A stretch of DNA of 64,000 nt, taken from the NCBI RefSeq assembly GCF_021228795.1, contig NZ_CP089309.1, forward strand, positions 2,418,001 to 2,482,000, in the 5' to 3' direction. Below the pieces are notes generated by a model that did not search any database, was not told the DNA's origin, and worked only from the letters and a program-made list of their open reading frames with translations. Of this stretch, positions 1 to 64,000 are shown in pieces (the stretch's first letter is position 1; each line of letters starts with the position of its first letter). The stretch comes from Thiocapsa bogorovii (GTDB taxonomy: Bacteria > Pseudomonadota > Gammaproteobacteria > Chromatiales > Chromatiaceae). Both the position numbers and the translations under genes were made by a program.

Positions 1-363
1 CCGAACGCGTGCGTAAAGGCCCCCGTAATCCGAGAGAATGACCACCGGGAGTCCGGAAAACCCGGGGGCTCGCCTTACGAGAGCACAGACCTGGAAACCG
101 TCCAGCCGCGGCATCCGACTATCGAGGAGCAGAAGATCGGGCTTCACCTCGAACAACATGCCGAGCGCGTCGAAGCCGTCGAGCGCAACCTCGACGCGGT
201 AGCCATGATCGCGCAGCAGCTTGGAGGCAAAGCGGCGCGCCACCGGGCTGTCGTCCGCCAGGAGAATGCCGGCTTCCCCTCGCGCGACAGGCCCGGCGCG
301 CGACGCATCGGGCAGCAGATCCGACGGACGCGAATCGGACGGAACCGCAACCCTCGTCACCAT
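1..363 (-). CDS. pilG: PilG-like response regulator receiver protein, C-terminus off window
   Basis: This reading frame is open from ATG at 363 down to the window edge (121 codons). After about 30 poorly conserved residues a CheY-like receiver domain begins, with the acidic pair at D37-D38 (ILLADDS) and the predicted phospho-acceptor D81 in LLLLDSRMPRLDG. The stretch MPRLDGFQVCALVRR closely resembles PilG of the twitching-motility Chp pathway (MPRLDGYQTCALIK). In Pseudomonas, pilG is also beside gshB, which supports the call. The domain end with the conserved lysine is outside the window. It is divergent from gshB, with a 39-bp gap. A different single-receiver protein cannot be excluded. Confidence 0.7.
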   Translation of the reverse strand, partial: MVTRVAVPSDSRPSDLLPDASRAGPVARGEAGILLADDSPVARRFASKLLRDHGYRVEVALDGFDALGMLFEVKPDLLLLDSRMPRLDGFQVCALVRRAPGFSGLPVVILSDYGGLYARVR

Positions 364-402
364 CCCTGACAAGCCCCCGGCCACTGAAGTACACTCGCAA
401 GC

Positions 403-1359
403 ATGCCTATCGATCTCGGCGTCGTGATGGATCCGATCGGATCCATCAACATCAAAAAGGACAGTACCTTCGCCATGCTGTTGGCCGCGCAGAGGCGCGG
501 CTGGCGCTTGTGGTATATGGAGGTCGCGGATCTGTCGTTGCGCGACGGACGCACCCTGGCGCGGATGCGCACGCTCGATGTCACGGACGACCCTGCGGGT
601 TGGTATCGCCTGGGAACAGAGATCGAGCGCCCGCTCGATACGCTGGGGGCGGTGTTGATGCGTAAGGATCCGCCGTTCGATATCGAATATATTTTCACGA
701 CCTATCTCCTCGAGCAGGCCCACGCGGCCGGCTGTTTGGTCGTCAATCACCCGCGCAGTCTGCGCGACGCCAATGAAAAGGTCTTCACTGCAGTCTTCCC
801 TCAGTGTACACCGCCCACTTTGATCACACGCCGCTCGGGGGCGATTCGGGGCTTCCATCGAGAGCACGGCGATATCATCCTCAAGCCGCTCGACGGCATG
901 GGCGGCGCCTCTGTATTTCGCGTGCGCGCGGACGACCCGAACCTGAGCGTCATCATCGAGGCCCTCACAATGCATGGCCGGCGTTTCTGCATGGCCCAGC
1001 GCTTCATCCCCGAGATCCGTGACGGCGATAAGCGGATCTTGATGGTGGACGGCGAGCCCGTGCCTTATTGTCTTGCGCGCATCCCGGCGCCGGGCGAGAC
1101 TCGCGGCAACCTCGCTGCGGGAGCATCCGCCGAGGCCCGACCCTTGACCGAGCGGGATCGCTGGATCGCCGCACAAGTCGGCCCGGAGTTGCGCTCCCGC
1201 GAGATCCTATTCGCCGGTCTAGACGTGATCGGGGACCATCTGACCGAGGTCAACGTGACCAGCCCGACCTGTATCCGCGAGATCGACGCCGCCTACGGCA
1301 CCGACATCGCGGGTGATCTGATGGACGCGATTCAGGCCCGAGTCATGCGTCGCACCTAA
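403..1359 (+). CDS. gshB: Glutathione synthetase
   Basis: GshB ligates glycine to gamma-glutamylcysteine using ATP, the last step of glutathione synthesis in the cytoplasm. The 318 residues match the usual family length. The protein opens with the characteristic LGVVMDPIGSINIKKDST, which forms the N-terminal fold. It then carries the ATP-grasp core: DIILKPLDGMGGASVF (about 157–172) is the nucleotide-binding lysine and glycine-rich loop, and EVNVTSPTCIREID (about 282–295) is the Mg2+-binding and C-terminal signature. It heads a co-directional run with apbE, tonB, yqgE, ruvX and the pyr genes. The same core order is known from Pseudomonas. Confidence 0.97.
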   Translation: MPIDLGVVMDPIGSINIKKDSTFAMLLAAQRRGWRLWYMEVADLSLRDGRTLARMRTLDVTDDPAGWYRLGTEIERPLDTLGAVLMRKDPPFDIEYIFTTYLLEQAHAAGCLVVNHPRSLRDANEKVFTAVFPQCTPPTLITRRSGAIRGFHREHGDIILKPLDGMGGASVFRVRADDPNLSVIIEALTMHGRRFCMAQRFIPEIRDGDKRILMVDGEPVPYCLARIPAPGETRGNLAAGASAEARPLTERDRWIAAQVGPELRSREILFAGLDVIGDHLTEVNVTSPTCIREIDAAYGTDIAGDLMDAIQARVMRRT

Positions 1360-1434
1360 GACCTTGCCTACCGGTCGTCGACCCGCTCGACCTCGCGAGC
1401 GTCCGCGCCCGGCAACCCAATCCCGGAGGTGTCC

Positions 1435-2532
1435 GTGCTGTATTCATCCTCCCGCCCCGACCGGCTTCGGCGCTCACCCCCATGGTGCGCAATCGCCGCC
1501 GCACTCTTCGGACTCGCCGCCTGCGGACAAGAGACCCCGGTCACCACCATTCGTTTCGACGCCTTCGGAGGTCAGGTCGACCTGAGCCTGGTCAGCGTGG
1601 ACCGACAACAGGCAAAAGAGGCAGCGTCCCTTGTCCAAGAGGACTTCGCCTTCCTGCAGGACGCATGGCACTCCTGGCAACCCGGCCCGATGGGGCGCGT
1701 CAATCAGCTGCTGCTGACCGAGGAGCCCTTCGTGGCACCTCCATCGACCATGCCGTTGGTGCGTTTGAGTAAGCAGTTCGAGTTAGAAAGCGGCGGCCTC
1801 TTCAATCCCGCCATCGGCTATTTGATGGATCTCTGGGGGTTCCACGCCGGCGCGGTCCGCAGCCGCCCGCCGCCGCCCGAACAGCAAATCAAGCGATTGG
1901 TCGCGGCAACACCCAGCATGAGCCAGATCGATATCGATGGGCTCGAGCTGCACGGCCACAATCGGTCCATCAAGCTCGATTTCGACAGCATCGCCAAGAG
2001 CCACGCGCTGGATCTCGCCATCGATCACCTTCGCGAGCTCGGTATCAGAAGCGCACTGATCAAGGCGGGCGGCGAGGTCCGCGTCATCGGCGACCGCAGC
2101 GGCCAGCCCTGGCGCATCACGATTAGTCGACCCAGCGGTTCCGGAGTGCTCGCGATCGTGCCGATGCGCGGCGACGAGAGCCTCGTCACCAAAGCGGACT
2201 ACGACCGGAACTTCGTGTTCAAGGGCGAAATCTACCATGCGATCATCGATCCGCGAACCGGATCGCCGGCGCGTGGCGCCCGCTCGGTGACCGTCCTGCA
2301 TCGGGACGCGACCACCGCGGCTGCGGCGGCTACGGCGATGTTCGTGGCAGGGCCGACCGATTGGGAGGCGGTGGCACAGGCGATGGGAATCCGCTATGTC
2401 CTTCTCGTCGACGCCGAAGGGACCCTACACATGAACCAAGCGATGGCCGATCGGATCGAACTGGTCGACATCGGTGCTTCGGTGGCGCCAAGGGTGGAGT
2501 CGACCGAGGGGCTGGGGGCTACCGGACCTTGA
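1435..2532 (+). CDS. apbE: ApbE-family FAD:protein FMN transferase, lipoprotein
   Basis: ApbE enzymes covalently attach FMN from FAD to threonine or serine of periplasmic flavoproteins such as NqrC and RnfG. The protein starts with an arginine-rich, hydrophobic signal ending in a lipobox (LAAC, Cys about residue 30), so it should be an outer-surface or periplasmic lipoprotein. ApbE landmarks are visible: the early FDAFGG, SGGLFNPAIG, the central DFDSIAKSHALD (a variant of the usual D-GGIAKG), IKAGGEVRVIGD and HAIIDPRTGSPA. I prefer GTG at 1435 over an in-frame GTG at 1429 because GGAGG at 1425–1429 is then 5 nt upstream. No flavoprotein substrate gene is adjacent; its position between gshB and tonB is unusual. 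Confidence 0.88.
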   Translation: MLYSSSRPDRLRRSPPWCAIAAALFGLAACGQETPVTTIRFDAFGGQVDLSLVSVDRQQAKEAASLVQEDFAFLQDAWHSWQPGPMGRVNQLLLTEEPFVAPPSTMPLVRLSKQFELESGGLFNPAIGYLMDLWGFHAGAVRSRPPPPEQQIKRLVAATPSMSQIDIDGLELHGHNRSIKLDFDSIAKSHALDLAIDHLRELGIRSALIKAGGEVRVIGDRSGQPWRITISRPSGSGVLAIVPMRGDESLVTKADYDRNFVFKGEIYHAIIDPRTGSPARGARSVTVLHRDATTAAAAATAMFVAGPTDWEAVAQAMGIRYVLLVDAEGTLHMNQAMADRIELVDIGASVAPRVESTEGLGATGP

Positions 2533-2645
2533 GTCTTCGACCGCCGAGTCGATCCAGGGTATAGCCGTCGCGCTCGCGGCAGACGGTCGGATCGGCTGCC
2601 GCGACACAACGCGCGAAGGCACACACTGGACGCTCCCCCATCGGC

Positions 2646-3806
2646 ATGATCCGAGCTCATACCACCCGATTTCGATCCACATCCATGCCCACCCGCTCGC
2701 CCGATCCGCAATTTCCGCGCGTGCTTGTCGCGACGCCCTGTCACGACTCCTCAAGCTCGACCTTGCTAATTGCCCTACTGGTCGCCACAGTGCTGCATGT
2801 CGGTGCGATCACCCTGGTCTCCTTCGCGCCACCCAGGCCCGAGGCGAGCAGCGTCGCGGAATCTGCGCTGGAGATCCTGATCCTGCGCGACGCCGGTCGG
2901 GACGCGGCAGCCACGGCCCCGGACGCAGCCCTCTCTCGGCTAAACCGTTCGGGCGCATCCCCCGGCGGCAATGCGGTCTACGACGACCCGATTGCGATCG
3001 TCTCGGAAGACATCGAGGCGACGGAGCCGCCGACGCCCATCCCCGGGAGGCTGATGGAGTCGGTCGAAGAGACCCCGGTCAGTGCAGCGCCCGAGTCCGA
3101 GACCGACGCATCGGCCGATCGCGACGCTCCCGTGGCGGAGCCGACCCCGAGCAAGCTCGATGCGGCCGCAGTCGATCCGCCTCGCGAGCCGGCCGGTGCC
3201 GAAACCGCAAGCCAGGACGCGACGGAGACTGCCGAGCCGCCTCGGCGGGATCTCGCGACACTTGAGCGACTGGAGCCGCCGCCCGAACCCGCGCCCGTGG
3301 CCACACCCGAGCCACTCCCCCCTCCCGACCCGATGGCCGCGCGGGAAACACCAGTCGATGCGGCTCAGATCCTTGCCAGCCGCGGCGCGGAAATCGATCG
3401 ACTGACGTCCAACCTCCAGGCCAAGACCGCCGCCTACGCGAGCCGGGTCAGGCGCAAGTCGGTGAGTGCAAGTACGCGGGAGTTTCGCTACGCCAGCTAT
3501 CTCGGCGCCTGGGCGCGCAAAGTGGAGCGCATCGGCAACCTCAACTATCCTCAAGCGGCCAGGGATCAACGCATGTTCGGCAGCCTGATCCTGCACGTCG
3601 CGGTGCGCTCGGACGGCAGCGTGGAGCAGATTCGGGTCGTGCGCTCGTCGGGTTACGACCTGCTCGACGAGGCGGCGGTGCGGATCGTGGAGCTGGCGGC
3701 GCCCTACGCGCCCTTCCCGCCCGACATCGCCGCGGAGACGGACGTGCTCGATATCGTACGAACGTGGCAGTTCTTGCACGGCGGGGGATTGGGCTGGGAA
3801 CAATAG
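2646..3806 (+). CDS. TonB-family energy transducer
   Basis: TonB proteins reach across the periplasm and pass proton-motive energy from ExbBD to outer-membrane receptors. The sequence shows a short cytoplasmic N-terminus and one membrane anchor (LLIALLVATVLHVGAITLV, about residues 39–57). A long Pro/Glu/Ala-rich periplasmic spacer (about 65–250) follows. The C-terminal TonB fold contains YLGAWARKVERIGNLNYP, then GSLILHVAVRSDGSVEQIRV and ILD-like VRTWQF. ATG at 2685 is a possible alternative start. No exbB or exbD is adjacent. It matches the TonB-like gene (tonB3 type) next to gshB and yqgE in Pseudomonas, where it is linked to type IV pilus function; that role is inference here. The 232 bp after it hold no gene I can support. 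Confidence 0.88.
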   Translation: MIRAHTTRFRSTSMPTRSPDPQFPRVLVATPCHDSSSSTLLIALLVATVLHVGAITLVSFAPPRPEASSVAESALEILILRDAGRDAAATAPDAALSRLNRSGASPGGNAVYDDPIAIVSEDIEATEPPTPIPGRLMESVEETPVSAAPESETDASADRDAPVAEPTPSKLDAAAVDPPREPAGAETASQDATETAEPPRRDLATLERLEPPPEPAPVATPEPLPPPDPMAARETPVDAAQILASRGAEIDRLTSNLQAKTAAYASRVRRKSVSASTREFRYASYLGAWARKVERIGNLNYPQAARDQRMFGSLILHVAVRSDGSVEQIRVVRSSGYDLLDEAAVRIVELAAPYAPFPPDIAAETDVLDIVRTWQFLHGGGLGWEQ

Positions 3807-4038
3807 CGGGTTGGGCGCAAAAGGCTGAGCAGTCCGGAGTGTTCCGGCAACGCGACAAGCCGCTCCGCCGATACGCTCAGATCGCTTAACCTGCGGCGAC
3901 CGAGGTGCCCCTCGATCAAGGACGCAGCCTTTCGAGCCTCGAAGCACGAAGTGTTGAGCAACCCGAAGGCGTGCATCCGGTCGCGGCAAGTCCATGTCCG
4001 GGGTTGCTTGAGATCTCCCCGACCGGGATACTAATGCC

Positions 4039-4602
4039 ATGTCCTTCAGCACCTCGCTCACCAACCACTTCCTGATCGCGATGCCGGGTCTTCAGGATCC
4101 GAACTTCTCGCGAACGGTGACCTATGTCTGCGAGCACACCGATCAGGGCGCCATGGGCATCGTGATCAACCGCCCGCTCGATGTCAGGCTCGGCGAGCTG
4201 TTGGACCAGCTCGAGATCGTCGCGTTGCGCCCGAGCGTCGAGCAGATCCCGGTCTATCAGGGAGGACCGGTCCAGACCGACCGGGGTTTTGTACTGCACA
4301 CCTCGGGGCCGACCTTCGACTCGACCCTGAGCATCACATCGGATATCAGCGTCACCACCTCGCGTGACGTGCTCGAGGCCATCGCCTCCGGGGAAGGTCC
4401 GGAGCAGACCCTGGTCGCATTGGGATATGCCGGCTGGGGCAGCGGTCAGTTGGAGCAGGAGATGAGCGCGAATGCCTGGCTAAGCGGTCCGGCCAGTCAC
4501 GAGATCATCTTTCGAATGGACCCGGGCGCACGCTGGCTCGCCGCGGCGCAACTGCTCGGGGTCGACCTCAACCTGCTCAGCGGCGAGGCCGGACACGCTT
4601 AA
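4039..4602 (+). CDS. yqgE: YqgE/AlgH family (UPF0301) protein
   Basis: A full-length (187 residues) member of the small UPF0301 family, whose biochemical role is not established. Family hallmarks are present: LTNHFLIAMPGLQDPNF at the N-terminus, YVCEHTDQGAMGIVINRPL, VYQGGPVQTDRGFVLH, ALGYAGWGSGQLEQE and NAWL. The gene sits directly before ruvX, as in most gammaproteobacteria, 48 bp apart, suggesting co-transcription. Confidence 0.95.
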   Translation: MSFSTSLTNHFLIAMPGLQDPNFSRTVTYVCEHTDQGAMGIVINRPLDVRLGELLDQLEIVALRPSVEQIPVYQGGPVQTDRGFVLHTSGPTFDSTLSITSDISVTTSRDVLEAIASGEGPEQTLVALGYAGWGSGQLEQEMSANAWLSGPASHEIIFRMDPGARWLAAAQLLGVDLNLLSGEAGHA

Positions 4603-4650
4603 GCGGTGTCTTGACGGGCACTCAACGGATCGATCTCGTTCAAGAAACGC

Positions 4651-5070
4651 ATGACAACGTTAATGGGTTTCGACTTCGGCCCGCGCAAGATCGGCATCGC
4701 GGTCGGTCAGACCATCACCCGCTCGGCCACACCCTTAGTCACGCTCCGCAGCCGCAACGACAAGCCGGACTGGGCCGGTATCGCCGCCTTGGTGCGCGAA
4801 TGGCAACCCGAGGCATTCGTCTTGGGGCTGCCCTTCACCATGGACGACAAGGAGGTTGACTGGTCTGCGCAGATCCATCGGTTCGGGCGGCAGCTCGAAG
4901 GACGTTTCCGACTCGCGGTTCACCTGATCGACGAGCGTCTGACCTCGATCGAAGCGCAACGGCAGCTCGCGGAAACCCCAGGCGGACGCTCTGCCGAGCG
5001 GGACGCTGTCGATGCGGTTGCGGCGGCCCTGATTCTGGAAACCTGGCTGTGCGAGCACGGCGCGGCGTAA
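4651..5070 (+). CDS. ruvX: RuvX/YqgF family RNase H-fold nuclease (putative Holliday junction resolvase)
   Basis: A 139-residue RNase H-like protein. Motifs in order: MGFDFGPRKIGIAVGQ (first catalytic Asp), LGLPFTMD, IDERLTSIEAQRQL (catalytic Glu region) and RDAVDAVAAALILETWL (last catalytic Asp). The family acts on 16S rRNA 5' end maturation and has been proposed as a Holliday junction resolvase. It follows yqgE, the near-universal order. The 201-bp gap to pyrR (5071–5271) has no gene and contains GTGG/CCAC-rich low-complexity sequence with partly inverted copies. Confidence 0.95.
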   Translation: MTTLMGFDFGPRKIGIAVGQTITRSATPLVTLRSRNDKPDWAGIAALVREWQPEAFVLGLPFTMDDKEVDWSAQIHRFGRQLEGRFRLAVHLIDERLTSIEAQRQLAETPGGRSAERDAVDAVAAALILETWLCEHGAA

Positions 5071-5271
5071 AGTGGCGAGTGGACGGAAGTGGTCCGTGGT
5101 CACTGGTCAGGGATGAGCGGGGTGAGTCATGAGGGGCATGCCTCCCCGCCCACTGACCACGAACAACGAATAACTCCTTACCACCCGCCACGCATCCCTG
5201 CGCCCCCTACGCCCCCAGGACGACACCTTGACTAACCCGACATCAAAGCACCCCACTCCGAGCATGCGTCC

Positions 5272-5871
5272 GTGATCAATTCCGAGACTTGGAAAGACAG
5301 CGCCGAAATCGACGGCATCATCGGCCGGATGGCCGAGGAGCTGCGGTCTCTCATCGCCAAGCGCGCAATCGAAGCACCGCTGATGATCGGCATTCATACC
5401 GGCGGCGTCTGGGTTGCGGATCGGCTACACGAAGTCTTGGAGCTGACCGAGCCGCTCGGTCATCTGGACATCTCCTTCTACCGCGACGACTTCACCCGCA
5501 TCGGGATGCATCCGCAGGTGCGTCCATCGTATCTGCCGGTCGGGATCGACGACCGACACCTGATCCTGGTGGACGATGTCCTGCAGAGCGGTCGCACCAT
5601 CCGCGCAGCCCTGAACGTGCTATTCGACTACGGACGACCGGCCTCGGTCATCCTGGTCACCTTGTCCGAGCGTGACGGGCGCGAGCTGCCGATCGAGCCG
5701 AACGTCGTCGGTCTGCATGCCCAGCTCGAGCCGGGAGAGCAGATCAAGCTCAGCGGACCACACCCGCTCGTTCTGCTGCGCGGGCAGAGCGCAAAGAAAT
5801 CCTCGGCCAAGGCCGACAAGGCGTCGGTCGACTCACCTGATAAGAGCGGCAAGGGCGAGACCCGTCGATGA
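5272..5871 (+). CDS. pyrR: PyrR bifunctional protein: pyr operon regulator / uracil phosphoribosyltransferase
   Basis: A type I phosphoribosyltransferase; the PRPP-binding loop [18 protein letters not shown] lies at about residues 97–114. [14 protein letters not shown] and [13 protein letters not shown] are typical of PyrR. In Bacillus, PyrR binds pyr mRNA. In proteobacteria next to pyrBC' its role is less clear and may be enzymatic. The start is GTG at 5272 because the nearby ATG at 5264 is closed by a stop after three codons. The last ~30 residues are a Lys/Ser-rich tail. The stop overlaps the pyrB ATG (ATGA), so the two are translationally coupled. Confidence 0.93.
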
Positions 5872-6875
5872 AGACAGGCCACCAGCAGCTCGACAGCCAG
5901 GGTAATCTCAAACACTTTCTGACGATCGAAGGGCTGAGCCGAGGGCTTTTGGTCGAAATCCTGGACCGCGCCGAAGGCTTTCTCGGGGTGACGCAACAGG
6001 CCGTCAAGAAGGTCCCGCTGTGTCGCGGCAAGGTCATCGCCAACCTCTTCTTCGAGACCAGCACCCGCACCCGCACCACCTTCGAGTTGGCCGCCAAACG
6101 ACTCTCCGCGGATGTGCTCAACCTCAACATCTCCACCTCGGCGACCGCCAAGGGCGAGACCTTGCTCGATACCTTGCGCAACCTCGAGGCGATGCAGGTC
6201 GACATGTTCGTGGTGCGCCACGCCTCGAGCGGTGCGGCTCACTTCATCGCTGCCCATGCAGCGCCACACGTGAGCGTCATCAATGCCGGGGACGGGCGCT
6301 ATTCGCATCCGACACAGGGCATGCTGGACATGTTCACCATCCGCCGCCATAAGGGGGGGTTCGCGGACCTCCGGGTGGCCATCGTAGGCGATATCCTGCA
6401 CTCGCGTGTCGCACGCTCACAGATCCTCGCGCTCAACACACTGGGGGCCGCCGAGGTTCGAGTCATCGGCCCGCGCACCCTGATTCCGGCGTTCGCCGAG
6501 GAGGCCCTCGGCGTGCGGGTCTTTCACGATCTGCTCGAGGGGATCCGGGATGTCGACGTCGTCATCATGCTGCGCCTGCAACGCGAGCGCATGACCAATG
6601 CGCTCCTGCCGAGCGAGCACGAGTACTTCCAGTTGTACGGCCTGACCGAAGAGCGCCTCGGCGTGGCCCATCCCGAGGCCATCGTCATGCATCCCGGACC
6701 CATCAATCGCGGGGTCGAGATCGAATCGCAGGTCGCCGACGGACCCCGCTCAGTGATCCTCGAGCAGGTCACCAACGGAATCGCGATCCGCATGGCGGTC
6801 ATGTCCATGTGCATCGGCACCCAAAACATCGCCATGCAGGCGGACGGCAAGACGGAAGGTGAGCCCAATGGCTGA
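5868..6875 (+). CDS. pyrB: Aspartate carbamoyltransferase catalytic chain
   Basis: PyrB condenses carbamoyl phosphate with aspartate, the first committed step of pyrimidine synthesis. At 335 residues it matches the longer Pseudomonas-type (class A) chain with an N-terminal extension. The carbamoyl-phosphate site [12 protein letters not shown] (about 64–75) and [12 protein letters not shown] are intact. There is no pyrI regulatory subunit gene. Instead it overlaps a pyrC' gene, the arrangement in which PyrB forms a dodecamer with an inactive dihydroorotase. Confidence 0.96.
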
Positions 6876-8166
6876 GGTCGAGCGCATCAGCATTCGGGGC
6901 GGGCGCCTGATCGACCCGGCCAACCGGCTCGACCGAGAGGTCGACCTGCATCTTGCCGACGGGCGCGTTCTGGCGGTCGGCGAGGCACCCCCCGGATTTC
7001 AACCCGAGCGGGTCCTCGATGCGCGAGGATTGATCGTCTGTCCGGGTTTCGTCGACCTCAGCGCCCGCCTGCGCGAGCCCGGACTTGAGCAGAAGGCGAC
7101 GATCGCGAGCGAGACTCGGGCGGCGGCAGCATCCGGGATCACGACCCTCTGTTGCCCGCCCGACACCTCGCCCGTGATCGATACCCCGGCCGTTGCGCAG
7201 CTGATTCAACAGACCGCTCAGCGACACCGCTTCGCGCGCGTCGTCCCGGCCGGTGCCATGACCCGAGACCTCGACGGCAAACAGATCACCGAGATGGCCG
7301 CGCTCAAGCTCGCCGGCTGTCCGGTATTGAGCCAGGCCGATCGGCCGATTCGCAGCGCCCAGGTGCAGCGACGTGCCATGGAATACGCCGCCACCTTCGG
7401 ACTGACGCTCTTTTTGCATCCGCAAGACCCGGACCTCACCAGCGGCGGGTGCGCGCATGAAGGCCGCGTAAGCGCCCGACTGGGACTGCCCGGCATCCCG
7501 GAGGCCGCCGAAACGGTTGCCGTCGCCCGCGATCTCGCATTGGCGGGCCAGACCGGCGCACGCATCCATTTCCGCGGTCTATCGACCGCACGGGCGACCG
7601 TGATGCTGGCAGCCGCCCGCGGCCGGGGCGTGCAGGCAAGCGGCGACGTCGCCATCCATCAGCTCTTTCTCACCGAAGACGACCTGGACGGCTTCGACGC
7701 CAACTGTCACCTGGTGCCGCCGCTGCGCACCCGAGCGGACCGCGATGCGCTGCGCCATGCGCTCGCGGCCGGCGAGATCGGCGCCATCTGCTCGGATCAC
7801 CAACCGCACGATGCCGATGCCAAGCTGCTTCCCTTCCCGGAGACCGCGCCGGGAATCTCGGGGCTCGAGACCCTGCTTCCGCTCGCGCTGCGTTTGGTCA
7901 GCGAAGGCGTGCTCGATCTGGCCGGTGTCATCGCCCGACTCACCCTCGGTCCCGCCGAGGTCCTGGGTCTCGACCTCGGGCATCTCTCGCCCGGTGCGAC
8001 GGCGGATGTCTGTCTCTTCGACCCGAATGACTGCTGGATACCGACCCCGGAGACACTCCTCAGTCACGGCGAGAACAGCCCCTTTCTCCACACGCCGATG
8101 CACGGGCGCGTCATGGCCACGGTGCTGGATGGACGCATCGTTTTCGAGCGGGCGAACGATTGCTGA
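6868..8166 (+). CDS. pyrC': Dihydroorotase-like PyrC' (non-catalytic partner of PyrB)
   Basis: The fold is that of the amidohydrolase dihydroorotase (432 residues), but metal ligands are gone. The first HxH of active enzymes is replaced in [13 protein letters not shown] by Ser (about 65) and Arg (about 67), and the histidine expected in the later strand is missing in [21 protein letters not shown] is retained. In Pseudomonas such PyrC' proteins have no activity and instead hold the PyrB trimers in a dodecamer; this is the likely role here, so an active PyrC must be encoded elsewhere. ATG at 6868 is chosen because GGAAGG ends 8 nt before it; GTG at 6859 lies inside that site. The gene overlaps pyrB by 8 bp. 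Confidence 0.92.
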
Positions 8167-8194
8167 TCAGGGCAGGGCGCGTTCCTGAGCGCCA

Positions 8195-8806
8195 TCAAGC
8201 GCCGACCCGGAGTGCCTCCGGGTTCAAGACCTGCATGGTCTCCTCGCCCATACCCATCACCAACACGCCCCGGCGCGTGGCACGACGCACGACACTCGCG
8301 TCCGGATAGAGGCTCGCCAGGATGCCGACAGCACGACGATCGGCATACTCCGGGAAAACACCCGGGATCTCGGCGAGCCGTTCGACAATGCCCTCGACAT
8401 GTGCATCCGTCAGGCGTGAGTTGGTCTCGTTGACCAAAACCGCCTCGGGACAAACCAGAAGCGCATCGTACTCGCGGGTCTCCCCGCCGAAGCAGCGCAC
8501 GACGCGCACCCCGAACAGATCCGCCACGGGACAGGAGAAGAGCTCTGCCGCGACCCGCGGAAGATTGGGCGCCACGATGTCCTCGACCAGCGTGCCGAGG
8601 CGATTGGCGAGATCGCCCCATTGCTTGTTCATGCTCCGACGCTCACGCTGGCTCTCTTCCTTGAACGCGAGCATCTCGTCCTTGAACTCGCGCATCTCCT
8701 CGGACAAACGGGCCACCGACATCTCGGTGCGCATCGCCTGGTAGCTCAGCTCTTTCATGTACTCCCGAAGCGTGTCCACCTCTTGCTTAAGCGCAGCTTG
8801 TCCCAT
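8195..8806 (-). CDS. Coiled-coil protein with degenerate PD-(D/E)XK nuclease-like domain (DUF3782-like)
   Basis: The N-terminal ~75 residues are charged and heptad-like (EVDTLREYMKEL… EEMREFKDEML), probably a coiled coil. The C-terminal half resembles the nuclease-like domain of a family common in cyanobacteria and Chromatiaceae: EYDALLVCPEAVLVNETNS would be the D…ExK strand pair. The catalytic Lys of ExK is Asn here (NETN), so nuclease activity is doubtful. ATG at 8806 is chosen because GGAGGGG lies about 8 nt upstream; the longer open frame to 9379 overlaps hldE in antisense. Function unknown. Confidence 0.75.
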   Translation of the reverse strand: MGQAALKQEVDTLREYMKELSYQAMRTEMSVARLSEEMREFKDEMLAFKEESQRERRSMNKQWGDLANRLGTLVEDIVAPNLPRVAAELFSCPVADLFGVRVVRCFGGETREYDALLVCPEAVLVNETNSRLTDAHVEGIVERLAEIPGVFPEYADRRAVGILASLYPDASVVRRATRRGVLVMGMGEETMQVLNPEALRVGA

Positions 8807-8948
8807 GACGATGCCCCTCCGACGAAGTCCGGTTGTCCTCGTAAAAGAATAAACCCAAAAGGAGCGGTGAGTGGGATGAGCCTTGATGGGCAGGCATCGC
8901 CGCCAACTTTCCACGCGCTGATGCAGTACGGCAGATGTGTCGGGACCG

Positions 8949-8984
8949 TTCGTTGTCGTTGTCGACCAGCGATACGACAACGAA
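8949..8984. repeat. 11-bp inverted repeat in the divergent hldE upstream region
   Basis: TTCGTTGTCGT (8949–8959) and ACGACAACGAA (8974–8984) are perfect reverse complements separated by 14 bp. The pair lies in the 285-bp gap between the divergent PD-(D/E)XK-like gene and hldE, so it could be an operator or a leader stem-loop. There is no T-run after it, so it is not a standard terminator. Confidence 0.55.
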
Positions 8985-9091
8985 AATGATCTCGGACGGT
9001 CTCGACATCTCTGCACTGCTCCACCAAGCCCTTCTCGAAACTTCCGTGCCTTCCGGCTAGACTCGTCGCGTCCTCTCGCTTGGAGCCCGTC

Positions 9092-10534
9092 TTGCCCCCG
9101 ACCTCGACTCATCCTTTCCCGGATTTTTCCCGCACCCGTATCCTGGTGGCCGGCGACCTGATGCTCGACCGCTATTGGAGCGGTGCGACCCGTCGGATCT
9201 CGCCTGAGGCCCCGGTGCCGGTAGTGCACGTCGCGCGGCTGGAAGACCGCCCGGGCGGTGCGGCGAACGTGGCGCTGAACCTCGCCGCGCTGGGTTGCCA
9301 GGTCACACTGACGGGCGTGACGGGCAACGACGAAGCCGCCGATGTGCTGGCCGCACGACTCGATGTGCAAGGCATCCACACCCGCCTACACAGACGCGCG
9401 GATGTCCCCACCATCACCAAGCTGCGCGTCTTGAGCCAGCATCAACAGCTGATCCGGCTGGATTTCGAGGCGCCCTTGACGCCGCTCGGCGACGACCCGC
9501 TTCCGGCGTTGGTCTCCGAGGAGCTCGATGCCTGCGACCTCTTGGTCCTTTCGGACTATGCCAAAGGGACGCTTGCCGACCCGCAACGTCTGATCGCGCG
9601 CGCGTTGGCGGACGGTAGACCCGTACTTGTGGATCCCAAGGGACTGGATTTCATACGCTACCGAGGCGCTACACTCCTGACCCCGAATCGGGCCGAGCTG
9701 GAAGCGATCGTCGGTGTCTGTGCCGATGATGTCGCGCTGATCGAGCGGGGCCAGCGACTGCGTGCGGAGCTCGACCTGGAGGCCATGCTGGTCACCCTCG
9801 GCGAGCGCGGCATGCTGCTGCTGCGCCCGGACAGCGCAGCACTGCACCTGCCGACACGGGCCCGCGAGGTCTTCGACGTGACCGGTGCCGGCGACACCGT
9901 GATCGCGACCTTGGCCGCCGCGCTGGGCGCGGGTGTCGCACTCGACGAGGCCTGCGCGCTGGCCAACTGCGCGGCGGGTATCGCGGTCGGCAAGTTGGGC
10001 ACCGCGACGGTCGCCGCGCGCGAGCTGGAGCGCGCCTATCAGGGCAGCGAATGGCATACGGTGCTGGACCAAGAGGCACTGCTCGACGCGATCGAGGCCG
10101 CACGCGCTGCCGGCGAGCGGATCGTGATGACCAACGGCTGCTTCGACATCCTCCACGAGGGCCATGTCGCCTATCTTCAGCAGGCCAAACGGCTCGGCGA
10201 TCGATTGGTCGTCGCGGTCAACGACGACGCCTCGGTGAGCCGACTGAAGGGTCCCGAGCGACCGATCAACGGGATCGAGCAACGCATGGCCGTGCTCGCC
10301 GGTCTCGCCTCGGTCGACTGGGTCTGCGCCTTCTGCGAGGACACGCCCGAGGCACTCATCTGCCGGGTCAAACCGGATCTGCTGGTCAAGGGCGGAGATT
10401 ACCGACCGGATGAGATCGCCGGGGCGGACTGCGTCCGCGCCAACGGCGGCGAGGTGCGCGTCCTCGACCTGCTGCCCGGGCGCTCCACGACACGGATTCT
10501 CGGCGCGATTCGGGCGGCCCCGCCACAGACCTGA
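9092..10534 (+). CDS. hldE: Bifunctional heptose-7-phosphate kinase / heptose-1-phosphate adenylyltransferase
   Basis: HldE makes ADP-heptose for the LPS inner core. The N-terminal domain (about 1–320) is a ribokinase-type sugar kinase with GGAANVALNLAALG, LVDPKGLDF and the anion hole VTGAGDTVIATLAAALGAG. The C-terminal domain (about 340–480) is a nucleotidyltransferase with TNGCFDILHEGHVAYL and VKGGDYRPDEIAG. Length (about 480) fits the fused enzyme. The start is uncertain: TTG at 9092 has GGAG 6 nt upstream; TTG at 9080 is in the same frame. It is followed 54 bp later by waaA, another LPS core gene. Confidence 0.95.
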   Translation: MPPTSTHPFPDFSRTRILVAGDLMLDRYWSGATRRISPEAPVPVVHVARLEDRPGGAANVALNLAALGCQVTLTGVTGNDEAADVLAARLDVQGIHTRLHRRADVPTITKLRVLSQHQQLIRLDFEAPLTPLGDDPLPALVSEELDACDLLVLSDYAKGTLADPQRLIARALADGRPVLVDPKGLDFIRYRGATLLTPNRAELEAIVGVCADDVALIERGQRLRAELDLEAMLVTLGERGMLLLRPDSAALHLPTRAREVFDVTGAGDTVIATLAAALGAGVALDEACALANCAAGIAVGKLGTATVAARELERAYQGSEWHTVLDQEALLDAIEAARAAGERIVMTNGCFDILHEGHVAYLQQAKRLGDRLVVAVNDDASVSRLKGPERPINGIEQRMAVLAGLASVDWVCAFCEDTPEALICRVKPDLLVKGGDYRPDEIAGADCVRANGGEVRVLDLLPGRSTTRILGAIRAAPPQT

Positions 10535-10588
10535 GCCCGTGCAGACTCGCCGACCCGTGCCGCCGCACACGGAGACAACCCCTCGCAG

Positions 10589-11851
10589 ATGACCCGACGC
10601 ATCTATACGCTCCTGCTGCGCCTGCTGCTGCCGCTCGCGCTTCTTCGCCTCTATTGGCGCAGCCTCAAATCCCCCGCCTATCGGCGGCGGGTGTCGGAGC
10701 GGCTCGCGCTCGGCCCCGCAGCTCCTGCAACTCAGATCTGGATCCATGCCGTTTCGGTCGGCGAGGTTCAGGCCGCCGAGCCTTTGATCCGGCGCATGAT
10801 CGATCGCGACCCACCCCTGTCGGTGCTGGTGACGACCACCACACCGACAGGCGCCGAGCGGCTGCGCGAGCGCTTCGGGGACAGCGTGGCCCACCGCTAC
10901 ACCCCTTACGACCTTCCCGGAATCCTCGACCGATTCCTGGAGCGAACAAACCCGGCCCTGCTGATCGTCATGGAGACCGAGATCTGGCCCAACACCCTGG
11001 CGGCCTGCGCAACGCGCGGGATCCCGGTGATCCTCGCGAACGGCCGGCTCTCGGAACGATCCGCTCGGGGCTATGGACGGTTCGCGTGCCTTACGCGCGA
11101 GGCGCTGCAGGGCTTCGATCTGATCGCGGCCCAAGCGGAACCCGACGCCCGGCGCTTCGTCGCATTGGGGGCCGATCCGGATCGGGTCCAGGTGACCGGG
11201 AGCATCAAGTTCGACCTGCGCCAACCGGCGAGCCTGCTCGATCAGGCCGAAGCAATGCGGCGCACCTGGGGAGGGCAGCGTCCGGTGTGGGTCGCGGCCA
11301 GTACGCATGAGGGAGAGGACGGACCCATCCTCGCCGCTCATCAGCGTATTCGAACGGTCTTTCCCGAGGCCCTGCTGGTCCTGGTACCGCGCCATCCAGA
11401 GCGCTTCGATCGCGTCGCCGAGCTGGTGACACGGCAGGGTCTGACGCTCGCCCGTCGCAGCCGCCAAGAGCCGTGCACGCCGAGTACCGCGGTGTTTCTC
11501 GGCGACACCATGGGAGAGCTTCCGGTTTTCCTCGCCGCCGCCGACGCGGCCTTCATGGGCGGCAGCCTGGTGCCGACCGGCGGTCACAACCTCCTGGAGG
11601 CGTCAGCGGCGGGCGTTCCAGTCGCCATCGGCCCGCATCACTTCAACTTCGCGGCCATCACACAATTGCTGTGCACCGAGGAAGGGGCGGTCGAGATCGC
11701 CGACTCGGAAGCGCTGGCGCGACTCATGATCGCCTGGCTGAGCGACGCCACCGAGCGTGCGCGCATCGGCGAGAACGGCCGTCGCGTCGTCGAGGCGAAT
11801 CGCGGCGCACTCGATCGACTCATGGCCGTGATCGAAGCCCGCTTAACGTAG
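10589..11851 (+). CDS. waaA: 3-deoxy-D-manno-octulosonic acid (Kdo) transferase
   Basis: WaaA (KdtA, GT30) adds Kdo to lipid A on the inner face of the cytoplasmic membrane. The 420-residue length is typical. An N-terminal hydrophobic anchor (LLLRLLLPLALLRLYW) is followed by the GT30 signatures WIHAVSVGEVQAAEPLI, ETEIWPNTLAACA, ILANGRLSERS, VTGSIKFD, and the C-terminal PTGGHNLLEASAAGVPVAIG and GPHHFNF that bind the CMP-Kdo donor. It is co-directional with hldE, so together they supply the LPS inner core. Confidence 0.96.
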   Translation: MTRRIYTLLLRLLLPLALLRLYWRSLKSPAYRRRVSERLALGPAAPATQIWIHAVSVGEVQAAEPLIRRMIDRDPPLSVLVTTTTPTGAERLRERFGDSVAHRYTPYDLPGILDRFLERTNPALLIVMETEIWPNTLAACATRGIPVILANGRLSERSARGYGRFACLTREALQGFDLIAAQAEPDARRFVALGADPDRVQVTGSIKFDLRQPASLLDQAEAMRRTWGGQRPVWVAASTHEGEDGPILAAHQRIRTVFPEALLVLVPRHPERFDRVAELVTRQGLTLARRSRQEPCTPSTAVFLGDTMGELPVFLAAADAAFMGGSLVPTGGHNLLEASAAGVPVAIGPHHFNFAAITQLLCTEEGAVEIADSEALARLMIAWLSDATERARIGENGRRVVEANRGALDRLMAVIEARLT

Positions 11852-11931
11852 ACGCGAGGGTCATGCGGATCAACCGAGGGCGAGGGATGTTCCGACCGAG
11901 GGCGCGAGCCGTGATCGGCCGCCCCGGCGCA

Positions 11932-12519
11932 TCAATCCGCTGACTTGAACAGCGACAACACCTCTCGGAACTGGGCGTCGGTCGAGTCACCGAGCCACTC
12001 GAAGCCGACCGACTCGGTGCAGACGACCTGCGTTCCGGCATGGCGCATGCGTTCCAGCACGTTCTGCTTGAACGCGGTCCTGCGCGAGATGATGGCATCG
12101 GCCGGAACAAACACCTGATACCCCCATCGCTGGAGCCCCGAGACGGTCTGGACGATACAAATGTGCGCCTCCATGCCCACGACGATCAACTGACGCCGGT
12201 CGGGATGGGCGGAGATGTTGCGCTCGAATCCGGGCGCGGTGCAGCAAGAGAACGCGGTCTTCTCGGTCGGATCCGCGCCCTCCGGCATGTTCCCGCGGAT
12301 GCTCGCCATGACCGGCCCGAGTCCTTTGGAGTTGTGCTGGGTCGCGATGACCGGGATCCCGAGGAGCTTCGCGGCCGACACCAGCCGATTGATATTCCCG
12401 ACGACCAAGTCCAGCTCGTCGGCAGGCATTGCATGCGCCAAACGCTCTTGGGCGTCGATGATCAGGAGCTGGGAAAAGGCCCTCTGACAGAGTGGCATCT
12501 GCGCTTGATGGGTACTCAT
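11932..12519 (-). CDS. Isochorismatase-family cysteine hydrolase
   Basis: A 195-residue isochorismatase-like hydrolase (YcaC type). The expected Asp–Lys–Cys triad is visible: LLIIDAQERL (Asp about 21), PTEKTAFSCC (Lys) and VVGMEAHICIVQTV (Cys about 116). An alpha/beta Rossmann-like order is retained up to the C-terminal helix. The start ATG is supported by GAGGA 6 nt upstream. Substrate unknown; relatives act on small amides. It converges with waaA. Confidence 0.9.
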   Translation of the reverse strand: MSTHQAQMPLCQRAFSQLLIIDAQERLAHAMPADELDLVVGNINRLVSAAKLLGIPVIATQHNSKGLGPVMASIRGNMPEGADPTEKTAFSCCTAPGFERNISAHPDRRQLIVVGMEAHICIVQTVSGLQRWGYQVFVPADAIISRRTAFKQNVLERMRHAGTQVVCTESVGFEWLGDSTDAQFREVLSLFKSAD

Positions 12520-12663
12520 AGCATGTCCTCGCGATATTGTTATTGGGTCGCCCGTGGCTGAAATCGCCCATGACGCGGGGGAGTGTGCGTCAGTTTCCCG
12601 ACGGGAATCAAGGAAAAAGCGGCCTCCGGTTCGAGCCGCGCGTGGACAGATGCCGGCGCGCGC

Positions 12664-12984
12664 TCAGTAGACCGGCATCTCCGGATCCAGATCATGCGCC
12701 CATGCCGCAACGCCTCCGTCCAGATTGACCGTGCGCGTAAAGCCCTGCTGCTCGAGGAAGCGCGCAACCTGGTAACTGCGAATGCCGTGATGGCAGATCA
12801 CGACGATCTCTCGATTCGGATCCAGCCGTGCCAATGCCCCCGGGATCTGCCCCATCGGAATGGAGACGGAACCCTCGATCCGACAGATCTGGAACTCCCA
12901 CGGCTCCCGGACATCGAGCAAGACCGGCGGCTCGCCGTCCGCGGCCAACCACTGCGCAATCTCTCGAGGCCCCATTCGACGCAT
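12664..12984 (-). CDS. Single-domain rhodanese (GlpE-like sulfurtransferase)
   Basis: A 106-residue stand-alone rhodanese. LLDVREPWEFQICRIEGSVS is the CH2A-like segment. The active-site loop is VICHHGIRS, with Cys about 64 in a six-residue C…R loop that would carry the persulfide. LDGGVAAWAHDLDP ends the domain. It probably moves sulfane sulfur in the cytoplasm. It lies downstream of the pcm-like gene on the same strand, separated by a palindromic element. Confidence 0.93.
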   Translation of the reverse strand: MRRMGPREIAQWLAADGEPPVLLDVREPWEFQICRIEGSVSIPMGQIPGALARLDPNREIVVICHHGIRSYQVARFLEQQGFTRTVNLDGGVAAWAHDLDPEMPVY

Positions 12985-13114
12985 CGCTAACCCCCGTATT
13001 CAAACAAGCCCGCACGGCACGCGTTCCGAGGCTCGACTCTACCGGCCCTCGGCACGCAGCAACCAGCCTCCGGGAAACGCGCCATCAATCATTCGATCGC
13101 CTTTTCAAATTCTC

Positions 13115-13201
13115 CTGAACCGCGTCCGCTGAAACGCCCGCCGATTGAGACGACAACGAGCCCACACGCAACCCCCGCATGACACACCAGACGCGGTTCA
13201 G
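13115..13201. repeat. 87-bp palindromic element, CTGAACCGCGTC arms
   Basis: Perfect 12-bp arms CTGAACCGCGTC (13115–13126) and GACGCGGTTCAG (13190–13201) enclose 63 unrelated bases. The pcm-like gene (minus strand) ends 6 bp away, and its TGA lies in a partial extra copy of the arm (CTGAACCG). Confidence 0.85.
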
Positions 13202-13207
13202 CACGGT

Positions 13208-13873
13208 TCAGAACTCGAACGCATTCGCCTCGGCGGCGTTTTGCAGGGCAAGCGTCGAGGTCTCGAACAGCCCCTCTCGGCGAAAATCGCGTTCGCCGAC
13301 ACGGGTCACGAGCAAGGCCTCCATCACAGGCTCGATCCCGAGGATGCAGAACAGACGCCCGCCCGGGGCCAGTTGCCCCTGAAGCAGCGGCAAGGCAGCC
13401 TCGGTGGGCATCGATCCGGTCGCGACGATCACGTCGAACGGCTCACCCTCGACGGGCTCGCTCAGCGCATCACCCGTGCGGACCTCGATCGACTCGAGCT
13501 CCAGTCCAGCCAAGCGCACCCGCGCCTCCTCGGCCAGGTCGGCATCGATCTCCACCGCGGTCACCCGCCCGCCCAAGCGGTCGAGACAGGCGCTGACATA
13601 TCCCGTCCCCGCACCGATCTGCAGCACCCGCTCGCCGGACTTCACGTCCAGTGCCTGAAGCATGCGCCCCACGACCTTCGGCGCCAACATGCAGGAACCC
13701 GTGCCGATCGGGATCTCGATATCGGCGTAGGCGAGGCCCTGATAAGCGTCGGGCACGAATGCCTCGCGTCGAATCTCCGCCATCACCGAGAGGACCCGGT
13801 CGTCCAGGACATCCCATGGGCGAATCTGTTGTTGAATCATATTGAATCGTGCACGTTCGGCGGTGACTTCCAT
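13208..13873 (-). CDS. Protein-L-isoaspartate O-methyltransferase-like protein
   Basis: A class I SAM-dependent methyltransferase of the Pcm family (221 residues). The SAM-binding motif VLQIGAGTGYVSACL, followed by VTAVEIDADLA, and VIVATGSMPTEA are clear. The substrate loop reads GTGSCMLAPKVVGRML rather than the Ser-containing canonical Pcm sequence. It therefore belongs to the paralogous group often found near tolC or waaA in gammaproteobacteria, and repair activity is uncertain. ATG at 13873 (MEVTAERARFNM) is chosen; the frame is open further upstream but without a better site. Confidence 0.82.
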   Translation of the reverse strand: MEVTAERARFNMIQQQIRPWDVLDDRVLSVMAEIRREAFVPDAYQGLAYADIEIPIGTGSCMLAPKVVGRMLQALDVKSGERVLQIGAGTGYVSACLDRLGGRVTAVEIDADLAEEARVRLAGLELESIEVRTGDALSEPVEGEPFDVIVATGSMPTEAALPLLQGQLAPGGRLFCILGIEPVMEALLVTRVGERDFRREGLFETSTLALQNAAEANAFEF

Positions 13874-14046
13874 CGGATTCGAGTCCTCGTCTTCTTGTTC
13901 TGGGCGGCCGGGAAGCCTACTGAGTTTGGGCGGATCGAGCAACTGGGCGTACCGGTCAGTGGTGAGTGGTGAGTGACATGGGGGCGGCGACGCGTACTGC
14001 GGGTCAAGCGAAAACCCGGCCGGTCATGGTGCGGGGCGCCACAAGG

Positions 14047-16058
14047 TTACTCGACCACCTGCGCATAGCCCTCGCTGCGCACGCCCTGCAGCAAGGAGTC
14101 AACCTCGCTCGTGGAGATGCCGAGCATCTGCAGGGCTTCCGCCCCCAAGCGCAGGCTGCTCTCGATCGCCTCGGGGTAAGCCAGCGTCGCGCCGGCGCGA
14201 ATGAGACTGCCACAGGCTTCCAGGTCCCGCGCGCGGGCGATCACGGGCACCTTCGGATAGGCGGTGCGGATATGCGAGACCGCCCGCAAAGCGGTCGGTT
14301 CGTGATCGATGGTCAGGATCACCAGGGCTGCCTTGTCGATTTGGGCCGCCTCCAAGAGCTCCACATCGCCGATGTCGCCGAAATAGACGGCACGACCGTC
14401 CTGCTCGCCGCGCTCGACATGCGCCGGGTTGGTATCGAAGGCGATGAAGGGAATGTCATTGGCCTCGAGGAGGGTCGCGACCGTATGGCCGACCCGCCCG
14501 TAACCCGCGATCACAACCCGCTTCGCCTGACCATCCGAAGTGGCCGGATACTCGAAGCTCGGCGAGTCCGCCGTTCGGCGCTCAAGGCGCCGCGCAGAGA
14601 CATCGCCGATCCGCACCAGCAAGGGCGTCAGCAACATACTGACCGAGATCACGCTCACCGCGATGACGAAGGTCGCATCGTCGATGACACCGAGCACCTT
14701 GGCCGAGCCGAAGAGGACAAACCCGAACTCCCCGCTCTGAGCCAGCATGAAGGCGACGCGCGTCGCGGTGCCGCGCGGCAACCCGAAGGCCATGCCGATC
14801 AACAAGAGCACGACCAACTTGATGGCCAGGATCACGGCGACGTGCTGGGCGAGCAACACGGGCTGAGCCGCGATCGCCTCCAGGTCGATCGACATCCCGA
14901 CGGCAACAAAAAAGAGGCTCATCAGCAATCCCTTGAAGGGCTCGATCTGGGCCTGGATCTGGAAGCTGAACCGCGACGTCGAGAGCAGCATCCCCATCAT
15001 GAAACCGCCGAGCGCCATCGACAGGCCGGCTTCGTGCATCGCCCCGGCCGCCAGAAAGACTGCCAGCAGCACAACGAGCGTAAAGGCCTCGCGGTTGTGC
15101 TGCCGCAGCAGGTATCTCAGCGCGATCGGCACCAAGTAGCGCCCGAAACCGACGACCAATCCCACCATGCCGGCGACGACGAGGATCTGCTGCCAGAAGG
15201 GGACATCCGATGACAGGGCACCGACATCGGAGAGGATCGGCACGATCGCGAGCAGCGGCACCACCGCCAAATCCTGTCCGCGAGGCATGGAGAGCGGAGC
15301 GAAGCCGAGCGGCCCCCGGTAGGCGTCGGCGCGTGCGTGCCGCCGCAGTGGCGAAGCGGCCGTGGTCGCGAAGCCGCGAAGGCGGTATGCAAAGCGCATC
15401 CGACACGCCGTCGAGCCGTTCGTCGCAGGGCCGTGCGCAGCCCGACCGCGCCCCTCGGGCGCACGTCGTGGCGCAGCGCGGCCCGGAGCGGGGCGAACCG
15501 GGGCCAAAACAGGTCGTCGCCAAGGAGCGAGTCCGTCCGGCGGCAGGAGCCCCCGGACGGATTCACGAGCGACACGCGACTCTCCGGCATCAAGAGGACT
15601 GCAAAGGCGGCTGTCCCGTGGCGGGTGGCCAGATCGGCGCGCTCGTGGAGGGTTTGCATGACCAAAGCCGTCGAGGAGAGCGCCAAGGTCAGCCCCATCA
15701 AGAGCGACGCCCGCCACGAATAATCGTAGAGCGAGATATAGCCTGCCACCAGAAGACCGGAGATCAGAATCTGTGCCGAGCCCATCCCGAAGACCTCGCG
15801 ACGGAGCGACCAGAGCCGCCGGGGCTTCATCTCCAGACCGATCAGAAAGAGCAGCATGACCACGCCCAGCTCGGTGAAGTTGCGCACATCCTCGACTTGC
15901 GCCGTCACCGACGGGCCGGGCGAGTGCGGCCCGACCACGATCCCCGCCACCAGCAGTCCCAGGATCGAACCCAGCCCCAGATGCTTGAACAAGGCAACCG
16001 CGAGCGCCGCCACGGTGAGCAGCGCGATCGCCGAAAGGACAAAGCTGTTGAGCTCCAT
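14047..16058 (-). pseudogene. Kef/YbaL-type K+(cation)/H+ antiporter, broken by an insertion
   Basis: Codons from 16058 to 15591 encode the first helices of a CPA2 antiporter, ending at HGTAAFAVLL. Codons from 15276 to 14047, in another frame, resume exactly at QDLAVVPLLAIVPIL and run through the remaining helices, then a TrkA-N NAD-binding domain (VVIAGYGRVGHTVATLL) and a TrkA-C-like tail. In intact homologues these two stretches are joined by a single residue. The 314 bp between them are not antiporter sequence and shift the frame by two, so no full-length protein can be read. Apart from that both halves look undamaged, pointing to a recent event. The C-terminal part alone might start at an internal ATG, but would lack the first helices. 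Confidence 0.85.
15277..15590. mobile_element. ~314-bp non-coding insertion inside the Kef antiporter gene
   Basis: The boundaries are set by where antiporter homology stops and resumes. The insert is GC-rich and encodes no recognisable protein or transposase. Near its right end GAATCCGTCCGG and CCGGACGGACTC form a near-perfect hairpin (about 15528–15562). The outermost bases show only a weak imperfect inverted match (GGAGAGCGGAGCG against GGAGAGTCGCG). No clear target duplication was seen. It could be a small non-autonomous element; family unknown. Confidence 0.65.
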
Positions 16059-16167
16059 GCTGCGACTCTACCAAATTCCAAAGGGGTTGGATGCGAAGCC
16101 GGACATTCGCCGGACGCGGTATATCCTATAGCGTTCGGTCGGGACATCTCAGGAGAGACAGGACGCC

Positions 16168-17595
16168 ATGCCATCCACCCAACCCAGGCGACCGAGGGTC
16201 GCCGTCGCCGGCGCCAGCGGCTTCATCGGCACCGCGGTCTGCCGCGCACTGACGGACGCCTTTTCGGTTCGGGCGCTCACCCGATCGCCCGCCCGCGCAC
16301 AGACACCCGATCCGGATCGGCGCATCACCTGGCGCCATTGCGATCTCTTCTCCGCGCTCGATCTGGCCGAGGGTCTCGCGGACTGCGATTACGCCGTCTA
16401 TCTGGTCCATTCGCTCGCACCCTCGTCGCGCCTCACGCAAGCCAATCCGCGCGATATGGATCTCATTTTGGCCGACAACTTCGCGCAGGCCGCGGCGGCC
16501 AACAGTGTCAAACAGATTATCGTTGTCGGCGGCCTGATTCCGGATAGCTTCCGGATCTCGCCGCTGTTGTGGAGTCGCCGCGAGGTCGAGCTGGTGCTGG
16601 CCTCGCGCGGGACACCGGTCACGGCGCTGCGGGCCGGACTGGTCGTCGGCGCCGGCGGCTCGGCACCGCGACTGCTGGTCGACCTCGTCCGGCGCCTGCC
16701 GCTGCTCTTGCTGCCGCCGAGCGCCCGTTCGATGACGCGGCCCGTCGCGCTCGTGGATCTTGTTCGGGCCGTACGCCATTGCCTAGGGCGGCCGGAGACG
16801 TATCGGGGCGCATACGACATCGGCGGACCCGAATGCTTGAGCTACGAGGAGATGCTGCGCCGGACGACCGAGGTGCTCGGCCTTCGGAGACGGATCCTGA
16901 CCCTGCCCTGGATGCCGCTCTGGCTGGCCTCGGCCACCGCGCGGTTCTTCAGCGGCGCCCCATCGGCAGTGGTCGGTCCGGCTCTGGAGAGTCTGCCCCA
17001 GGATACGGTGATTCGCGACAACCCGGTGCAGCGTGCGATCGATCGGGATGCAATCCCCTTTCGCGAGGCACTGCGCCTCGCGCTCGACCGAACCGGCCGA
17101 CACCTGCTGCCGAGCCCGCGACAGCCGATCGAGGATCAGAGTCGCGAGCTGATGCGCCGCGCGCGACTCGTGCGTTCCATCCAGAGGGTGATTCTACCTC
17201 CGGGTCAGGATGCGACTTGGGTCGCCGGCAATTATTTCCGCTGGCTCGGCACCTGCTGCTGGCCCATGGTCTGCACCGAGATCGACGAGACGGGGCGATG
17301 CAGCGTCTTCACCCGCCTCCCGCGCCTGCACCTGTTGACGCTGCAATGGCTGGCCGAGGAGAGCGGCCCGCAACGTCAAGTCTACGCCATCGTCGGCGGC
17401 CTCTTGAGTCGACCGGACGGACCCGGGCGCGCACGCTTCGAATTCCAAACCCTGCTCGGCGACCGCTACACCATGGCCGCCATCCACGACTATGCCCCCG
17501 CCCTGCCCTGGTATGTCTACCTCTGGACCCAGGCGGTCGCGCATCTCCTGGTCATGCGGCGTTATCAGCGGCGCCTCGCACGGTTGGCGCGGTGA
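16168..17595 (+). CDS. NAD(P)-binding SDR/epimerase-like protein with C-terminal DUF2867-like domain
   Basis: 475 residues. The N-terminal half is an atypical short-chain dehydrogenase with the dinucleotide motif VAGASGFIGTAVC (about 12–24) and a YLVHSL segment. It resembles the YbjT/NDUFA9 group, which often lacks a full catalytic triad. The C-terminal ~170 residues (from about LPPGQDATWVAGNYFRW) look like a DUF2867-type domain that includes an aromatic membrane-like stretch near the end (ALPWYVYLWTQAVAHLLV). Substrate unknown. It is divergent from the broken antiporter gene, with a 109-bp gap. Confidence 0.75.
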   Translation: MPSTQPRRPRVAVAGASGFIGTAVCRALTDAFSVRALTRSPARAQTPDPDRRITWRHCDLFSALDLAEGLADCDYAVYLVHSLAPSSRLTQANPRDMDLILADNFAQAAAANSVKQIIVVGGLIPDSFRISPLLWSRREVELVLASRGTPVTALRAGLVVGAGGSAPRLLVDLVRRLPLLLLPPSARSMTRPVALVDLVRAVRHCLGRPETYRGAYDIGGPECLSYEEMLRRTTEVLGLRRRILTLPWMPLWLASATARFFSGAPSAVVGPALESLPQDTVIRDNPVQRAIDRDAIPFREALRLALDRTGRHLLPSPRQPIEDQSRELMRRARLVRSIQRVILPPGQDATWVAGNYFRWLGTCCWPMVCTEIDETGRCSVFTRLPRLHLLTLQWLAEESGPQRQVYAIVGGLLSRPDGPGRARFEFQTLLGDRYTMAAIHDYAPALPWYVYLWTQAVAHLLVMRRYQRRLARLAR

Positions 17596-17665
17596 GCTCC
17601 TGCCGCCTGCCTCCGGCCTGTAGGCTCAAAACCGAAGCTGGGGGCTGTGGGCTTGGGGCCGGGGG

Positions 17666-19000
17666 CTACCCTCGCAGATACGGCGTCAGCATCTCCCCGA
17701 GATCCACCCGTGCGCGCAGACGCCGGCACAACATGAAGGCGCCCATGAACTTACGGTGCAGGAACATGGTTTCGGGCGCCGGTACGGTGCTGAAGGCGCC
17801 CGAGTAAAACATGTCGCGACCGCGCGCATAGACACGCTCGAAGAGGTCGGAAACGCCGAAGTCGTAATGCCCCGGGCTGCGCAGCGGCTCGCTGGACATG
17901 CGCAAAAGATCGATCAGGGCGTTCACCTGCTCGCTCGGGTCGTTCGCACCGACATAACCCAAATCGATCGAGGCCGCCCGCATCGCGCCGCGATCGTCGG
18001 CAAGCGCGGCACGGGCCAGACTCCTGTAACGCGCGATCAACTCCGCCGACACGGGAAGCGCCGCGCCGAAATCGAGCAGGACGATGCGTCCGGCGGTCGC
18101 GTCGTAGAGATAATTGCCGAAGTTCGGGTCGGACTGAACGAGACCGAACTCGAAGAGCTCGCGCATGGACAGACGCGTCAACGCCGTCGCGGCACGGTCG
18201 CGCTCCTCGCAGCTGTAGCGGCTATCGGCCAGCCGGTCGACCGGGACACCCTCGGCGAAATCCATCGCCAACACGCGTGTCGTGGAGAGATCGCGATGCA
18301 CACGCGGGACCAAGAAGTCGGGATCCGCACCGACCCCCGCCCCATACGCCTCGAGCGAATCCGCCTCCGCGCCGTAGTCCGCTTCCTGATGGAGCTGACG
18401 GCGCGCACCTTCCAAGTAGGGCGTCAGGTCCACGCCCGCGGGGGCCATCCCGAGGGTGCGCGCCAAGAAGGCGAGGTTGTCGATGTCGCTGTCGATGCTC
18501 TCCCGAACGCCCGGAAACTGGATCTTGAGCGCAAGCCGACGCCCGTCGCGCGTCTCGGCCCGGTGCACCTGCCCGATCGAGGCGGATGCCACGGGAGTGA
18601 ACTCGAACCGCTTGAACCTCGCGTTCCAGCCCGGTCCGTATTCGCGCTCCAAGACCCCGGCGAGCTGGCTCATCGGCATCGGCTCGGCGCGCTCGCGCAA
18701 AGCGCTCATGATCTCTGCAGCCTCGGGCGTGAAGATGTCCGAACCGTCCATCGACATCAATTGCCCCATCTTCATCACAGCACCCCGCATCCGCGCAAGA
18801 CGGTCTGTGAATCGACGGGTGTGCTCGGGCGAGAGCCGGATCCGCGAGGGCTCGGCGCTGCGACGGGTCCGGGCAAGCTCGATCAGGCCCTTCACGCCGA
18901 TCCCTGCGGCGAGATCGCCGGTGGCCCGCCCGAGATGCCAAAGACGACTCAGACGTGTGCTGGGGACGGCCGTGCCGGGTCGGGTCGGTATGCTGGACAT
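17666..19000 (-). CDS. ABC1/AarF (UbiB-like) atypical kinase
   Basis: A 444-residue ABC1-family protein. Hallmarks: the KxGQ motif in MKMGQLMSMDG, an Ala-rich P-loop-like TPVASASIGQVHRAE, the VAIK-like Lys in LALKIQFPGV, the catalytic-loop-like VQSDPNFGNYLYD and the metal-binding LLDFGAAL. Family members act as ATPases or kinases supporting ubiquinone synthesis (UbiB) or related lipid processes. It lacks the C-terminal membrane helices of true UbiB. ATG at 19000 is chosen because GAGGAAA lies about 6 nt upstream. Confidence 0.88.
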   Translation of the reverse strand: MSSIPTRPGTAVPSTRLSRLWHLGRATGDLAAGIGVKGLIELARTRRSAEPSRIRLSPEHTRRFTDRLARMRGAVMKMGQLMSMDGSDIFTPEAAEIMSALRERAEPMPMSQLAGVLEREYGPGWNARFKRFEFTPVASASIGQVHRAETRDGRRLALKIQFPGVRESIDSDIDNLAFLARTLGMAPAGVDLTPYLEGARRQLHQEADYGAEADSLEAYGAGVGADPDFLVPRVHRDLSTTRVLAMDFAEGVPVDRLADSRYSCEERDRAATALTRLSMRELFEFGLVQSDPNFGNYLYDATAGRIVLLDFGAALPVSAELIARYRSLARAALADDRGAMRAASIDLGYVGANDPSEQVNALIDLLRMSSEPLRSPGHYDFGVSDLFERVYARGRDMFYSGAFSTVPAPETMFLHRKFMGAFMLCRRLRARVDLGEMLTPYLRG

Positions 19001-19357
19001 TGGGTTTCCTCGAAAAAGAATCGGCGGCGTCCGGATCCTGTCCAGACAAGGGGTGGACATGGTATCGAGTCATCCGCAGTACAACGATGAGGAACCGCAT
19101 TAAACCGCGCCCATCGCGGTATGCGGTGTTTTTGGATGGGATCGGCCCCGGCAGACTTGACAAGCACTGGAGTAAATGCGGTTTAAGATACTAAAAAATC
19201 GACTATTTTAAACCCAGCCTCCTCTCTAGAGCCGCGAATACATCAAACGTCGAAGTCACTCGAAATTGAGCATCGCGCTCTCGACGCGGTTTAGCGTAGC
19301 CGGCAACCGCTTGGCCGGGAACGTTGCGCATGCCGACCGCCGTAGCTAGCATTTTGC
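19001..19357. other. Intergenic region with palindromes, no supported gene
   Basis: The 357 bp upstream of the ABC1 kinase gene hold the degenerate palindromic element at 19100–19186. A possible second 87-bp copy follows at 19208–19294 (TTAAACCCAGCC against GACGCGGTTTAG, four mismatches in 12). A minus-strand frame at 19203–19394 has no recognisable product. Confidence 0.5.
19100..19186. repeat. 87-bp palindromic element, degenerate copy
   Basis: TTAAACCGC (19100–19108) and GCGGTTTAA (19178–19186) are perfect 9-bp inverted ends. The length is exactly 87 bp, as in three of the well-conserved copies. The inner GTC/GAC part of the arms has diverged. Confidence 0.6.
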
Positions 19358-19636
19358 TTGCACCCCTGTTCAGCGAGAGCGCCGACGCAAACACTGGTCC
19401 TGCGCAACGTCCCCGACAAGATCTACCGACAGCTGAAGGATTCCGCCGCGATCCACCGCCGCTCCATGACTCAGGAAGCGATTCTTTCTCTTCAAGTTTC
19501 TCTTCAAGCCGGATTGGAAGACGACGACGCCTCTCGGGGGCGAGCGTCGCCCGAAGAGACGTTGGAATGGCTGCGACGCGAGGTCTGAACCCTGCCTGTA
19601 CTCGACAGGCGCGCGGACGAGGAGATCCTCGTATAG
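19358..19636 (+). pseudogene. Decayed FitA/RHH-type antitoxin gene
   Basis: The frame encodes TLVLRNVPDKIYRQLKDSAA followed by a ribbon-helix-helix-like RRSMTQEAILSL, typical of VapB/FitA antitoxins. It is interrupted by TGA at 19586–19588 after EETLEWLRREV. The same frame then reads TLPVLDRRADEEIL, the expected C-terminal toxin-binding tail, before TAG at 19634–19636. There is no ATG start (TTG at 19358 is the only option) and no PIN-domain toxin follows. This looks like a dying orphan antitoxin. Confidence 0.65.
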
Positions 19637-19689
19637 AAAGGCGATGATTTCGCGCAGACAGACGCGCAGCCCGCGGTGACCCAGCCCGC

Positions 19690-19705
19690 GAATCAAATTT
19701 GATTC
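19690..19705. promoter_or_regulatory. 16-bp perfect palindrome upstream of the DEAD-box helicase gene
   Basis: GAATCAAATTTGATTC is a perfect palindrome in an A/T-rich patch 100 bp before the helicase start. It overlaps the putative -35 element, the position expected for a repressor operator. Confidence 0.5.
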
Positions 19706-19727
19706 AGCCGCAACCCACGCAGATAAT
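19699..19727 (+). promoter_or_regulatory. Putative sigma-70 promoter of the DEAD-box helicase gene
   Basis: TTGATT (19699–19704) and GATAAT (19722–19727) are separated by 17 bp, close to the sigma-70 consensus. Transcription would begin near 19734, giving a leader of about 70 nt. Prediction by eye only. Confidence 0.45.
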
Positions 19728-19804
19728 ACTCTGTTACTTTGCAAATCCCCCTGGATGGTCCGCCGGACTTCCCGCCGGACGCGCCATTCTTTCGAGGCCC
19801 CACG

Positions 19805-21676
19805 ATGGACACCCCCGACACGAGTCTCGGCTTCGGCCAGCTCGGCCTAGCCCCCGCCGTTGCAAAAGCGGTAGAGGACCTCGGTTACGAGACCCCGACG
19901 CCTGTTCAGAGCCAATGTATTCCGCACCTGCTCGCCGGTCGCGACCTGCTTGGGCAGGCCCAGACCGGTACCGGCAAGACAGCGGCCTTTGCCCTCCCCC
20001 TGCTCAGCCGCGTCGATCCGACGCAGCGCGGACCTCAGGTGCTGGTTCTCACGCCGACCCGCGAGCTCGCGTTGCAGGTCGCCGAAGCCTTCCAGGGCTA
20101 TGCTCAGCATCTGAAGGGCTTTCTTGTACTGCCGATCTACGGCGGTCAGGGCTACGGCCTGCAGCTGAGCCAGCTCAAGCGCAATCCTCAGGTGATCGTC
20201 GGCACGCCCGGCCGTGTGATGGACCATCTCAAGCGCGGCACGCTCGCGCTCGACATGCTCAAGACGCTGGTCCTGGACGAGGCCGACGAGATGCTCAACA
20301 TGGGCTTCGCGGAGGATATCGACTGGATCTTCGAGCAGACGCCCCCCGGACGCCAGGTCGCACTCTTCTCCGCCACCATGCCCGCGGGTATCCGCCGGGT
20401 CGCCCAGACCAGACTGTCGGATCCGGTCGAGATTCGCGTCACGTCAGACTCGGAGACGGTCGACACCATCGATCAGCACCACTGCGTCGTCACGCGTTTT
20501 CACAAGCTGGACGTGCTCACTCGCATCCTGGAGCTCGAGCCCTTCGACGGCATGCTCGTCTTCGTGCGCACCAAGCATGCAACCGTGGAGCTCGCCGACA
20601 AGCTCAAGGCACACGGTTTCGCCGCCGAGCCGCTGAACGGCGACATGAGCCAGGAGATGCGCGAGCGCACCGTCGAGCGACTCAAGCAGGGCCAACTCGA
20701 CATCCTGGTCGCCACCGATGTGGCCGCGCGCGGGCTCGATGTCGAGCGGCTCAGCCATGTCGTGAACTACGACATCCCGACCGATCCCTCCGCCTATGTC
20801 CACCGAATCGGGCGGACCGGACGGGCCGGTCGTGCCGGGCGCGCCATCCTGCTGGTCGAGCCGCGCGAGCGCGGGCTACTGCGTGCGATCGAGCGCACCA
20901 TCCGACGCAGCGTTCCGGCGATGGAGCCACCCTCGGCCTCGCAGTTGAGCGAGTCGCGGATCGACCGCTTCACCGCGGAGCTGCGCAAGACCCTCACCGA
21001 ACAAGACCTGGATTTTTTCTACCGGTTGGTGGCACGGCTCGCCACGGAGCAGGAACTGGAGATGATGGACATCGCCGCGGCGCTGGCCTACCTGACCCAG
21101 CGCGAACGCCCGCTGGATGTCCAAGCCGATCTGCCGCGCCCGGCCGCGACTCGGCCCGAGCGTCCGGAGCGCGGCCCACGGAGCGAAGGTCGTGAGGAAA
21201 GGCGTCCGCGCGTCCCGCGCGACGGCGAGCGTGGCACGGCGCCTCGGCGCGAAGGGGCCCGCGAAGAGAGTCGCGACCGACCACGTCCTCAGGGACGCGG
21301 ATCCGAGGGGCTCACCAGCTATCGGATCGAGGTCGGCCACCAACACGGCGCCACCCCGCGCGAGATCGTCGGCGCCATCGCCAACGAGTCGGGGCTGGAA
21401 GGCCGTTATATCGGCCGGATCGACATCCGAGACGATCACTCGCTCGTCGATCTGCCGGAGGGCATGCCCCGCGAGATCTTCAACCATCTCAAGCGGGTCT
21501 ACGTCCGCGGGCAGGCGCTGCGGATCTCGCTGGCGGATGGTTCGGCCGGCGGGACGCGACGCGGCGGCGCAGAAAACACCGGCGGGGCTCGCCCCGAGCA
21601 ACCGACCTACGAGCGCAAGCCTCGGGAGGTCGGATCTCATCAGGAGCGTCGGCGCAAGCGATCAGACCCCAGCTGA
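19805..21676 (+). CDS. deaD: DEAD-box ATP-dependent RNA helicase (DeaD/CsdA type)
   Basis: The helicase core (about 1–370) has all expected motifs: the Q motif (ETPTPVQSQ), AQTGTGKT, PTRELA, TPGR, DEAD, SAT, ARGLD and HRIGRTGR. A linker rich in Arg/Glu/Pro (about 440–525) follows. A DbpA/CsdA-type RNA-binding domain comes next (YRIEVGHQHGATPREIVGA … IGRIDIRDDHSLVDL), then a basic tail. It remodels structured RNA, probably in ribosome assembly and cold adaptation. ATG at 19805 is chosen (GAGG 7 nt upstream) over an upstream in-frame codon at 19739. The stop codon TGA lies inside the arm of a palindromic element. Confidence 0.95.
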   Translation: MDTPDTSLGFGQLGLAPAVAKAVEDLGYETPTPVQSQCIPHLLAGRDLLGQAQTGTGKTAAFALPLLSRVDPTQRGPQVLVLTPTRELALQVAEAFQGYAQHLKGFLVLPIYGGQGYGLQLSQLKRNPQVIVGTPGRVMDHLKRGTLALDMLKTLVLDEADEMLNMGFAEDIDWIFEQTPPGRQVALFSATMPAGIRRVAQTRLSDPVEIRVTSDSETVDTIDQHHCVVTRFHKLDVLTRILELEPFDGMLVFVRTKHATVELADKLKAHGFAAEPLNGDMSQEMRERTVERLKQGQLDILVATDVAARGLDVERLSHVVNYDIPTDPSAYVHRIGRTGRAGRAGRAILLVEPRERGLLRAIERTIRRSVPAMEPPSASQLSESRIDRFTAELRKTLTEQDLDFFYRLVARLATEQELEMMDIAAALAYLTQRERPLDVQADLPRPAATRPERPERGPRSEGREERRPRVPRDGERGTAPRREGAREESRDRPRPQGRGSEGLTSYRIEVGHQHGATPREIVGAIANESGLEGRYIGRIDIRDDHSLVDLPEGMPREIFNHLKRVYVRGQALRISLADGSAGGTRRGGAENTGGARPEQPTYERKPREVGSHQERRRKRSDPS

Positions 21677-21759
21677 ACCGCGTCCGGGGCCTGGCTTAAG
21701 GCTTGAGCCCGGTGCGGAGGTTTGAGTATCGACTCGGACCTTGAGTCGACGCGGTTCAG
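21673..21759. repeat. 87-bp palindromic element, CTGAACCGCGTC arms
   Basis: Perfect 12-bp arms CTGAACCGCGTC (21673–21684) and GACGCGGTTCAG (21748–21759). The helicase stop codon TGA (21674–21676) is part of the left arm, so the element begins exactly at the gene end. Confidence 0.88.
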
Positions 21760-21955
21760 AAAAATGAGGGAAAAGGGAAAAGGCGAAAGCGATTGGATTG
21801 TCGGGAAGGGGACAAGGGGGCGGAGGTTCGGGGACATTTGACCCTGATTAAAGGTGCTGCACGTCGGTGCATGCCTGTGATCTTGGGATAGGGTTAGTGG
21901 CGTTGTTCTTGCTTGGGCACCCGATGTTCTCTCTCGGTCGCAAAAGGTCCCCAAG

Positions 21956-22831
21956 ATGCTTCAACGACTCGCAGCTGCGCTTACGCGTGGCGATCTGATT
22001 CCCTATCTCGGTCCCGGCGCGCTCGCCGGCGTGGTGGACACCGCCACAGGCGAGCCCATCCCGGCCGACAGCGACAGCCTCATCCTCGCCATGAACGGCG
22101 GCAAGCCCATGTCTCCACGCCTCATGTGGGAATTTCCCCGCGCGGCCATGGATGTGGAGCTCAAACGCGGCCGCAGTGCCGTGAACCGATTTCTCGACAC
22201 CACCTACGGCAAGCGCATTTGGACGCGAGCGCCTCTGCACGACTGGCTGCAGGATCTACAGCCGCGCTACGTCATCGATATCAATCGGGATACCCAGCTG
22301 CAGGACTCCTACGTCGGGGTTCCGCATACGCTGGTGCGTGGGATCGCCCGCATCGCCGGCACCGATTATCGCTTTCGGCTCGACCACTACGACGGCGCAA
22401 ACTATCGCCGTGTCGAGCTGGAGGAGGTCGATCAGCGGCTTCCCGTGCTTTTCAAGCCGATGGGCAGCCCGCGCCCGGACGCGACCTATATCGCCTCGGA
22501 TGCGGATTTCGTCGACTACCTGACCGAGCTCATGGGCGGATTCGGGATCCCCGGGTTTCTCAAGACCTACCGACAGGATCGGCAGTACCTCTTCCTTGGA
22601 CTGCGTCTGCTGCGCGATACCGAGCGGATGGTGATGTCGGACCTGATCTACGGGGCGGGAACGCCGGCCGGATGGGCCCTGATTCCGGATCCGACGGACA
22701 AGGAGCGGCGCTTTTGCGAGAGTAAGGGTGTGGAGGTCGTCGAGGCGGACATTCCGGATCTGATTGCTGCGAGCGGGCTCGGGGATGCGGTGGGGGCCTT
22801 GATTCCGGCAACGCATGAGGTGGGTTGCTGA
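21956..22831 (+). CDS. SIR2-like domain protein
   Basis: 291 residues with features of the SIR2_2 superfamily: the N-terminal LIPYLGPGALAG in place of the sirtuin NAD-binding GAGIS. LPVLFKPMGSPRPD and then SDADFVDYL correspond to the strand/lysine and Asp-Asp segments. FLKTYRQDRQYLFLGLRLLRD matches the LFLGYSL-type motif. Such proteins bind or hydrolyse NAD+, and several act in phage defence, but no effector partner is adjacent here. It stands alone between two palindromic elements. Function not assignable; it is not a canonical deacetylase. Confidence 0.7.
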   Translation: MLQRLAAALTRGDLIPYLGPGALAGVVDTATGEPIPADSDSLILAMNGGKPMSPRLMWEFPRAAMDVELKRGRSAVNRFLDTTYGKRIWTRAPLHDWLQDLQPRYVIDINRDTQLQDSYVGVPHTLVRGIARIAGTDYRFRLDHYDGANYRRVELEEVDQRLPVLFKPMGSPRPDATYIASDADFVDYLTELMGGFGIPGFLKTYRQDRQYLFLGLRLLRDTERMVMSDLIYGAGTPAGWALIPDPTDKERRFCESKGVEVVEADIPDLIAASGLGDAVGALIPATHEVGC

Positions 22832-22832
22832 A

Positions 22833-22917
22833 CTGAACCGCGTCTGCCGGACCATGCGGGGTCTTCGGGCTGGATCGACGTGATCTGAATCAACCGAGGT
22901 CCGTGGTGACGCGGTTC
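22833..22917. repeat. ~85-bp palindromic element, CTGAACCGCGTC arms (right arm slightly decayed)
   Basis: The left arm CTGAACCGCGTC (22833–22844) and the right arm GACGCGGTTC (22908–22917) match over 10 bp; the right end then reads CGG instead of AG. The left arm begins 1 bp after the TGA of the SIR2-like gene, which itself lies in a CTGAA copy of the arm start. Confidence 0.8.
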
Positions 22918-23006
22918 CGGATGGGAAAACCGGGAATGAAGGACAGCAGAGGAGAGACGGAGAAGGTGTAGCGAGAAACCTGCGGTATCTTTTTTACGTC
23001 TTAAAC

Positions 23007-23040
23007 CGCGCCAGCTCGGAACGTCGTCGAAGCTGGCGCG
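23007..23040. repeat. 10-bp stem-loop between the SIR2-like gene and purE
   Basis: CGCGCCAGCT and AGCTGGCGCG are perfect reverse complements around a 14-nt loop. TTAAACCGCG at 23001 resembles an element arm, and GGCGGATTCAG at the purE stop (23102–23112) resembles the opposite arm, so this may be a diverged longer copy. There is no T-run on the purE-transcribed strand. Confidence 0.45.
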
Positions 23041-23108
23041 CCCGAACCACACGACCTATTTCTGACAGACGACTCGGAGACCGTTCGGAGCGACGATCTA
23101 CGGCGGAT

Positions 23109-23636
23109 TCAGGTCTGCTGCTCCATCGCGGCGACCTTCGCCATCACTGTAGCCTCGAGATCCTGCTTGAAGCGCACGATCCGCTCGCGTACCTGTACGT
23201 CCGAGGCACCGAGGATCTGAGCGGCAAGGATGCCCGCGTTCTTGGCGCCGTTGATGGCGACCGTCGCCACAGGCACGCCGGCCGGCATCTGCACGATCGA
23301 GAGCAGCGAATCCTGCCCGGAGAGGCTGGATGTCTTCACCGGCACGCCGATGACCGGCAGCGGCGTGATGGCCGCCGCCATGCCGGGCAGGTGGGCTGCG
23401 CCGCCGGCGCCCGCGATAATCACGCGCAGGCCGCGCTCGACCGCGCTCTCGGCATAGTCGTAGAGCCGCTTGGGCGTGCGGTGCGCCGAGACGATGGTCA
23501 TCTCGTAGGGGATGCCGAGCTCGGCGAGCACGGCGGCGGCATCCTGCATCACCGGCAGATCGGAATCGCTTCCCATGATGATGCCGACTTGGGCCGAACG
23601 ATCCGCAGACGGCGAGGATGGGGTGGACACGGTCAT
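23109..23636 (-). CDS. purE: N5-carboxyaminoimidazole ribonucleotide mutase (class I PurE)
   Basis: PurE converts N5-CAIR to CAIR in purine synthesis. Class I signatures are intact: [31 protein letters not shown] (active-site His) and [16 protein letters not shown], then PVIGVPVKT and [16 protein letters not shown]. The 175-residue length is normal. It overlaps purK by 4 bp (ATGA), so the pair is translationally coupled. Confidence 0.97.
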
Positions 23637-24799
23637 GGATGATCCTCTCCCGAGATCTCGATCAGACGACGGACCCGCTCGGCCTTGACTCGGGCCTGCT
23701 CGATGTCCCGGTCCAAGACCGTGACATGGCCCATCTTACGATAGGGCGAGGTCGCCGCCTTGCCGTAAAGGTGCAGGCAGACGCCCGGAATCGCCAAGGC
23801 CTCCGCCATGCCCTTGATCACGGGGCGCCCCCGATGACCGGGCGCTCCCAACAGGTTGATCATGGCCGCGGGGCAGAGCTGCTCGGTGGAGCCGAGCGGC
23901 AAACCGACGACGGCGCGCAGATGCTGCTCGAACTGGTCGGTCATGTTCGCTTCGATGGTGTGATGACCCGAATTGTGGGTGCGCGGCGCAACCTCGTTTA
24001 CCAGCAAATCGCCCGCCTCGGTCAGGAACATCTCGACCCCGAAGATCCCCGCACCGCCCAGAGCATCGACGGTGCGTATCGCGAGCTGCTCCGCCGCAGC
24101 GGCCGTTTCCGCCGGGATCTGCGCCGGAGCCAGCAGCATCTCGAGCACGTTCTCGCCAGGACGAAAACACATCTCGACCGCGGGAAAGCAGCGGTGATCC
24201 CCGTCCAGTCCACGCGCCACCAGCACCGCCAGCTCCTTGGCCGCGGGGATGAAGCGCTCCACCAGAGAAGGCACGGGCAGATGACCGTCGAAGTCATCGG
24301 GACCATCCAGGATCGAGACACCGCGGCCATCATAGCCGCCTCGGCAGACCTTCTGCACCAGGGGATAGCCGAAGGCGGCGAAGGCGCCGGCCGAGGGCTC
24401 GGGCATCGGCTCGAACGGCGCCGTCGGGATACCGGCCGCGCTCAGCGCGCGCTTTTGCGTGAGCTTGTCCTGAATCAAGGCCAACACCGTCGGGGGCGGC
24501 TGGATATTGTGGCCCTCGCGCCCGAGTTGGATGAGTGTCGCGGCATCGATATCCTCGATGTCGAAGGTCACAACGTCGCAGGCCTCGGCCAGCTCGCGCA
24601 GCTTAGCGGGGTCATGATAGGCACCCACGATCTGGTGTCCCGCGACCTGACCGGCCGGCGAGCCCGGTGTCGGGTCCAGTATCACGCAAGTGCAGCCGAT
24701 CCGTTTCGCGGCCTTCGCCATCATGCGGCCGAGCTGACCGCCGCCGATGATGCCGATACGTGCAATGGGAAGAGGGAAGACGTCCATGCGGTGAATCAT
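23633..24799 (-). CDS. purK: N5-carboxyaminoimidazole ribonucleotide synthase
   Basis: PurK carboxylates AIR with ATP and bicarbonate to give N5-CAIR, the PurE substrate. It is an ATP-grasp enzyme of 388 residues. [20 protein letters not shown] opens the N-terminal domain. [15 protein letters not shown] is the ATP-binding loop, and EMFL…[15 protein letters not shown] is the metal-binding signature. An alternative ATG lies four codons downstream (24787). Confidence 0.97.
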
Positions 24800-25099
24800 C
24801 GGCGCTCGGGACGAAATTGGAAAGCCCCCAATGCCGCAGCGCGTTCTTCGCCGCGCACCACGGCGGCCGATCGATCTCGCTCGATCGACACCGACACGTG
24901 GATAAGGTCTACTCTGTGACCGTACGGATGGAACCCTAACTCGCGGAAGGCGGGCCGAGACAATCGGGCTGCTCCGGCTGGCCGAACACTAGGATGACAA
25001 GGTGATGGCCCGGCGCGGCGGACCTCCGATCAAGGTAGACCGACGCGAGCACCCTATTTCATACAACACGAAAGCGCGAGACAAGATCGCCGGAGCAAC
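24800..25099. other. Intergenic region upstream of the first GGDEF/EAL gene
   Basis: 300 bp between divergent purK and the signalling protein gene. It should hold promoters for both directions. A short inverted repeat (CGATCGATCTCGCTCGATCG, about 24873–24892) is visible; no gene is seen. GGAG at 25092–25095 serves the downstream start. Confidence 0.5.
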
Positions 25100-28000
25100 A
25101 TGCGCGGTCGCGACAAACCAAAGACCACCTCATCCCTGACGATCGCGATCGCGACCCTGCTGGGCGCACTTGTGCTTTCGGCCGCCGTGATCATCAACAC
25201 GGAGCAACAGCGCGTGCAGCTGATGCGCGCGGATAACGCGACCCTTGCGAAGGAGTATGCGAATACGATCGCCGACGCCATCAAGCACGCCATGTCCTCG
25301 ACCCATGCCTTGGCCGCACTCGTAGAACAGGGCCAGGGCAAGATCTCTGATTTCCAAGAGTTCGGCAAGGCGATGCTCCCCCATTATCCCGGGATCGACG
25401 CCCTGTTCCTGGCGCCGGATGGCGTTATACGGGATGTGTTCCCACGTGCCGGCAACGAGTCGGTGATCGGTCTCGATCTGTTGAAGGATCCGGTTCGCGA
25501 CCCGGATACCATGACGCCTCGGGATACCGGCCACTTGACCCTGTCCAGTGCATCCACGCTGATTCGGAGTACGACCGGCATCATCGGGAGCCACCCCGTC
25601 TTCATCGAGGATGCGCAGGGGAACCCGGTTTTTTGGGGGTTCGCTCTCGCCCGTCTGCCGTTCCCCGATGCGCTCGCACCCAGCGGACTGTCGCAGCTCG
25701 GCGAACGCGGCATCGCCTACCGGCTCTGGACCGGCACACCGGCGACCGGCGACGTGCAGATCATCGAGGCGTCATCGGTCGAGCCGGTCTCCCCGGTGGA
25801 GGCGCAGGTCGCGGTGCCGAACACCAAATGGACCCTGAGCCTCAGCCCGATCGACGGCTGGGGTGATCCGTTCGGGCTCGCTGTAAGGGCCGGACTGGGA
25901 CTGCTCTTCAGCCTCCTGCTGGCCACGCTGGCAAAGCTGCTGGCCGACGCACGCACTCAGAAGGCACGGCTGGCGATGAAGTTGGCCGAACGCACGGCCG
26001 AGATCCGGGCACGCGAGGCGGAACTGGAGCGCGCGGAGGAGATCGCGCAGGTCGGGAGCTGGGATTTCGATATCCGGTCAAACCGGGCGATCGCCTCGGC
26101 CGTTGCCTGCCGAATCACCGGCGTGTCGCCCAATACGCACTTTAGCCTCGAGCGCTTCCTGGCGCAGGTGCATCCACTCGACCGCACGCTGGTCCAGGCC
26201 GCCTGGCAGGCGGCGCTTCGGGGCGAACCCTATGATGTCGAGCACCGGACTCTTGTCGCCGGCAGGCTGCGGTGGCTGCGCCAAAGGGCGGTTCTCGAAT
26301 TCGACAACGACGGCCGAGCACTGCGCGCCGCTGGCACCGTCGAAGACATCACCGCACGCAAGAGGGCTGAGCAGGCGCTTTCCGACAGCGAGTCCAGGCT
26401 CCGACGGATCGTGGAAACCGCCCGTGAAGGGATCTGGACCATCGACGGCGATATCCGAACAACCTTCGTCAACCCGCGCATGATCGAGCTGCTGGGATGC
26501 CCGGCCGAACAGATCATCGGCCGATCGCCGTTCGACTTCATGGATCCGGAGATGCGCCAGCTCGTCGAACGCAAGCTCTTGGAACGGCGACAAGGCATCA
26601 GCGATCAATACGAGCTTCGGCTTCGACGGCCCGACGGCTCGCCGCTCTGGACGCTGCTCTCCACCACACCCCTGAAGGACGATGAAGGTCGGTATATCGG
26701 CACGCTCGGCATGCTGACCGACATCTCGGCACGTAAACAGGCTGAGGCGATCTTGGAGGAGGAGCGCCTTCTCCTTAAGCAGGCCGAGCGGATCGCCAAC
26801 ATCGGCGCCTGGGAATGGGAAGTCGCCGAAGACCGCTGGACACACTCGACGGGCTGGACCGCGATCCACGGGATCGCCGGGCAGCTACCGCAGTCCACGG
26901 CAGAGATGCTGGCGATCATCCCAACGGACGAGCGCGATGCGGTGCAAGACGCGCTCGAGGCAGCCTTGGACGGACGCCGTCCCTTCGACATCGAGCATCG
27001 CATCATCCGCCCGATCGATGGTGTCTTGCGTCGGATACACGCCGTGGGTGAGGTGATCCGCAATCACCGGGGCGAGGCCCTGGCCATGCGCGGCATCGCA
27101 CGCGACATCACGGCGAGCAAGGAGGCCGAGGCGGAGCTGCGCATCGCCGCAATCGCCTTCGAAGCACAGGAGGGGATGCTCGTCACCGACGCCGAGGAGC
27201 ACATCCTCCGTGTCAACGAGGCATTCACACGAAACACCGGATACACGGCGGAGGAGGTCATCGGCAGAAACCCGAGACTGCTGCGCTCCGGTCGCCACGA
27301 CCCGGACTTCTTCGCGGAGATGTGGGCGCGGATTAGTGATCAGGGGTACTGGCAGGGCGAGATTTGGAATCGGCGCAAGAACGGCGAGGTCTTTCCGGAG
27401 TGGCTGACCGTCACTGCCGTGCGAGACGACCTCGGTCACGTCACTCACTATGTCGGCACCCTTACCGACATCAGCCAACGCAAGGAGGACGAGGCCGTGA
27501 TTCGCCGGCTCGCGTTCTATGACCCTTTGACCGGACTGGCGAATCGCCGGCTGCTGCTCGACCGGCTGAATCAGACGCTGGCAGCCGCGGCACGCACGGG
27601 TCAGGACGGCGCCCTGATCTTCATCGACCTGGACAACTTCAAGCAGCTCAACGACACCCGCGGACACCAAGTCGGCGATCTGCTTTTGGAGGAGGTCGCG
27701 CACCGACTGACCGAAACGGTGCGCAAGAGCGACAGTGTCGCCCGCCTCGGGGGGGACGAGTTCGTTGTCCTGCTCCAAGATCTGGGCGATGATTCGGCGC
27801 AGGCCGCCGCGTTGGCCGAAGCGGTTGGGGAGAAGATCATCACCGTCCTGGGGAGGCCCTACATGCTTGCGGGCAAGGAGCACGAGAGCACCCCCAGTCT
27901 GGGGATCGCCATGTTCGACCGCGAGCCGCATACCGCCGAGGAGATCCTGAAACACGCCGATTTGGCGATGTACCAAGCCAAGGCCGCCGGACGCAATCGA

Positions 28001-28822
28001 CTGCGGTTCTACGACCCCAAGATGCAGGCGAGCGTCAACCAACGCGCCGCGCTTGAACGGGAGCTTCGCCATGCCATCGGGGATGGCCAGCTCGTTCTCC
28101 ACTACCAATCGCAGGTCGACGGACAAGGGCATGTCAGCGGGGCCGAAGCGCTGCTGCGTTGGCGCCATCCGGAGCGCGGCCTGATCCCGCCCGCGCAGTT
28201 CATCGGACTCGCCGAGTCGCTCGGGCTGGCCCTGCCGTTGGGCCGTTGGGTCCTCGCGAGCGCCTGCGCACAGCTGGCCGAGTGGGCAAGGCGACCCGAA
28301 ACCGCGGGGCTCAACCTGGCGGTCAACATCAGCGGCGCGCATTTTCGCCGTCCCGAGCTCGTCGAGGATATCCGCCGGGCGCTCGCAGAGAGCGGGGCCA
28401 ATCCGAAGCGACTGCGACTGGAGTTGGCCGAGGCGACCTTGCTCGACGACCCCGATGACTCTCTCGCCAAGATGATCGCGTTGAAGGAGACGGGCGTTGG
28501 CTTTACTCTTGATAACTTCGGGTCGGGCTATTGCTCCTTGTCGTATCTCAAACGCCTGCCGTTGGATCAGCTGAAGATCGCCCCGGCGTTCGTGCACGAG
28601 GTCCTCGAGGGTTCAGAAGACGACGCCACCGCCGATAGTTTCGTCGCACTTGCCGAGAGCCTTGGCCTGGCGATCATGGCCGAGGGCGTCGAGACCGAAG
28701 CGCAGCGCGATTACCTGGCCCATCATGGCTGCCAGATCTTTCAGGGCTTTCTCTTCGGGCTGCCGGGTCCGGCCGACGCGCTGTTTCCAGGGAGGAGCAC
28801 CTCTGAACCGCAGAGAAGATGA
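25100..28822 (+). CDS. CHASE–PAS×4–GGDEF–EAL sensor protein with degenerate EAL domain
   Basis: 1240 residues. A membrane helix (about 12–30), a periplasmic CHASE-like sensor (about 45–240) and a second helix (about 256–280) are followed by four PAS-like repeats (starting near 310, 433, 557, 678). A GGDEF domain comes next with an intact RLGGDEFVVL and an upstream RKSD that fits a product-inhibition I-site. The EAL domain keeps EALLRW but reads LDNFGSGYCSL where DDFGTGYSSL is usual, and LKIAPAF where LKID is usual. Two metal or catalytic acidic positions are lost, so it is probably a diguanylate cyclase with a c-di-GMP-binding rather than hydrolysing EAL. The downstream paralogue keeps these residues. 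Confidence 0.88.
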   Translation: MRGRDKPKTTSSLTIAIATLLGALVLSAAVIINTEQQRVQLMRADNATLAKEYANTIADAIKHAMSSTHALAALVEQGQGKISDFQEFGKAMLPHYPGIDALFLAPDGVIRDVFPRAGNESVIGLDLLKDPVRDPDTMTPRDTGHLTLSSASTLIRSTTGIIGSHPVFIEDAQGNPVFWGFALARLPFPDALAPSGLSQLGERGIAYRLWTGTPATGDVQIIEASSVEPVSPVEAQVAVPNTKWTLSLSPIDGWGDPFGLAVRAGLGLLFSLLLATLAKLLADARTQKARLAMKLAERTAEIRAREAELERAEEIAQVGSWDFDIRSNRAIASAVACRITGVSPNTHFSLERFLAQVHPLDRTLVQAAWQAALRGEPYDVEHRTLVAGRLRWLRQRAVLEFDNDGRALRAAGTVEDITARKRAEQALSDSESRLRRIVETAREGIWTIDGDIRTTFVNPRMIELLGCPAEQIIGRSPFDFMDPEMRQLVERKLLERRQGISDQYELRLRRPDGSPLWTLLSTTPLKDDEGRYIGTLGMLTDISARKQAEAILEEERLLLKQAERIANIGAWEWEVAEDRWTHSTGWTAIHGIAGQLPQSTAEMLAIIPTDERDAVQDALEAALDGRRPFDIEHRIIRPIDGVLRRIHAVGEVIRNHRGEALAMRGIARDITASKEAEAELRIAAIAFEAQEGMLVTDAEEHILRVNEAFTRNTGYTAEEVIGRNPRLLRSGRHDPDFFAEMWARISDQGYWQGEIWNRRKNGEVFPEWLTVTAVRDDLGHVTHYVGTLTDISQRKEDEAVIRRLAFYDPLTGLANRRLLLDRLNQTLAAAARTGQDGALIFIDLDNFKQLNDTRGHQVGDLLLEEVAHRLTETVRKSDSVARLGGDEFVVLLQDLGDDSAQAAALAEAVGEKIITVLGRPYMLAGKEHESTPSLGIAMFDREPHTAEEILKHADLAMYQAKAAGRNRLRFYDPKMQASVNQRAALERELRHAIGDGQLVLHYQSQVDGQGHVSGAEALLRWRHPERGLIPPAQFIGLAESLGLALPLGRWVLASACAQLAEWARRPETAGLNLAVNISGAHFRRPELVEDIRRALAESGANPKRLRLELAEATLLDDPDDSLAKMIALKETGVGFTLDNFGSGYCSLSYLKRLPLDQLKIAPAFVHEVLEGSEDDATADSFVALAESLGLAIMAEGVETEAQRDYLAHHGCQIFQGFLFGLPGPADALFPGRSTSEPQRR

Positions 28823-29068
28823 GGCCGAATAGACCTCCCGAGCGGGGTGTTTCGACCGAGATCCGCCGAGGAATGTCCAATCGAATCCGAGCATCCCGCG
28901 ACAAACGAAAGGACCGAATGTCGCCGGAAAGGGCGGAACGGCGGGGTTTCCCGCAAGCACACATAACTAGAAGGCATCGCACAGTCGAACCGACAGACAC
29001 GGACTCTCGCTCATGGGTCTATCCGAAGCCGGCTGCGTCGTTTCCACGCCGACGCAGGAGACCGCGCC

Positions 29069-32000
29069 GTGAACCGGAGGCGGCAGATATGGAGCTCGAC
29101 CGCGATGACTCATTCCACCCTGCGAGCCGCCGCCCGACCCGGGGTGGTCGCGGCCCTGGTCTTCGTGACAGCCACCAGCCTTGCCGGGGCGGCGGTCACC
29201 TACTTCGAGCAACAGCGCCTCGCACTCGCACGCGCGGATGCGGGCGCGCTCGCGGACGACTTCGTTGACATTCTCGAGATCCAGATCGATCGTGCCCTGT
29301 CGGTGACGTACGCCTTGGCGGCACTGGTCCACCAGGGAGAAGGACACGTCGAGGGATTCGAAACGACAGCCCGTGCGCTCTTGCCTTTTTACGACAACGT
29401 CGAGGCCGTTTATCTGGCACCCGCCGGTGTCGTCCAAGAGGTCTTCCCCGTAGAAACCAACGAGGCGGTGCTCGGCCTGAATCTGCTCGAGGAGCCTGAC
29501 CAACGCACCGAGGCACGCCTTGCGCGCGACACCGGCCGGCTCACTCTGGCGGGCCCTTTCGAGCTGGTACAAGGCGGAGAAGGTCTCGTCGGGCGGCTGC
29601 CGGTCTTCTTGGGGGACGAAAACGGCAACCGGCGGTTCTGGGGCTTCACGATGGCGATGTTGCGCACCCCGTCGGCACTCGCGCCCGCCCGTTTGTCGCA
29701 ACTGCAAGAGCGCGGCTTCGAGTTCGCACTTTGGCGCACCGATCCGAGCACCGGCACTGCACAGATCATCGAACAATCCTCCCCCGCAGCATTCGCTGAC
29801 CCGGTGAACCAACCCGTACCGCTGCCGAACACCACCTGGACCTTGAGCGTCAGCCCGGCGAGTGGCTGGTCCGATCCCGCAGGATTGGCCGTCAAGGGCG
29901 CATCGGGGGTATCGCTTGCGGTGCTGCTGGCTGCCCTGGCCGGTCTGCTTGTGCGATCCCGGCTCGACCGTGAACGGCTCGAGGACCTGATACGCGAGCG
30001 CACGGAGCAGATCCGCGCCCGCGAGTCGGAGCTTACCCGCGCCCAAGCGGTCGCCAAGGTCGGCAGTTGGACGCTGGACCTGGCGAGTGGCCGTGTTCAG
30101 CGTTCGGCAGAGACCGAGCGAATCCTCGGGCCGCATGAGGGTAGACCCTGCACGGCGCAAGCACTGTTCGGCCCCGTTCACCCGGACGACCGGGAGATCA
30201 CGGATCAGGCCTGGCAGGCGGCGCGCGCGGGCGAGCCGTTCGATATCTGCTACCGCATCCTGAACGACGAAAGGCTCTCCTGGCTTCGCGCCCGTGTCGA
30301 GCCCGCGCCCGAAGCCTCCGGCGGTCGCCGCTGCAGCGTCGGCACGCTGCAGGACATCACGGAGCATAAAACGGCCGATACGGCGTTGCGCGAGAGCGAA
30401 GCCTTCCTCAACTCGGTGATGGAGATCCTTCCGATCGGAATCTGGTTCCTGGATGCGCACGGCGATATCCGATTCATCAACGCGGCCGGCAAACGCATCT
30501 GGGGCGGTGCTCGCTATGTCGGAATGAAGCATTTCAGCGAGTACAAGGCTTGGTGGCTCGACAACGGCAAGCCGATCGAACCCGAGGACTGGGCGGCTTC
30601 ACGCGCCATTGCCCGTGGGGAGACCTCGATCGGGGAACAAATCGAGATCGAGTGCTTCGATGGCACGCGCAAGATCGTTCTCAACTCGGCCGTGCCGTTG
30701 CGGGGAGCCAACGGGGCCGTCACGGGGGTCGTGGTCGTCAACCAAGACATCACCCGGGACAAGGCCGCCGAAGAAGAGATCCGTCGTCTCGCCTTCTACG
30801 ACCCCTTGACGCGTCTGCCCAATCGACGGCTCCTGCTCGAGCATCTCGCCCACGCTCAAGGCAAAAGCGCCCGCAGCCTGCAGGAAGGCGCGCTGCTCTT
30901 CATCGATCTGGATAATTTCAAGACGCTCAACGACACCTATGGACACGAGACCGGCGACCTGTTGCTCCGGCAGGTTGCCGAGCGGCTGAGCGCCTGCGTA
31001 CGCGAGGGCGACACCGTCGCCCGGCTCGGGGGCGACGAGTTTGTCGTGATGCTCGAGGATCTGAGCACGGATCCGGAAGAGGCCGCGGCACACGCCGAGC
31101 GAACGGCCGAGAAGATCCTCGCCCAGCTCAACCCGCCGTACCGAATCGCGGAGCAGTCGCACCACAGCACCCCGAGCATCGGGATCACGCTCTTCTGCGG
31201 TCATCGCGAGAGCCTCGAAGACGTGCTCAAACGCGCCGACCTGGCGATGTACCAGGCCAAGGGCGCCGGCCGCAACACCTTGCGCTTCTTCAATCCCGAG
31301 ATGCATTCGGTTTTGGCGCGACGCGCAACCCTTGAGGTGGACCTGCGTCAGGGCCTGCTCGACGGGCAGTTCTTCCTCCAATATCAGCCTCAGGTCGACG
31401 ACACGGGACAGGTCACGGGCGCCGAAGCCTTGCTGCGCTGGCGTCACCCGGAGCGCGGTCTGGTCTCGCCCGGAGAATTCATCCCGGTGGCGGAGTCCTC
31501 GGGCCTGATCCTGCCGCTCGGTCAGTGGGTGCTCGAAGCCGCTGCGCGACAGCTCGCCGCCTGGGCGGAACAACCCGAAACCCGGCATCTGTCCTTGGCC
31601 GTCAACATCAGTGCACGTCAGTTCCGTGATCCGCACTTTGTCGAGCAGGTCCTGCGGATCATCGAGCAGACCGGCGCGAACCCGCAGCGACTCAAGCTCG
31701 AGATTACCGAAAGCCTCCTGCTCGACGACATCGGCGATGCCATTGCGACCATGGCGGCGCTAAAATCCCACGGTGTCGGTTTCTCGCTCGACGACTTCGG
31801 AACCGGCTACTCCTCGCTGTCCTATCTGAAGCGGCTGCCGCTGGATCAACTCAAGATCGACCAGTCGTTCGTCCGCGACGTCCTGACCGATCCGAACGAC
31901 GCCGCGATTGCGCGTACCATTGTCGCGCTGGCTCAAACACTCGGCCTCGGCGTGATCGCCGAGGGTGTCGAGACGCAGGCCCAGCGAAGCTTTCTGGCCG

Positions 32001-32089
32001 AGCACGGATGCCGAGCCTTTCAGGGATATTTATTCGGACGACCCAGCGGCGCCGAAGATCTGCTTGCGCAGTCGCAAGCCGTGGCTTGA
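29069..32089 (+). CDS. CHASE–PAS–GGDEF–EAL sensor protein
   Basis: A 1006-residue paralogue of the preceding gene, with the same CHASE-like periplasmic sensor between two helices but only about two PAS repeats (near 330 and 444). The GGDEF motif (RLGGDEFVVM, about 653, with REGD I-site before it) and the EAL motif (EALLRW) are intact, as are LDDFGTGYSSL and LKIDQSFV. Both c-di-GMP synthesis and hydrolysis are therefore possible. The start is GTG at 29069, with AGGAG 8 nt upstream; ATG at 29105 is an alternative. The 246-bp gap after the first paralogue shows no gene. Tandem duplication is the simplest origin. Confidence 0.88.
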   Translation: MNRRRQIWSSTAMTHSTLRAAARPGVVAALVFVTATSLAGAAVTYFEQQRLALARADAGALADDFVDILEIQIDRALSVTYALAALVHQGEGHVEGFETTARALLPFYDNVEAVYLAPAGVVQEVFPVETNEAVLGLNLLEEPDQRTEARLARDTGRLTLAGPFELVQGGEGLVGRLPVFLGDENGNRRFWGFTMAMLRTPSALAPARLSQLQERGFEFALWRTDPSTGTAQIIEQSSPAAFADPVNQPVPLPNTTWTLSVSPASGWSDPAGLAVKGASGVSLAVLLAALAGLLVRSRLDRERLEDLIRERTEQIRARESELTRAQAVAKVGSWTLDLASGRVQRSAETERILGPHEGRPCTAQALFGPVHPDDREITDQAWQAARAGEPFDICYRILNDERLSWLRARVEPAPEASGGRRCSVGTLQDITEHKTADTALRESEAFLNSVMEILPIGIWFLDAHGDIRFINAAGKRIWGGARYVGMKHFSEYKAWWLDNGKPIEPEDWAASRAIARGETSIGEQIEIECFDGTRKIVLNSAVPLRGANGAVTGVVVVNQDITRDKAAEEEIRRLAFYDPLTRLPNRRLLLEHLAHAQGKSARSLQEGALLFIDLDNFKTLNDTYGHETGDLLLRQVAERLSACVREGDTVARLGGDEFVVMLEDLSTDPEEAAAHAERTAEKILAQLNPPYRIAEQSHHSTPSIGITLFCGHRESLEDVLKRADLAMYQAKGAGRNTLRFFNPEMHSVLARRATLEVDLRQGLLDGQFFLQYQPQVDDTGQVTGAEALLRWRHPERGLVSPGEFIPVAESSGLILPLGQWVLEAAARQLAAWAEQPETRHLSLAVNISARQFRDPHFVEQVLRIIEQTGANPQRLKLEITESLLLDDIGDAIATMAALKSHGVGFSLDDFGTGYSSLSYLKRLPLDQLKIDQSFVRDVLTDPNDAAIARTIVALAQTLGLGVIAEGVETQAQRSFLAEHGCRAFQGYLFGRPSGAEDLLAQSQAVA

Positions 32090-32185
32090 TCCTCAGGGGC
32101 GCGTCCGCGCAGGCGCGCCTGCTGCCGGACGGTGGTATCCTTGGGGCGAGCGAAGCACCGTCCCCACGTTCAGGCAGTCGCGGAC

Positions 32186-35002
32186 ATGAATCTCCTCTTC
32201 GTCGTTCTCATTCTCTTCATCGGGGCCGGTCTGGCTGCGTGGGTCTCGCGTTTCGGCCGGCTGCAATCGGCCTGGATGGCCGGTGGCATCGCCCTTGCCG
32301 CCATGGCAGCGCTGGCACCGAGCGTGGCCGCTCCGTTTCTGGGCGAGACCCTGGTGCAACGCATCCCATGGATACCGGCGCTGGGACTCGATCTCGCCTT
32401 CCGACTCGACGGGTTGGGTCTGCTGTTCGCCCTGATGATTCTGGGAATCGGTCTGCTGGTCATTCTCTACGCGCGCTACTACCTGGCCGAGCGCGACTGT
32501 ATGGGCCGCTTCTACGGCTATCTGTTGCTCTTCATGGGCTCGATGCTCGGAATCGTCCTGTCCGAGAACCTGATCCTGCTCTTGATGTTCTGGGAGTTGA
32601 CGAGCCTCTCGTCCTTCCTGCTGATCAGTTACTGGCAGCATCGCGAGGATGCCCGAACGGGGGCGCGCATGGCGCTTGCCGTCACCGGGCTGGGCGGGCT
32701 CGCCATGCTCGGCGGCTTCGTGCTACTGGGCGAGATGGTCGGAAGCTACGATCTGTCCGTGATCCTCGCCAACGGCGAGCTGATCCGATCCGACCCGCTC
32801 TACACGCCGATGCTGGTGTTGATCTTGCTCGGCGCCTTGACCAAGTCGGCGCAGTTCCCCTTCCATTTCTGGCTGCCGCACGCCATGGCGGCACCCACGC
32901 CCGTATCGGCCTATCTGCACTCGGCAACCCTGGTCAAAGCGGGTGTGTTCCTGCTGGCTCGACTGTTCCCGGCGCTTTCGGGCACGACCGAGTGGTCGGT
33001 TCTCGTCATGGGCGCGGGGCTTTCGACGCTCTTGATCGGCGCCTATTTCGCCCTCTTCAAACACGACCTCAAGGGCCTGCTCGCCTATTCGACCATCAGC
33101 CATCTGGGTCTGATCACGCTGCTGTTCGGCATCGGGACACCGCTCGCCGCGGTCGCCGGGGTCTTCCACATCATCAACCACGCAACCTTCAAGGCATCGC
33201 TCTTCATGGCCGCGGGCATCATCGACCACGAATGCGGGACGCGCGACATGCGCCGCATCAACGGTCTCTGGCGCTATATGCCCTACACGGGAACGCTGGC
33301 GATGGTGGCCGCAGCGGCCATGGCCGGCGTTCCGCTCTTCAACGGGTTCCTCTCCAAGGAGATGTTCTTCGGCGAAACGGTCAGCTTCTCCGCGAAGCAT
33401 CACTGGGAGTGGCTCCTGCCCAGCGCGGTCGTTGTCGCGGGGATCTTTGCCGTGGCCTATTCGCTGCGCTTTATCCACGACGTCTTCTTCAACGGCGATC
33501 CGGTCGACCTGCCGAGGACCCCGCATGAGCCGCCGCGCTGGATGAAGGTGCCGGTAGAGATCCTGGTTGCGGTCTGTTTGCTCGTCGGGATCCTGCCTGC
33601 CTTCACCGTAGCGCCGCTGCTCTCGGTTGCGGCGACGGGCGTCCTGCAGAGCGCCCCGCCGGACTACGATCTGGCCATCTGGCACGGCGTCAACGCCGCG
33701 CTTGTGATGAGCATCGTCGCCTTGATCGGAGGGGTCCTGATCTATGCCGGACGCCGGCCGCTGTTCAGCCTCGCGACCAAGCTCGAAGGGCTTCTCGATG
33801 CCAAGGCCGTCTTCGATTGGCTGTTGGGCAAGCTCCTCGCTCTAGCCCGCGCCGTCACGCTCACCCTGGATTCGGGATCTCTGCAACGCATGCTGTTTGT
33901 TTTCATCGTCTCGGCCCTGACCCTGGGGACGGTCGGTTTCCTCGGCGGCGGCGCACCTCTGGCCGGCGATCGCGCCCTTTTGCCGGCCGATGCGGTCAGT
34001 CTTCTCGTGACGATCGCTCTGATCACCGTCGCGCTGTGGACGGTCGTCCTGCACCGTCGCCGCCTGACCGCACTGATCGTGATGGGTGCCTTGGGCCTGC
34101 TGGTCTCGCTCATCTTCGTGAAGTTCTCGGCTCCGGATCTCGCATTGACCCAGCTCTCGGTCGAGGTGGTGACGATCGTCCTGCTGCTCTTGGCGCTCTA
34201 TTTCCTGCCGCAGCACAGCCCGAGCGAGTCGAGCCTGGCCCGGCGGATTCGAGACATGGGTGTCGCCGGCTTGGCCGGCGGCGGAGCGGCGGCCCTCACC
34301 TGGTCGGTCCTGACCCGCCCTTACGAGAGCATCGCGGACTACTTTCTGGAGAACAGCGTACCCGGAGGCGGAGGCGGCAACGTCGTCAACGTCATCCTGG
34401 TTGATTTCCGAGGTTTCGATACCTTGGGCGAGATCTCGGTCCTGGCGCTGGCCGGATTGGGGATCTATGCGATGCTGAAGGATCTGCGTCTGCCCGGACC
34501 CGCGTACGACACCCGCGGGCGCCCGTGGAATTGGGACATGCATCCGACCATCATGGCCGCCCTGACGCGCCTCCTGCTGCCGCTCGCCCTCCTGGTCTCG
34601 GTCTTCATCTTCCTGCGCGGTCACAACCTGCCGGGCGGCGGTTTCATCGCCGGGCTCATTACCGCAATCGCCTTGATCATGCAGTACCTTGCGAACGGAG
34701 CGGAATGGACCCACGACCGCATGACATCCAATCTGCATCCGGTCATCGGCGCCGGGCTGATGATCGGGCTGTTGACCGGACTCGCGAGTCTGGTCTTCGG
34801 CTATCCCTTCCTGACATCGGCCTTTACCCATGTGCACTGGCCGGTCATCGGTGACTTCGAGCTGGCCTCGGCGATCGCCTTTGACCTCGGCGTCTACCTC
34901 GTGGTGGTCGGGGCCACGCTCCTGATCCTGGTGCATCTCGGTCTGATGCATCACGCCAGCCATCCGGGCGAGCCGAACACGTCGGAGCCGAACCATGCTT
35001 GA
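32186..35002 (+). CDS. mrpA: Mrp-type Na+/H+ antiporter subunit A fused to subunit B
   Basis: 938 residues with about 20 or more membrane helices. The N-terminal part is a proton-pumping NuoL-like subunit: LMFWELTSLSSFLLISYW holds the key Glu, and LTKSAQFPFHFWLPHAM is the classical antiporter motif. After the MbhE-like middle, the last ~150 residues are a complete MrpB domain (LRGHNLPGGGFIAGL). The A-B fusion is the group-2 Mrp arrangement (also PhaAB/ShaAB). It exchanges Na+ or K+ for protons across the inner membrane. ATG at 32186 (MNLLFVVLILFIG) is preferred to the upstream in-frame start. It overlaps mrpC by 8 bp. Confidence 0.95.
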   Translation: MNLLFVVLILFIGAGLAAWVSRFGRLQSAWMAGGIALAAMAALAPSVAAPFLGETLVQRIPWIPALGLDLAFRLDGLGLLFALMILGIGLLVILYARYYLAERDCMGRFYGYLLLFMGSMLGIVLSENLILLLMFWELTSLSSFLLISYWQHREDARTGARMALAVTGLGGLAMLGGFVLLGEMVGSYDLSVILANGELIRSDPLYTPMLVLILLGALTKSAQFPFHFWLPHAMAAPTPVSAYLHSATLVKAGVFLLARLFPALSGTTEWSVLVMGAGLSTLLIGAYFALFKHDLKGLLAYSTISHLGLITLLFGIGTPLAAVAGVFHIINHATFKASLFMAAGIIDHECGTRDMRRINGLWRYMPYTGTLAMVAAAAMAGVPLFNGFLSKEMFFGETVSFSAKHHWEWLLPSAVVVAGIFAVAYSLRFIHDVFFNGDPVDLPRTPHEPPRWMKVPVEILVAVCLLVGILPAFTVAPLLSVAATGVLQSAPPDYDLAIWHGVNAALVMSIVALIGGVLIYAGRRPLFSLATKLEGLLDAKAVFDWLLGKLLALARAVTLTLDSGSLQRMLFVFIVSALTLGTVGFLGGGAPLAGDRALLPADAVSLLVTIALITVALWTVVLHRRRLTALIVMGALGLLVSLIFVKFSAPDLALTQLSVEVVTIVLLLLALYFLPQHSPSESSLARRIRDMGVAGLAGGGAAALTWSVLTRPYESIADYFLENSVPGGGGGNVVNVILVDFRGFDTLGEISVLALAGLGIYAMLKDLRLPGPAYDTRGRPWNWDMHPTIMAALTRLLLPLALLVSVFIFLRGHNLPGGGFIAGLITAIALIMQYLANGAEWTHDRMTSNLHPVIGAGLMIGLLTGLASLVFGYPFLTSAFTHVHWPVIGDFELASAIAFDLGVYLVVVGATLLILVHLGLMHHASHPGEPNTSEPNHA

Positions 35003-35381
35003 GGAGCTGTCGTCGATGGAAGCTTTGATCGCCGTGATCATCGGTGTCTTGACCGCCTGCGGGGTCTACCTCGCGCTGCGGGCGCGCACCTTCCCCGTGG
35101 TCATCGGACTGACCCTGCTGTCCTACGCCGTGAATCTCTTCCTCTTCGTCACCGGGCGCCTGACCGTGGGCCAGCCCGCGGTCATCTCGGATCAGGCCGT
35201 CGGCTATGCCGATCCTCTGCCTCAAGCGCTGGTGCTGACCGCCATCGTCATCAGCTTCGGAATGACCGCCTTTATCATCATGCTGTCGCTCAAGGCGCGT
35301 GCCGAGCTGGGAACCGATCAGGTGGATGGCCGGCTCGACGCCGGCGACGGCGGTGACATCCCCGGGGAGAAGCGCGGATGA
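34995..35381 (+). CDS. mrpC: Mrp-type Na+/H+ antiporter subunit C
   Basis: A NuoK-like subunit of 128 residues with three helices (ALIAVIIGVLTACGVYLAL; VVIGLTLLSYAVNLFLFV; LVLTAIVISFGMTAFIIML). GLTLLSYAVNL and DPLPQALVLTAIVI are the family signatures. Its ATG overlaps the mrpA stop and its stop overlaps the mrpD ATG, so expression is coupled. Confidence 0.95.
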   Translation: MLEELSSMEALIAVIIGVLTACGVYLALRARTFPVVIGLTLLSYAVNLFLFVTGRLTVGQPAVISDQAVGYADPLPQALVLTAIVISFGMTAFIIMLSLKARAELGTDQVDGRLDAGDGGDIPGEKRG

Positions 35382-36910
35382 ACCATTTGGTCATCGCCCC
35401 GATCCTCTTCCCGCTGTTTGCGGCGACCCTGTTGCTGCTGGTGCGGCGCGTCATCCCCTTGCGCGTGCGCCGCCGCCTGAATCTCGTCGCACTCATCGTG
35501 CAGGTCCTGTTGGTGTCGCTGCTCGTTCAGCGCGTCGCCGGAGGCGAGATTCTGGTGTATGCGCTCGGCAACTGGCCGGCACCCTACGGGATCGTGATGG
35601 TCGCGGATCGTCTGAGCGTCTGGATGTTGCTCATCACGAGCCTCCTCGCCTTCTTCGCCATGCTCTATGCCGTGCGCGGCACGGATGCCGGAAGCCGGCA
35701 CTTTCATCCGCTCTTTCAGCTCCAGATCTTCGGACTGAGCGGGGCCTTTCTGACCGGCGATCTATTCAACCTCTTTGTCTTCTTCGAGATCCTGCTGCTC
35801 GCCTCCTACGGGCTGCTGCTGCATCGCGGCGGAGCAAATCGAGTTCGCGCGGGGTTGCACTTCGTCGCCCTGAATCTGGCGGGGTCCACGCTCTTTTTGT
35901 TCGCGGTCGGCACCCTATACGCCATCCTCGGGACGCTCAACATGGCGGACCTGGCGGTGAAGGCGGCGGCCACGCCGCCGGAAAATCTCGGCGTGGTGCG
36001 CGCGGCCGGGCTCCTGCTGTTCACGGTCTTCGCGCTCAAGGCGGCACTGATCCCGCTCTATCTCTGGCTGCCCGCGGCTTATTCGTCGACATCGGCACCG
36101 GTGGCCGCGCTTTTCGCCATCATGACCAAGGTCGGCGCCTACAGCATTCTGCGGGTCTATACGCTGATCTTCGGCGCCGAGGCCGGTCCGGTCGCGGATC
36201 TGATCGGCCCCTGGTTGTTGCCGCTCGCGCTCGCAACCATGGCGGTCGGTACCTTGGGCGTGCTCGCCGCGCACGAGTTGCGTCGGCAGGTCGCCTATCT
36301 CGTGGTGGTCTCCGTGGGATTCTTGCTGACGGCCTTTGCACTGGGGACCGAGGCCAGCATCGGCGCGGGTCTCTACTACTTGGCGCACAGCACCTTCGCC
36401 GCGGCCGCGTTTTTTCTCCTGGCGGACATCATCGCCATGGGACGCGGCACGCTTGCCGATCGCCTGGATCCGGGACCGATCATCACCGACGCCAACCTGG
36501 TCGGTGCGCTCTTCTTCGTCACCGCCATCCTGGTCGCCGGGCTGCCGCCGCTCTCGGGGTTCGTCGGCAAATACATGGTGCTGAACGCCGCGGTAGACCT
36601 GCCGAGCATGCCTTGGGTCTTCGGGGTAATTCTGACCGCCGGACTCTTCGGCGTGATTGCGCTCGCGCGCAGCGGCAGCCTATTGTTCTATCGCGCCGAG
36701 GGCGTCATCGAACGGACCGGCGCGGCCGGCCGGTCCGCCATCGGTCCGAATTGGGGTCGCCTCCTGCCGGTCATCGGCCTTCTGCTGATGTGTGTCACGC
36801 TGGTCGTTTTGGCCGGCCCTTTGTCCGACTATACCCGTGCGATCGGCCAACAGCTTTTGGAGCCGAGCGCCTACATCCGCGCGGTGCTGGGCGATCCCCG
36901 AAATGCATGA
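35378..36910 (+). CDS. mrpD: Mrp-type Na+/H+ antiporter subunit D
   Basis: A 510-residue NuoM/N-like membrane subunit. LFNLFVFFEILLLASYGLLL carries the conserved Glu, and FALKAALIPLYLWLPAAYSS is the proton-channel motif. With MrpA it forms the ion-translocating core. It is followed 16 bp later by mrpE. Confidence 0.96.
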   Translation: MNHLVIAPILFPLFAATLLLLVRRVIPLRVRRRLNLVALIVQVLLVSLLVQRVAGGEILVYALGNWPAPYGIVMVADRLSVWMLLITSLLAFFAMLYAVRGTDAGSRHFHPLFQLQIFGLSGAFLTGDLFNLFVFFEILLLASYGLLLHRGGANRVRAGLHFVALNLAGSTLFLFAVGTLYAILGTLNMADLAVKAAATPPENLGVVRAAGLLLFTVFALKAALIPLYLWLPAAYSSTSAPVAALFAIMTKVGAYSILRVYTLIFGAEAGPVADLIGPWLLPLALATMAVGTLGVLAAHELRRQVAYLVVVSVGFLLTAFALGTEASIGAGLYYLAHSTFAAAAFFLLADIIAMGRGTLADRLDPGPIITDANLVGALFFVTAILVAGLPPLSGFVGKYMVLNAAVDLPSMPWVFGVILTAGLFGVIALARSGSLLFYRAEGVIERTGAAGRSAIGPNWGRLLPVIGLLLMCVTLVVLAGPLSDYTRAIGQQLLEPSAYIRAVLGDPRNA

Positions 36911-36926
36911 GCGGAGTGCATAGGCG

Positions 36927-37421
36927 ATGAAGCTCAGGCTGCTGCCCCATCCCATCCTCACGCCGGTGCTGGCCCTGATCTGGCTCCTGCTGGTCAACAG
37001 CCTGTCGCCCGGGCAGATCCTCTTGGGACTGATCCTGGGATGGGCGATCCCGGTCTTCACGCTGCGCTTCTGGCCGGAGCGGGTCAGGATCCACAAGCCG
37101 CTGACCTTAATGCGATTCTTTGCGGTCGTCATGTACGACATCCTGATCGCGAACCTGACGGTCGCCGCGCTGATACTGGGCGGGCCCAAGCACGTCAAGC
37201 CGGCCTTCGTGCGCGTGCCGCTCGCCTTGCGCACGGATCTCGGGATCAGCCTGCTCGCCAATACGGTCTCGTTGACCCCAGGCACCGTCTCGGCTTGGCT
37301 CAGCCCGGACCGCAGCCATTTGGTCGTGCATGGGCTGAAGGTCAGAGATCCCGACGCCCTGATCGCCGAGATCAAGCGCCGCTACGAGGCGCCGATCAAA
37401 GAGGTCTTCGAACCATGTTGA
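36927..37421 (+). CDS. mrpE: Mrp-type Na+/H+ antiporter subunit E
   Basis: 164 residues, with N-terminal helices and the family stretch ANTVSLTPGTVSAWLSPD followed by LVVHGL. It is required for complex assembly in other bacteria. The stop overlaps the mrpF ATG by 7 bp. Confidence 0.94.
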   Translation: MKLRLLPHPILTPVLALIWLLLVNSLSPGQILLGLILGWAIPVFTLRFWPERVRIHKPLTLMRFFAVVMYDILIANLTVAALILGGPKHVKPAFVRVPLALRTDLGISLLANTVSLTPGTVSAWLSPDRSHLVVHGLKVRDPDALIAEIKRRYEAPIKEVFEPC

Positions 37422-37684
37422 ACATTGCCGTCTCCATCTCTTTCGCACTGGTCTCCGGCGCGCTGTTCCTGAGCCTGTGGCGTCTGCTCAGGGGACCGGA
37501 CAAGCCCGACCGCATCCTGGCGCTCGACACCCTCTACATCAATACGATCGCCTTGCTGGTCCTGCTCGGGATCCATCTGAGCAGCTCGCTGTACTTCGAG
37601 GCCGCGCTCCTGATCGCTATGATGGGGTTCGTCGGGACCGTGGCACTCTGCAAATATCTGTTGCGCGGCGATATCATCGAGTGA
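37415..37684 (+). CDS. mrpF: Mrp-type Na+/H+ antiporter subunit F
   Basis: An 89-residue three-helix subunit. LLRGPDKPDRILALDTLYIN is the MrpF signature, then ALLIAMMGFVGTVALCKYLL. ATG at 37415 overlaps mrpE. Its TGA (37682–37684) touches the first of two palindromic elements. Confidence 0.94.
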   Translation: MLNIAVSISFALVSGALFLSLWRLLRGPDKPDRILALDTLYINTIALLVLLGIHLSSSLYFEAALLIAMMGFVGTVALCKYLLRGDIIE

Positions 37685-37776
37685 TGAAAGCGCGTCTTTT
37701 GGTGGACTTTTTTGATGTTCGAGGGTTTGACGAGCGTCGCGGGCATCTGTTCGCCTTGGAGCTGACGCGCTTTCAT
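37684..37776. repeat. 93-bp palindromic element, ATGAAAGCGCGTC arms
   Basis: Perfect 13-bp arms ATGAAAGCGCGTC (37684–37696) and GACGCGCTTTCAT (37764–37776). The first base is the last base of the mrpF stop codon. The outer arm sequence differs from other copies, yet both arms agree. Confidence 0.82.
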
Positions 37777-37802
37777 GATGTTTCGTATTTTGTGTTTTTT
37801 AC

Positions 37803-37902
37803 TTCAATCGCGTCGACTCCATGCTCTGATCGGGCCACGTGGGTATGATCCGGTACAGCCTCTATCCATCACGCCGACCATCACGCCGAGGACGCGATTG
37901 AA
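37803..37902. repeat. 100-bp palindromic element, TTCAATCGCGTC arms
   Basis: Perfect 12-bp arms TTCAATCGCGTC (37803–37814) and GACGCGATTGAA (37891–37902). The last A is the A of the mrpG ATG, and the likely Shine-Dalgarno GAGGA (37888–37892) runs into the right arm. Pairing of the arms in mRNA would cover the mrpG start. Confidence 0.82.
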
Positions 37903-38255
37903 TGCTTGAGATCATGTTGTCGGTCCTGATCGTGGTCGGTGCACTCTTCACCTTCATCGGCTCTTTGGGACTCGCGCGTCTCGACGATTTTTACACGCGG
38001 CTGCATGGCCCGACCAAAGCGACGACGCTCGGTGTCGGGGCCTTGCTGATCGCCTCCGTGCTCTATTTCAGTTCCCGAGGCGAGGGGCTCAGCCTGCATG
38101 AGGTCCTGGTGACGCTCTTCCTCTTCATCACGGCCCCGGTCAGTGCGCACCTACTCGCCAAGGCCGCACTGCATCTGCGCGTACGCTCGATTGCACCGCC
38201 CCCGGCCGAGGCCGAAGATCCGTTGGCCGACACCCGCGCCCGCGCCGGCGAGTAG
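37902..38255 (+). CDS. mrpG: Mrp-type Na+/H+ antiporter subunit G
   Basis: A 117-residue subunit with three helices. The signature FIGSLGLARLDDFYTRLHGPTK (about 21–42) is cut here by text limits but clearly visible as GSLGLARLDDFYTRLHGPT; then LFLFITAPVSAHLLAKAA. It completes the A-to-G set. The 217-bp gap from mrpF is unusual for this tightly overlapping operon and is filled by two palindromic elements. Confidence 0.94.
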   Translation: MLEIMLSVLIVVGALFTFIGSLGLARLDDFYTRLHGPTKATTLGVGALLIASVLYFSSRGEGLSLHEVLVTLFLFITAPVSAHLLAKAALHLRVRSIAPPPAEAEDPLADTRARAGE

Positions 38256-38318
38256 GTTCGACCAAGCCGTGTCGGCCTCTGCGACCCGGGCGACGATCGA
38301 GCGTAACCCTCATCCACC

Positions 38319-40292
38319 ATGATCATCGTCGGCATCGACACCGGAGGCACCTTCACCGACCTGGTGCTCTGGCGCGACGGGTCGGTAAAGACCCACAAGG
38401 TCCTCTCGACGCCGGCGGCACCCGAGCAAGCGATCCTGCGCGGAATCGCCGAGCTTGGTCTCGACCCGACCGGGTTGCACGTCATCCACGGGAGCACCGT
38501 CGCAACCAACGCCGTTCTCGAAGGTAAGGGAGTCCGGACACTCTATGTCGCCAATCGCGGGCTCGGCGATCTCTTGACGATCGGTCGCCAGGCGCGGCCG
38601 GATCTCTACGATCTCCAGCCGCCGGCACGGCGCCCGCCGGTTCCTCCCGAACTCTGTGTCGAAACCGGCGGGCGCCTCGGTGCCGACGGCCATTGGGTCG
38701 AGCCCTTGACCGCGGTCGACCTGGAGGCGCTGAAGGCCGCGCTCATTCGGCTCGCCCCGGAGTCGGTCGCGATCAACCTGCTCTATTCGTATCTGGACGA
38801 CAGCGCCGAGCGTGCCTTGGAGGCGGCCGTGCCCGCGGGCCTGTTCGTCGCACGCTCCTCCGAGGTTCTCCCCCTCGTCGGCGAGTACGAACGGGGGATC
38901 GCCACCTGGATCAACGCCAGGATCGGGCCCATCGTCGCCCGCTACATCGGGCGCCTCGCCGAGGGTCTGTCGGGCGCACGGGTCTCGGTCATGCAAAGCA
39001 GCGGTGAGGCGGTGACGGCGAGTCAGGCCGCCCGACATACGGCGCGTCTGCTGCTCTCCGGTCCCGCCGGCGGATTGGCCGGGGCTGCCTTCGCCGCGGC
39101 GCACACCGATTGCCCGCGGCTGCTGACTTTCGACATGGGAGGGACCTCCACGGACGTCGCCGTGGTCGACGGCGAGCCGCGCCTCACCACCGACGGGCGG
39201 ATCGCCGGCTTTCCCGTCGCACTGCCGATGGTCGATATGCACACCATCGGGGCCGGCGGTGGATCGATCGCGCGACTCGATGCCGGTGGCATGCTCCTGG
39301 TCGGACCCGAGTCCGCCGGGGCCGATCCGGGACCCGCCTGTTATGACCGTGGCGGATGCGAGGCGACCGTGACCGACGCAAACCTGGTGCTCGGACGGCT
39401 CGATCCGAACGGATTCCTCGGCGGGCGCATGCGGTTGAGCACGGACGCCGCGCGCACGGCCATCGCAAGACTGGCGCGCCCCATGGGCCTGTCGATCGAG
39501 GAGGCCGCACTGGGTGTGATCCGTCTGGCCGACGAGCATATGGCCCGCGCCCTGCGGGTGATCTCGGCGCAGCGCGGCCTGGATCCGCGCGACTTCATCC
39601 TGACCTCGTTCGGCGGTGCCGGGGGTCTGCATGTCTGCGCCCTGGCCGAGGCGCTGGGCATCACCCGCGCCTTGGTTCCGGTGCATGCCGGTGTCCTCTC
39701 GGCGCTCGGGATGGTGGTGACACCGGCCGGGCGAACCCTGACACGGACGCGTCTCGGACTGCTCGCCGAGGCCGGCGATGCAGAGATCGAGTCGGCGTTT
39801 GTCGCGCTTGTCGAGTCCGGGATCGCCGAGTTGGAGCAGGAAGGTTTGGCCCGCGAACGGCTGCGTGTCGAGCGCTCGCTCGATCTACGCTATCGTGGCC
39901 AGTCGCATACGCTCAACCTGTCCTGGGATGGCGTGGCGGAGACCATGTCCGCGTTTCACGCTCAGCACCGGGATCGCTACGGCCACCGACTCGATCTGCC
40001 GGTCGAGCTGGTGAATCTGCGGGTGCGCGTACGCGGCCCGACCGCGAATCTTGCGCTGCCGCCGATCGGCACGTCCGGCCGAAACAGTCCGACGGGAAGC
40101 GTCAATGCCTACGGATGTCGGACGCCGGTCACCTGCTGGACGCGCGAGGGCCTGGGGACAGGACATGAGCTGATCGGCCCGGCGATCATCGCAGACGCCC
40201 TGGCTACAACCTGGCTCGCCCCCGGTTGGCGGGCCCATCTGGACGCGGTCGGGAACCTGATGCTACAAAGAGCGGTCGGAATACAACCCTAG
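38319..40292 (+). CDS. Hydantoinase/oxoprolinase subunit A-like protein (HyuA family)
   Basis: 657 residues of the HyuA (hydantoinase A/oxoprolinase) family, which uses ATP to open five-membered cyclic amides. The N-terminal actin-like phosphate loop IVGIDTGGTFTDLVLW, HGSTVATNAVLEGKG, LLSGPAGGLAGAA and the second phosphate loop LTFDMGGTSTDVAVVDG are intact. VDMHTIGAGGGSIA and GPESAGADPGPACY are also typical. The usual partner HyuB is not beside it, so the active complex or substrate is unclear. Confidence 0.88.
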   Translation: MIIVGIDTGGTFTDLVLWRDGSVKTHKVLSTPAAPEQAILRGIAELGLDPTGLHVIHGSTVATNAVLEGKGVRTLYVANRGLGDLLTIGRQARPDLYDLQPPARRPPVPPELCVETGGRLGADGHWVEPLTAVDLEALKAALIRLAPESVAINLLYSYLDDSAERALEAAVPAGLFVARSSEVLPLVGEYERGIATWINARIGPIVARYIGRLAEGLSGARVSVMQSSGEAVTASQAARHTARLLLSGPAGGLAGAAFAAAHTDCPRLLTFDMGGTSTDVAVVDGEPRLTTDGRIAGFPVALPMVDMHTIGAGGGSIARLDAGGMLLVGPESAGADPGPACYDRGGCEATVTDANLVLGRLDPNGFLGGRMRLSTDAARTAIARLARPMGLSIEEAALGVIRLADEHMARALRVISAQRGLDPRDFILTSFGGAGGLHVCALAEALGITRALVPVHAGVLSALGMVVTPAGRTLTRTRLGLLAEAGDAEIESAFVALVESGIAELEQEGLARERLRVERSLDLRYRGQSHTLNLSWDGVAETMSAFHAQHRDRYGHRLDLPVELVNLRVRVRGPTANLALPPIGTSGRNSPTGSVNAYGCRTPVTCWTREGLGTGHELIGPAIIADALATTWLAPGWRAHLDAVGNLMLQRAVGIQP

Positions 40293-40369
40293 TCTGTCAA
40301 CGGCAAGGGACAGTTCGCCGTGCGGCCACGCGCCGGTCGGCACGCCACCACCACTCCTACAGGACATCC

Positions 40370-41557
40370 ATGACGCTCTACGGAATGCTCGACGTCGACA
40401 TCCTGACCGCCGTGCTCGTCACGCTCGGCATGACCCATATCACCATCGTGGCCGTAACGGTCTATCTGCACCGCGCACAAGCCCATCGCGCGCTCGACCT
40501 CCACCCGGCGGTCTCTCACTTTTTTCGATTCTGGCTCTGGCTCACGACCGGAATGGTCACCAAGGAGTGGGTCGGCATCCATCGGCGCCACCACGCCAAG
40601 TGCGAGACCGCCGAAGACCCGCACAGCCCGCAGGTCTTGGGCCTGCGCAAGGTCCTGGGCGAGGGCGCGGAGCTCTACGCACAAGCGGCGAAGGATCGCG
40701 CCGCGGTCGAGCGCTACGGCCAGGGCACCCCGGACGACTGGCTGGAGCGTCGGCTGTACAGCCGTTTTTCCTGGCAAGGAATCGCGCTCATGCTGATCCT
40801 GGATGTCGTGCTCTTCGGCGTCTACGGCATCGTGATCTGGGCCGTTCAGATGCTCTGGATCCCCATCTTCGCCGCCGGAGTCATCAACGGGGTTGGACAC
40901 TATTTCGGGTATCGCAACTTCGAGCCGCCGGACGCCTCGACCAACATCGTCCCTTGGGGCATCCTGATCGGCGGCGAAGAGCTGCACAACAACCACCACG
41001 CCTTCCCAAGCTCGGCACGACTCTCGTCGAAGCGGTGGGAATTCGACATCGGCTGGATGTACATCCGCATCCTCCAGGCGCTGCGCCTGGCGAAGGTGCG
41101 CCGGGTTGCACCCAACCCGCTCGTGGTTCCGGGCAAGTCGCAACTGGATCTCGAAACCCTGCGTGCCGTGATTACGAGCCGGATGCACGTCTTTGCCCGC
41201 TACGGGAAAGAGGTGATGGGCCCGGTCTCGCGCGAGGAGCTGTGTCGCGACGCGGAGCACTGCAAACGATTGGTCAGGCACGCGCGACGCCTGCTCCTGA
41301 TGGAGGGCAAGCGACTGGATGTCGCCGCGCGGAACAGTTTGGAGCAACTCCTGGCCAAGAGCCAGACGCTCGCCACCGTCTATCAGTTCCGAGAGCGCCT
41401 GCAGGAGATTTGGGACCGCAAAGCACCCAGTCAGGAGGCACTGCTTCATGCACTGCAGGACTGGTGCCAGCAGGCCGAGGCAACCGGGATCCATGCGCTC
41501 GAGCGGTTCTCCAAGAACCTGCGCGGCTTCGCGCTGACCCCGACGCTCGCGCGATAG
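40370..41557 (+). CDS. desA: Membrane fatty-acid (acyl) desaturase
   Basis: 395 residues. Di-iron histidine boxes are present: HRAQAH (34–39), HRRHH (71–75) and HNNHH (about 205–209), between two pairs of hydrophobic segments. It introduces a double bond into saturated acyl chains in the membrane using O2. The last ~110 residues are a soluble helical tail (LQDWCQQAEATGIHALERF) also seen in Pseudomonas DesA-like proteins. ATG at 40370 has AGGA 5 nt upstream. Confidence 0.92.
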   Translation: MTLYGMLDVDILTAVLVTLGMTHITIVAVTVYLHRAQAHRALDLHPAVSHFFRFWLWLTTGMVTKEWVGIHRRHHAKCETAEDPHSPQVLGLRKVLGEGAELYAQAAKDRAAVERYGQGTPDDWLERRLYSRFSWQGIALMLILDVVLFGVYGIVIWAVQMLWIPIFAAGVINGVGHYFGYRNFEPPDASTNIVPWGILIGGEELHNNHHAFPSSARLSSKRWEFDIGWMYIRILQALRLAKVRRVAPNPLVVPGKSQLDLETLRAVITSRMHVFARYGKEVMGPVSREELCRDAEHCKRLVRHARRLLLMEGKRLDVAARNSLEQLLAKSQTLATVYQFRERLQEIWDRKAPSQEALLHALQDWCQQAEATGIHALERFSKNLRGFALTPTLAR

Positions 41558-41669
41558 GTCTCCGAGGTCATCATAACCGTCATGTCGGTCGGCCCGCGCA
41601 GGTGCAAGGCCGTACCGACTTCACTGGCGTGCTCGCGCCCGTGCCCTCGCGCGAGTCACCGCCCGCAGA

Positions 41670-42296
41670 TCAACGCCGGGTGTTGTTCCGAGTGGTCAAC
41701 TCCTCGAGCAACCCATCGATGCCGCGACGCTGCGCCACCGACGTGAACTGACTCCGATACGACGCCAGCAGACTGATCTCCTGCACTGCCACGTCGTAGG
41801 CTCGCCAACGTCCGCCACTGTAAGCCATCCGGTAATCCACCCGCACGGGCTGCCCGCCCGGCTGCTGGATCTCGGTGCGGACGAGCGTGCGCGTGGCACC
41901 GGGATCCAATTGCATGGGGAGGAAGCGGACATCCCAAGTGCTGAGCGCGTCCAGCGCGGAGGCGTAGGTCTGAATCAAGAGCCGCTGAAACTCCGCCTGG
42001 AATACCCGACGCTGCTCGGGCGTCGCATCCCGCCAATAGGGTCCGAGCGCCAAGGCCGAGACGCGCTGGACATCCACATGCGGCAAGAAGAGCTCGTCGA
42101 CCAGACGGTAGACATAGCCGGGATCGGTCTTGAGCAGGTTCCGATCCTCGCGCAGCACCCGCATAAGACCATCCGAGACCTGCTGGATGATCCGCTGCGG
42201 TTCGTTGAGCCCGCCGTAGGCTTTCGCGGGCAACAGCACGGCACAGTGGACCAAAAGAAGCGTCGCCCAGAGGGCGAGGTGTTTCGCTGGGATCAT
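41670..42296 (-). CDS. mlaC: MlaC-like periplasmic phospholipid-binding protein
   Basis: 208 residues with a signal peptide (to about residue 26, AKA/YG). MlaC/Ttg2D features: EPQRIIQQVSDGLMRVLRED, then DELFLPHVDVQRVSALALG, YWRDATPEQRRVFQAEF and the strand-rich second half with VDYRMAYSGGRWRAYDV. MlaC carries phospholipids between the outer membrane and the MlaFEDB transporter. None of the other mla genes is adjacent, so it may be a stand-alone paralogue. Confidence 0.88.
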   Translation of the reverse strand: MIPAKHLALWATLLLVHCAVLLPAKAYGGLNEPQRIIQQVSDGLMRVLREDRNLLKTDPGYVYRLVDELFLPHVDVQRVSALALGPYWRDATPEQRRVFQAEFQRLLIQTYASALDALSTWDVRFLPMQLDPGATRTLVRTEIQQPGGQPVRVDYRMAYSGGRWRAYDVAVQEISLLASYRSQFTSVAQRRGIDGLLEELTTRNNTRR

Positions 42297-42443
42297 CGCT
42301 CAATGTCCGATCGGGATTTCCGGTTTTTTGTATGAGTATAATTCGACACCACGTCCGGCGAAGGGGTTTCGCGCCCGCTCGCCGACGCTCGTCCTACACA
42401 ATGTGCAGGAAAGACCCATGACGAACCCCCGGATGCCCCCCAT

Positions 42444-42845
42444 ATGAACCAGGCCGATCTGAAGGAATTCTTTCTCAAGGACCGTTTTGCAGCACACGTC
42501 GGCATCGAACTCCTGGATATGGCGCCCGGCCGGGCCAAGGCCAAGCTCGAGATCAAAGACCATCACCGCAACGCCGTCGGCGTCGTCCACGGCGCAGCCA
42601 TCTTCAGCCTCGCGGATCTGGTCTTCGCCGTCGCCTCCAACTCACACGGCACCGTCGCCCTCGGGATCAACGTCGCCATCTCATACATGACCTCCGCACG
42701 AGACGGAACACTCCTGGCCGAAGCTGAAGAGGTCTCGATCAACCCCAAGCTCGCCACCTATCTGATCCGCATCCTAGACGACGACCGGAACCTGATCGCG
42801 CTCTTTCAGGGGACCGTCTACCGCAAAGGCGAGACATTACCCTAG
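42444..42845 (+). CDS. Hotdog-fold thioesterase (PaaI/YdiI type)
   Basis: 133 residues. The hotdog core contains HHRNAVGVVHGAAIFSLADL, with the HGG/HGA-like catalytic region, followed by a strand ALGINVAISYMTSARDG. It likely hydrolyses an acyl- or aryl-CoA thioester. It is divergent from mlaC, with a 147-bp gap. Confidence 0.88.
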   Translation: MNQADLKEFFLKDRFAAHVGIELLDMAPGRAKAKLEIKDHHRNAVGVVHGAAIFSLADLVFAVASNSHGTVALGINVAISYMTSARDGTLLAEAEEVSINPKLATYLIRILDDDRNLIALFQGTVYRKGETLP

Positions 42846-42869
42846 CTCGGAACGGAATCCGGCCCAGGC

Positions 42870-43565
42870 TCACACCGTCAGGTATTGCTTGACCAGATCC
42901 TCGCTCAGATCGGGCATCGCCCCGCTCGCCATGAGACGCCCGCGGTCGAGGATGATGAAACGATCGGCAACGCGGCGGGCGAAAGGAAGCTTCTGCTCGA
43001 CGAGGATGACGGTCAGGTTCAGGTCGGTCATGAGCCGGCGGATGATGTCGCGGATCTCGTGGACGATGTTGGGTTGGATGCCTTCGGTGGGCTCGTCGAG
43101 GATCAGGAGCTTGGGATCGATGACCAGGGCGCGCCCGATGGCGAGTTGCTGTTGCTGTCCGCCGGAGAGGTCGCCGCCGCGGCGCCCGAGCATCTCTTTG
43201 AGGACGGGGAAGAGCTCGTAGATGTAGCCGGGGATCTCTTTGGCGCGATCGGGACGCGCGGCAAGACCGATGCGCAGATTCTCCTCGACGGTCAACAGCG
43301 GGAAGATCTGTCGGCCCTGCGGGACATAGCCGATCCCGAGCGGCGCGCGACGCTCTGCGGTAAGTCGCGCAAGATCCTGGCCTTGATAGCTGAGGGATCC
43401 GGAGCGCAATGGCAAAAGCCCCATGATGCACTGCATCAGGGTGGTCTTACCGACCCCGTTGCGTCCCATCACACAGGTGCATTGGCCCTGAGGGATCTCG
43501 ACGTCCAGATCCCAGAGGGTGTGACTCTCGCCGAAGAACTGATTGAGTCCCGAAATCGCAAGCAT
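42870..43565 (-). CDS. urtE: Urea ABC transporter ATP-binding protein UrtE
   Basis: 231 residues. Walker A GRNGVGKTT, signature LSGGQQQQLAIGRAL, Walker B LLILDEPTEGIQP and a LivF-like length and C-terminus. ISGLNQFFGESHTLWDLDVE is UrtE-like. It powers urea import with UrtD. It is separated from urtD by a DUF29 gene and two palindromic elements, and I see no Shine-Dalgarno: the element arm ends one base before the ATG. Confidence 0.93.
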   Translation of the reverse strand: MLAISGLNQFFGESHTLWDLDVEIPQGQCTCVMGRNGVGKTTLMQCIMGLLPLRSGSLSYQGQDLARLTAERRAPLGIGYVPQGRQIFPLLTVEENLRIGLAARPDRAKEIPGYIYELFPVLKEMLGRRGGDLSGGQQQQLAIGRALVIDPKLLILDEPTEGIQPNIVHEIRDIIRRLMTDLNLTVILVEQKLPFARRVADRFIILDRGRLMASGAMPDLSEDLVKQYLTV

Positions 43566-43566
43566 A

Positions 43567-43651
43567 TTGAATCGCGTCCGAGGTGATGATCGATATTGTC
43601 ATGTGCCGCCGCGTCGATGGCCCAGGATGCCTTACAGTCGACGCGATTCAA
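43567..43651. repeat. 85-bp palindromic element, TTGAATCGCGTC arms, at the urtE start
   Basis: Perfect 12-bp arms TTGAATCGCGTC (43567–43578) and GACGCGATTCAA (43640–43651). On the transcribed minus strand the last arm ends one base before the urtE start codon. Confidence 0.85.
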
Positions 43652-43667
43652 GATGAAAGAAAACATT

Positions 43668-43754
43668 CTAAAACGCGTCCCCGCTGCGGTCGTTGGCTCA
43701 TCGGCGGCCCGATCAAAGCGATCACATCGCAAGGTTGCACGAGACGCGTTTTAG
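43668..43754. repeat. 87-bp palindromic element, CTAAAACGCGTC arms, at the DUF29 stop
   Basis: Perfect 12-bp arms CTAAAACGCGTC (43668–43679) and GACGCGTTTTAG (43743–43754). The TAA stop of the DUF29 gene (minus strand, 43751–43753) is inside the arm. It lies 16 bp from the neighbouring element. Confidence 0.85.
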
Positions 43755-44182
43755 CCGGGCAGAAAGGTGCCTTGGATCTGCGTCTCGTCCCATGGGCAAC
43801 TTTTGGGAAAGGCATCGTAGTCCAGGGGCGTCTCGGCAACGGCGAGGTCGACTGCATCCGGATAGGCGTCTCGGATGATCTCGTCCAGTCTCGCGCCCAG
43901 GCTCGGATTCTCGTCCAGCAGCTTGGCGATCGCCCGGCGCTGAGTATTGATGGTCGCGCGCCATGATTTGCGACTCGGATACTCCGGCTGGTACTGCCAT
44001 TTGAGGAGGTGTCCCATCAAGACGGCGAGCCGACTCTCCAACGCGCGCCGCTCCCGCTTTCCCAAGTCCTCGATCTCCTCGACAAGGTGCGTCACATCCA
44101 ATCGACCGTACTGACCGGAGCGTAGCAGGCTTGCCTGCTCTCTCGACCAGGCATAGAAGTCTTGATCGTAGTCAGTCGTCAT
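43751..44182 (-). CDS. DUF29 family protein
   Basis: 143 residues with the DUF29 pattern: DQDFYAWSREQASLLRSGQY, then DVTHLVEEIEDLGKRERRAL, LMGHLLKWQYQPE and SWRATINTQRRAIAKLL. The family is common in cyanobacteria and Chromatiaceae, often in multiple copies and near mobile DNA; function unknown. It interrupts the urt operon between urtD and urtE. ATG at 44182 is preferred because GGAGG lies 8 nt upstream. Confidence 0.9.
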   Translation of the reverse strand: MTTDYDQDFYAWSREQASLLRSGQYGRLDVTHLVEEIEDLGKRERRALESRLAVLMGHLLKWQYQPEYPSRKSWRATINTQRRAIAKLLDENPSLGARLDEIIRDAYPDAVDLAVAETPLDYDAFPKSCPWDETQIQGTFLPG

Positions 44183-44257
44183 CGCATGACCTCCGAGAAC
44201 GTTCGCGCGCATGGCGCGCGGTCTCGAATAGAATACATGAGGCGCTTCCCATCGGGC

Positions 44258-45088
44258 CTATTCCCCGAGATAGACCTCGACGACGCGCGGGTCGTTCTGC
44301 ACCTCGTCCATACTGCCTTCGGCGAGGACCGAACCCTGATGGAGCACGGTGACGCGCTTGGCGATGGAGCGAACGAAGTCCATGTCGTGCTCGACGACAA
44401 CGACGGAGTGCTTGCCCTCCAGCGAGAGCAGCAGCTCCGCCGTGCGGTCCATCTCTTGGTGCGTCATACCGGCGACCGGCTCGTCGACGAGTAAAAGATG
44501 CGGGTCCTGCATCAGCAGCATGCCGATCTCGAGCCACTGCTTCTGGCCATGCGAAAGTGCGCCGGCCTCGCGGTAGGTCTGCTCCCGAAGACCGATGATA
44601 CCCAGGACCTCGTGGATCCGGTCGCGCTGCTCGCCGCCGAGTCGGGCGAACAGGGTCGGGAAAACGCGTTTGTCGCCGGCCATCGCGAGCTCGAGGTTCT
44701 CGAAGACGCTGTGTGATTCGAATACGGTCGGCTTTTGAAATTTTCGACCGACCCCGAGCGCGGCAATCTCGGGCTCGGAGAGTCGCAGCAGATCGATGGT
44801 CCGCCCGAAATAGGCACTGCCCGTATCCGGCCGTGTCTTGCCGGTGATGATATCCATCATGGTCGTCTTGCCGGCACCGTTAGGGCCGATCACGCAGCGC
44901 AGCTCGCCCGCGTTGACGTAGAAATTCAGGTTGTTGATCGCCTTGAATCCGTCGAAGCTGACGCTGACGTCTTCCAGATAGAGGATCACGCCCTGGCTGA
45001 CATCCAGATCCAGGTCCAGCATGGAGTACATGAAGCTCCATTGCCGGTCCTTGCGCATGGACTCGCGTAGTTGCTCGACCGGCTTCAT
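44258..45088 (-). CDS. urtD: Urea ABC transporter ATP-binding protein UrtD
   Basis: 276 residues. Walker A GPNGAGKTTMMDIITGKTRP, signature LSHGQKQWLEIGMLL (the urea-type variant of LSGGQ), Walker B LLLVDEPVAGMTHQE. The extended N-terminus with VILYLEDVSVSFDGFKA is typical of UrtD. ATG at 45088 has GGAGG 8 nt upstream and overlaps the urtC stop by 4 bp. Confidence 0.95.
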   Translation of the reverse strand: MKPVEQLRESMRKDRQWSFMYSMLDLDLDVSQGVILYLEDVSVSFDGFKAINNLNFYVNAGELRCVIGPNGAGKTTMMDIITGKTRPDTGSAYFGRTIDLLRLSEPEIAALGVGRKFQKPTVFESHSVFENLELAMAGDKRVFPTLFARLGGEQRDRIHEVLGIIGLREQTYREAGALSHGQKQWLEIGMLLMQDPHLLLVDEPVAGMTHQEMDRTAELLLSLEGKHSVVVVEHDMDFVRSIAKRVTVLHQGSVLAEGSMDEVQNDPRVVEVYLGE

Positions 45089-46215
45089 GGCGCGGCCTCC
45101 GTTCGTGGCTCGGCTGGGAGTCGCGATCGTCGCCAGGTCCGAATCATGCCAACCAAGCCGGCGATGCCCTTGGGCAGGAAGAGTGTGACGACGACAAATA
45201 GCGCACCCAGGGCGAAGAGCCATGCCTCGGGGAAAGCACCCGTGAAATAGGTCTTGCCGTAGTTGACCAGGATGGCTCCGATGACCGCACCGTAGAGTGT
45301 CGCCCGTCCCCCGATGGCTACCCAAATCACCAGCTCGATCGAGTTGAGCGGCGAGAACTCGCCCGGATTGATGATGCCGACCTGCGGGACATAGAGCGCC
45401 CCGGCCACGCCGGCGAGCATCGCCGAGAAGGTGAAGATGGCGAGCTTGACGCGGTCGACCCGGTATCCGATGAAGCGGGTTCGCGCCTCCGCATCGCGGA
45501 TGGCAACCGCGACACGGCCGAGCCGCGAGGTGACGATCCAGCGGCAGGCGAGATAGCCGAGCGCTAAGGCGCTCGCAGAGGCAAGGAAGAGCCCGATCCG
45601 CGTCGCGTCGCTTTGCAGATCGAAACCCAGGATGTCCTTGAAGTCGGTCAGGCCGTTGTTTCCGCCGAAACCCATCTCGTTGCGGAAGAAGGCGAGCATC
45701 AGGGCGTAGGTCAGCGCCTGGGTCATGATCGAGAGATAGACGCCGGTGACCCGCGAGCGGAAGGCAAGGTAGCCGAAGATGAAAGCCAGGGCACCCGGAA
45801 CCAGGATGGCCATGAGCGCGGCGAACCAGAAGAGGTCGAAGCCCTGCCAAAACCAGGGCAGATCCGACCAGTTCAAGAAGACCATAAAGTCCGGCAGCAC
45901 CGGGTGACCGTAGACACCGCGATTGCCGATCTGACGCATCAGATACATGCCCATCGCATAACCGCCCAGGCCGAAGAAGGCGGCATGACCCAGGCTCAGG
46001 ATGCCGAGATAGCCCCACACTAGATCGACCGCGACGGCGAGCAGTGCGTAGGTTAGATACTTGCCGAGCAGGGTCACCGTGTAGGTCGAGACATGCCAAG
46101 GGCTGGACTCGGGCACGACCAGATTCAGGATCGGCACCACGACCGCGACGACCAGCAAGACGGCCAGCATCGCCTGTCCGCCTCTGTCACCCCTCATGAC
46201 CCTGACCAAACCCAT
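45085..46215 (-). CDS. urtC: Urea ABC transporter permease UrtC
   Basis: A 376-residue LivM-like permease with about ten membrane helices. LTYALLAVAVDLVWGYLGIL and SLGHAAFFGLGGYAMG are the family start. MGFGGNNGLTDFKDILGF and the EAA-like loop near RFIGYRVDRVKL follow. It forms the channel with UrtB. There is a 100-bp gap to urtB with no gene. Confidence 0.95.
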   Translation of the reverse strand: MGLVRVMRGDRGGQAMLAVLLVVAVVVPILNLVVPESSPWHVSTYTVTLLGKYLTYALLAVAVDLVWGYLGILSLGHAAFFGLGGYAMGMYLMRQIGNRGVYGHPVLPDFMVFLNWSDLPWFWQGFDLFWFAALMAILVPGALAFIFGYLAFRSRVTGVYLSIMTQALTYALMLAFFRNEMGFGGNNGLTDFKDILGFDLQSDATRIGLFLASASALALGYLACRWIVTSRLGRVAVAIRDAEARTRFIGYRVDRVKLAIFTFSAMLAGVAGALYVPQVGIINPGEFSPLNSIELVIWVAIGGRATLYGAVIGAILVNYGKTYFTGAFPEAWLFALGALFVVVTLFLPKGIAGLVGMIRTWRRSRLPAEPRTEAAP

Positions 46216-46315
46216 ACTTGTCTCCCCGAAACCGCGAAAAACCCAATTTGATGATCGGGTGGACGGCGCGTCGCCCGATCGGCGACCTCGTTACGAAAGG
46301 CCTGATGCAACCTCT

Positions 46316-47953
46316 TTATCCGTCGGCCGCGCGCCCGCGTTGGGGAAAGAGTCCGCGCGGGCGCTTCTGGATGAAGAGGATGATGAAGACCAGCACCAGG
46401 ATCTTGGCGAGCACCGCACCCGCCCAGGGCTCCATCAGCTTATTGGCCACCCCCAGGGTCAAGCCGGCGACCAGCGTGCCCCACAGATTGCCGACCCCGC
46501 CGAACACCACGACCATAAAGGAGTCGATGATATAGGCCTGCCCCATGTTGGGGCCGACGTTGGTGAGCTGTGACAAGGCGACACCGGCGACCCCCGCCAC
46601 GCCGGCACCCAAGCCGAATGTGAGTGCATCGACCCGTGCCGAGCGCACACCCATCGAGCGCGCCATCGCCCGGTTCTGGGCGACCGCCCGCACCTGGAGC
46701 CCCAGGGCGGTGCGCTTGAGGATGAGCAACAGGGCCACGAAGACCATCAAGGAAAACAGCAGGATGTAGAGCCGGTTGTAGGTCAAGGCCAATGCAGGGT
46801 TGATCTGAAGCGCACCGCTCATCCAGGACGGATTCTGCACGGCAACGTTCTGAGCCGAGATCGTCGTACGCACCAGCTGCTGAAGGATCAGGCTGATGCC
46901 GAAGGTGGCGAGCAGGGTTTCGAGCGGCCGACCGTAGAGGAACCGGATCACGGTTCGCTCGATCAGGATGCCCAGCAGCCCCGCGACCACGAAGGCCGCC
47001 GGGATCGCGACGAACAGCGAGTAGTCGAGGAATCCGGGCATCGCCTGTTGAACCAGGTAGGTCGTGTAGGCCCCGATCATGATCAGCTCGCCGTGGGCCA
47101 TGTTGATGACGCCCATCACTCCGAAGGTGATCGCCAGACCAATGGCCGCGAGCACCAAAACCGACCCGAGGCTGAGCCCGAAAAAGAGCGTCTCCGCGGC
47201 CTCGTTGAGCTTGAGCCGTTCCTCGGTCGCGGCAAGCGCACTCTCGGCGGCAACGCGCACGTCCGAGTCGGACTCGACAGCCAGCAGGGTGGTCAGCGCA
47301 TTGCGCGACTCCGGATAGAGACTCCCGGCAAGTGCCTTGACCGAATCGAGCCGGACCGCCGGGTCCTCGTCGCGCAGACTCGCCAGCGCCAGACTCAGGT
47401 CGAGATAGTCTCGCACGCGTTGATCGTCCTCACGCCCGAGCTGCTCGCGGATCGCTTCGAGCACCATGGGGTTGGCGTCTCCCAGCATCTGTCGCGCGGC
47501 TTCGAGGCGCGTCGTCGCATCGGGACTTGCCAGCGTGAGGGCGGCAATCAAGGTGCGCAGCTGGTTGCGCATCCGGTTATTGATGGTGATCTTCTTCACG
47601 GCGCCGCGCTCGACCTCGCCGAGGTCGCTGCCGTCGAGTGCGTCGGTGAGCCGATAGCCGCCGGGAGCGGGTGTGACCAACACGGGGCGCCGATCATCCT
47701 TGCGCGCATAGAGGTCGCCGGCCAAGAGTGCCTGGAACAGGCCTGCCGCGCGGGGGTCGCCGTCAACGGCGATCGCCTCGACTGCGGCCTGCTTCACATC
47801 GAACGACCGGTCGCTGAGATCGGTCAAGGCCTTATCGAGCTCACCGGCCGCGCTGCCGAGCGGCAGCCAGGCCAGAATGAAGAAGCCATAGACGAGGCCA
47901 AGGCCCGCAAGGCGTGGGTGTCGTCGCGATCGGCTTGTCGCACTCATGGGCAT
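46316..47953 (-). CDS. urtB: Urea ABC transporter permease UrtB
   Basis: 545 residues. After a signal-like segment, an N-terminal domain of about 220 residues with HEAT-like character (DLSDRSFDVKQAAVEAIA … DEDPAVRLDSVKALA) precedes the LivH-like permease (about 250–540) with GVMGVINMAHGELIMIGAYT. This long periplasmic N-domain is usual for proteobacterial UrtB. ATG at 47953 is taken, with 47947 as an alternative; the frame stays open upstream into a palindromic element. Confidence 0.93.
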   Translation of the reverse strand: MPMSATSRSRRHPRLAGLGLVYGFFILAWLPLGSAAGELDKALTDLSDRSFDVKQAAVEAIAVDGDPRAAGLFQALLAGDLYARKDDRRPVLVTPAPGGYRLTDALDGSDLGEVERGAVKKITINNRMRNQLRTLIAALTLASPDATTRLEAARQMLGDANPMVLEAIREQLGREDDQRVRDYLDLSLALASLRDEDPAVRLDSVKALAGSLYPESRNALTTLLAVESDSDVRVAAESALAATEERLKLNEAAETLFFGLSLGSVLVLAAIGLAITFGVMGVINMAHGELIMIGAYTTYLVQQAMPGFLDYSLFVAIPAAFVVAGLLGILIERTVIRFLYGRPLETLLATFGISLILQQLVRTTISAQNVAVQNPSWMSGALQINPALALTYNRLYILLFSLMVFVALLLILKRTALGLQVRAVAQNRAMARSMGVRSARVDALTFGLGAGVAGVAGVALSQLTNVGPNMGQAYIIDSFMVVVFGGVGNLWGTLVAGLTLGVANKLMEPWAGAVLAKILVLVFIILFIQKRPRGLFPQRGRAADG

Positions 47954-48040
47954 CTCGATACTCGCTGCGCTCGCACTCGACCCAAGGAACCGCGACGAAC
48001 ACCGGGGGGGTTCGACGCTCGAAAACACTGCATTAGAGAC

Positions 48041-48128
48041 TTGAACCGCGTCCAACGCCGCACGCCTGGAGTCACTCCAAGTCAAGCCATCGGCCTGATC
48101 CGTGCATACCGCGCCGGACGCGATTCAA
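48041..48128. repeat. 88-bp palindromic element between urtA and urtB
   Basis: Arms TTGAACCGCGTC (48041–48052) and GACGCGATTCAA (48117–48128) differ at one position. In RNA copied from the minus strand, the direction of urt transcription, that position becomes a U·G wobble, so the stem is preserved. The element begins 5 nt after the urtA TAG. Confidence 0.82.
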
Positions 48129-48133
48129 CAGCG

Positions 48134-49435
48134 CTATTGCGTCTGAGCCCCGATACAGGTCTTGGTCACCGTGTTGAAGTTGCCGCACATGGTCGGCGGG
48201 GTCCAATCGGCGGTGAGGTCCTTGGAGCCTTCGAGGAAATCCGACCAAGCGTCGCCCGGAACCTCTTCTTCGGTTTCCCAGACCACGGCGAACTGTCCAT
48301 CTTCCTGAATCTCGCCGATCAGCACAGGTTTGGTGATGTGATGATTCGGCAGCATCTTGGCGGTCCCGCCCGTGAGGTTCTTGGTCTCTAGGCCGATGAT
48401 CGCGGCCCCCACCGCGTCGGGGTCCGTGGTGCCGGCCTTCTCGACCGCTTGCACCCAGAGATCGAACCCGATCTTGTGCGCCTCCATCGGGTCGTTGGTC
48501 ACGCGCTTGTCGTCTTTGGTGAAACCATGCCAGGTTTCGATGAAGCTGCTGTTGGCAGGGTCGTCGACGCTCATGAAGTAGTTCCAGGCAGCGAGATGGC
48601 CGACCAGCGGCTTGGTGTCGATGCCCGAGAGCTCTTCCTCGCCCACGGAGAAGGCGACCACCGGGATATCCTCGGCCGAGACGCCCTGGTTACCCAACTC
48701 TTTGTAGAAGGGCACATTGGCGTCGCCGTTGATCGTCGAGACCACGGCGGTCTTCTTGCCTTCGGAGCCAAAGCGCTTGATATCGGCGACGATGGACTGC
48801 CAATCGGAATGACCGAAAGGCGTGTAGTTGATCATAATGTCCTCTTCGGCCACGCCGTTTTGCTTAAGGTAGGCCTCGAGGATCTTGTTGGTGGTACGCG
48901 GATAGACATAGTCGGTTCCGGCGAGCACCCAACGCTCCACCCCGAGCTCGTCCTTCAGGTAGTCGACCGCGGGGATCGCTTGCTGATTGGGCGCAGCACC
49001 CGTGTAGAAGACGTTCTTCGAGGACTCCTCGCCCTCGTATTGCACCGGGTAGAAGAGCAACCCATTCAGCTCTTCGAAGACCGGCAGCACGGACTTGCGG
49101 GACACCGAGGTCCAGCAGCCGAACACCACGGCGACCTTATCTTGAGTCAGCAGCTCGCGTGCCTTCTCGGCGAACAGCGGCCAGTCCGATGCGGGGTCGA
49201 CGACAACCGCCTCAAGCTGTTTGCCGAGCAGTCCGCCCTTCTTGTTTTGCTCGTCCACCAGCATCAAGACGGTGTCTTTCAGTGTCGTTTCACTGATGGC
49301 CATGGTGCCCGAGAGCGAGTGCAGGACCCCGACCTTGATGGTGTCGTCCGCGGCGTGTGCCACGGAACCAGCGGCGAGGCCGACGGCCAGGCCCGTGCCG
49401 AGCAAGATCGATCTAATCGGGTCGTGTCTAAGCAT
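48134..49435 (-). CDS. urtA: Urea ABC transporter substrate-binding protein UrtA
   Basis: 433 residues with a signal peptide ending AHA/ADD (about 27). The mature part starts IKVGVLHSLSGTMAISE, the UrtA signature, followed by FGCWTSVSRKSVLPVFEEL and PVQYEGEESSKNVFYTGAAP, which shape the urea site. ATG at 49435 has AGGAG about 9 nt upstream. It is the first gene of the operon and is preceded by a sigma-54-like promoter. Confidence 0.96.
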   Translation of the reverse strand: MLRHDPIRSILLGTGLAVGLAAGSVAHAADDTIKVGVLHSLSGTMAISETTLKDTVLMLVDEQNKKGGLLGKQLEAVVVDPASDWPLFAEKARELLTQDKVAVVFGCWTSVSRKSVLPVFEELNGLLFYPVQYEGEESSKNVFYTGAAPNQQAIPAVDYLKDELGVERWVLAGTDYVYPRTTNKILEAYLKQNGVAEEDIMINYTPFGHSDWQSIVADIKRFGSEGKKTAVVSTINGDANVPFYKELGNQGVSAEDIPVVAFSVGEEELSGIDTKPLVGHLAAWNYFMSVDDPANSSFIETWHGFTKDDKRVTNDPMEAHKIGFDLWVQAVEKAGTTDPDAVGAAIIGLETKNLTGGTAKMLPNHHITKPVLIGEIQEDGQFAVVWETEEEVPGDAWSDFLEGSKDLTADWTPPTMCGNFNTVTKTCIGAQTQ

Positions 49436-49508
49436 ACGTTCTGGCTCCTGTTCATCGTGAGTGAGGTGAGTGATGGATGCGCGGACGAGGATGTCCGGCA
49501 GCACTCAA

Positions 49509-49524
49509 AGCAAAATGCCCGCCA
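49509..49524 (-). promoter_or_regulatory. Putative sigma-54 promoter of urtA
   Basis: The minus strand reads TGGCGGGCATTTTGCT: the -24 GG and -12 GC are 10 bp apart, and the TTGCT end matches the consensus TGGCAC-N5-TTGC[AT]. Transcription would start near 49498, 63 nt before the urtA ATG. Nitrogen control by sigma-54 fits a urea transporter. Confidence 0.6.
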
Positions 49525-49577
49525 CAACGTCCGCCTCATGTTTGGCGGCCCCGCACGCGACTGCAGGTGGAGAGAGC

Positions 49578-49592
49578 GCACCGGTTTGGTGC
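49578..49592. promoter_or_regulatory. NtrC-type binding site upstream of urtA
   Basis: GCACC-GGTTT-GGTGC is a perfect NtrC dyad (GCACC-N5-GGTGC). It is centred about 87 bp upstream of the predicted urtA start, the usual place for a sigma-54 enhancer. Confidence 0.6.
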
Positions 49593-49718
49593 GGATGGCG
49601 CATGAAAGGGGGCACACAACCGCGCTCGCCGCGCCAAGATCGAACAACCTGGATCCAGGTCGAGATCTGTACTATCGTCGATGCCGCAAAACCATAGAAA
49701 CAACAGAGGAGAGGGAGA

Positions 49719-50165
49719 ATGCACAAAATCGTGCTTGCAGTCGCTGCAATGGTCCTGACCGGCAGTGCAATTGGCGCCGATATGGCTTCGCCGGAGGAAG
49801 CGAAAGCCATGTCTCAGAAAGCTCAGGCGGCCGTCAACGACATGGGAAGCGAGAAGGCCTTTGCACTCTTCGCCACGTCGGACGGTGACTTCCAGGATCG
49901 CGACCTTTACGTCTTCTGCATGGACATGGACGGCGTCATGCTGTCCCACGCGATCAAGCCGGAGCTGGTCGGCAAGAATCTGCTCGACTTCGACAAGTAC
50001 GGCGACACGCTGTTCAAGAACATGATCGCCGTTGCGAGCAGCACGGGCGAGGGTTGGGTCGACTACAACTGGCCATATCCCGGCACCGAGGAGATTCGCG
50101 AGAAGACCAGCTATGTGATGACCAACGACGAGGGCTTCTTCTGCGGAGTCGGCGCCTACAAATAA
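49719..50165 (+). CDS. Exported single-Cache domain protein
   Basis: 148 residues with a signal peptide (cleavage after AIGA, about residue 20) and one Cache-like fold: SPEEAKAMSQKAQAAVNDM as the leading helix, then LYVFCMDMDGVMLSHA and WVDYNWPYPGTEEIREKTSY. There is no membrane anchor or output domain, so it is a free periplasmic ligand-binding protein. A strong GAGGAGAGGGAG stretch precedes the ATG, predicting high translation. It is divergent from urtA across 283 bp; a role in sensing a nitrogen compound is speculation. GCATGCCGCC stem-loop follows the stop. Confidence 0.85.
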   Translation: MHKIVLAVAAMVLTGSAIGADMASPEEAKAMSQKAQAAVNDMGSEKAFALFATSDGDFQDRDLYVFCMDMDGVMLSHAIKPELVGKNLLDFDKYGDTLFKNMIAVASSTGEGWVDYNWPYPGTEEIREKTSYVMTNDEGFFCGVGAYK

Positions 50166-50186
50166 GGGTTAAGCTCGAATCCGAGG

Positions 50187-50209
50187 GCATGCCGCCCTCG
50201 GCGGCATGC
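50187..50209. terminator. Stem-loop after the Cache gene
   Basis: GCATGCCGCC and GGCGGCATGC form a perfect 10-bp stem with a CTC loop, 21 bp after the Cache stop and 6 bp from the convergent XRE gene end. There is no clear T-run, so it may act as a bidirectional block or mRNA stabiliser rather than a classical intrinsic terminator. Confidence 0.6.
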
Positions 50210-50214
50210 TGCCT

Positions 50215-50550
50215 TCAGTCCGCGACGAAGCCGGACTGGTCCGAGGCAACCTTCGTGATCGTCGCCTTCCCTCGCTCGTCGGCCTGCCGAAAGTATTGGA
50301 CGAGCTCCCGCTCGCGGGCCGAGAGAGGATCCGTGTCGTCGAGACAGAGGAGGTACGTTGGAGTCACGGTACCGAGCGCAACCGCAAGCTCTTGAGCCTC
50401 TTCGAGACCCATGCGGCGAATCCCCTGCTCATAGTTGCTGATGCGCGATTTCGAGAGCGATTCGGTACGACCGGAAAGCTCCGATAAGCTCAGCTTCTGA
50501 TCTTGGCGGGCAGCGCGCAGGCGCTGCCCGATGCGTTTTGTGAGATCCAT
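50215..50550 (-). CDS. XRE-family helix-turn-helix regulator
   Basis: 111 residues. The N-terminal ~70 form an XRE/Cro-like HTH: IGQRLRAARQDQKLSLSELS, then SKSRISNYEQGIRRMGLEEA as the recognition region, and an extension ending in a RELVQYFRQADERGKATI helix. ATG at 50550 is chosen; the longer frame upstream has no homology. Targets unknown. Confidence 0.85.
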   Translation of the reverse strand: MDLTKRIGQRLRAARQDQKLSLSELSGRTESLSKSRISNYEQGIRRMGLEEAQELAVALGTVTPTYLLCLDDTDPLSARERELVQYFRQADERGKATITKVASDQSGFVAD

Positions 50551-50716
50551 AGTTGTTTGGCTCTTCTCACCTGATGTCAGTGGTATTCGGTTGGTTTTCA
50601 GCGTGCGCCAATCCTGATAGGACGCAGCACATTCGCTCTGCATGCGAGGGCTAAAACACGGTATGTCGCCCCCGAAAAGCTCTCGGCGCCCTCCTCTGCA
50701 GCCGAACGCCTGGCCA

Positions 50717-51697
50717 TTATCCCAGATATGCATCTTCCCATTCTTCGACATCGCCCACGGTTTGAGGTTGCGGTTCCACGACTCGGTCGGCAAACGCTCG
50801 ATCAAGCGTCTTGATGAAACACTTGGTCTGGGGCGACAAAAATTTTCCGCGCCTCTGTACAATCCCGTAGCTGCGCTTCGGAAAATACTGAGATAGCGGG
50901 ATTCTACTCAAGTTTTCGTCACCCGTCAGACAGACATCGGTGACGATCGAGATACCCAAGCCTAATTCGACATATTTCTTGATGACCTCCCAGCCTCCAG
51001 CCTCCAAAGTGACCCGGTAGGCCAGGTTGTGTTGCTTGAACACTAGATCGACCATCCGCCAAGTGCTGAGATGCCGCGGCGGAAGGATCAAGCCGTAGGG
51101 TGCGATTTCCTCGAGGGTCACCGATTCCCGCCCCGCAAGGGGATGGTCCTTCGGCGTGATGAGCGTCGGCTGGTAGGTGACGAACGGGCGGTAGGTGATG
51201 TCGTCCGGTACATCCAGCATCGAGCCCACGGCCAGGTCGACCTCGTCCGCGCGCAGCATCGCCAATCCGTCGCGACCGGTCACGTTGTGCATCTTCAGCT
51301 CGATCCCCGGATACTGGTCCACGAAGGCGCGTACCGGGTCGGGCAGAATGTAGAGGATGGTCGACTCACCGGCGGCGACGTTTAGTACGCCGCGATCGAC
51401 TCGGCCGCATTGCGTCGCGAAGGCCTCGTGCAGCTTATCCATACCCTCGACCAGAGGCTCGGCCATCTGGAACAGGAGATCACCTTCGGGGGTCAGCTTG
51501 ATCTTGGGGCCGCGCCGCTCGAACAAGACAGTGCTGAACTCGCGCTCCAGTGCCTGAATCTGCAAAGACACGGTGGGTTGACTGAGAAAGATCTTCTCGG
51601 CTGCAGCGCTGACGCTGCCGGTGCGCGCCGCATGGCAAAAGGCCCGCAATTGTTTGAGTCGATTCTGTTTATAGTGAATCTGGGATCCTGAGCCCAT
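50717..51697 (-). CDS. LysR-type transcriptional regulator (CysB/CbbR-like)
   Basis: 326 residues from ATG 51697 (TTG 51715 is an in-frame alternative). The N-terminal winged HTH is clear: LRAFCHAARTGSVSAAAEKI, FLSQPTVSLQIQALERE, LFERRGPKIKLTPEG. The C-terminal effector domain follows (LNVAAGESTILYILPDPVRA; KKYVELGLGISIVTDVCL). Ligand and targets are unknown. The 166 bp between it and the XRE gene show no gene. Upstream, TTGAAA and TTTCAA (about 51751–51772) form a small inverted repeat. Confidence 0.88.
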   Translation of the reverse strand: MGSGSQIHYKQNRLKQLRAFCHAARTGSVSAAAEKIFLSQPTVSLQIQALEREFSTVLFERRGPKIKLTPEGDLLFQMAEPLVEGMDKLHEAFATQCGRVDRGVLNVAAGESTILYILPDPVRAFVDQYPGIELKMHNVTGRDGLAMLRADEVDLAVGSMLDVPDDITYRPFVTYQPTLITPKDHPLAGRESVTLEEIAPYGLILPPRHLSTWRMVDLVFKQHNLAYRVTLEAGGWEVIKKYVELGLGISIVTDVCLTGDENLSRIPLSQYFPKRSYGIVQRRGKFLSPQTKCFIKTLDRAFADRVVEPQPQTVGDVEEWEDAYLG

Positions 51698-51952
51698 CGG
51701 GATTTCGATCTTCAAATGGTGGTAAAACCTATACTATCTCAGTGTAGCCATTGAAAGAAGCAATTATTTCAACGCGACGATCGACACTCTCTCGCTCGGC
51801 GCCGTCACCCTGGATCGGGCCATTGAGCTCCTGGGATGCATTCCGGTCGCCGTCGGGTCGGGCTCGACGAGACAGTGCAGTGATTCTAGACAACACGCAG
51901 CGACCGCGCCGGGCGCAGCCCGGGGCAAGGCGGGGGCAGCAGCGGCCTTGAC

Positions 51953-52189
51953 CCTATATCCGGCAGTTGACCGCTTCGTGCTTCATGCAAGGTCTTGACG
52001 GCTTTAGCGATCGCGCTTATGAAATGGCTCACCGGTTGGGTGAAGGCCGCTACGGCCCCTGGAGCACGCCCCGCGCGGCGCCCGACCGCGTTGCAACTCG
52101 TTGTCGTAGAACCACTATGCCGCCTCGTTGCGCCTTGCCGGACACCGCGCGGGACGCACTCCAGGGGCCGTTCAACTGCCGGATCTAGG
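51953..52189. mobile_element. 237-bp MITE-like element with 20-bp inverted ends
   Basis: CCTATATCCGGCAGTTGACC (51953–51972) and the reverse complement of 52170–52189 (CCTAGATCCGGCAGTTGAAC) match at 18 of 20 positions. Inside, GGCCCCTGGAG…CCCGCGCGG (about 52054–52078) pairs with its near-perfect reverse complement (about 52146–52170), so the whole element folds back. No transposase is encoded. The rest of the 698-bp gene-free region 51716–52413 (before and after this element) shows no gene; it separates the LysR gene from the end of tatC. Confidence 0.75.
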
Positions 52190-52413
52190 TTGACTGGTCC
52201 GCCGAGCCCAATCGTACAGACGCAATCATAGTCGACCGTCGGGGCCATCCCCGGGGCGCAAGGCCCTCAGCTGCCGGATAGAGGGCTAAAACGCGCGAGA
52301 ATAATCAAGCGACCGGTCGAGTTGCGGCCGGCGGCGCTACCGACCTGGAAGGTCGTCCCAGTAGGGATCCAGGGGTGAGAGGCGCCGATCGAGTCAAGGC
52401 GGCTTGAGACCGC

Positions 52414-53625
52414 TCAAGCCTCGTCGAGCTGATTGAGGATATTGCGTGCCACACGCCGTTGATCGGCATCGCCCTCCTCGAGAACCTCGTAGAGCACCGT
52501 GCGCGCTGCGAAGGTGCTGCCGAGCTCGCGCAGTCGGTTCGCACGCCGAATCTTCTCCTCGACCGAGTTGATTGCGGGTACCGTATCGGGGACCGTTGAT
52601 TGCGTCGTCCGCGCCGGGTCCGGTTCCGGGCTTCGGGGCGATCCCGGGATCTCTTCGGCCTCGATCAGATCCAACTCAGCCTCCATCTCCGACTCGCTCA
52701 AGGGCTGCCAGCGATCCGGATCGTCGAAGTGCGGATCGAGATCGCGCCCGACCTCCCGCGTCTCGGGACGAGGCGTGACTCGGCCCATGGCCGATCCGCC
52801 GACCGGTCCCTCCGGGGCCGGGTGCGCCGGTGAAAATGCGTGCCCCGAAGCATCAGGATCCGGCTCTTCATCGGTGTCCTGCACCCCCTTGCGCGTCAGA
52901 ACCTTCGACAAGACGATTCCCAGCTCGAACAACAGCCACATGGGCACAGCCAGCAAGGTCTGAGAAATCACGTCGGGCGGCGTCAGCAGCATGCCCACGA
53001 CGAAAGCGCCGACGATCACGTACGGACGCTTCGAGGCAAGGGCAGCCGGCGTCGTGATCCCGGCTGCCACCAACAAGATGGTGGCGATCGGAATCTCGAA
53101 GGCGATCCCGAAGGCGAAGAAGAGGGCCAGCACGAAGTCCAGATAGGCCGAGATGTCCGTCATCATCGCAACGCCTTCCGGCGTGGACGCCGACAGAAAC
53201 GCGAAGATCAGCGGGAAGACAACAAAGAAGGCGAACGCAACCCCGACGTAGAAGAGAATGATGCTCGAGATCAGCAGCGGCGTTGCGAGGCGCTTCTCGT
53301 GCTTGTAAAGCCCGGGCGCGATGAACCCCCAAAACTGGTAGAGCAGGAAGGGCATCGACAGGAAAACCGCGGCGATGAGCGCCAGCTTGAAGGGCGTCAA
53401 GAAAGGCGCGGCCACCTGGGTGGCGATCATGGTGTTGCCGTCCGGCAATTGCGCCATCAAGGGCGCCGCTACGAAGGTGTAGATCTCGTTGGCGAACGGG
53501 AACAGCGCCAAGAACACGACGAATATCGCGATCGACATGCGGATCAGGCGATCTCGCAGCTCGATCAAATGGGAGACGAAAGGCTGTTCGGCACCCGGAT
53601 CGTCGGGCTGCATCGCGGGGGACAT
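52414..53625 (-). CDS. tatC: Twin-arginine translocase subunit TatC with long C-terminal tail
   Basis: 403 residues. The first ~255 are Tat[21 protein letters not shown] with the conserved Glu and Arg of the N-terminal signal-binding face, [16 protein letters not shown], and six membrane helices. TatC normally ends there. Here ~145 more residues follow: an acidic Pro-rich linker and a final helical motif ([19 protein letters not shown]) resembling the C-terminal repeat of FimV-like proteins. The tail should be cytoplasmic. ATG at 53625 is taken; 53613 is an alternative. It is last in tatA-tatB-tatC. Confidence 0.93.
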
Positions 53626-53730
53626 GGGTAATGTTCTCGTCGCAGTTTGAGTGGCGGCTCGGCGAGGGGGTCGGGCGAGCGATGCGTCGACGTGCCCGAC
53701 GGCGCGAGTCGGATCGCCGAATCGACGCAA

Positions 53731-54099
53731 TCAGCTCGCGGAGGTATCTCGCTCGACCGGACGGCGGGCGGCAGTTGACCCGTCGAGCCCGGCGGATGCC
53801 TGGTCCTGTGGCGGCGTTGGCGCGGCTTCAGTGATGGAGGCGGGCCTGGCGGCGCGTTCCGCCGGCTCCTCGAGAATGCTCTCGAGCGGGCGACTACGTG
53901 CCTGCTTGTCGAGAATCTCCTTAAGCTCGTCGGCCTTGAGCTCGCGCCGGATTTCCTCCTGGACCGATGACAGAGTACGGCGCGCACGTCCCAGCCAAAG
54001 TCCCGCAATACGCGCGACCTTCGGAAGGCGCTCGGGCCCGATGACAACGAGGGCCACGACGCCGATCACCAACAGCTCCCAGAAACCCATGTCGAACAT
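53731..54099 (-). CDS. tatB: Sec-independent translocase subunit TatB
   Basis: 122 residues. One N-terminal membrane helix MGFWELLVIGVVALVVIGPE with the conserved Glu and GPERLP hinge, then an amphipathic helix and a long polar Ala/Arg/Glu tail. It binds Tat signal peptides with TatC in the inner membrane. Confidence 0.94.
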   Translation of the reverse strand: MFDMGFWELLVIGVVALVVIGPERLPKVARIAGLWLGRARRTLSSVQEEIRRELKADELKEILDKQARSRPLESILEEPAERAARPASITEAAPTPPQDQASAGLDGSTAARRPVERDTSAS

Positions 54100-54151
54100 G
54101 GCAACCTCGCGTGACAGCCTCGCTCAGTGGGACGCCTTCGGGGACGACACC

Positions 54152-54412
54152 TCAGGCGGACTTGTCCGATGGCTTGGCCGGCTCGCGCTTGGTCGTGTCG
54201 CCGTCGGCGACGCGTTTCTCGGCGGTCTGCTCGACCCGCTTCGCTTCGGCTTCCTCCTCGGCCTTCTCGCTCTCCGACATGGCACTGCGGAAACCCTTCA
54301 CCGCATTGCCCAGATCGGAGCCGATTCCTTTAAGTCGCTTGGTCCCGAACAACAGCAGCACAATGACTAAGATGATCAGAAGCTGCCAGATACTGATGCC
54401 ACCAGCGCCCAT
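54152..54412 (-). CDS. tatA: Sec-independent translocase subunit TatA
   Basis: 86 residues. The single helix [20 protein letters not shown] is followed by the [14 protein letters not shown] hinge and amphipathic helix [11 protein letters not shown], then a charged tail. TatA oligomers form the passage for folded proteins. The 195-bp gap to hisE (54413–54607) shows no gene. Confidence 0.95.
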
Positions 54413-54607
54413 GTTTTCCTCCGTACCGTCGACTTGAGACGGTCAACTCAATTCAGTGGAGAGGCCGACGGAACAGGATTCCCTCGGCTGGATTTTCGAC
54501 GTCTTCCGCACCCTTGCGCAGGAGTCGCGGAAGCGTCCGGATGATACCGCAAACCCTTGAAGGCGGTTAGTCCTCCACGAGTCAAGGTCGGTCAGGGTTG
54601 TCGAGGT

Positions 54608-54925
54608 TCAGGATCCGCGCCCGGCCTTTTCGTCCAACCCCGACAGGCCGAAACGCCGATCCAGCTCCGCCAGAACATCGCCGGGGCCGAGGCCCTGCTG
54701 CGCAAGGAGGACCAAGGTGTGAAACCAGAGGTCAGCCACCTCGTACACGATCTTCTCGGGGACACCGTCCTTGGCCGCCATCACGGTTTCGGTCGCTTCC
54801 TCCCCGATCTTCTTGAGGATAGCGTCGAGACCTTTGGAATAAAGGCCGGCGACATAGGAGCTTCCCGGATCCGCCCCCTTTCGCGACTCCAGAACATCGG
54901 ACAACCGCTCGAGCAAGTCATTCAT
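54608..54925 (-). CDS. hisE: Phosphoribosyl-ATP pyrophosphatase
   Basis: 105 residues. MazG-like metal-binding helices: [17 protein letters not shown] and [15 protein letters not shown] carry the E-x-x-E and D residues. It removes pyrophosphate from PR-ATP, step 2 of histidine synthesis. It lies 3 bp after hisI on the same strand. Confidence 0.95.
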
Positions 54926-54928
54926 TGT

Positions 54929-55327
54929 CTATCGGGCCTTCGCATAGATCGTTTGCGGATCCTTCAGGACAGGCACGACCTCGACCCAACGCCCCTGCGC
55001 ATCGAGCTCGCGGAAGAAGCAGTTGTGACGCCCCGTATGGCAGGCGATCCCGCCCTTCTGCTCGACCTCGAGGAGGACGACGTCCGCATCGCAGTCGATC
55101 CGAATGGCATGCACGACCTGCTGATGGCCCGACTCCTCGCCCTTGTGCCAGAGTCGCCCGCGCGAACGCGACCAGTAGACCGCGTGTCCGGTCTCTCGCG
55201 TCAGCCGCAGTGACTCGAGGTTCATCCAGGCCATCATGAGAACGGTCCCGGTCGCGCGCTCCTGCGCAATCGCCGGCACCAGCCCCTGAGCATCCCAGTG
55301 GATGGCGTCGAGCCAGTCGTCAGACAT
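54929..55327 (-). CDS. hisI: Phosphoribosyl-AMP cyclohydrolase
   Basis: 132 residues. [19 protein letters not shown] and [17 protein letters not shown] are the substrate-binding signatures. The metal-binding residues lie in [17 protein letters not shown] and [12 protein letters not shown] (three Cys and Asp residues). It opens the adenine ring of PR-AMP, step 3. Confidence 0.96.
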
Positions 55328-55396
55328 GTTCGATCTCCTCGCGGGCGCCCACGTCTCGGTGACACCCGCCTCTTCGCGAGCTTGAATGGTCCGGGC

Positions 55397-56137
55397 TCAA
55401 CGCGGGCTCAAGCTGTCCGCGAGGCGCTGCCCCTCGGCGAAGTCGAGTGTCCCTTCGTAGATGGCGCGCCCCGTGATGGCCCCGATGATGCCGCAGCTCG
55501 CCACCTCGGCCAGCGCGCGCACGTCGTCGATGACCGTGATGCCGCCGGAGGCGATCACCGGGGTGCGGATCGCCCCGGCCAACGCCCGAGTCGCCTCCAC
55601 GTTGGGCCCATTCATCATGCCGTCGCGGCCGATATCGGTGTAGATGATGGCCGCGACACCGGCATCCTCGAACCGCTTCGCCAAATCTTCGGCCTGATGC
55701 TCGGTGACCTGCGCCCAGCCCTCGATGGCGACCCGCCCCTCCTTCGCATCGAGTCCGACCATGATCTGACCGGGAAAAGACCGACAGGCCCGCTCGACGA
55801 AAACCGGCTCCTTGACCGCCTGGGTCCCGATGATGCAGTAGGTCACCCCGGCGCTTAGATAGGCCGCGATGGTGGCCTCGTCGCGGATGCCCCCGCCGAC
55901 CTGAATCGGCAGCTCGGGAAAGGCCTCGGCGATGCCGCGAATCGCCTCGCCATTGACCGGCATGCCGGCAAAGGCCCCGTTGAGGTCGACCAAATGCAAT
56001 CGGCGCGCACCCTCGCCGACCCAACGTGCAGCCGTGTCGACCGGGTCGTGGGAGAAGACCGTCGCCTCATCCATCCGGCCTTGACGCAGGCGCACACAGC
56101 GGCCGTCCTTCAAATCAATTGCGGGAATCAGCAACAT
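55397..56137 (-). CDS. hisA: ProFAR isomerase
   Basis: A 246-residue half-barrel pair. [17 protein letters not shown] holds the first catalytic Asp; [13 protein letters not shown] and [12 protein letters not shown] are the first phosphate site; [15 protein letters not shown] holds the second Asp; VIASGGI and [13 protein letters not shown] end the barrel. ATG at 56137 is the family start. In most gammaproteobacteria hisH precedes and hisF follows it; both are missing here. Confidence 0.96.
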
Positions 56138-56218
56138 GGATCGGTCACTCGTTGTCGGATGTCGGATAGGTGCCTCCCTGCCGAGAACTCCGGCCATGGC
56201 AACGACATGGATCGAGCC

Positions 56219-56824
56219 TCAAAGCGCACCCTTGGTGGACGGGGTGATCCCGGCCATCCGCGGGTCCGGCTCAACGGCCATGCGCAAGGCACGTCCGAAC
56301 GCCTTGAAGACGGTCTCGGCCTGGTGGTGCGCGTTGGCGCCGCGCAGATTGTCGATGTGCAATGTGACGGCCGCGTGGTTCACCAGACCTTGGAAGAATT
56401 CATGGAAGAGGTCGACATCGAACCCGCCGATCATGGCGCGGGTAAACGCAACGTTGAACTCTAGCCCGGGCCGACCGGACAGATCGACGACGACTCGCGA
56501 CAGGGCCTCGTCCAACGGGACGTAAGCGTGACCGTAGCGACGCAGACCCTTTTTGTCCCCGAGCGCCTGGGCCAGCGCCTGACCGAGCGTGATGCCGATG
56601 TCTTCGACCGTGTGGTGGGCGTCGATGTGCAGATCGCCCTCAGCCTGGATGTCGAGATCGATCAGACCATGTCGCGCGACCTGATCGAGCATGTGGTCCA
56701 GAAAAGGCACGCCCGTGTGCAGATCCGAGCGCCCGGATCCGTCCAGATCCAATGCGACCCGGATCCGGGTCTCCAAGGTGTCGCGCTCGACCCGTGCCTT
56801 ACGATGGATGCTGTCGAGGGTCAT
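56219..56824 (-). CDS. hisB: Imidazoleglycerol-phosphate dehydratase
   Basis: 201 residues, the single-function form without the phosphatase domain. Manganese-binding His/Glu clusters are visible in [18 protein letters not shown], then [17 protein letters not shown], and the second-half [18 protein letters not shown] and [18 protein letters not shown]. Only 81 bp separate it from hisA, too few for a hisH gene. Confidence 0.97.
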
Positions 56825-56944
56825 TTTGAAGCAGTGTCGTTGGCTCGCAAGCCCGCATTAAACCATAGCCGCTCCGGACGACATAAGAGCGGCACCCGCA
56901 AACAGCGAGAAGCGACGAGTCAAAACGTCCCGGCGAGGCGGGCG

Positions 56945-57994
56945 TCAGCTCGACATCCCGCGCAGCAGCTTGCGCACGAATCCGGGCCCGCGATAGATGA
57001 GCCCGCTGTAAATCTGCACGAGATCCGCCCCGGCCGCGAGCTTGGCCGCCGCGCCGACGGGGTCCATGACACCCCCGACACCGACGAGCACCGGGTCCGG
57101 TCCGACGGCCTGCCGGACCAGGCGCAGCAGGGCGGTACTGCGCTCCAGGATGGGTCGACCCGATAGGCCGCCACTCATCCCCTCGGTGCTGCTGCGCAGC
57201 CCATCGAAGCGGATGCTGGTGTTGGTCAGAATCAGGCCGGCACAGCCTGCATCCAGTGCAGCGCGGGCGCAGTCGACGGCGTCCTCGTCGGCGAGGTCCG
57301 GCGCAAGCTTGACCAGCAGAGGCCGGGGTCGGCCAAGACGCTGGTTCGGCCCCTGGATCGTCTCGATGATGCGCGCCACCTCCTCGACCCGCTGCAGATC
57401 CCGCAAGCCGGGCGTGTTCGGACTCGAGATGTTCACGACCACGTAATCCGCGAGGTGACCGACCCGCTCGAAGCTGCGCCGATAGTCGTCCGCCGCCTCC
57501 TCCGCCGGCGTGACCTTGGACTTGCCCAGGTTGACGCCCAGGGGAACTTGAAGGATGTCTCGCGCACGCAGGCGCTCGAGGCGGACCGCCGCCGCATCCG
57601 CCCCCGCGTTGTTGAAGCCCATCCGGTTGATCAATGCCTCGTCCGCCGGCAGCCGAAAGAGGCGCGGCTTCGGATTGCCTGGCTGTGCGAGAGCCGTGAT
57701 CGTCCCGACCTCGATGAATCCGAAACCCAATGCCTGCCAGGCGGGCACGGCGACGGCATTCTTGTCCAGTCCGGCCGCAAGGCCGATCGGATTCGGGAAA
57801 CGCAGGCCCATTACGTCGACGGCTCTTTCCGGCGCACGTGCAGGGTCTCCCGCACCCAAACGGCCCGAGAACCAGCGCGACCATAGCCCTAGCAGGGCCA
57901 GCGTCCAGTCGTGTGCGCGCTCGGCGTCAAGGCGGAACAGGAGCCGCCTCGCGAAGGGCCAAAGTCGATCGTTAACATCCTCGGTCGCGCTCAT
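56945..57994 (-). CDS. pyrD: Dihydroorotate dehydrogenase (quinone), class 2
   Basis: 349 residues of the membrane-associated class 2 type, with the N-terminal quinone-tunnel helices (RLLFRLDAERAHDWTLALLG). The FMN barrel follows: NPIGLAAGLDKNAVAV, GFIEVGTITALAQPGN, NRMGFNNAGADA, VVNISSPNTPGLRDLQ with the catalytic Ser, and VGVGGVMDP. It oxidises dihydroorotate with ubiquinone. It is separate from the pyrRBC' cluster. Confidence 0.96.
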   Translation of the reverse strand: MSATEDVNDRLWPFARRLLFRLDAERAHDWTLALLGLWSRWFSGRLGAGDPARAPERAVDVMGLRFPNPIGLAAGLDKNAVAVPAWQALGFGFIEVGTITALAQPGNPKPRLFRLPADEALINRMGFNNAGADAAAVRLERLRARDILQVPLGVNLGKSKVTPAEEAADDYRRSFERVGHLADYVVVNISSPNTPGLRDLQRVEEVARIIETIQGPNQRLGRPRPLLVKLAPDLADEDAVDCARAALDAGCAGLILTNTSIRFDGLRSSTEGMSGGLSGRPILERSTALLRLVRQAVGPDPVLVGVGGVMDPVGAAAKLAAGADLVQIYSGLIYRGPGFVRKLLRGMSS

Positions 57995-58339
57995 TTTTCG
58001 GATCCAAACTCAGAAAACATAGGCCGATGCTATGGCCAACGATGCCCGCGTCTGTCGTCCGCGGCTAGTCAGAATACCAGCTCCCATGCGAAGATTCGGT
58101 GGCCCGGAATAGCATCCGACGTACCCGAAAAGACAGGGTGTTCCTGCGGTCCACCACAGACAGGGATTCCAGCGCAAATCACTTGACACTCTCCTAGCGC
58201 TCACGACCCCGTGGCCGACGGAACCGCGAAACCCGTACTGCGCCCCCAACGACCGGATGGTACCCGACTTCGGGCTATCTATTTATCTCGACGTTGGTGC
58301 CACATCTCCCCCGATCGACCGTTTTCCGGCAATAAACCC
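57995..58339. other. Gene-free region before the gtr-like module
   Basis: 345 bp between divergent pyrD and the DUF6056-like gene. It holds TTGACA at about 58181 but no convincing -10. No gene is seen. It marks the change to A/T-richer sequence. Confidence 0.5.
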
Positions 58340-59956
58340 ATGACGAAAACGCTCAACAAGCAGTATTTGCAGGTCACGGCACGGGCGTTTGTTTCGCCTG
58401 AGGTCATCAACGCCGCAGCGCGCGCAAGAGCGGCACCCGGCATATGGGTTCTCGTCATTTCAGCGTTTGTCGTTTACTTGTTTGCGCAACACAACATGGT
58501 CTTTCCCTATCACGATGATTGGGGGTATGCAACCTTGTCTTACGTTGGCGAGCAAACAGGATTCACTGGCCAAAACTTCAACCTGATGCAACTGCTCGCC
58601 TTCCTCTACGGAGAATACGTCCATTGGTCCGGCCGTTTCGTTGCATTCTTTGTCCAAATCAACATCTTCAAGCTTGGCATCGAATATGTCAGGTTGGCGC
58701 AAATCGGAATCATTCTTTCCATTATTTCTTTGGCAATAAAGATCTCACCAAGCAAAGACTTCTTTCGCCCCCTGACAATTGTTCCAATCGTTTATTTCCT
58801 ATCGCTTCCGCAATATTCTGTCGCTGGCGGCCTGTATTGGTTTTCGGCGTCGGTCGCCTATGTCTGGGGAATCCCTCTTTTCTTGTATGCCGCTTATTTG
58901 ATGCAAAGAAGAAAAGCATCCAACCTCCCCTCGACGATACTTCTGACCTGCGCCGCGGCTTTTCATGAGCAAATGTCTGTTGCTGTCGTCGCTTTCATAA
59001 CTGCATACACAATTCTGAGCCAGTTTCCAAAACTCGAGGCTGAACGCATACTCCGCGATTTGAAGCTCGCCATCCCCGTTTTCCTCATTGCCTTCATCAC
59101 GATATTCGCTCCCGGAAATTTCAACAGGAAAAGTATCTCGACTTATCCTTCGCACAGCCTAATCGATACCTTATTTATGAACGCGGACGCATTGACCCAT
59201 TGGATTTTCGTTCACCCGGAAGGGCGCATCCTCCTTGCAATGCTGGCCGCGTCATTCGCCTTTTTGTTCGTCTTGCTCCTTAAATCGTCGACACGCAAAT
59301 CGCAGCTTCTTGCTGTCACGCTATCCTTGCTCACCTTGCTTGGAGTTTGCTACAGCCTCTCCCTTTCGATCTTTTTCGCAGCGACACTGTTTGCCTATGG
59401 GGCACTCCTGCTCCTCTTAAGAAGCAAGTTCGAGTTCGACCCAATCGTGTTTTCCATATACATCGCGGCCGTCGCCTCACTGGCCTTACTATTATTGGCG
59501 CCGGGCGTAGCCGGAAGATCTTTGTTGACCTTCTTGTTTTTGATGATGGTCCCGGTAACGTTCATTTTTTCTCAACTGTCCTTCGCGGGTCTGAGGCCCT
59601 TCGCATATGCAGTCGTCTTTGCGGTACTTCCATTTGCAGTCTCGAACGCAGGAAACATTTATATGGGGTACAAGTCAAATTTCGAAGCGAACTCGATCAA
59701 TCACGCGAAGCTGATTGCCGTAAGCCACGAAATAAATCATGAGCAAGGCACCCAAACTGCGGCGAATCTGCTTAAACTTCAAAAACCGCGATATGCCGAG
59801 AAGATGCCATACGACAAGCCGCAGATCGGGAAATGGATGAAGAAGTATTACTCGCTTCCCGAGGATTTTTCGCTCGTTTGGAAAGAATATCCTCAGCGTC
59901 GAGAATCCCTTCTTATTCATCGCATCGACCAAGACGAGTATGGCGCGAAACACTGA
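58340..59956 (+). CDS. Polytopic membrane protein, DUF6056-like, putative glycosyltransferase
   Basis: 538 residues with about ten or more hydrophobic segments. The first external loop has FPYHDDWGYATLSY and YVHWSGRFVAFF, matching the DUF6056-type pattern of acidic pair plus WxGR seen in GtrII-like and other polyprenyl-sugar-dependent transferases. The gene is visibly A/T-richer than its neighbours (many TTT, TTA, ATA codons), suggesting horizontal acquisition. It precedes gtrA- and gtrB-like genes, so it may be the type-specific transferase of a gtr module; this is inference. Confidence 0.65.
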   Translation: MTKTLNKQYLQVTARAFVSPEVINAAARARAAPGIWVLVISAFVVYLFAQHNMVFPYHDDWGYATLSYVGEQTGFTGQNFNLMQLLAFLYGEYVHWSGRFVAFFVQINIFKLGIEYVRLAQIGIILSIISLAIKISPSKDFFRPLTIVPIVYFLSLPQYSVAGGLYWFSASVAYVWGIPLFLYAAYLMQRRKASNLPSTILLTCAAAFHEQMSVAVVAFITAYTILSQFPKLEAERILRDLKLAIPVFLIAFITIFAPGNFNRKSISTYPSHSLIDTLFMNADALTHWIFVHPEGRILLAMLAASFAFLFVLLLKSSTRKSQLLAVTLSLLTLLGVCYSLSLSIFFAATLFAYGALLLLLRSKFEFDPIVFSIYIAAVASLALLLLAPGVAGRSLLTFLFLMMVPVTFIFSQLSFAGLRPFAYAVVFAVLPFAVSNAGNIYMGYKSNFEANSINHAKLIAVSHEINHEQGTQTAANLLKLQKPRYAEKMPYDKPQIGKWMKKYYSLPEDFSLVWKEYPQRRESLLIHRIDQDEYGAKH

Positions 59957-60023
59957 GAGATGCGCCAGCCAGTCGACTGACAGCCTTCCAAACAGCGCAA
60001 GATATGCTTGCAGCAGCAGAGAG

Positions 60024-60046
60024 CCTTCGCTCAAGTCGAGCGAAGG
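60024..60046. terminator. Stem-loop after the DUF6056-like gene
   Basis: CCTTCGCTC and GAGCGAAGG form a perfect 9-bp stem with a 5-nt AAGTC loop, 67 bp after the stop. It is followed by TAAAGT rather than a T-run, so terminator strength is uncertain. Confidence 0.45.
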
Positions 60047-60132
60047 TAAAGTATCCTAAGATTCAGACGGCGCGATATTCGCAAGCCTCCTACACTGCCG
60101 CGATGCGGGCCTAATCTTTACGGAGATCATTC

Positions 60133-60537
60133 ATGTTCACTTCCGTCGCGACGACATCTCGAAGGCTTGTCACCTTTGGAATGGTCGGAGCTCTCGGTAC
60201 CCTCGCGCACTACGCGACTCTGATCCTTCTCGTCGAAATCGGGACCCTGCACCCGACGGCGGCGACAACGGTAGGGTTCGGTGTCGGGGCATTGGTTAAT
60301 TACCTTCTCAATCATCGCTACACCTTCAACAGCACGAAGGCACATCGTGACTCCGGACCTAAATTTGCCTTGATCGCCATCGCCACCGGACTGCTGAACA
60401 CCTTGATCGTTCACGCGGGCGTAGACAACCTCGGGTTCAATTACATCCTTGTCCAGGTGGTCGCCACCGCGACCGTATTTCTACTCAATTTCATCTTGAA
60501 TAGCCTCTGGACCTTTCGCGAGAGCGGTACGCTATGA
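60133..60537 (+). CDS. gtrA: GtrA family membrane protein (putative polyprenyl-sugar flippase)
   Basis: 134 residues, four helices. RLVTFGMVGALGTLAHYATL and FGVGALVNYLLNHRYTF are GtrA signatures, with FILNSLWTFRE at the end. In phage and bacterial gtr cassettes GtrA moves undecaprenyl-phosphate-sugar across the membrane. GGAG lies 8 nt before the ATG. The stop overlaps gtrB by 4 bp. Confidence 0.9.
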   Translation: MFTSVATTSRRLVTFGMVGALGTLAHYATLILLVEIGTLHPTAATTVGFGVGALVNYLLNHRYTFNSTKAHRDSGPKFALIAIATGLLNTLIVHAGVDNLGFNYILVQVVATATVFLLNFILNSLWTFRESGTL

Positions 60538-61598
60538 GCCTCGATTACCCCGAATCGCTCTACACTTTAACTGATTCAAGCGGCGATGCGTCGGTCACGG
60601 AGCCGCCGAAGCTGTGCGTCATCGTGCCAGCCTACAACGAGGCCGACGTGCTGGTTGAGCTCCATCGGCGTCTTTCGGCCGTGATCGACGGGTTGGGCGT
60701 CACCGTCGAGGTGATCTACGTCAACGACGGCAGCCGCGATGCGACTCTGGACATACTTTATCGACTGCGAGCGACCGATCCGCGGGTAGCCGTTTTGAAT
60801 CTCAGCCGGAATTTCGGCAAGGAGATCGCGATGACGGCGGGACTGGATCACAGTCGGGGCGAGGCCACCGTCATCATCGACGCCGACCTCCAGGATCCGC
60901 CCGAATTGATCCCCGAGCTGATGGCGCGCTGGAGCCAGGGCTACGATGTCGTCTACGCGACTCGCCTGTCGCGCGACGGCGAGAGTGCCCTGAAGAAGCT
61001 CAGCGCCCGCTATTTCTACCGCGTCATCGGGGGCATGAGCCCGATCGAGATCCCCAAGGACACGGGGGACTTCCGTCTGCTCAGCCGCCGCGCCGTCGAC
61101 GCACTGTGCCGGTTACGCGAGCAGCATCGCTTCATGAAAGGCCTATTTGCCTGGATCGGCTATCGACAAACCGCCGTGACCTACCATCGCGACCGCCGCA
61201 GCGCCGGGGCGACCAAATGGAATTACCACAAGCTTTGGGGCTTCGCGATCGAGGGCATTACCTCCTTCAGCACGGCCCCGCTCAAGATGGCCAGCTATGT
61301 GGGGCTGTTCACGGCGATGACGGCATTCCTCTACGCAAGCTGGATCATCTACAAGACCTTGCGTTACGGAGACCCGGTTGCCGGTTATCCGTCCCTCATG
61401 GTTGCGGTTCTCTTCCTCGGCGGGGTTCAACTCGCCGCCATCGGCGTTTTGGGTGAATATCTCGGACGGATGTTCAACGAAACGAAAGGCCGGCCGCTTT
61501 ATCTGGTCGAGACCTACGAACGCCCGCGACAAGACGAGCGCGTCGCCCCGTGCGACACCAGCCACCCGTCCGGCGCGCGTCCGATCGCCCACCCGTAG
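60534..61598 (+). CDS. gtrB: GtrB-like glycosyltransferase (undecaprenyl-phosphate sugar transferase, GT2)
   Basis: 354 residues. GT2 catalytic domain: LCVIVPAYNEADVLVELHRR, VIYVNDGSRDATLD, nucleotide/metal site VIIDADLQDPPELIPEL and KDTGDFRLLSRRAVDAL, then RRSAGATKWNYHKL. Two C-terminal helices follow. It should transfer a sugar from UDP-sugar to undecaprenyl phosphate for use by a periplasmic-side transferase. Coupled to gtrA by an ATGA overlap. Confidence 0.92.
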   Translation: MSLDYPESLYTLTDSSGDASVTEPPKLCVIVPAYNEADVLVELHRRLSAVIDGLGVTVEVIYVNDGSRDATLDILYRLRATDPRVAVLNLSRNFGKEIAMTAGLDHSRGEATVIIDADLQDPPELIPELMARWSQGYDVVYATRLSRDGESALKKLSARYFYRVIGGMSPIEIPKDTGDFRLLSRRAVDALCRLREQHRFMKGLFAWIGYRQTAVTYHRDRRSAGATKWNYHKLWGFAIEGITSFSTAPLKMASYVGLFTAMTAFLYASWIIYKTLRYGDPVAGYPSLMVAVLFLGGVQLAAIGVLGEYLGRMFNETKGRPLYLVETYERPRQDERVAPCDTSHPSGARPIAHP

Positions 61599-61671
61599 GC
61601 GGTTCGAGGCCGAGGCCATCTGAGGGTCTCAGAGCACTCCCATCATCCTGCCGGGATCACACCCGGACAGG

Positions 61672-62559
61672 CTAGGCCGAGCCCCGCCGTCTCTCGCGCC
61701 GCAAGCTGTACTCGTTCCCGATAAAGATCAGAGCCGCGCCGGCGATGACCCAGGGGTCTAGTCCCTCTCCATAAAAGAGCGCGCCGACCAAGGCGATGAG
61801 CGGTAGGCGCAGAAAATCCATCGGCAGCACGACCGTCGCGTCCGCCTGCTGAAACGCCTTGGCGATACCCAGATGCGCGCTGATCCCGGTGATCGCGGCG
61901 ACGAGCAGCCAGGGCATATCGGCCCATGCGACCGGCTGCCAAACCAGCAGCGCGGGAACGAGGCCGATCAGGAGTTGCATCGCCAGCATCCAAAAGAGGA
62001 TGGTGAAGACGCCGTCATAGCGCGTGAGTCCCTTGGTCGCCGTCAGACTCACCGCGAAGCCGACCGCAGCCGCCAAACCGATCAGGATACCGAGATCGAG
62101 CGGCTGCACGCCGGGCCGCGTGATGACGAGGACGCCCAGCACTCCCAACGCAAGTGCCACGACACGACCTCGATTCAACCGCTCGCCCAGAAAGAGCAGC
62201 GCCAGCAAGGCCGCCCAAACAGGTGTGGTGAACTCCAGCGCGAAGACCAACGCGAGCGGCAACATGCCGATGGCGGCAATCCAGCAGACCTGCCCGCCGT
62301 AATGGAAGAGGTTGCGCAGCAGGTGCAGTCGCAGACGTTCGGTGCGGTAAAAGCCAGGGGCCAACCACAGCGCCAGCGGCACCAGTAGCGGCAGACCGAG
62401 CGCAGTCCGCAGGAAAAGAAACTCAACCGGCCCCATGGTATCCAGCACCTCGCGCGCCGAGACGGCGAGCAGCGCAAAGGAGGTCAGGGCGACCCCCATC
62501 CAGGCCGCAGCATGGGCAAGCCGGCGAGATGCCCGCGGCAACGTCGCGTCTCGGGACAT
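61672..62559 (-). CDS. DMT-superfamily (EamA) transporter
   Basis: 295 residues with ten helices in two EamA repeats. The first repeat ends near LALLFLGERLNRGRVVALAL and the second near LIALVGALFYGEGLDPWVI, both with the typical Glu. Start at ATG 62559 (MSRDATLPRASRR); the longer frame is not conserved-looking. Probably a metabolite exporter; substrate unknown. It converges with gtrB. Confidence 0.88.
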   Translation of the reverse strand: MSRDATLPRASRRLAHAAAWMGVALTSFALLAVSAREVLDTMGPVEFLFLRTALGLPLLVPLALWLAPGFYRTERLRLHLLRNLFHYGGQVCWIAAIGMLPLALVFALEFTTPVWAALLALLFLGERLNRGRVVALALGVLGVLVITRPGVQPLDLGILIGLAAAVGFAVSLTATKGLTRYDGVFTILFWMLAMQLLIGLVPALLVWQPVAWADMPWLLVAAITGISAHLGIAKAFQQADATVVLPMDFLRLPLIALVGALFYGEGLDPWVIAGAALIFIGNEYSLRRERRRGSA

Positions 62560-62724
62560 GCGCGGCTTTACCCGAAGCCAATCGCCAAGACGATCAGGAG
62601 ATGAAGACCGACGACCGCGTGATCGGTCGGGGCGATTTGCGTGACGAAGGGATCCATGGCGTGGACATCGCTCCATCGAACCTGAACCGCGCGAGTGACC
62701 GACCCTGTCGCCGGGGAATCCGGC

Positions 62725-64000
62725 TCAGTCGCTTGCGAGCATGCGCATCAGGATCTCGTTGACCTGCTGCGGATTGGCCTTGCCCTTGCTCTCCTTCATC
62801 ACCTGACCGACGAAGAAGCCGAAGACCTTTTCCTTGCCCGCACGATATTGCTCGACTTGGCCCGGGTTGGCGGCGACGATCGATGCGATCATCGCCTCGA
62901 GCTCGCCGCTGTCGGTGATCTGTCGCAGCCCGCGCGCCTGAATGACGCTGTCCGCATCGCCCTCGCCGCTCCACATCGCCTCGAAGACCTGTTTGGCGAG
63001 CTTCCCGGAGACGGTCCCGTCCTGGATCCGATGGATGAGGCCGGCCAGCATGGCCGCGGAGACCGGACTCTGCCCGATCTCGACCTCGGAGCGATTCAGG
63101 GCGGCCGCCAGCTCGCCGGTGACCCAGTTCGCGGCCAGCTTGGGCTCGGCGGTGGCTTGGACCACCGCCTCGAAATACTGGGCAAGCTCGCGCCCCGCGG
63201 TCAGCACGCTGGCATCGTACTCGCCGAGCCCGTATTGGGTGTGAAAGCGCTCGCGCATGCTGTCCGGCAGCTCGGGAAGATCCGCGACCGCGTCGACGAT
63301 AAAGGCGACATCGAGCTCGACCGGGAGCAGGTCCGGATCCGGAAAGTAGCGGTAGTCGTTGGCCTCTTCCTTGGAGCGCATGGGACGAGTCTCGTCGCGC
63401 TCCGGATCATAGAGCCGGGTCTCCTGCACCACGCTCCCGCCGCCCTCGATGACGTCGATCTGGCGCTCGACCTCGAACTGGATGGCACGCTCGATGAAGC
63501 GGAAGGAGTTGAGGTTTTTGATCTCGGTGCGGGTGCCGAAGGGGGTCTGACCGAACGGGCGCACCGAGACGTTGGCGTCGACCCGAAAGGAGCCTTCCTG
63601 CATGTTGCCGTCGCTGATGCCGATCCAGCGCACCAGTTGATGGATCTTGCGCGCATAGGCCACGGCCTCCTGCGGCGTGCGCATGTCCGGCTCTGAGACG
63701 ATCTCGAGCAGGGGGGTACCGGCCCGATTGAGATCGATACCCGTGTAGCCGCCGCCTGCGAGGTTCTCCTCGTGCAACGACTTGCCGGCATCCTCTTCGA
63801 GATGCGCCCGCGTCACCCCGACCGACTTTACCGCTCCGTCGCCGAGCACGATCTCGACCCGGCCCTCGCCGACGATCGGAAGCTCGTACTGGCTGATCTG
63901 GTAGCCCTTGGGAAGATCCGGATAGAAGTAATTCTTGCGCGCGAACACCGAGCGTGGCGCAACCTCCGCGCCGATCGCCTTGCCGAAACGCACGGCCAGA
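62725..64000 (-). CDS. gatB: Asp-tRNA(Asn)/Glu-tRNA(Gln) amidotransferase subunit B, N-terminus off window
   Basis: 425 codons are visible and the frame stays open at the right edge; about 50 N-terminal residues are missing. [38 protein letters not shown] and [10 protein letters not shown] are GatB hallmarks, with a C-terminal YqeY-like tail ([20 protein letters not shown]). With GatA and GatC it amidates misacylated tRNAs. gatA would lie upstream, outside the window. Confidence 0.96.

Follow-up and report, generated by a model that had tools for sequence, protein, structure and literature searches.

Why the mrpF and mrpG genes of Thiocapsa bogorovii should be held apart by a pair of palindromes, and whether these palindromes amount to a switch on mrpG, is the question raised by this locus. 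In the preliminary description of the window (the whole 64,000-nucleotide stretch of DNA analysed) it was proposed that pairing of the arms in the mRNA would block mrpG initiation. The layout behind this proposal was borne out. The earlier mrp genes up to mrpF overlap or are spaced by 16 nt; mrpF and mrpG are 217 nt apart, from the stop TGA (37682-37684, mrpF ending at 37684) to the start ATG (37902-37904). Two palindromes fill this gap in tandem, with 13/13 and 12/12 arm positions paired, and the right arm beginning at 37891 takes in the GA of a putative Shine-Dalgarno sequence together with the A of the mrpG ATG (Table 1). At the head of the operon, mrpA and mrpB are by eye seemingly fused into one ORF of 956 aa (window 32132-35002).

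Table 1. Coordinates of the mrpF-mrpG gap, its parts and the related hairpins of the window.
Feature	Position in window	Strand	Remarks
mrpF/phaF, 89 aa, upstream gene	37415-37684	+	PF04066, 78 bits; NF004812, 131 bits
mrpG/phaG, 117 aa, downstream gene	37902-38255	+	PF03334, 99 bits; NF009316, 164 bits
Whole two-hairpin element in the mrpF-mrpG gap	37684-37902	+	same site in 8/11 genus genomes; two-hairpin anatomy matches other copies
Hairpin A	37684-37776	+	arms 37684-37696 and 37764-37776 (13 nt, 100% complementary)
AT-rich linker, 26 nt	37777-37802	+	joins hairpins A and B
Hairpin B	37803-37902	-	read as inverted with respect to A; 12-nt arms 37803-37814 and 37891-37902, 100% complementary
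12-nt tandem duplication inside hairpin B	37866-37889	+	in the window's species only, of 8 carriers
Putative Shine-Dalgarno GAGGA	37888-37892	+	partly within right arm; GAGGACGCGATTGAATG identical in 8/8
Short ORF, 54 aa	37684-37848	+	ATG overlaps mrpF stop (TGATG)
Best-preserved two-hairpin copy in the window	19101-19293		79% identical to G004 copy; profile 60.6 and 37.5 bits
Second whole-gap copy	43568-43753	-	stop codon at one end; ABC ATPase start 2 nt from the other
Single hairpin	13116-13200		20.9 bits
Single hairpin, begins on stop codon	21674-21758		weak profile match, 7.3 bits
Single hairpin	22834-22918		22.2 bits
Single hairpin	48042-48127		16.7 bits

Amongst 80 mrpG loci, being those kept out of 273 relatives found, the mrpF-mrpG spacing was 2-27 nt in 72, 32-46 nt in three and 117-175 nt in five. 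Since most of these loci have a short gap, the 217 nt of the window is unusual, although long gaps are not unique. The genus genomes carrying the element at mrp are G000, G001, G002, G003, G004, G007, G008 and G010 (counts out of eight carriers thus include the window's species); it is absent from G005, G006 and G009, the same three that lack the hairpin family described below by the strict arm pattern. G005 and Thiocapsa imhoffii L011 have the same gap, as do G009 and Thiocapsa sp. L012. The covering of the start noted in the window is kept in all eight carriers. Hairpin A pairs at 13/13 positions in seven of the eight species and at 12/13 in G010, and across five relatives its arm identity is 0.99 and its interior identity 0.81; the corresponding values for hairpin B are 1.00 and 0.69. 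The arms of hairpin B are invariant in 8/8 relatives, which would favour a dedicated translational switch, in which the second hairpin hides the mrpG start until a signal opens it.

Taken whole, the 281-nt gap RNA is no more stable than its shuffles (z -0.42), and Rfam 15 covariance models gave no match in 37000-38600 up to E 1. A scan of 37400-38050 showed no promoter-like site, and the one terminator-like site lies inside mrpG, with 0.8 expected. An ATG overlaps the mrpF stop in all eight filled relatives and opens an ORF of 31-59 aa. A conserved leader peptide was rejected as an explanation of this ORF: its length is not kept, and it ends before hairpin B in five of the eight species and runs past the left arm of that hairpin in the other three.

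The arms of the palindromes led beyond the mrp operon, as the window holds further hairpins with the arm core CGCGTC...GACGCG at equal length. A strict arm pattern has 25 copies in the genome and 20-27 in seven of the ten other genomes of the genus, with none in the remaining three, so that the family is present in eight of 11 genus genomes; outside the genus it occurs once, in one of 27 genomes. The reversed pattern was absent from the genome and occurred once in one of 38 genomes, outside the genus. A census allowing two arm mismatches yielded 50 hairpins in 464 kb (the window plus 20 evenly spaced 20-kb stretches), the reversed sequence giving none. Extrapolated, this amounts to about 600 hairpins per genome, or an estimated 460 or so units, of which some 150 would have a start no further than 16 nt away. 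This count is a lower bound, since the census misses the well-preserved copy at 19101-19293, which needs looser arms. A relaxed census returned 202 hairpins beside 28 control hits (10 in G000, 12 in G010 and six in G001), and the main counts were therefore taken from the strict one. Candidates at first look numbered 209-551 per genome in four genomes, about 40 being scored in each.

In its full form the unit is about 192 bp long and consists of two hairpins of about 85 nt joined by an AT-rich linker of 18-29 nt (mode 23). The hairpin core measured 72-79 nt in 47 of the 50 and 88-93 nt in the other three; hairpin B of mrp, at 88 nt compared with the usual 75 nt or so, owes its length to the tandem duplication within it. 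When syntenic stretches of 58-75 kb from five relatives were set against the window, the six stretches held 40 single hairpins, 26 pairs and one triplet. A search with the whole gap sequence gave, apart from the gap itself, only short and weak matches (best other E 0.024), because the interiors differ, and several of these weak match sites turned out to hold family copies. In the second whole-gap copy of the window one half matches the family profile, at 20.9 bits. That copy lies between a short ORF (43751-44212, minus strand) and an ABC-transporter ATPase gene which by eye resembles urtE (42870-43565, minus strand), and the arms of its start-side hairpin are 100% identical in five relatives.

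The profile, built from 76 of 147 hairpins outside the window which were selected by their end motif, matched hairpin A of mrp weakly, with 7.3 bits in the window and at best 10.3 bits (E 0.09) in G004; no match was listed for G007. For hairpin B, whose orientation was judged by eye from its inner ends, matches reached at most 4.8 bits; those on the minus strand were very weak and confined to G002, G004 and G008, with none in the window. The same profile found nothing in the three empty relatives or in the reversed window. As expected of an old copy, then, the match at mrp is weak, and on sequence grounds it fits such a copy, short of proof. From the arms, size, linker, docking and co-distribution (8/8 vs 0/3) we infer that the mrp gap is a copy of the family.

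Evidence of movement came from copies present in one species and missing at the syntenic place of another, which included both pairs of about 192 bp and single hairpins. Non-orthologous copies of G004 are up to 93% identical, compared with about 88% between species in synteny, which suggests that the family was still moving once the species had split. At one TA site both hairpins are found in G010, only one in G001 and only the other in G004, suggesting that single hairpins may arise via deletion between the repeated arms.

The empty sites point to insertion at TA and, at some sites, inside a stop codon. The clean case (site 1) has a single TA in the empty G004 and a TA at both ends in the filled G001, and no ORF of more than 80 aa ends there. 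Site 2 is consistent, with TA in the empty G008 and G002 and TC in the window, and site 3 is partial: the window reads TA, four others read TG, and the filled site lacks 5 nt of the empty one. Other empty sites read TC, TG or CA or are unreadable, and at mrp, where no close relative is empty, the insertion target is not readable. The TA of sites 2 and 3 falls within the stop codon of an ORF, which at site 3 is 318 aa long whether the site is empty (the window, and G004 with TGA) or filled (G010). At a fourth site, the stop of a minus-strand ORF, the ORF has 349 aa in G010 (filled) and the window (empty) and 343 aa in G008 (empty).

The ends of the units resemble those of an IS630-family element of 1277 bp in G006 (L199 1371-2647), which encodes a transposase (NF033545, 155 bits, cut-off 100) and has a 34-nt inverted repeat, 82% complementary, that includes TAAACC as the hairpin family does. 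Like termini were found in the related elements L222, L223 and L225, from two other genera of the same family, and no such termini in L224, L226, L227 and L228. Amongst the 30 loci examined from 48 DDE_3 matches, such termini stood on both sides at L199 only; at L200 (G007) one side has family-like ends. By the strict pattern, the hairpin family is missing from G006, the host of L199. At E 1e-60, the genomes G000, G001, G002, G004, G005 and G008 gave no near relative of the IS630 transposase, so there is no known mobiliser in these six genomes. The first bases of the L199 element, TAA, are also the stop of the ORF at 30-1373, which is restriction-enzyme-like by eye; this is the same docking as that of the small element.

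The family is therefore short, dispersed and free of a transposase gene, it inserts at TA with duplication of the TA (at the one clean site), and it has IS630-like terminal inverted repeats, all of which are expected of an IS630-type MITE. A mobilising transposase in the same genome, which is helpful and not required of every MITE, was not seen. That the family is a transposon is very probable.

Palindromes of the REP/BIME/REPIN kind, spread by a RAYT transposase, have to be considered given the high copy number, the paired inverted units, the position at 3' ends of genes and the occurrence of Y1_Tnp (RAYT/IS200-type) genes in all 11 genus genomes. Such an origin is nevertheless highly improbable, as the hairpins are about 85 nt long with interiors of about 63 nt, compared with 20-40 bp for REPs, and as insertion at TA with IS630-like termini is seen instead. 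The size, loops and tag of REP or CGTC-tagged REP sequences are not those of the family hairpins. A link to RAYT was also sought amongst the 14 Y1_Tnp loci of G000 and rejected: at 13 of them the nearest 1.5 kb or so is free of copies, and the remaining one has a copy about 1.3 kb off on one side. Integron attC sites have the ends RYYYAAC...GTTRRRY, and the consensus ends of the family, TRAAN...NTTYA, do not fit them by eye.

The position of the copies against their flanking genes was read from 435 genes called by a simple, purpose-written gene caller. Of the 50 hairpins, 33 are flanked by co-directional genes, 13 by convergent and one by divergent genes, and three fall in called genes. Divergent placement was thus seen for 1/47 intergenic hairpins vs 45/238 spaces of at least 80 nt (strict census; p 0.002), a shortage which is weaker in the looser censuses (16/163 and 21/244 intergenic hairpins). 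Among the 202 hairpins of the looser census, 16 have divergent neighbours and 39 fall within called genes. The 50 hairpins form 38 units, of which 19 start exactly on a stop codon and 29 at -3 to +7 nt from one. Units beginning on a stop codon in the looser census made up 25/53 in G000, 24/53 in G010 and 7/43 in G001. For 12 of the 38 units a downstream start is no more than 16 nt away; such start-adjacent copies are common, which speaks against a switch special to mrpG. As the mrp gap spans from 1 nt past the mrpF stop to the mrpG start, it is one of a class. Docking on stop codons suggests a route by which the element could enter operons without breaking proteins.

The paired arms of the family change far more slowly than the rest of it. 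For seven orthologous hairpins compared with the window (an eighth was left out for having too few relatives), arms agreed at 725/756 cells (95.9%), interiors at 1586/2159 (73.5%) and flanks at 1489/1980. A comparison amongst the relatives only, which reduces the bias from picking paired arms in the window, gave 673 and 685 of 723 for the arms (93-95%), 2974/4005 for interiors (74%) and 2781/3769 for flanks. Arms were better kept than interiors at 17/17 hairpins with an ortholog (17 of 20 had one, in one to five relatives). Stronger conservation of arms near starts was looked for and not found, agreement being 341/352 (0.969) beside starts vs 647/682 (0.949) away from them. Since arms are about equally kept near and away from starts, the role would be one common to the family and not peculiar to mrpG, and this too speaks against a switch special to that gene.

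Between copies, the arms covary. In candidates picked on the other arm positions, the free positions pair in 30/33 (outer), 30/31 (purine/pyrimidine) and 29/32 (core), with two to four pair types each. All five outer pairs are formed in 30/64 at the true spacing vs 0/10 and 0/15 at two control spacings. As a test for action as RNA, G-U was counted against A-C, with 24 to 20, or 24 to 16 minus near-duplicates, and 48 to 31 in an earlier set that had more redundancy. That arms vary between copies yet pair inside each could come from template-switch repair between the arms, which would keep the pairing and involve no function. Such repair is not expected to slow the change of arms between species, where they agree at 93-96% vs 74% inside, and we regard it as an improbable account. 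The hairpins rather seem, from these alignments, to be kept family-wide. MITEs are often viewed as decaying parasites; a MITE-derived hairpin whose interior drifts while its arms resist change points to upkeep by the host.

The proposed block of the mrpG start is partly supported. The Shine-Dalgarno/ATG region is predicted to be less accessible with the element, its mean unpaired fraction at three fold lengths being 0.16-0.33 in carriers vs 0.34-0.52 in the three relatives without it (at one of these lengths the two ranges almost meet, 0.33 vs 0.34), but the predicted fold is not uniform across carriers. When folded from -105 to +25, hairpin B pairs in all eight filled relatives (0.97-0.99) and the start is hidden. 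When folded from -230 to +60, hairpin B does not form in three carriers (G000, G007 and G010) and in G008 it is weak, owing to competing pairings, with the start region still mostly paired.

The lowered accessibility relative to the three empty relatives, like the invariance of the hairpin B arms, speaks for a dedicated translational switch. Weighed against these are the roughly equal conservation of arms far from starts, the same geometry at many genes, the finding of no alternative fold shared across relatives and the lack of an Rfam match, which together make such a switch unlikely. On the predicted folds, a conserved conformational switch at mrpG is likewise unlikely. By anatomy and distribution the hairpins belong to a dispersed mobile element, and that the mrpG start is covered is more probably incidental to this genome-wide element than the mark of an operon-specific switch.

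A subtler device can be drawn from the four arms, since they have one core in common and arm 2 can therefore pair with arm 3; pairings 1:2, 3:4 and 2:3 are each possible. As arm 1 starts at the mrpF stop, a ribosome ending mrpF could cover arm 1, leaving arm 2 to pair with arm 3 and thereby freeing arm 4 and the mrpG start, so that mrpG would remain coupled to mrpF despite the insertion. The ATG overlapping the mrpF stop in 8/8 carriers would suit this. With the mrpF stop region blocked in the fold to mimic a terminating ribosome, the predicted structure of the window's species passes from 3:4 (0.73) to 2:3 (0.99) and the unpaired fraction of the start region rises from 0.14 to 0.37; in G002 the block lowers 3:4 from 0.98 to 0.12 and brings 2:3 from 0.00 up to 0.87, the start region moving from 0.19 to 0.24. 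There is no flip in G001, G003 and G004, however, while G007, G008 and G010 adopt mostly 2:3 even without the block, and the shift in accessibility on blocking is 0.02 or less in four of the eight species. With the flip from 3:4 to 2:3 seen in two of eight species only, a conserved four-arm switch was rejected, and the coupler as a whole is unlikely. A bolder extension, in which several hundred hairpins in most species of the genus form a network of such attenuator-like four-arm couplers with arms selected by the host, can be regarded as a long shot. If it were true, the ribosome ending an upstream gene would decide the opening of the downstream start across stop- and start-docked hairpins.

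Overall, the gap is probably an old insertion of a non-autonomous MITE of IS630/Tc1-mariner type, about 192 bp long, together with the action proposed for it here. The element would insert at TA, sometimes at the TA of a stop codon, where its own terminal A would restore TAA, as a few sites suggest. The mrpF stop and the mrpG start may once have been almost adjacent, in which case the insertion would have brought the last arm up to the mrpG start. The hairpins would then act in the transcript, as other intercistronic repeats may do, and could alter the stability or processing of the upstream mRNA. They may also lower mrpG initiation, as a constant brake and not as a switch. This brake is put forward tentatively, with its chances a little short of even, by analogy with ERIC and Correia elements as portrayed in the available sections of PMC2229807 and PMC2649163. 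The estimated set of units would offer a large natural sample on how an intergenic hairpin affects both of its genes.

Judged from the available sections of PMC2229807 and PMC3049150, the best precedent for a MITE of this kind is RUP of pneumococcus, which targets TA and has termini like those of IS630-Spn1. RUP is 107 bp long and lacks a transposase, IS630-Spn1 being its proposed mobiliser (PMC2229807; PMC3049150). The Thiocapsa element shares with it the small size, IS630-type terminal repeats, TA target, tight RNA fold and many intergenic copies, but is built of two hairpins and a linker, has arms that outlast the interior, and differs in its bacterium and sequence. The Correia elements of Neisseria (CREE/NEMIS) are likewise small and mobile and may join neighbouring mRNAs, in which their paired ends form an RNA hairpin affecting gene expression (sections of PMC2649163 and PMC2229807); CREE, as these sections have it, work via RNase III, IHF and promoters, whereas the region around the mrp gap has no promoter-like site. 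ERIC differs in being 127 bp long with a 7-bp terminal repeat, according to the available part of PMC2229807. The GTAG- and CGTC-tagged REPs are, in the accessible portions of PMC3733652, similar in lying mostly 3' of genes in opposed pairs and in having termini that may supply stops, and dissimilar in being 20-40 bp long with short loops and an unpaired end tag, neither of the latter two being found in the Thiocapsa element. The hairpin family is not described amongst the literature matches listed for Thiocapsa repeats and transposons, Chromatiaceae miniature inverted repeats and IS630 MITEs, although it may be in print elsewhere, nor is it in the available sections of the Thiocapsa bogorovii genome paper (PMC10892978) or of PMC2229807, PMC3049150 and PMC4853749. 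The two-hairpin build, the docking on stop codons and the slowness with which the arms of old copies change are apparently new.

Two further kinds of repeat were observed in the syntenic stretches. G001 and G002 carry a different inverted-repeat insertion of about 110 bp (GAGCGGTGCAGA...), which is missing from the window (40293-40298), G004, G008 and G010. Repeats that by eye resemble RAYT-type REPs (GTAGGATGGGTAGAGCG... and GTAGGGGCGAATTCATTCGCC...) lie beside or inside family copies in the stretches of G001 and G010.
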